A stretch of DNA of 21,842 nucleotides. It comes from a virus. The notes under the pieces are model-generated. The model had not been told where the DNA came from. It did no database searches and saw only the letters and a list, made by a program, of their open reading frames with translations. Location of the stretch: positions 1-21,842 of the IMG/VR virus record IMGVR_UViG_3300050033_000051, one strand, 5' to 3'. The position numbers and the translations under genes were made by a program. This document shows positions 1 to 21,842 of the stretch, in pieces; position 1 is the stretch's first letter; each line of letters opens with the position of its first letter.

Positions 1-1
1 T

Positions 2-427
2 AATCCTAATATGGGTGGTGAGGATGAAGTTGAGTTAGATGTTACCCAATTAGTTCAAGGTACTGAAGAAGCTAAAGCTAGCGCTGATTTATCTACACAA
101 AAAATGGAAGATTTATTAGGTAAATTCGATGAATTAGAACATAAATTAAGTAAAATGGATTTATTGAATAATAAAATTGATGATTTAGAACATGAAGTAG
201 AGAAAAGAAACCCAACGCCAATTGAAAAATTAGAGATGAGGTCATTTGATTCATTTCCTTATAATATAAAACTTAGTGATTACTGGAGTGAAAAAGAGGA
301 AAAATATAATGCATTAGGAAGTAACGATGAAGAATATGTTTTAACCCAAGATGATATTGATAATGAATACAACGAATCCAATATAAAAGATACTTTCGAG
401 GACGATTTTGATGAAAATAATTTCTAA
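2..427 (+). CDS. C-terminal part of an acidic coiled-coil protein, function unknown
   Basis: The reading frame is open from the left edge of the window, so the gene is probably cut off at its 5' end. An internal ATG at position 11 could be a start, but the bases before it lack the A-rich leader seen at other starts here. The visible part is about 140 residues. It has a heptad-like helical segment (roughly residues 28-66 counted from the ATG at 11, rich in Leu, Ile and Met at spaced positions with Lys and Glu between) that suggests a coiled coil. A strongly acidic tail rich in Asp, Glu and Asn ends in DENNF. No enzyme motif, signal peptide or membrane segment is visible. It is followed within 20 bases by a strong terminator, so it closes the upstream transcription unit. 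I do not recognise the family; a structural or scaffold-type phage protein would fit but is not shown. Confidence 0.7.
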   Translation, partial: NPNMGGEDEVELDVTQLVQGTEEAKASADLSTQKMEDLLGKFDELEHKLSKMDLLNNKIDDLEHEVEKRNPTPIEKLEMRSFDSFPYNIKLSDYWSEKEEKYNALGSNDEEYVLTQDDIDNEYNESNIKDTFEDDFDENNF

Positions 428-439
428 ATAATTTAAATC

Positions 440-463
440 AGGGGTGTATATACACCCCTTTTT
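440..463 (+). terminator. Rho-independent terminator after the first gene
   Basis: A perfect 18-base palindrome (441-458, GGGGTGTA arms) is followed by a run of T residues. It starts 13 bases after the stop codon at 427. The stem is much richer in G and C than the surrounding DNA. It separates the upstream transcription unit from the replication genes. Confidence 0.9.
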
Positions 464-513
464 AATTGATAATAAACCATTTATAATTTATATTTAAAAT
501 ATTTTATATAAAA

Positions 514-545
514 CTTGAAATATGTGTTTTTGTATCGTATCTTTA
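514..545 (+). promoter_or_regulatory. Bacteroidetes-type promoter for the gp32-like gene
   Basis: CTTG at 514-517 (TTG 515-517) is followed after exactly 20 bases by TATCTTTA at 538-545. This matches the known Bacteroidetes housekeeping promoter form, TTG near -33 and TAnnTTTG near -7. The same layout occurs at 2801-2832, identical at 25 of 32 positions, and on the minus strand at 14172-14141. Transcription would start near 550, leaving an untranslated leader of about 140 bases before the gp32-like start at 688. The rest of 428-687 holds only the terminator at 440-463, a weak mismatched hairpin near 563-583 and AT-rich leader; I see no gene in it. Confidence 0.72.
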
Positions 546-659
546 TTTAAAATAATCGATAAAAAAAGTGTTTTTCACATTTTTCTAGATATTTATATAT
601 GTATGAAGTTTGATACTTTATATCAATAAATTTTAGTACAAAAGATTATAGCACGTAAA

Positions 660-676
660 TAACAATTAAATAAATA
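660..676 (+). repeat. 17-base leader repeat, copy 1 (A-rich translation leader)
   Basis: TAACAATTAAATAAATA occurs here, 11 bases before the gp32-like start codon. It occurs again exactly at 3980-3996, just before the start at 4002. No Shine-Dalgarno sequence is present at either gene. Flavobacterial genes usually rely on A-rich, unstructured leaders, and this repeat fits that role. It could also be a chance or duplicated sequence in AT-rich DNA. Confidence 0.5.
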
Positions 677-687
677 TAAGTAAAATT

Positions 688-1593
688 ATGGTACAAACAA
701 AAACTCAGGACCCAATAGTGGCCGAAATGTTAAAACAGTATGAAAATACTCAATCTCCAAAACAAAACACAACCAAAACATTTGATTTAAAAAATTACTT
801 CTCAATCTATTTACCGGATGGTGTAAATACAGGTACGAAAAGAATTAGAATTTTACCATCTCAAGGTAATGGTAATCCGTTTTCATCAATGCAAGTTCAT
901 ACTAGACAAGTTAATGGTAAATGGCAAAAATACACATGTTTAAAACATAATAATGAAATCGATAAAGATTGTCCATTTTGTGAAGCTCGTCAAGAATTAC
1001 TAGCTAGCGGTAAAGAATCTGATAAAGAATTAGCTAAAAAATTCGGTAACAGAAAAATGCATATTCTTAGGGTTATTGATAGAGACCATGAAGAAGACGG
1101 TATTAAATTTTGGCGTTTTAATCTTGATTATAGAAATAAAGGTATTTATGATAATATAATATCTATAGTAAAAGTTTTTGGTAATATTAGTGATGCTGAA
1201 AAAGGACGTGATTTAATTATTAATATTGGTCGTGACCATAAAAAGAATTGTGTTATAACCGGTTTAGTACATTGTGACCCATCACCAGCACTTGAAGACA
1301 AAGGTTTATTAACTAGTTTAACCGAAGATAAAAGAACTTGGCAAGATATTTATGCTATTAAGGATTATTCATACCTTGAAATTATAGTATTAGGTGGAGA
1401 ACCAGTTTACGATAAAAATAATAAAATGTGGGTTGATAAAGCTACCTTAGATGGTGGTACTGCTGAAAGTAATGCTCAAAACGCTAATGCAACTTTTGAA
1501 GAAAAGGAAATCGTAATGGGTACTGATAAATTAAATAACCCCACTGAAATAACTATGGGTGGTAAGGATATCGAAGACGACCTCCCATTTTAA
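688..1593 (+). CDS. 32: gp32-like single-stranded DNA-binding protein
   Basis: Coats and protects single-stranded DNA during replication and recombination, and coordinates the replisome and the UvsX recombinase. At 301 residues it matches T4 gp32 in length (301). A zinc site is visible as His71-x12-Cys84-x10-Cys95-x2-Cys98, very close to T4 gp32 (His64-x12-Cys77-x9-Cys87-x2-Cys90). The core that follows is basic and aromatic, as expected for an OB-fold. The C-terminal region is acidic and low in complexity. It ends in EDDLPF, which resembles the tip of bacterial SSB (DDDIPF in E. coli) rather than a typical gp32 tail. The ATG is preceded by an A-rich leader and the promoter at 514-545; the gene is followed by the terminator at 1618-1646 and then uvsX. 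The family call is by motif spacing and gene order. Confidence 0.88.
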   Translation: MVQTKTQDPIVAEMLKQYENTQSPKQNTTKTFDLKNYFSIYLPDGVNTGTKRIRILPSQGNGNPFSSMQVHTRQVNGKWQKYTCLKHNNEIDKDCPFCEARQELLASGKESDKELAKKFGNRKMHILRVIDRDHEEDGIKFWRFNLDYRNKGIYDNIISIVKVFGNISDAEKGRDLIINIGRDHKKNCVITGLVHCDPSPALEDKGLLTSLTEDKRTWQDIYAIKDYSYLEIIVLGGEPVYDKNNKMWVDKATLDGGTAESNAQNANATFEEKEIVMGTDKLNNPTEITMGGKDIEDDLPF

Positions 1594-1617
1594 TTAAAGA
1601 ATATAAATAACATAAAT

Positions 1618-1646
1618 AAAGGCTGGTTAATTCCGGCCTTTATTTT
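1618..1646 (+). terminator. Rho-independent terminator between the gp32-like and uvsX genes
   Basis: A nine-pair stem with one G-T wobble (arms 1618-1626 and 1633-1641, AAAGGCTGG and CCGGCCTTT) surrounds a six-base loop and runs into T residues. It lies 25 bases after the gp32-like stop. No promoter of the TTG-N20-TATCTTTR form lies between it and uvsX. It probably reduces rather than abolishes read-through, giving more ssDNA-binding protein than recombinase; that is inference. Confidence 0.75.
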
Positions 1647-1675
1647 CAAATAACGTTTTATAAATAAAAAAAATT

Positions 1676-2773
1676 ATGGCGAAAACACCAGAAAAAAAGA
1701 AAAAAGCTATTAATGTATCTGAATTTGATATGGATAAATACTTCGAAGATGAAGGTTTAACAACCGTTGTTAAAGATAAAGACCTATCTTGGATACCATT
1801 TTCACCAGCTTACCATGAAGCATTAGGAATTCCCGGTGTAGCAAAGGGTTACATTACTGTATTTAAGGGTTATAGTAATACAGGTAAATCAACAGCTGCG
1901 TATGAAACAATGGCAGCATGTCAAAAATTAGGTATAGTACCCGTATTTATTGACACAGAAAACAATTTCACTTGGGAACATGCTAAAAATGTTGGTGTCC
2001 AATATGAAGAAGTTATTAATGAAGAAACAGGTGAAATAGAGAATTATAAAGGATTCTTTAAATACATTAATAATGATGCATTATTAAAAAAATATGGTAA
2101 TGTTGATTATAGTGATGGTACAATTAAAAAAGAATGTAGAACTGAAGCTGTAATTGAAGATGTTGCTAGATTTATGGATGAATTATTAGACGCACAAGCT
2201 AATGGTAAATTCCCACATGAGTTATGTTTTATATGGGATTCAGTAGGCTCACTTAATTGTAATAAATCCGTTAAATCTAAAACTGGTAATAATATGTTTA
2301 ATGCTGGTGCCATGGATAGTGCTTTTAAAGCTATAATGAACCATAAAATACCAGCTTCAAGAAAAGAAGATAAAGAATTTACTAATACATTTGTTTGTAT
2401 TAATAAAATATGGTTAGATAGTATGCAAGGTGCTGGTGTAACTAAATTAAAGGGTGGTGAAGCATTATACTCAGCAGCTAGAATGATTATACATTTTGGT
2501 GGTATAACCTCACACGGAACAGCAGCACTTAAAGCTACTAGTGGTGGACGTGAATATATTTTTGGTATATCAACTAAAGTAAAATGTGAAAAAAATCATA
2601 TTAATGGTATTGAGTGGGAAGGCAAAATAGCCTCTTCAGTTACTGGTTTTATGAATCCAGAAAAGAAAACTGAGTATATTAAGGATAATAAAAAAATGTT
2701 ATTAACTAAATTGGGTGTTTCTGATGGTGATATAAGTATTACTGAGGACAAAAGTGTCTCTGATATGTTTTAA
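1676..2773 (+). CDS. uvsX: UvsX-like (RecA family) recombinase
   Basis: An ATPase that forms filaments on ssDNA and drives strand exchange for recombination-dependent replication, working with the gp32-like protein. The 365-residue product has a RecA-type core. It shows a Walker A motif GYSNTGKST (65-73) and FIDTEN (91-96), whose Glu95 corresponds to the catalytic glutamate of RecA. Walker B lies in LCFIWDSV (183-190, Asp188). A GGEALYSAARM segment (260-270) matches the GG-x-AL stretch after DNA-binding loop L2. T4 UvsX is 391 residues, so this is slightly short but complete. The N-terminus is lysine-rich and the C-terminus acidic. The start ATG has an A-rich leader. A TATAAATA sequence at 1659-1666 is more likely part of that leader than a promoter. 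Bacterial RecA is less likely given the phage gene order and divergence. Confidence 0.88.
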   Translation: MAKTPEKKKKAINVSEFDMDKYFEDEGLTTVVKDKDLSWIPFSPAYHEALGIPGVAKGYITVFKGYSNTGKSTAAYETMAACQKLGIVPVFIDTENNFTWEHAKNVGVQYEEVINEETGEIENYKGFFKYINNDALLKKYGNVDYSDGTIKKECRTEAVIEDVARFMDELLDAQANGKFPHELCFIWDSVGSLNCNKSVKSKTGNNMFNAGAMDSAFKAIMNHKIPASRKEDKEFTNTFVCINKIWLDSMQGAGVTKLKGGEALYSAARMIIHFGGITSHGTAALKATSGGREYIFGISTKVKCEKNHINGIEWEGKIASSVTGFMNPEKKTEYIKDNKKMLLTKLGVSDGDISITEDKSVSDMF

Positions 2774-2800
2774 TTTTTTCTTAAAAAAAAAACGTTAAAT

Positions 2801-2832
2801 CTTGATATATCATTTTTTATGACGTATCTTTA
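2801..2832 (+). promoter_or_regulatory. Bacteroidetes-type promoter for the RNase H-helicase-nrdJ unit
   Basis: CTTG (2801-2804), a 20-base spacer and TATCTTTA (2825-2832) repeat the promoter upstream of the gp32-like gene with the same spacing and 25 of 32 identical positions. The predicted transcription start is near 2837-2838. That lies inside the left arm of the hairpin at 2833-2857. The promoter would serve the RNase H gene at 2893 and the genes that follow closely. Confidence 0.7.
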
Positions 2833-2866
2833 AAATGTCCCTTAAACAAGGACATTTATTTTTTTT
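2833..2866 (+). terminator. Terminator-like hairpin overlapping the promoter start region
   Basis: Eight-base arms AAATGTCC (2833-2840) and GGACATTT (2850-2857) enclose a nine-base loop and run into a long T tract. The hairpin would end transcripts arriving from uvsX. It starts right after the -7 element of the promoter, so transcripts beginning there would lack most of the left arm. The resulting insulation is inference from position. Confidence 0.72.
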
Positions 2867-2892
2867 AGTATTAACCTTTAATAGGTATTAAA

Positions 2893-3975
2893 GTGAAAAG
2901 AACCCCACCAAAAAATGGTGTAAATGAGAATAAAAAGAATGCCCTTGTAATTGATGGTAATGCTTTATTAAAATTTGGTTTCCATGGCGCTAAAGATGAA
3001 TATAATCATTTTGGTGAACACATAGGTGGTTTATACCAATTTCTCACAATTTTACGTAAATTATTAGATAGTGGAATCTATCATAATGTGTTTGTTTTTT
3101 GGGATGGCCCATTAAGTGGTAAATTACGTTATAACGTATATAAAGACTATAAAAGTAACCGTGATAAAAATTTCGAAACAGGAACATATTCACAAGATGT
3201 TGACTTAGTAAGACAAAAGAAATTAATTTGGAATTATTTAGAACAACTATGTATTAGACAACTTGAAGACCCTATTGTCGAGAGTGATGATTTTATAGGT
3301 CATTTCTGTATTAATAAATCTAATTTATATAATATAACTATATGTACTATAGATAGAGACATGTCACAATTAATATCTGAAAGTATTAAAATATATTTCT
3401 GTGATTTAAAAACTATTGTAAGTTTAGATAATTATAATGAATTTTTCCCACATCATCAAAGTAATGCATTATTAATTAAAATACTTGCCGGAGATAGTGG
3501 TGATTGTATTAAAGGTGTTAAAGGTGTTAAAGAACCAACACTACTTAAATATTTCCCAGTATTAACTGAAAGAGAGACTTCATTAGAAGAAATAATAAAT
3601 GAAGCTAAAATAATACAACAGTCTAGGATAGATAACAAAAAATCACCACTACAAGTGATTGAAAGTATCATAGGTGGCATAACTGATGGTTGTCAAGGTA
3701 AACAACTATATGAAATAAATAAGCTCATAATGGACCTTAAAAACCCTTTATTAACTAAAGACGCTATATCAAATTTTAATGACATTACAACCTTACCATT
3801 AAACCCTGAAGGTAGAAGTACTAAAAATGTATTTAAAAAGATAAAAGAAAATGGTTTAGACCGGTTAATTAGTGAGCAACAATTCGTTAATTATATCTTA
3901 CCATTTAAACGAATTATGAATAAAGAAAAAGAGAATTATAGTAAATACAGTGGTATTGAACTAATAGAAGAATAA
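2893..3975 (+). CDS. rnh: T4 RNase H-like 5'-3' nuclease (FEN family)
   Basis: Removes RNA primers and flaps from lagging-strand fragments. The 360-residue product (T4 RNase H is 305) has the acidic metal-binding pattern of the FEN/5'-nuclease family. The residues are Asp21 in ALVIDGNALL, Asp71 in VFVFWDGPL, Glu130/Asp132/Asp133 in VESDDFIGH, Asp154/Asp156 in CTIDRDMSQL, and Asp201/Asp204 in LAGDSGDCIKGVKGVKEP. That last stretch leads into the helix-hairpin-helix-like loop. A basic segment after Asp71 (KLRYNVYKDYKSNR) fits the helical arch. The start is GTG: an in-frame stop lies at 2872-2874 and there is no in-frame ATG before the first catalytic motif, so GTG at 2893 is the only standard start. 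The extra length lies mainly in the C-terminal half, beyond residue 225. Confidence 0.87.
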   Translation: MKRTPPKNGVNENKKNALVIDGNALLKFGFHGAKDEYNHFGEHIGGLYQFLTILRKLLDSGIYHNVFVFWDGPLSGKLRYNVYKDYKSNRDKNFETGTYSQDVDLVRQKKLIWNYLEQLCIRQLEDPIVESDDFIGHFCINKSNLYNITICTIDRDMSQLISESIKIYFCDLKTIVSLDNYNEFFPHHQSNALLIKILAGDSGDCIKGVKGVKEPTLLKYFPVLTERETSLEEIINEAKIIQQSRIDNKKSPLQVIESIIGGITDGCQGKQLYEINKLIMDLKNPLLTKDAISNFNDITTLPLNPEGRSTKNVFKKIKENGLDRLISEQQFVNYILPFKRIMNKEKENYSKYSGIELIEE

Positions 3976-3979
3976 CAAG

Positions 3980-3996
3980 TAACAATTAAATAAATA
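3980..3996 (+). repeat. 17-base leader repeat, copy 2
   Basis: Exact second copy of TAACAATTAAATAAATA (first at 660-676), starting four bases after the RNase H stop codon and ending five bases before the next start codon. It probably serves as the A-rich translation leader for the 157-residue gene. Confidence 0.5.
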
Positions 3997-4001
3997 ATAA
4001 A

Positions 4002-4475
4002 ATGGAAGTAAACAAAAAAATTGAAGAACAAAGATTCGAATTCTTATTGTACATTAATGGTCATATTATCTGTCAGAGATATTTCCATATTAAAGGTTTT
4101 AATGAGAAATCGTTAAAATCATTTGAATTACATAATATGGTATTCGAATGTGTTCATATCTTAAAAAATGATATGAAAGAAAAAACCAGAGAATATCTTT
4201 GGAAGTATTATCAACCGTACAAAGAACAAGTAGATACTGATATTGATAGACGAGATATTTATGAGAAAATAGATGACTTTAAATTTGAAGTTAGAGTTGA
4301 TAAGAAACCAGTGATTATCAGAGGTTTCAACGGAAATCAATTTCCGCCAAAAGTTAGATATCAAATTGATATTAAGGATATTATACATGATATCATAGGT
4401 TCAATACGACATTACTTAACATTAGAAAAATATACATATAATTATGTAGATAGTGATTGCGTTGTTGAAATTTAA
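4002..4475 (+). CDS. Conserved-looking phage protein of unknown function next to the helicase
   Basis: A 157-residue protein that I do not recognise. It is rich in charged and aromatic residues, has no membrane segment or signal peptide, and shows no nucleotide-binding or metal-binding motif. The N-terminal part looks like alternating strands (residues 11-33), followed by a helical part rich in Lys and Glu (about 45-75). A C-terminal region contains KPVIIRGFNGN (102-112) and a segment rich in Ile, Asp and His (123-139). It starts 26 bases after the RNase H gene and ends 27 bases before the helicase gene, so it is part of the replication operon. In T4 the small gene 40 precedes helicase gene 41 and the helicase loader gp59 is encoded near gene 32. 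A replication accessory role is therefore possible, but only position supports it. Confidence 0.75.
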   Translation: MEVNKKIEEQRFEFLLYINGHIICQRYFHIKGFNEKSLKSFELHNMVFECVHILKNDMKEKTREYLWKYYQPYKEQVDTDIDRRDIYEKIDDFKFEVRVDKKPVIIRGFNGNQFPPKVRYQIDIKDIIHDIIGSIRHYLTLEKYTYNYVDSDCVVEI

Positions 4476-4502
4476 GATATTTATAATAAACAGTTTTAAA
4501 AG

Positions 4503-7043
4503 ATGGTAAAAAAAGATAGAAGTACGTTAGGTTATTTAGGTCAGGCGTTTCAATTAAAATTCATTGGTCAATTATTGACCGATGAAAAATACGCTAATTC
4601 GGTAATTGATTTAGTAAAACCAGAGTATTTCGATGATGCTCAAATTAGACGTGTTGTAATGCATTTAAAGGATAATCATGAGCGATTTGGTTGTATACCC
4701 GACTACATAAGTATGGAAGGTATATTAAGAAATGAAACATCTGGACACCAATTAGAACATTGTTTAGGGTTATTAACTAAATCTAAGGAATTTGGATTTA
4801 ACAATTCATTACAAATACAAGACGTTGCTAAAACATTTTTTAAACAACAGGAAACAATTAAAGTCGCTAAAGAAATACTTAAAATAGCTGAAGAAGGTGA
4901 TACTAATAAATATCATTTATGTGAAGATTTACTTAGAAAAGCGTTAGAGTTTGGTATTGATAAAGATGAAATAATTGATGTTTTTGATGATATAGATGGT
5001 GTATTATCTGATGACTTCAGAAAGCCAGTACCGACAGGTATAATAGGTTTAGATAGTAATATGGGTGGTGGATTATCTAAAGGTGAGTTAGGGGTTATTC
5101 TAGCTGCTTTCGGTGTAGGTAAAGCACAACCACTTCATTCTAAAATATTAACACCTAATGGTTGGGTAACTATGGGAGATATTAAAATAGGTGATAAAGT
5201 AATAAGTAGAGACGGTAAATCTTGTAATGTAACTGGTGTTTTCCCTCAAGGTAAAAGGCCAATATATAAGATTAGTTTTAATGATGGGACTGAAACATTA
5301 TGTGATGAAGAACATTTATGGAGTGTTAATACTATAAACCAGCGAAATAGAAGTACTAAAAAAGATGGTAAGAATATTACATTGCCACCCGATAATACTT
5401 ATAAAACATTGAGTACTATCAATATGTATAAAAATGTTAAGGTTTGGAATAATAGAAGATTAAATTATAAAATACCAAATATATCTCCGGTTGAGTTTGA
5501 TAAAAAAGAATTATCAATAAATCCATATTTATTAGGTGTGATAATTGGTGATGGGTGTATTACTATACATAATTCACCACATTTTGTAACTAAAGATGTA
5601 GAAATAATTGAAAATGTTAGAAAAGTATATGAAAATATTTCAGTTTCTGAACATACTAGGTTAATAACTAAAAAAAATGGTGAAATAATTAAAAGGTCAT
5701 TAATTAAAGTATCGTTATTAAACATGATACAATTATTAAAGGGTATTGGATTGTATGGTAGTAATTCAAAGACTAAATTCATACCTAAAGATTATTTATA
5801 TACTAGTGTTTCTGATAGGGTTAAATTATTACAGGGACTAGTAGATACAGATGGTTATATAGATAAGCATAGATGTGAAATTTCAACTGTATCTGAGACA
5901 TTATCTTTGAATATAAAGGAACTTGTCCAATCATTAGGTGGTAAGGTTAAAATTACAACTAAAATTGGTAAATATGACGATATTGAGTGTAGTTTAGTAT
6001 ATAGAATTGGTTTTAGCTTTCCTAATAATGGTATTATACCATCATTATTAACTAGAAAGATAAATAGATTTAAACCAAGAACTAAATATAGTGATAACAA
6101 ATTCATTAAATCTATCGAATATTACGGTGAAGAAGAAGCTAAATGTATTATGGTTGATAATCCTGAACATTTGTATGTCACAGATGATTACATCGTAACA
6201 CATAATACAACCGCTATAACTAAAATTGCTAATACCGCTAAAAACCACGGGCAAAATGTTTTACAAATATTCTTTGAGGATAATCCTAAAGTTATTAGAA
6301 GAAAACATTACTCTTGTTGGACTGGAATAAGTTTAAATGACTTACAAGATAGACGAGCCGAAGTTAAAGAAAAGGTAATGATTGAACAATCAAAACCGGG
6401 TATTATTAAACTTAAAAAATTCCCTAGTGATGGTACCACGATACCAATGATTAGACAATATATTAGAAAACAAATCGCTCAGGGATTTAGACCTGATGTT
6501 ATTTTAATTGATTATATTGATTGTATTACACCGAGTCGTACATTTACTGATAATAATATTGCTGAGGGTAATATTATGAGACAATTTGAATCATTATTAG
6601 ATGAATTACAAATGGTTGGTTGGACGGCGATTCAAGGTAATAGAAGTTCTATTGGTGCTGATTTAGTTGAAGCTAATCAAATTGGTGGTTCCATTAAAAA
6701 AGGTCAAATTGGTCATTTTATAGTGTCAATAGCTAAAACATTAACACAAAAAGAAGACCATACAGCAACAATAGCTATTTTAAAATCTCGTTTTGGTCCT
6801 GATGGAATAATTTTTAGAAATTGTATATTTAATAATGCAACAGTACAAATAGAAACGTCTGACGATGATAATGGCGCTTCGTTTTCTAAAGATAAAGAAG
6901 TAATGAAAGTTGAAGATGGTAAAAAAATAAAAGCTGCGTTGACTGCGATTCAACTTAGAAAACAAATAATTACTGATGAAACAGTACCAGTTAAAATAGT
7001 ATCCCTTACTGGTCCAGATGAGGGTGATAATACTCAAGAATAA
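4503..7043 (+). CDS. 41: gp41-like replicative DNA helicase, interrupted by an intein
   Basis: DnaB-family hexameric helicase that unwinds the fork for leading and lagging strand synthesis. The precursor is 846 residues. Removing the 361-residue intein (208-568) leaves 485, close to T4 gp41 (475). The N-terminal domain (about 1-160) is helical and DnaB-N-like. The RecA-like domain starts near 176 (PTGIIGLDSNMGGGLSKGEL). Walker A is split by the intein: GVGK (204-207) joins TTAITKIA (569-576). Walker B is DVILIDYIDCITP (665-677, Asp670). A glutamine in a polar loop (TAIQGNRS, 708-715) fits the sensor region. The ATG is 27 bases after the preceding gene, with an A-rich leader. The precursor cannot bind ATP normally until splicing restores the Lys-Thr junction. 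The C-terminal tail is charged, of the kind that often contacts the primase. Confidence 0.9.
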   Translation: MVKKDRSTLGYLGQAFQLKFIGQLLTDEKYANSVIDLVKPEYFDDAQIRRVVMHLKDNHERFGCIPDYISMEGILRNETSGHQLEHCLGLLTKSKEFGFNNSLQIQDVAKTFFKQQETIKVAKEILKIAEEGDTNKYHLCEDLLRKALEFGIDKDEIIDVFDDIDGVLSDDFRKPVPTGIIGLDSNMGGGLSKGELGVILAAFGVGKAQPLHSKILTPNGWVTMGDIKIGDKVISRDGKSCNVTGVFPQGKRPIYKISFNDGTETLCDEEHLWSVNTINQRNRSTKKDGKNITLPPDNTYKTLSTINMYKNVKVWNNRRLNYKIPNISPVEFDKKELSINPYLLGVIIGDGCITIHNSPHFVTKDVEIIENVRKVYENISVSEHTRLITKKNGEIIKRSLIKVSLLNMIQLLKGIGLYGSNSKTKFIPKDYLYTSVSDRVKLLQGLVDTDGYIDKHRCEISTVSETLSLNIKELVQSLGGKVKITTKIGKYDDIECSLVYRIGFSFPNNGIIPSLLTRKINRFKPRTKYSDNKFIKSIEYYGEEEAKCIMVDNPEHLYVTDDYIVTHNTTAITKIANTAKNHGQNVLQIFFEDNPKVIRRKHYSCWTGISLNDLQDRRAEVKEKVMIEQSKPGIIKLKKFPSDGTTIPMIRQYIRKQIAQGFRPDVILIDYIDCITPSRTFTDNNIAEGNIMRQFESLLDELQMVGWTAIQGNRSSIGADLVEANQIGGSIKKGQIGHFIVSIAKTLTQKEDHTATIAILKSRFGPDGIIFRNCIFNNATVQIETSDDDNGASFSKDKEVMKVEDGKKIKAALTAIQLRKQIITDETVPVKIVSLTGPDEGDNTQE
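5124..6206 (+). other. Class 3 intein with LAGLIDADG endonuclease, in the helicase P-loop
   Basis: A 361-residue in-frame insertion (precursor residues 208-568) between the Walker A lysine and threonine. Its first residue is Ala, not Cys or Ser, so the usual first step of splicing cannot occur. The three residues that define class 3 inteins are all present: Trp273 after the block B His271 (EEHLW), Cys548 at block F position 4 (AKCIMVD), and Thr566 before the terminal His567-Asn568. The next extein residue is Thr569, as class 3 requires Ser or Thr. In known class 3 inteins the block F cysteine makes the first nucleophilic attack. Two LAGLIDADG motifs, LLGVIIGDG (343-351) and LLQGLVDTDG (442-451), show a homing endonuclease that looks intact. 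The precise edges come from restoring the P-loop. Confidence 0.9.
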
Positions 7044-7062
7044 TAATTTAAATAAAATAAAA

Positions 7063-10000
7063 ATGGAAATTAATACAGAAATAAGTATAGATAAAATTTA
7101 TACTAGAGACGAGGTTTTGTCCGAATCGATTAAATATTTTAAAGGTGATAAAATGGCCGCTGATGCGTGGATTAATAAATATGCGTTAAAAGATTCAGCT
7201 GGTAATTTATATGAAAAATCACCTGATGATATGCATCATAGACTAGCTAGTGAATTAGCTAGAATTGAGTTAAATTATCCTAATCCAATATCAGAAGAAG
7301 AAATATTTGAGGTTATTAAAGATTTTAAATATATAGTACCACAGGGTGGTCCAATGTCTGGAATTGGAAATACGAAACAAACTGTTTCATTATCAAATTG
7401 TTTTGTCGTAGGTCATAAATATGATTCTTATGGTGCCATATTACGTACAGATGAGGAACAAGTACAATTAATGAAACGTAGAGGTGGTGTAGGTCATGAT
7501 TTATCACATATTAGACCAAGTGGCAGTGAAGTAAAAAACTCAGCTTTAACAAGTACCGGATTAGTTCCATTCATGGAGCGATATTCTAATACTACTCGTG
7601 AAGTAGCTCAAGACGGTCGTAGAGGTGCTTTAATGTTATCATGTTCTATTAAACATCCTGATTCAGAAAAATTTATGGATGCTAAATTAGAAGCTGGTAG
7701 AGTTACTGGTGCAAATATTTCTTTAAAGATTACTGACGATTTTATGGAAGCTGTTAAAGTTAATGGTTTATATACTCAACAATATCCGGTAGATTCTTTA
7801 AACCCAGTAGTAACAAAAGAAGTTAATCCTAAAACAATATTCAATAAGATTATACATAATGCGTGGAAATCAGCGGAACCGGGTATTTTATTTTGGGATA
7901 CAATTATTAATGAATCCATACCTGATTGTTATAAAGACCATGGTTTTGAAACACTCAGTACCAACCCATGTGTAACCAGTGATTTATGGGTTATGACTAA
8001 TAACGGCCCAAGACAGGTTATGGATTTAATCGGTCAAGAATTTAATGTTTTAGTTGATAATGGTTCGTATTTATCTGAGAACGGATTTTTTTATACTGGT
8101 GAAAAAATGGTTTACCTTGTTGAAATGAATAACGGTTTAAAAATAAAAACAACTGATAACCACAAATTTAAAAAAGTTATTAAAAATAACCGTGGTAAAA
8201 AAACTACTGAATGGATTGAATTAAAAGATTTAAATGTAGGTGATTCACTTAATTTAAATAAGAATAAAAACATTAATTTTAAAGCTTATTCACCAACACA
8301 TCATAATTACGATGATAAAATAGGTTGGCTTATTGGCTCATTAGTTGGTGACGGTTCATTGGTTGATAATACCGCATATCTTAGGTATTGGGGTGAAAAT
8401 AGAGCATCTATGAAGAAAATAGCTGTGGAATTAATTAAGAACAAAATTAATTATAGTGATAAACTTGGTAGTGGTGATGATAATAATGATATTATTACAG
8501 TTAAATCGAGTTCATTAGGGTTAATAGCAAATGAATTGGGGTTATATAACGGAAAGAATTTAGGTGTTAAAATTGAACAACAAAGTTCAGATTTCTATCG
8601 TGGGTTTATTTCAGGTATGTTTGATGCTGATGGAACTGTTTTAAATAATAAAGAAAAGGGTATAACGGTTAGATTATCATCATCAAATCTTAATAATTTG
8701 GAGGTTATTCAAAGAATGTTGCTTAGATTAGGTATTGTTTCAAATATTTCTAAAAATAGACGATTAGAAGGGAAAAAATTATTACCTAATGGTAAAGGTG
8801 GTTTAAGTGAATATTCAGTACAAGCACAACACGAATTAATAATTTCGAAAGAAAACTTAATTGTATTTAATGAACGTATTGGGTTTAAAGATATAAATAA
8901 ACAAGAAAAACTTGATAATGTATTATTACAATTAACTAGAGGTTTATATTCAGAATATTTTGTAGATAAAATAAAATCTATAACACTATTAGGTATTGAA
9001 AGTGTTTATGATTGTACGGTAAATGACGTACATGAATTTGATTGTAATGGTATAAGTGTACATAATTGCGGAGAAATTCCGTTATGTCCTTATGATTCTT
9101 GTCGGTTAATTTCACTTAATCTATTTAGTTATGTTGAGAACCCATTTACAAAAGAGGCTAAATTTAATTTTATTTTATTTAAAAAACATGTAATGTTAAC
9201 TCAAAGGATTATGGATGATATTATAGACCTTGAGTTAGAAAAAATTGATGCTATTGTATATAAATTAGATAATGACCCTGAACCTGATTACATTAAAGTA
9301 ATAGAAAGAAATTTATGGGAAAATATTAAAAATATGTGTATTAAAGGTCGTAGAACGGGTGTTGGTGTTACCGCTGAAGGTGATATGCTTGCGGCATTAG
9401 GTTTAACATACGGAACAAGAATAGCAACTGAATTTTCTACAAATGTACATAAAACATTAGCTATTAATGCTTATAAATCATCTTGTATTCTAGCTAAGGA
9501 AAGAGGTTCTTTTGAAGTTTGGGATTATAAAAAAGAATTAAATAATCCGATGATTAAAAGATTATGTGAGGCTGATACTGAATTAGCTGAAATGCTTAAA
9601 CATGGTCGAAGAAATATTGCTTTATTAACGTGTGCACCAACAGGGACTGTATCATTAATGACACAAACAACATCAGGTATCGAACCGGTATTTTTACCTA
9701 TCTATAAACGTAGAAGAAAAATAAATCCGAATGATAAAAATGTTAGAGTTGATTTTATAGATGAAAATGGTGATAGTTGGGAAGAATATTTAATTATACA
9801 TTCAAAATTTTTATTGTGGTTAAAGATTAATGGTTATAATATTGATGATATTCAAAAATACAACGAAGATGAATTAAAAAGAATTATAAAAGAATCACCA
9901 TATAATAACGCAACATCAGCTGATGTTGATTGGGTTGAAAAAGTTAGAATGCAAGGTGAAATTCAAAAATGGGTTGACCATTCTATATCAGTAACTGTAA

Positions 10001-11814
10001 ATTTACCTGAAAATACAACTGAAGAAATTGTATCTAAAGTATATATGATGGCTTGGGAATCTGGTTGTTTTAAATCTGGTAATGATGTATATACTAAAGA
10101 TGGTGTTAAAGATATTTCACAAATAATTATAGGTGATGAAGTATATGGACATGATGGTAATTTACATTTAGTTGATGATGTATATGATTTAAATGAAGAA
10201 ACTAGAAGATTTTTAAAATTTAAATTAAACGGTTATCAATCAATTGAATCAACGTCTGAACATCCTTTTTTGGTTATAGAATTAGATGAAACGGAAGAAA
10301 AAGTGTCTTGGTCTGAAAGATGTAAAAATTTAGTATGGAAAAAAGCTTCCGATATTAAAATTAATGACCATTTGGTTGTACCAAATAATTTTAGAAATTT
10401 AAATAACGTTATAAAATCATTAGATTTAACTAAATTTTTAAATTGCGACTTTTTAATTGATGGTGATGAAGTATTTTTAGCTAGAAAATTACCATGGAAA
10501 AAAGATTGTATAGTAAAAGCATCTAATTCAAATCAAATTCCTAGATATATCGATATTGATTATGATTTATGTTATTTTATTGGATGGTTTATAGCTGAAG
10601 GTCATTTTAATTCCGAATCGTATGTTAGATTTACGGTAAATCCAGAAACTGAAGTAGATGTGGCTGATAAATTAATAGATATTTGCCGTAGGAAATTTAA
10701 TATTGATGGGTATAAGGAAATTAAAAAATCTAATAACGGAACTTCATTAACAGTACAGTTTGGTTCTAAATTATTAGCTAATATTATGCGTTCTTTTTGT
10801 GGTCAATATTCGGAAAATAAACACTTACCCGAATGGTTTATGAAAATTGATAGTGTACTATTAAATGTCATACTTGAATCTCATTACTTAGGTGATAAAG
10901 GTATTACTATATCTAAACGATTAAGTAGAGAATTAACAATGGCTAGAAATATTCTTAATCAAAAAATTTATACTTCTGATAATTATGGTGAGGGATATGA
11001 AGTTAAACTGAAAAGTTCAATTAAAGATTCATGTAGTAAAGAATTTGAAACATTTTATGCTTATAGAGTTTTTAATATCAGCGATTCATTTTCTAATGAA
11101 AAGGTGTATAATTTTTCAGTTAAAGATGTTGATTCATATATTATAAATGGTGTTGCCGTACATAATTGTAAAGGTATAACAGTATATCGTGACGGTTCTC
11201 GTTCAGGTGTTTTAATTTCAGATAAAAAGATTGATAAGAAAACGGGTATTGAGATAATCAAAGAAACCCATGCACCTAAAAGACCTAAAAAACTTGAATG
11301 TAATATAGTTAAATTCCAAAATAACCATGAAAAATGGATTGGGTTTGTTGGTTTATATGGTGAAGATAAAAAACCTTATGAAATATTTACCGGTACAAAT
11401 GATTCATTTCTTATACCTAATTATGTTGAAAAAGGGTGGATTATAAAGGAAAAGGATTATGAAACTAATGTTTCTAGATATGACTTCTTATATATCGATA
11501 AAGATGGTTATGAACAAACATTAAAAGGTCTTAATAGAGCGTTTAATTCAGCTTTTTGGAATTACGCTAAATTAATTTCAGGTATTTTACGTCATGGAAT
11601 GCCAATACCTAGTATAATAAGCTTAATAGATACACTTCATTTAGATGAAAATAGTATATCATCATGGAAAAATGGTGTTAAAAGAATGCTTAAAGTATTT
11701 ATTAAAGATGGTACTGTAGCTACTGGCATTAAATGTCCTGAATGTGGGAATGAGAAGTTAAAGTATCAAGACGGATGTGTATCATGTGATTGTGGATACT
11801 CTAAATGTGGTTAA
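7063..11814 (+). CDS. nrdJ: Adenosylcobalamin-dependent (class II) ribonucleotide reductase with two inteins
   Basis: Reduces ribonucleotides to deoxyribonucleotides using a cobalamin-generated thiyl radical; it needs neither oxygen nor a separate radical subunit. The precursor is 1583 residues. Removing inteins at 303-668 and 1002-1368 leaves 850, normal for large bacterial NrdJ. Visible features: redox Cys113 (SNCFVVG); Asn301-Pro302 joined after splicing to Cys669-Gly-Glu671, forming the catalytic NPCGE; second redox Cys680, 11 residues after Cys669 as in NrdJ; phosphate loop APTGTVSL (858-865) and TTSGIEPVF; KGITVYRDGSR after the second intein; and a C-terminal zinc-ribbon-like end with cysteines at 1558, 1561, 1572, 1575, 1577 and 1582. 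The ATG at 7063 has an A-rich leader and is preferred to the in-frame ATG at 7018, which lies inside the helicase gene. The window shows no NrdA/NrdB-type genes. Confidence 0.9.
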   Translation: MEINTEISIDKIYTRDEVLSESIKYFKGDKMAADAWINKYALKDSAGNLYEKSPDDMHHRLASELARIELNYPNPISEEEIFEVIKDFKYIVPQGGPMSGIGNTKQTVSLSNCFVVGHKYDSYGAILRTDEEQVQLMKRRGGVGHDLSHIRPSGSEVKNSALTSTGLVPFMERYSNTTREVAQDGRRGALMLSCSIKHPDSEKFMDAKLEAGRVTGANISLKITDDFMEAVKVNGLYTQQYPVDSLNPVVTKEVNPKTIFNKIIHNAWKSAEPGILFWDTIINESIPDCYKDHGFETLSTNPCVTSDLWVMTNNGPRQVMDLIGQEFNVLVDNGSYLSENGFFYTGEKMVYLVEMNNGLKIKTTDNHKFKKVIKNNRGKKTTEWIELKDLNVGDSLNLNKNKNINFKAYSPTHHNYDDKIGWLIGSLVGDGSLVDNTAYLRYWGENRASMKKIAVELIKNKINYSDKLGSGDDNNDIITVKSSSLGLIANELGLYNGKNLGVKIEQQSSDFYRGFISGMFDADGTVLNNKEKGITVRLSSSNLNNLEVIQRMLLRLGIVSNISKNRRLEGKKLLPNGKGGLSEYSVQAQHELIISKENLIVFNERIGFKDINKQEKLDNVLLQLTRGLYSEYFVDKIKSITLLGIESVYDCTVNDVHEFDCNGISVHNCGEIPLCPYDSCRLISLNLFSYVENPFTKEAKFNFILFKKHVMLTQRIMDDIIDLELEKIDAIVYKLDNDPEPDYIKVIERNLWENIKNMCIKGRRTGVGVTAEGDMLAALGLTYGTRIATEFSTNVHKTLAINAYKSSCILAKERGSFEVWDYKKELNNPMIKRLCEADTELAEMLKHGRRNIALLTCAPTGTVSLMTQTTSGIEPVFLPIYKRRRKINPNDKNVRVDFIDENGDSWEEYLIIHSKFLLWLKINGYNIDDIQKYNEDELKRIIKESPYNNATSADVDWVEKVRMQGEIQKWVDHSISVTVNLPENTTEEIVSKVYMMAWESGCFKSGNDVYTKDGVKDISQIIIGDEVYGHDGNLHLVDDVYDLNEETRRFLKFKLNGYQSIESTSEHPFLVIELDETEEKVSWSERCKNLVWKKASDIKINDHLVVPNNFRNLNNVIKSLDLTKFLNCDFLIDGDEVFLARKLPWKKDCIVKASNSNQIPRYIDIDYDLCYFIGWFIAEGHFNSESYVRFTVNPETEVDVADKLIDICRRKFNIDGYKEIKKSNNGTSLTVQFGSKLLANIMRSFCGQYSENKHLPEWFMKIDSVLLNVILESHYLGDKGITISKRLSRELTMARNILNQKIYTSDNYGEGYEVKLKSSIKDSCSKEFETFYAYRVFNISDSFSNEKVYNFSVKDVDSYIINGVAVHNCKGITVYRDGSRSGVLISDKKIDKKTGIEIIKETHAPKRPKKLECNIVKFQNNHEKWIGFVGLYGEDKKPYEIFTGTNDSFLIPNYVEKGWIIKEKDYETNVSRYDFLYIDKDGYEQTLKGLNRAFNSAFWNYAKLISGILRHGMPIPSIISLIDTLHLDENSISSWKNGVKRMLKVFIKDGTVATGIKCPECGNEKLKYQDGCVSCDCGYSKCG
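7969..9066 (+). other. nrdJ intein 1 at the catalytic cysteine, with LAGLIDADG endonuclease
   Basis: A 366-residue insertion (precursor 303-668) that splits STNP from CGEIPL. It is a standard class 1 intein: Cys303 first, block B TDNH (364-367), and block F VYDCTVNDVHEF leading to the terminal His667-Asn668, followed by Cys669. The +1 residue needed for splicing is also the catalytic cysteine of the reductase, so any unspliced enzyme is inactive. Two endonuclease motifs, LIGSLVGDG (423-431) and FISGMFDADG (515-524), look intact. Edges are set by restoring the NPCGE motif. Confidence 0.93.
10066..11166 (+). other. nrdJ intein 2 near the C-terminal motif, with diverged LAGLIDADG endonuclease
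   Basis: A 367-residue insertion (precursor 1002-1368) between AWESG and CKGITVYRDGSR. Splicing residues are those of a class 1 intein: Cys1002, block B TSEH (1064-1067), C-terminal NGVAVHN and +1 Cys1369. The first endonuclease motif reads FIGWFIAEG (1172-1180), an accepted variant with Glu in place of Asp. The second is weak: ILESHYLGDKG (1270-1280). Splicing therefore looks intact, while DNA cleavage activity is less certain. It differs clearly in sequence from intein 1, so the two are not a recent duplication. Confidence 0.92.
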
Positions 11815-11838
11815 TAAAGTATTTAATTAATAAATTAG

Positions 11839-11869
11839 AAGTCTATAGAGTAATTTATAGGCTTTTTTT
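11839..11869 (+). terminator. Rho-independent terminator after nrdJ
   Basis: Arms AAGTCTATA (11839-11847) and TATAGGCTT (11856-11864), with one T-G pair and an eight-base loop, run into a seven-T tract. It lies 25 bases after the nrdJ stop and ends the replication and nucleotide unit before the baseplate genes. Confidence 0.82.
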
Positions 11870-11919
11870 ATTATTTAACCACTATTTATTTTTTAAAATT
11901 ATTTATTAGAATATTTATG

Positions 11920-11927
11920 TATAAATA
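11920..11927 (+). promoter_or_regulatory. Possible T4-type late promoter before the gp25-like gene
   Basis: TATAAATA, the exact T4 late promoter core, ends seven bases before the ATG at 11935. A closely related TATAAATT (14199-14206) ends eight bases before the gp6-like start. The unit needs a promoter after the terminator at 11839-11869, and no TTG-N20-TATCTTTR site is present there. Against it, the transcript would be nearly leaderless, and A-rich leaders can give the same sequence by chance. Confidence 0.35.
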
Positions 11928-11934
11928 ACTCATA

Positions 11935-12324
11935 ATGGCTAAACAATATATAAATATTCAATACCCTTTTCAAAATAGTATTAAAGGTTTTTTCGTTAGT
12001 TTAACCGAAACTGACCAAGATGCTATAAAGTCAGATTTAATGCATTTAATTTTAACACCTAAGGGTAGTAGATTCTACATGCCAGAATTTGGTACGAACT
12101 TAATAAAATTTATTTTTGAACCAAATGATGGTTTAACGGAAACAGGTATAAAAGAAGGGATAACGGATGCTGTTAAAAAATATTTACCTAATTTAAAAAT
12201 AGACAACGTTGTTATAGATGTATTAGATATTAAAGATATGGAATATACTGCAACTATCAGAATTCATTACACAATAACTGATGACGTATTTACATCATCA
12301 GATTTTATAACAATAAATATTTAA
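11935..12324 (+). CDS. 25: gp25-like baseplate wedge protein
   Basis: Baseplate wedge subunit of the GPW/gp25 family, which helps nucleate sheath assembly on contractile tails. The 129-residue length matches T4 gp25 (132). The family signature is visible: [20 protein letters not shown] (35-54), followed by an IFEP segment (60-63). The C-terminal half alternates polar and hydrophobic residues, as expected for strands. It follows the nrdJ terminator, so it opens the structural unit. Its TAA overlaps the stop codon of the convergent endonuclease gene within TTAA at 12321-12324, so the endonuclease gene arrived without damaging this one. The T4-like gp6 gene lies just beyond that insertion. Confidence 0.9.
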
Positions 12325-14096
12325 ATTTTATATTCATATAATTTATTACCACAGTCATATATTCTATATATACCACGTTCTAACATTATTTGTTTTTCTG
12401 TTTTATTAATATTAAAACCTTGTTTGATTAAAATACTCTTTCGATAGCCAAATCTATGTTTTCTTATATTATTTAAAACGTACCAATAATTGGGTTTACT
12501 ATCATGTATAAATTCAAAATTTAATGTATTATATAAACTACCATTTGACCACCTTAAATCGGCATAACTAACCGTTTTTTCTGGTTTGTATATATTAATA
12601 AAATATTTAAATAATTTACTAGCGCCACCAATTACATTTGTATCTAATTTATTACAAAATCTAGTTAATTCATATTCATTTTTTTTACCACCCATAATAA
12701 TCCTAGATTGACCAAAGGTCATTAAACTAACCAATTCATCATTATAATATAAACCGAGTTTTATTTTGGATGCAACGTTTCCTTGTATATGATTATTATC
12801 TAAAAATAATTTACTTTCCCCCGAATTAATTTCCTTAATCATACATTTTCTACCATATATCTTATTTTCTGTTAATCCTAATATATTTTTAATTCTAGAT
12901 TTAACTATATCTTGTTTAAATAACCACTCATCTTCAAATATATGAATTAATTGAATGCCTTGTTTTTGACATAAATTAGTTTTATTTAAATGATAATTTT
13001 TATCTTTAAATAATTCGGAGTGCCAATATAATCCATCAAATTCAATTGCTAATTTATGTTCTGGAAGATAAATGTCCAATTCTAAAGGTTTAATGATATT
13101 CCTATCATTAGTCATGTATTCAATATTTAACGATTTAATAAAATCTTTCAATTCTAGTTCTACATAACTACTATCTTTATTATATAACGGATTACAATTT
13201 GTACAAATAATTTTTTCTCTATTTTTTCTAAGAACGTATAATTCTCTATTAATATTATATATTGAATTACAATCTTGACATTTTATGGTTAATGTTAATC
13301 CACTCCAATTAATTATTTCTTCTTTAACATCATTATGATTAATAAAAAGTTTAAACTTTTTATTAATCATATTATTAATACATTTTTTTTTAAAAATATC
13401 AGAATACATTGGATTAGTAACCCCGTGATTATTAAATAAGGTATTCTTTTGTTTATTGTTTAATATATCAGAATACATTGGGTTGGTGACACCATAATTA
13501 TTTAATAATGTTTCTTCTTTTTGTTTTTTAATTTCATTTGACTTTGATAAGTGGTCAACATCATAATTTTTTATAGCATATTCTTTTAATTTAAGTTTTG
13601 TTGAATCTAATTTAAGTGCTGTTGTTTCACCGAAATTTTCTAATGATGTTTTTTTTCTTTTTTCAACAACTTCGGGTATATTTGAAACGTTTTTAACACC
13701 ATATTTTTCAAAACATGTTTTTTCATATTTTTTCCTAACAACAATAGACTTTCCCGGGTGGTCTGTATTATATTTTTTTAAACATGTTTTTTTTCTCTTT
13801 TGAATTGTTAATTCACTATTCATAGAACATTTGGTCGAACAAAAATTTGAATAACCAATTTTTAAGTTTCCACTAAATTTAACTGGACCATCACAATATT
13901 TACATCTTGGTATTTCAATAACATTATTTATAAAATGCCAAACTTTAACCTTAAACAACATATCCTTAGGTAACTCACTATTATTAATAAAATTAGTTAT
14001 TAATTCACATATTTCAGGATGTTTATTATTTAATTTATTCTCGGTGCACTTCCAACCAGATTTATTATCTATTGTGAAAAACTCTTTATAATTCAT
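12321..14096 (-). CDS. Free-standing homing endonuclease, Vsr-like (EDxHD-type by resemblance), with repeats and GNAT-like C-terminus
   Basis: A 591-residue protein on the opposite strand to its neighbours. Parts in order: a zinc-finger-like motif (Cys65-x2-Cys68, Cys86-x3-Cys90); about six degenerate 25-30-residue repeats (about 97-240) of the form T-x4-KYGV-x-NP-x2-SD, where the decamer [10 protein letters not shown] occurs twice (202-211 and 225-234); a second zinc-ribbon-like motif (Cys273-x2-Cys276, Cys298-x2-Cys301); and a Vsr-like nuclease core with [17 protein letters not shown] (339-355), His359 in YWHSE, and IHIFEDEW (384-391). Last comes a domain from about 420 with [16 protein letters not shown] and a conserved [18 protein letters not shown] stretch, resembling an acetyltransferase fold. 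Such proteins cut DNA to spread into related phages, and the repeats probably bind DNA. The gene has its own promoter (14172-14141). It sits in a spacer, not in an intron. Confidence 0.85.
13376..13807 (-). repeat. Degenerate tandem repeats inside the homing endonuclease
   Basis: This part of the gene encodes about six copies of a 25-30-residue unit with a Lys-rich helix followed by YGV-x-NP-type loops. The last two complete copies share the exact decamer [10 protein letters not shown], 23 residues apart. The copies are diverged at the DNA level, so this is an ancient protein repeat, not a recent duplication. Related repeats in phage homing enzymes are thought to read DNA. Confidence 0.7.
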
Positions 14097-14140
14097 ATTA
14101 CTGTTTTTTAACTGCTTTTAATTCTAATAATAAATATCCA

Positions 14141-14172
14141 CAAAGATAATAAAAGTATTTATATTTTGCAAA
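14141..14172 (-). promoter_or_regulatory. Bacteroidetes-type promoter for the homing endonuclease
   Basis: Read on the minus strand: ATTTG (14172 down to 14168, TTG at 14171-14169), a 20-base spacer and TATCTTTG (14148 to 14141). This fits the Bacteroidetes consensus TTTG and TAnnTTTG fully. Spacing equals the two plus-strand promoters at 514 and 2801. Transcription would start near 14136, about 40 bases before the start codon at 14096. Confidence 0.78.
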
Positions 14173-14198
14173 TTTTTATTATAATAATATTTATATTA

Positions 14199-14206
14199 TA
14201 TAAATT
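14199..14206 (+). promoter_or_regulatory. Possible late-promoter-like element before the gp6-like gene
   Basis: TATAAATT ends eight bases before the ATG at 14215, almost the same position as the TATAAATA before the gp25-like gene. It could be a T4-type late promoter core with one mismatch, or simply the A-rich translation leader. Confidence 0.25.
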
Positions 14207-14214
14207 AAACTATT

Positions 14215-16044
14215 ATGGCTCGTAAAATTAATTATAACTCACGAAATTTTGCAGATATAAGGGGTGACCTCATATCGTATATAAAACAGTATTATCCTTC
14301 AATCTTAAGTGATTTTAATGACGCATCTGTTGGGATGATGCTATTAGAATTAAATGCTGCGGTAGGAGATTTACTTAGTTTCCATACAGATAGAATGCTA
14401 CAGGAAACCCAAATAGATTATGCACAAGAAAAAAAGTCAGTAATGGCTATGGCTAGGACATTTGGTCTTAAAATACCGGGTAAAAGACCGTCTGTATCAA
14501 TAGTTGATTGGTCAGTTAACATACCAATGGGAAATGATGGTAAATATGATTTAAATTATGCACCATTTATTAGTAAGGGTGCTCAAGTAACTGGTGGTGG
14601 TAAAGTATTTGAGACACAAGATGATATTGATTTTTCATCTCCATTTACTACTGGTGGTATACCAAATATTACTATAATACCTAATTATGATAATAATGGT
14701 ACTTTTATGTTTTACACTGTAACTAAACGAGAAATAGTTATAAATGGTGTTACAAAGACATTTAAACGTGTTTTAACACAGAACGATGTTAAACCATTTA
14801 CTGAGATATTATTACCTGATAATGACGTATTATCAATTGAAAGTGTTATTACATTAGAAAGTACTGATTATACTAATAACCCAACACAAACAGCTTGGAA
14901 TAATATAAATAATCTATGGTATGAAGTACCATCTTTAGCTGAAGATAAAATATTTGTAATTGATAAAACAAAGGGTGGTAATTCTTCAGGTATAAGACCG
15001 GGTAAATATGTAAAAATAGATAGAAGATTTATAACTGAGAAAACCGATAATGGGTTTACTAAATTAATATTTGGTGGTGGTAATCAAAATATTGATTCAA
15101 TAACTAATTTTGGTGTAAATACTTCATTAACTAATAAAATAGGTGATATAATAAATAATCAATCATTAGGTATTACACTACCACCAAATCAAACTTTATT
15201 TGTTCAATATAGAACTGGTGGTGGAAGTACGAGTAATATAGGTGTTAATAGTTTAACTTCATTAGGTACGTTTAATATGAGTTTTAATGGCAATGCTACC
15301 ACACAAAGTAAAATTATTGCAATACAAAAATCGTTAACTGTAAATAATCCTATACCATGTATAGGAGGTAGAGATGAACCATCGATTGATGAAATTAGAA
15401 ATTTAGTTAAATATAATTTCTCAAGTCAAAATAGAGCTGTTACTATTAAAGATTATCAAGCTTTAATATCATTAATGCCCGGACAATTTGGTGTACCATT
15501 CAGAACATGCGTATATGAATACCAAAATAAAATACTTGTATCTATTTTAACTTTAAATGCCGATAGTACATTAAATAATTCATCTTCAAATATATTAACA
15601 GATAATATAGCTGAATATTTATCTGATTATAGAATTACAAATGATTATGTTGAAGTAATGAATGGTCAAGTTATAAATCTTGGTTTTGAACTTGATTTAT
15701 TTATCGATAAAAATTATCAACAATCACAAGTTATATCTAGTGGTATAAATGCTATATCGTCATATATGGATATATCAACGCATTCGATGGGTGAGAATAT
15801 ATATTTAGGTCAATTAATTCAAAACATACATAATGTTCCCGGTGTATTAAATGTAATAGCGTTACGTGTATTTAATAAAGTTGGTGGTATTTATTCAGTT
15901 AATGAAATATCTCAAGCATATATTAATACTGAAACTAGAGAAATCGATATTATAAATAATAATAATACATTATTTGGTGACCCAGTAGCTATGTTTGAAA
16001 TTAAGAAACCAAATTCAGATATTTTGATAAGAGTAATGTCGTAA
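14215..16044 (+). CDS. 6: gp6-like baseplate wedge protein (baseplate J family)
   Basis: Baseplate wedge subunit; in T4, gp6 dimers form the continuous inner ring of the baseplate. At 609 residues it is near T4 gp6 (660). The N-terminal helical segment carries the family pattern, with FNDASVGMMLLELNAAVGDL (37-56) then LSFHTDRML, and an alanine- and lysine-rich helix that follows. The middle is rich in strands. A baseplate-J-like segment appears as GGRDEPSIDEIRNLVKYNF (384-402) followed by NRAVTIKDYQALISLMPG. The C-terminal part is also strand-rich. The ATG has an A-rich leader and a TATAAATT that may be a late promoter. It belongs directly after the gp25-like gene; the endonuclease on the other strand separates them here. 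Confidence 0.9.
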   Translation: MARKINYNSRNFADIRGDLISYIKQYYPSILSDFNDASVGMMLLELNAAVGDLLSFHTDRMLQETQIDYAQEKKSVMAMARTFGLKIPGKRPSVSIVDWSVNIPMGNDGKYDLNYAPFISKGAQVTGGGKVFETQDDIDFSSPFTTGGIPNITIIPNYDNNGTFMFYTVTKREIVINGVTKTFKRVLTQNDVKPFTEILLPDNDVLSIESVITLESTDYTNNPTQTAWNNINNLWYEVPSLAEDKIFVIDKTKGGNSSGIRPGKYVKIDRRFITEKTDNGFTKLIFGGGNQNIDSITNFGVNTSLTNKIGDIINNQSLGITLPPNQTLFVQYRTGGGSTSNIGVNSLTSLGTFNMSFNGNATTQSKIIAIQKSLTVNNPIPCIGGRDEPSIDEIRNLVKYNFSSQNRAVTIKDYQALISLMPGQFGVPFRTCVYEYQNKILVSILTLNADSTLNNSSSNILTDNIAEYLSDYRITNDYVEVMNGQVINLGFELDLFIDKNYQQSQVISSGINAISSYMDISTHSMGENIYLGQLIQNIHNVPGVLNVIALRVFNKVGGIYSVNEISQAYINTETREIDIINNNNTLFGDPVAMFEIKKPNSDILIRVMS

Positions 16045-16093
16045 TAACTTTCCTTTTTAATAAAGGTGTATTATATTTTAAAATAAAAAAGTT

Positions 16094-16417
16094 ATGGGAT
16101 GTGGATGTAAAAAACCGATTGCGGATGAAAAAGATAAAAAAGTTTTAATTAAAAAAAAGATAACTTTTAAAAATAATATTATAATTAATTTAATATTATT
16201 TTTATTAATGGTTGTATTAGTCCCTATATTATATCCTTTTATAATAATGGTATTATTTAAACATTTTGTTATTGGAGGTAATATTAATTTTTTGGATTAT
16301 ATTAATAAATTTAAAAAGAAAGAAAAAAATATTGATGATATAGATATTGAAAAAATCAATCCTGATGATTACGAATTATTAGGTGTAGATAAAATTGAAG
16401 TTGTAAGTAATGAATAA
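16094..16417 (+). CDS. Small membrane protein beginning MGCGCKKP, function unknown
   Basis: A 107-residue protein. It begins with MGCGCKKP and a lysine-rich stretch (residues 6-26). A long hydrophobic segment at about 29-57 is enough for one long or two short membrane helices. A lysine-rich patch (72-78) and an acidic C-terminus follow. The charge pattern suggests the N-terminus stays in the cytoplasm. The two cysteines at the very N-terminus are not a lipobox, because no signal sequence precedes them; they may bind metal or be acylated. It lies 49 bases after the gp6-like gene and its last eight bases overlap the tail protein start, so the two are probably translated together. I do not recognise the family. 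A role in tail assembly or in the host membrane is possible. Confidence 0.75.
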   Translation: MGCGCKKPIADEKDKKVLIKKKITFKNNIIINLILFLLMVVLVPILYPFIIMVLFKHFVIGGNINFLDYINKFKKKEKNIDDIDIEKINPDDYELLGVDKIEVVSNE

Positions 16418-19400
16418 AAATATAAGAATAAGGACCACACCGGGGGGTAAAGATAATTATGTAAAAATAAAAATAGACCAAGATTTTGATTTTCTTGAAA
16501 TATTATCTTTAAAAATATCGCAACAAGAAATATATAGAACTTTTTGTGCTGACTATGGTGTTGTTGTTGGTAGAGTTATTGCTAATAATGGGTTTGGTGT
16601 CCAAAATGCTAAAGTATCGGTTTTTATTCCAATAACAGATGATGATAAGAATAATTCATTAATCAGTGGGTTATATCCATTTACTTCAGTATCAGATAAA
16701 GATAATAATGGTGTTAGATACAATTTACTACCTAAAGAATCACAAGGTGAATGTCATAACCCAGTTGGAACTATTTCTAGTAAAAGGGAGTTCTTAGATA
16801 ATGATGTTTTAATAGAAATATATGATAAATATTATAAATTTACAACAACAACAAATTCAGCCGGTGATTATTTAATATTTGGTGTACCTGTGGGTAATTA
16901 TAATTTACATATAGATGTTGATATATCAGATATTGGTGGGGCAATAAGTCAAAGGCCTTATGATATGATTAGACAAGGTTCTAGTCCTAAATTATTCGAA
17001 TCACCAACAAAATTTAAAGCTGCCACTAACTTAGACAGTTTAGTACAAATAAAATCAGTTAATAGAGGTATAACTATTCAACCATTTTGGGGGGATAAAA
17101 ATAATTGTGACGTTGGTATAACGAGAGCTGATATCGATATAAATTATCATTTTGAACCACAAGCTATTTTCATAGGTGCTTTATTTTCAGATAATGAAAA
17201 AAATTCAATAAATAAAAATTGTAGACCAAGAACTAAATTAGGTGAATTATGTGATATGACACCAAGTCAAGGTACAATCAAAATGATTAGAAAAACTATT
17301 GATGGTAATGTTGAGAGTTTTGATGTTGATGGTGGTAGACTTATAGACAATAATGGTACATGGGCATATCAAATACCCATGAATTTAGATTATGTTATTA
17401 CAGATGAATTTGGTAGAATAATACCGTCTGATGACCCATCAAAAGGGGTACCAACAAGAGCTGAAGTTAGATTTAAAATATCAACTGATGTTACTGGTGG
17501 TGAAGGTAGATTAAGGACTAGAGCTAGTTATTTAATTCCTAATAATCCATTAGATACTGAAGAAAGTATTGATTATTCATTCGATGAAACAACATCACGA
17601 GATTCTAGTTTTGTGAGTTTAAGGTGGAATAAATTATATTCAGTTAAAAATTATATAGCTAGATTTCAACCTAATACAAACGCTAGTAATACTAATTATA
17701 TTGGTATTAAAAAAGTTGACGATTGTGGTAGTCATACACCATTTCCATATAATAGAGTTGCAACTAGTTTCAACCCATTATACATGATTATTTGTTTAAT
17801 ACTTGCTATTATAATTGATATTATATTTGCTATTAATTATACCATAAGTCTTATTAATAGTGTCATAATACAGGTTATTAGAGATATAATAGAATTTATT
17901 GCTGGAATAGGTGTACCATTACCAGACATTTTATTTTCTTGGAGTGGTGGTATTAAAATAAATTGGCGTAATAAATATTATTTTAGTGGGTTAAGAAGCT
18001 TAGAACCAGATTATATACCATGTATATCGTTAGAATGCCCTAGTAGTAGTGGCGAATTTTATGCACCGGGATGTAATGGTCCGGGATATGATGTTGAAAG
18101 AACTAATAAAGGTGGTATACTAGAAAATAGTAGAAATAGATATAGTGATTGCGTAGAATTAGAATTAGGAAAAGCCTTAGATATATTTCAGTTTGATTTT
18201 TATAATGATTGGGTTAATGGTTCATTATATTTACCTTTATTAAAATATAAACACAACGATTATTGCAACGTTGATTGTGGTGGTAATTGTCATACATCAT
18301 ATTTAGTTGATACTTGTGTATCTGACGGTGTTATAGTTGATGACATCCCAGTTGAATCTGCTGCAAACAAAGAATATCATTTAACAATTAATGAAGGAAT
18401 TGTTAAAAACTATAAAGATGAATTATTTTATGCGCCAAGATATGATAATGGTAAATACCCACTATATCCAACTGATATAATATTACTAGGTAGTACTTTA
18501 CCATGTGATTTAGATGGTATACCAACAATACATAATAAATTAATACCAACAACATATAAAATGCCTGAAATAATTGACCCGATTTTTGTGGATACATCGG
18601 TAGACCCTAATGATGAAATAGGTATAGACCCATTATTTTTTAAAAGTATTTCTTGTTTTTCATTTTATTCTAATATAGTTAATTGTCGTAATATAAATAC
18701 TACATGTGAAATAGGTATCGACTTATCTAATTCTGGTGTTAGTATCGATACTATAGTAAATGAAAATATTAACGATAAAACTATTAGACAAGATATAATT
18801 GGCATGGCATCTAACACAACTAATTATAACTCTATTGACGACCATTTTAGAAGTACTGATAATACCATTTATTATACTCAATCATCATTTGTATCTAATG
18901 ATTATTCTAATTATAGAAATATGATTAAATATAATGATAGTTTTAACGTATCTCGTGGTGGTTCATTATATTTTTATTTTGGTATTGTTCCCGGAAAATC
19001 ATCATTAGAAGCAGCTAATTTAAAATATTTCACTGAATGTATAATACCACCAATAAAAACATTAACTATTAATGGTACTATAATTAATAATATTAAAATT
19101 GGTGGTGATACAGGCTCAATAAACTTAAACGTATTAGGTGGCAGTGGTAATTATAATTACCACTGGGATAATGGACTAATTGGTAATACAATAACTGGTT
19201 TAACAGCTGGTAATTATACAGTAACTGTCACTGAAACAAGTGGTTTAGGTCTTACAGATAGTAGATTATTTACAGTAACTGAACCAGCACCTTTATTCTT
19301 CTATTTAACTACAACAGCATCAACAATAAGTGGTTCCAATGGTATTATATCAGTTAATAACATTATAGGTGGTATACCTACATATACAGCTGAATTACGT

Positions 19401-20315
19401 GATAATAGTGATGCATTAATTACTAGTCAATCAGTAATAGGTAATTCAAGTATATTTACAGGTTTAAATAATCAGATTTATAAGATTAGAATTATTGATT
19501 CTCAATTACCAACTAATAATTATTTAGAAAATTCAATTAGCGTAACTTCACCTAATTTATTAATAGCTTCCGTTACAAGTAGTAATATACTTTGTAACGA
19601 TAGTCATAATGGTATTGTTAATGTATTATTTACTGGAGGTACACCACCATATACAAATACATTAACTAACGGTATTTTAACATACACTGGTTTTACCATT
19701 AATAATCTTAGTGCTGGTACATACACTAATACATTGAAGGATTCTACATCTCCACAACAAATTATAACTTCAAGTATAACAATAACATCACCAGCCATAT
19801 TAGATTATATTATAAATGTTGGTAAGATAACATGTCATAGTAGTAATGATGGAAGTATAATATTTACATCAACATCTGGTGGTGTTGGTCCATATGAATA
19901 TAGTATTGATAACGGAACTACATGGTCAACAACTACAATATACCCTAGTTTATTGCCCGGTACTTACATTACCGCAATTAAAGATAATAATGGCTGTACC
20001 CTTAAAAAAGGTGATATAGATATTACATATAATGTTGGGTTAATCGCCCCACCGGTTCTGAATAATACATCAAGTGGTGGTTTACAACAATTAGTATTAA
20101 ATGCTAATGGTGGTGATTCAACTAATTATACATTTACAGTTAGTGGAGGTGACCCACTTATACTTGGTAGTCAAGCATATAATGGTAGTCATTTTAACCC
20201 TATATTACCAAAAACTTTTACATTTGCTTTAACAGGTGCAACTACTTACGATGTAAGTGTAGTTGATAATAATGGATGTTTAGCCGATAAGAGTGGACTA
20301 TCAGTAACAATATAA
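16410..20315 (+). CDS. Large tail or baseplate-associated protein with SprB-like repeats
   Basis: A 1301-residue protein, probably part of the tail or its host-contact apparatus. Parts in order: an N-terminal domain (1-50); a carboxypeptidase-regulatory-like Ig fold, seen as VVVGRVIANNGFGVQNAKVS (51-70) and SAGDYLIFGVPVGNYNL (150-166) around an insert; a long middle region with a hydrophobic stretch (about 455-510); a cysteine-rich stretch (Cys538, 543, 555, then Cys619, 623, 627, His628, Cys636); and four or five C-terminal SprB-like repeats (884-1301). Repeat signatures are GGTPPYT (1076-1082), LSAGTYT (1100-1106), LTAGNYTVTV (931-940) and KDNNGC (1191-1196). SprB is a flavobacterial gliding adhesin. 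The start overlaps the preceding gene by eight bases and the next gene begins four bases after the stop. Tail location is inferred from neighbours. Confidence 0.8.
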   Translation: MNKNIRIRTTPGGKDNYVKIKIDQDFDFLEILSLKISQQEIYRTFCADYGVVVGRVIANNGFGVQNAKVSVFIPITDDDKNNSLISGLYPFTSVSDKDNNGVRYNLLPKESQGECHNPVGTISSKREFLDNDVLIEIYDKYYKFTTTTNSAGDYLIFGVPVGNYNLHIDVDISDIGGAISQRPYDMIRQGSSPKLFESPTKFKAATNLDSLVQIKSVNRGITIQPFWGDKNNCDVGITRADIDINYHFEPQAIFIGALFSDNEKNSINKNCRPRTKLGELCDMTPSQGTIKMIRKTIDGNVESFDVDGGRLIDNNGTWAYQIPMNLDYVITDEFGRIIPSDDPSKGVPTRAEVRFKISTDVTGGEGRLRTRASYLIPNNPLDTEESIDYSFDETTSRDSSFVSLRWNKLYSVKNYIARFQPNTNASNTNYIGIKKVDDCGSHTPFPYNRVATSFNPLYMIICLILAIIIDIIFAINYTISLINSVIIQVIRDIIEFIAGIGVPLPDILFSWSGGIKINWRNKYYFSGLRSLEPDYIPCISLECPSSSGEFYAPGCNGPGYDVERTNKGGILENSRNRYSDCVELELGKALDIFQFDFYNDWVNGSLYLPLLKYKHNDYCNVDCGGNCHTSYLVDTCVSDGVIVDDIPVESAANKEYHLTINEGIVKNYKDELFYAPRYDNGKYPLYPTDIILLGSTLPCDLDGIPTIHNKLIPTTYKMPEIIDPIFVDTSVDPNDEIGIDPLFFKSISCFSFYSNIVNCRNINTTCEIGIDLSNSGVSIDTIVNENINDKTIRQDIIGMASNTTNYNSIDDHFRSTDNTIYYTQSSFVSNDYSNYRNMIKYNDSFNVSRGGSLYFYFGIVPGKSSLEAANLKYFTECIIPPIKTLTINGTIINNIKIGGDTGSINLNVLGGSGNYNYHWDNGLIGNTITGLTAGNYTVTVTETSGLGLTDSRLFTVTEPAPLFFYLTTTASTISGSNGIISVNNIIGGIPTYTAELRDNSDALITSQSVIGNSSIFTGLNNQIYKIRIIDSQLPTNNYLENSISVTSPNLLIASVTSSNILCNDSHNGIVNVLFTGGTPPYTNTLTNGILTYTGFTINNLSAGTYTNTLKDSTSPQQIITSSITITSPAILDYIINVGKITCHSSNDGSIIFTSTSGGVGPYEYSIDNGTTWSTTTIYPSLLPGTYITAIKDNNGCTLKKGDIDITYNVGLIAPPVLNNTSSGGLQQLVLNANGGDSTNYTFTVSGGDPLILGSQAYNGSHFNPILPKTFTFALTGATTYDVSVVDNNGCLADKSGLSVTI
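19059..20312 (+). repeat. SprB-like repeat region of the tail protein
   Basis: Encodes residues 884-1301. Repeat 1 spans about 884-958, repeat 2 about 964-1047 (most diverged), repeat 3 about 1052-1127, repeat 4 about 1133-1207, and a fifth partial or diverged unit about 1215-1301. Each has the pattern C or S, then dGsI, strand, GG-x-PY, strand, L-x-aGtYt, strand, D-x-nGC, strand, as in SprB repeats of Bacteroidetes surface proteins. The DNA copies are not close in sequence, so the array is old. Confidence 0.75.
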
Positions 20316-20319
20316 AGAT

Positions 20320-21842
20320 ATGAGTGATAGATTAAAATATAGATTACATAATACACAGTCAGTACAATCAGTTAATACTGATACTGGTATTAAAATTGAA
20401 TTACAACAAACAAATAAATTATTACCGGCCGATGCTATGGATAGAATTTTAGATGTTGGTGTGCAGTTTCAAACAGAAAGAAGTAATAGTTCTAAATATA
20501 GGTTTGTATTCAGTTTAAATGGGTTATTTACAAATGTATTAACTGATATTGATAATGGTGGTGATAATATTGATACTTTATCTTATTTTAATGACATTAA
20601 ATTTCTTGAGGATAATAGTAGTAATATATTATTTACTAATATAACATCATCTGTAAACAATTACAGAAAAGATGTCAATGGTTGGGTTGGTTATTATGTG
20701 CCTAATTGGTGGGATAATACTGACAATCATTTATGTAAATTTATTGATTTATACCCAAAAAGGGAGCAATTTGATTTATCACCAACTAACAATATTAAAA
20801 ACTGGGATATATTTCTAAGTTATCCGGCTAGTGCCAACACAACTCATTTTATTATTTATAATGGTTTATATATAAATGATAAAGGTATTGGTAATATATC
20901 AGGTAAACAATATATATCATTTATGACACCGATAAAACATAATTTATTACAAGGTGATATGGTTAATGTTTATAATAATGGTGATACTGGTACAACTTAT
21001 AATGTTTTAAGGCTTGGTGATGATAATGGTAACAATGAAGGAAATATATTCGTTATAGATTTACCAACAACAAGTACTTTATATGACACTGGTACCAATA
21101 GAATGAAGAAATTAGTGAATAGTCAAACATGTGAATACTATATTAGAGTTTTTAAAAAAATGACTAACGATGATGATTACGAAATATATCAAGAAGCTTT
21201 CGGTAAGAACCTATATAGTGATAAACTTCATCAAGTAGTTTTTAATGATGATATTGATATTTCTAATTATAGTGACAATAAAGGTAGACCATTAAGTGAG
21301 GTTTATTTAAGTATTTTAAAAACTAATGATAATGGTTTTTCTCAAATAGATTCAGGTATTGAGATGATATTCAATAGTAGGATAGCTTCAGATACACAAT
21401 TAAATGATATCCATAGAATTCATAATGTAAGTAGCTGGCCCATAGCTAGTCATGAACCAAGTGAAAGTAATATAACAATTACTAATGACCTTTTTTATGG
21501 TGATATTGTGGAATATAATGTATTAACGGTTGAAGAAGTAATATTAGGTGAATTTAGACATAGATTTAATCGTGATAATAGAGACCATACTACTAGTTAT
21601 GGACCAAGGCCAGAGGGTTACTATTATAAACCACATTATAAAATACCATTAAGATATTGGTCAACATTTGTTGAAGATGGTACAACAGCAACAACTATAG
21701 GTATACCTATTTACGCTGAAAATAATTTTGGTGATACTTCTAGATATTTATGGAGAGACTTATTGGATATTGGGTTAAATGATGGGCAACCTGAAATATT
21801 AGATTATCCATTTTTAAATGGTTTTCATTATAGATATATGAA
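20320..21842 (+). CDS. Phage structural protein, unfinished at the right edge
   Basis: An open frame starts with ATG at 20320 (MSDRLKYRLHNTQSVQ) and runs without a stop to the end of the window, giving at least 507 residues; the 3' end lies outside. It starts four bases after the preceding stop, so it is in the same transcript and probably translationally coupled. The sequence is rich in Asn, Asp, Tyr and Thr and alternates like beta strands, with few cysteines and no signal peptide or membrane segment. An RVFKKMTNDDDYEIYQEAFG stretch (residues 283-302) is followed by a conserved-looking LSEVYLSILKTNDNGF segment. Composition and position point to a baseplate or tail-fibre-related virion protein. 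I cannot name the family. Confidence 0.8.
   Translation, partial: MSDRLKYRLHNTQSVQSVNTDTGIKIELQQTNKLLPADAMDRILDVGVQFQTERSNSSKYRFVFSLNGLFTNVLTDIDNGGDNIDTLSYFNDIKFLEDNSSNILFTNITSSVNNYRKDVNGWVGYYVPNWWDNTDNHLCKFIDLYPKREQFDLSPTNNIKNWDIFLSYPASANTTHFIIYNGLYINDKGIGNISGKQYISFMTPIKHNLLQGDMVNVYNNGDTGTTYNVLRLGDDNGNNEGNIFVIDLPTTSTLYDTGTNRMKKLVNSQTCEYYIRVFKKMTNDDDYEIYQEAFGKNLYSDKLHQVVFNDDIDISNYSDNKGRPLSEVYLSILKTNDNGFSQIDSGIEMIFNSRIASDTQLNDIHRIHNVSSWPIASHEPSESNITITNDLFYGDIVEYNVLTVEEVILGEFRHRFNRDNRDHTTSYGPRPEGYYYKPHYKIPLRYWSTFVEDGTTATTIGIPIYAENNFGDTSRYLWRDLLDIGLNDGQPEILDYPFLNGFHYRYM

Follow-up and report, generated by a model that had tools for sequence, protein, structure and literature searches.

The window, that is, the whole stretch of 21,842 nucleotides that was analysed (the 21.8-kb window alone constitutes IMG/VR record IMGVR_UViG_3300050033_000051), most probably comes from an uncultured phage and encodes a T4 gp41-like replicative helicase whose Walker A loop holds a full-length, mobile class 3 intein. 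We assign this reading a probability of about 0.93. The helicase precursor and its intein are organised as follows; here and below a slash in a motif marks the insertion point.

4503..7043, plus strand: ORF of the intein-containing T4 gp41/DnaB-like replicative helicase (846-aa precursor; phrog_19, DnaB_C, TIGR03600)
4503..5123, plus strand: N-extein, aa 1-207, with Walker A Lys207 as final residue
5112..5123, plus strand: 5' half of the Walker A motif (GVGK); homologues without insert read GVGK/TT or GVGK/ST
5124..6206, plus strand: class 3 intein of 361 aa with LAGLIDADG endonuclease domain (precursor aa 208-568)
5124..5126, plus strand: intein residue 1, Ala (class 1 nucleophile absent); A, S, C, L or V across relatives
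5301..5303, plus strand: Cys60 beside block B, invariant in 52/52 gp41-type inteins
5304..5321, plus strand: block B DEEHLW with the class 3 DxxH motif; His64 is B:10 and Trp66 is B:12
5529..5555, plus strand: LAGLIDADG motif 1, LLGVIIGDG (catalytic Asp codon 5550-5552)
5826..5855, plus strand: LAGLIDADG motif 2, LLQGLVDTDG (catalytic Asp codon 5850-5852; Pfam LAGLIDADG_3, E=8e-9)
6144..6146, plus strand: Cys341 (precursor Cys548), position 4 of block F, predicted to act as the first nucleophile; present in 65/65 inteins and aligned with the 6bs8/6rix Cys
6198..6206, plus strand: block G Thr359-His360-Asn361 (T566-H567-N568), invariant in 65/65
6207..6209, plus strand: +1 Thr569, predicted to be the second nucleophile and, once the helicase is spliced, its Walker A Thr
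6207..7043, plus strand: C-extein including the stop codon

The extein parts of the product matched phrog_19 (E=5e-43), TIGR03600 (phage DnaB, 6e-10) and Pfam DnaB_C. The latter score, 2.6e-5, was under the gathering cut-off, probably because the domain is split by the intein. Upstream of the helicase gene are a gp32-like single-strand-binding protein (SSB), a UvsX/RecA-like recombinase and a 5'-3' exonuclease; nrdJ and baseplate wedge genes follow downstream. By sequence, this gene order is a T4-like replication and tail layout. The host protein is a DnaB-family ATPase of phrog_19 within a T4-like replication cluster, and the profile match and the replication-gene neighbours bear out its original prediction as a T4-like replicative helicase.

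The intein starts with AQPLHS and finishes with YIVTHN. On translating ORF 4503-7043 the predicted coordinates 5124-6206 and every predicted residue number proved correct; Trp273, Cys548 and Thr566 of the precursor become Trp66, Cys341 and Thr359 in intein numbering. The insertion point had been put between the P-loop Lys and Thr. It lies exactly between Lys207 and Thr569, and excision in silico rejoins AAFGVGK/TTAITK, an intact Walker A loop. Residue 1 is Ala208, thus the standard N-terminal nucleophile (Cys, Ser or Thr) is missing as foreseen. The +1 residue is Thr569, where class 3 inteins have Ser or Thr and rarely Cys, and Thr359 within THN takes block G position 5. Both expected LAGLIDADG motifs are present, each with its catalytic Asp.

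A phmmer search of the PDB returned as best matches Mch DnaB1 (6rix, E = 4e-14) and Msm DnaB1 (6bs8, 1.6e-13), followed by gp41-1_WCT (6riz), a class 1 intein engineered with the class 3 triplet. In the phmmer alignment W, C and THN of the window intein were in register with Mch and Msm DnaB1: Trp66 in DEEHLW aligned with HQW of 6rix/6bs8 and is thus B:12, and Cys341 aligned with their catalytic Cys and is thus F:4. With such E-values and the residues in register the similarity is not a matter of chance. Block B reads DEEH and fits the DxxH pattern that class 3 inteins are described to have (PMC6195587). Thus the predicted W-C-T identity was upheld: Trp273, Cys548 and Thr566, like His567-Asn568 and +1 Thr569, fall on active-site positions of the solved Msm and Mch DnaB1 inteins, and the alignment to class 3 inteins placed Cys548 and Trp273 on the class 3 positions, not away from them.

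Structure prediction pointed in the same direction. An AlphaFold2 model of the intein, built from a 52-sequence alignment, had a pLDDT of 93.3 and a pTM of 0.90. In Foldseek the whole chain matched PI-SceI-type intein/LAGLIDADG proteins; VIA-align of the model against PI-SceI gave a Z of 27 over about 335 residues. The splicing domain superimposed on Msm DnaBi1 (6bs8) with Z 20.4 and 1.5 Å over 123/125 residues, a better fit than to any class 1 structure listed, be it a mini-intein or a splicing domain (Z 17.8 for gp41-1). A HINT fold is predicted for the splicing domain on the basis of this model. A tree of the splicing domain was calculated from 130 columns, with residue 1 and the W, C and T columns taken out. 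The window intein grouped with class 3 members in a starred clade (99/99) that comprised 13 class 3 rows; in this short masked tree gp41-1 was among unresolved branches, and class 3 as a whole did not separate from class 1 (one-clade test, p 0.20).

Conservation was examined in 65 distinct inteins, i.e. the window intein, those of viral contigs and those of twelve phage isolates. His (B:10), Trp (B:12), Cys (F:4), Thr (G:5), His360 and Asn361 were unvarying in 65/65, and the -1 residue was Lys in all. Residue 1 was Ala in 44, Ser in 18, and Cys, Leu and Val in one each; on the intein tree its Ser/Cys-versus-other state requires at least 7 changes. Residue 1 drifts while Cys F:4 is fixed, a pattern which argues that Cys F:4, not residue 1, starts splicing. 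The 80-locus fetch had in part used a block B pattern including Trp, therefore only the counts of Cys and Thr, and not that of Trp, are independent there. Because of this pattern we resampled by the N-junction alone (APxGVGK-Ala, plus a smaller Ser scan). These scans yielded 34 intein ORFs with a recognisable C-junction, and W-C-T was present in 34/34.

An Ala at residue 1 is also a property of class 2 inteins (PMC4031507). Accordingly, one might suppose a class 2-type reaction in which the N-terminal junction is attacked by the +1 Thr569 itself and Cys341 has a structural role only. This is highly improbable: Cys F:4, Trp B:12 and Thr G:5 do not vary among the 65 relatives, the published description of class 2 names KlbA orthologues whose G:6 residue is Ser (PMC4031507), where the window intein has His, and mutation of Cys F:4 to Ala ended splicing in three class 3 inteins (PMC5222942). 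Equally improbable is that the class 3 intein is decayed and no longer splices, leaving a dead helicase. There is a precedent on record, the class 3 pseudogene intein of Arthrobacter FB24 (PMC3196547). Here, however, every catalytic residue is intact, both exteins are open, the P-loop halves are conserved, and the gene is the phage's replicative helicase. The closest relatives of the window intein retain the same catalytic residues.

Class 3 chemistry was worked out on the Msm, Mle, Bvi and Mch inteins (PMC5222942, PMC7664689). By analogy, Cys341, activated by His64 and Thr359, would attack the Lys207-Ala208 peptide bond to form a block F thioester branch. The N-extein would then move to the hydroxyl of Thr569, Asn568 would cyclise assisted by His567, and an O-to-N acyl shift would restore the peptide bond and with it GVGKTT. 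Published mutants indicate that Thr G:5 can be of little consequence, which leaves Cys F:4 as the one decisive residue. In Msm DnaB the P-loop Ser is both second nucleophile and Walker A residue (PMC6195587). Since Thr569 is predicted to have the same double role, the helicase should be inactive, i.e. not bind ATP, before splicing. The LAGLIDADG domain would cleave uninterrupted P-loop alleles and so spread the intein via gene conversion. Splicing as well as DNA cleavage by the window intein are activities which we infer from its sequence.

For Msm DnaBi1 redox control has been proposed: H2O2 inhibits splicing, the catalytic Cys118 forms an intramolecular disulfide and Cys48 is implicated (PMC6195587). 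By this reasoning the window intein would not only be selfish, it would gate replication in a redox-dependent manner via Cys341 and a second cysteine, for which the invariant Cys60 might speak. We regard this as unlikely. At the position of Msm Cys48 the window intein has Ile47, a Cys is found there in 0/65 relatives, and many uninterrupted homologues manage without any intein. A Cys48-type switch was set aside for the window intein because the residue is Ile; Cys60 is not the counterpart of Cys48. As an observation in its own right, Cys60 is shared by 52/52 gp41-type class 3 inteins and is also a Cys in gp41-1.

Is the P-loop site occupied in all phages of this type? Along with the original prediction a survey for empty alleles had been suggested. 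Using the spliced helicase sequence, 80 helicase homologues were fetched from viral contigs; all 80 run straight through the P-loop as GK/TT or GK/ST. In the three closest occupied copies from the whole-precursor search (L002-L004) an intein interrupts the gene between the very same two codons. A scan with the intein alignment identified 80 further viral loci of this helicase family with a homologous insert at exactly the same point. The LAGLIDADG aspartates are kept in the window intein and in 63/65 relatives. With the inteins of L002, L003 and L085 the window intein shares 72-73% identity, while their exteins are only 59% identical to those of the window. The helicase nearest to that of the window (L005, 63% identical) has no intein.

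Exchange is seen in L090 and L116. Their exteins are 97-98% identical in DNA and essentially identical in protein, and the flanking genes share 95-96% DNA identity; yet between the inteins at the same site identity drops to 67% for DNA and 55% for protein. As read from these sequences, in L090/L116 (also L089) one intein is replaced by another. Left of the insertion 9/60 bases are mismatched compared with 4/240 in the next stretch (p = 1e-4), a cluster which fits the expectation for a co-conversion tract. In occupied/empty helicase pairs a co-conversion signal was not convincing. Over all pairs, identities of inteins and exteins correlated with r = 0.87 in a Mantel-type comparison; thus most copies were passed on by descent over long times as well, and mobility as a general mismatch of intein and extein histories was rejected. 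It is visible in particular pairs only. Because near-identical helicase genes are either empty or carry very different inteins, the element moves.

A GVGK-Cys scan for class 1 inteins at the same site produced mostly short ORFs and one intein with Cys1 plus W-C-T. The short ORFs consist of the helicase N-part and an intein start unlike that of the window intein; the class 1 ones are not its close relatives. In L165, L169, L171, L181, L184, L185, L187, L200, L216, L217 and similar loci the helicase N-halves stop about 45-60 residues past GVGK/C. By sequence these are apparent N-fragments of class 1 inteins, either split or atypical, which occupy the P-loop site of the class 3 family.

How does the window intein compare with known systems? 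The inteins of Mycobacterium smegmatis DnaBi1, M. leprae DnaB and M. chimaera DnaB1 (6bs8, 6rix, 6riy) share with it a replicative helicase as host, P-loop site b, the DxxH block B, W-C-T, the THN end and a non-nucleophilic residue 1. They are, however, mini-inteins without endonuclease and have Ser+1, whereas the window intein has a LAGLIDADG domain and Thr+1, is hosted by a T4-like phage helicase and has no equivalent of Msm Cys48. Class 3 inteins of phage isolates (Vibrio phages YC and 1.244.A, Enterococcus Ef2.1, Serratia BUCT660, Shewanella FishSpeaker, mycobacteriophage Colt and others) are full-length like the window intein, have W-C-T and sit in a P-loop protein, with GK on their left and Thr, or Ser in the case of Colt, on their right; yet they are only 31-38% identical to it, and several reside in other helicases or in terminases. 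The class 1 intein gp41-1 (6qaz) has strong sequence similarity to the window intein in block B and shares with it the THN end and an origin in a T4-like helicase. It differs by Cys1, Phe at B:12 and Asp at F:4, and engineering W-C-T into it (6riz) did not result in productive class 3 splicing (PMC7664689).

The definition of class 3 inteins dates from 2010-2011. The original prediction considered them much rarer than class 1, a notion which does not hold for tailed phages. The window intein matched 685 of 50,697 phage records, 629 of them across at least 80% of its length; by 2020 1,701 class 3 inteins had been catalogued in nr, 82.5% with LAGLIDADG motifs (PMC7891396), and the DnaB P-loop is their described insertion site b (PMC6195587). 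All twelve phage isolates examined first had W-C-T. Among nine further readable matches down the ranking seven had W-C-T, one was without Trp and one was class 1 (Salmonella phage ST44). As judged by sequence, isolates seem to hold few members of the gp41-type branch: 38% was the best identity to the window intein among the isolate inteins compared. We did not find a description of this branch in the open-licence literature, which, given that scope, is weak evidence.

Two isolate loci deserve mention. The terL intein of Vibrio phage JA-1 (L358) has Ala1, Cys F:4 and Thr G:5, and apparently Asn replaces Trp B:12. In Escherichia phage FL15 (L360, PP400778.1) the product is annotated as replicative DNA helicase DnaB. 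Its junction SRQLGK/TTAVA presumably represents a T4 gp17-type terminase Walker A, and the helicase annotation probably derives from the class 3 intein.

Next to the helicase, nrdJ carries two inteins of its own.

7969..9066, plus strand: nrdJ intein 1, class 1, 366 aa; Cys1, Asp F:4, Phe B:12, +1 Cys
10066..11166, plus strand: nrdJ intein 2, class 1, 367 aa; Cys1, Asn F:4, Phe B:12, +1 Cys

The predicted class 1 identity of both is evident from Cys1, Phe B:12, Asp/Asn F:4 and Cys+1 in the sequence. In direct comparison with the helicase intein E-values were 0.008 and 0.22; with so little similarity the nrdJ inteins look independently acquired. A 591-aa homing-endonuclease-like gene (12321-14096, minus strand), flanked by two baseplate genes, is an apparent fourth mobile element within 22 kb; its product matched phrog_3339 (E 2e-138), DUF7487 and, weakly, Vsr/MTES_1575. 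At 16410-20315 a 1301-aa protein with zero PHROG matches is encoded. It carries repeats which we take to resemble Bacteroidota adhesin repeats, and matches of the adjoining baseplate protein include Flavobacterium and Microcystis phages. A Bacteroidota host for the window virus is only a guess.

The variability of residue 1 touches on the origin of class 3 inteins. According to one report class 3 cannot arise directly from class 1 (PMC7664689); according to another it originated through loss of the N-terminal nucleophile (PMC3196547). In the gp41 P-loop lineage 18/52 members have Ser1. Most simply, Ser1 with W-C-T kept is drift at a position which no longer matters. Alternatively, the gp41 lineage and its kin might comprise natural class 1/class 3 hybrids, some of which may splice via residue 1 as well as via Cys F:4. 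This we consider unlikely. If true, such hybrids would be intermediates, still in existence, that bear on how class 3 came about, which is disputed; within that lineage the window intein, having Ala1, would then count as a common class 3 intein. The P-loop helicase intein of L211 (IMGVR_UViG_3300029928_000001) combines Cys1 with the W-C-T residues Trp B:12, Cys F:4 and Thr G:5, and has Thr+1; its kin in the same helicase type, L277 and L262 (compare L300), start with Ala. From its sequence, L211 is a possible natural class 1/class 3 hybrid.

Taken alone, the window intein is one more class 3 intein. The surrounding family is more useful, because it offers dozens of natural variants at one essential site, with the signature fixed, residue 1 drifting and alleles empty or swapped. 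Such variants, with Ser1, Cys1 and Ala1 members at hand, and such alleles in near-identical phages make the question of class 3 origin testable.
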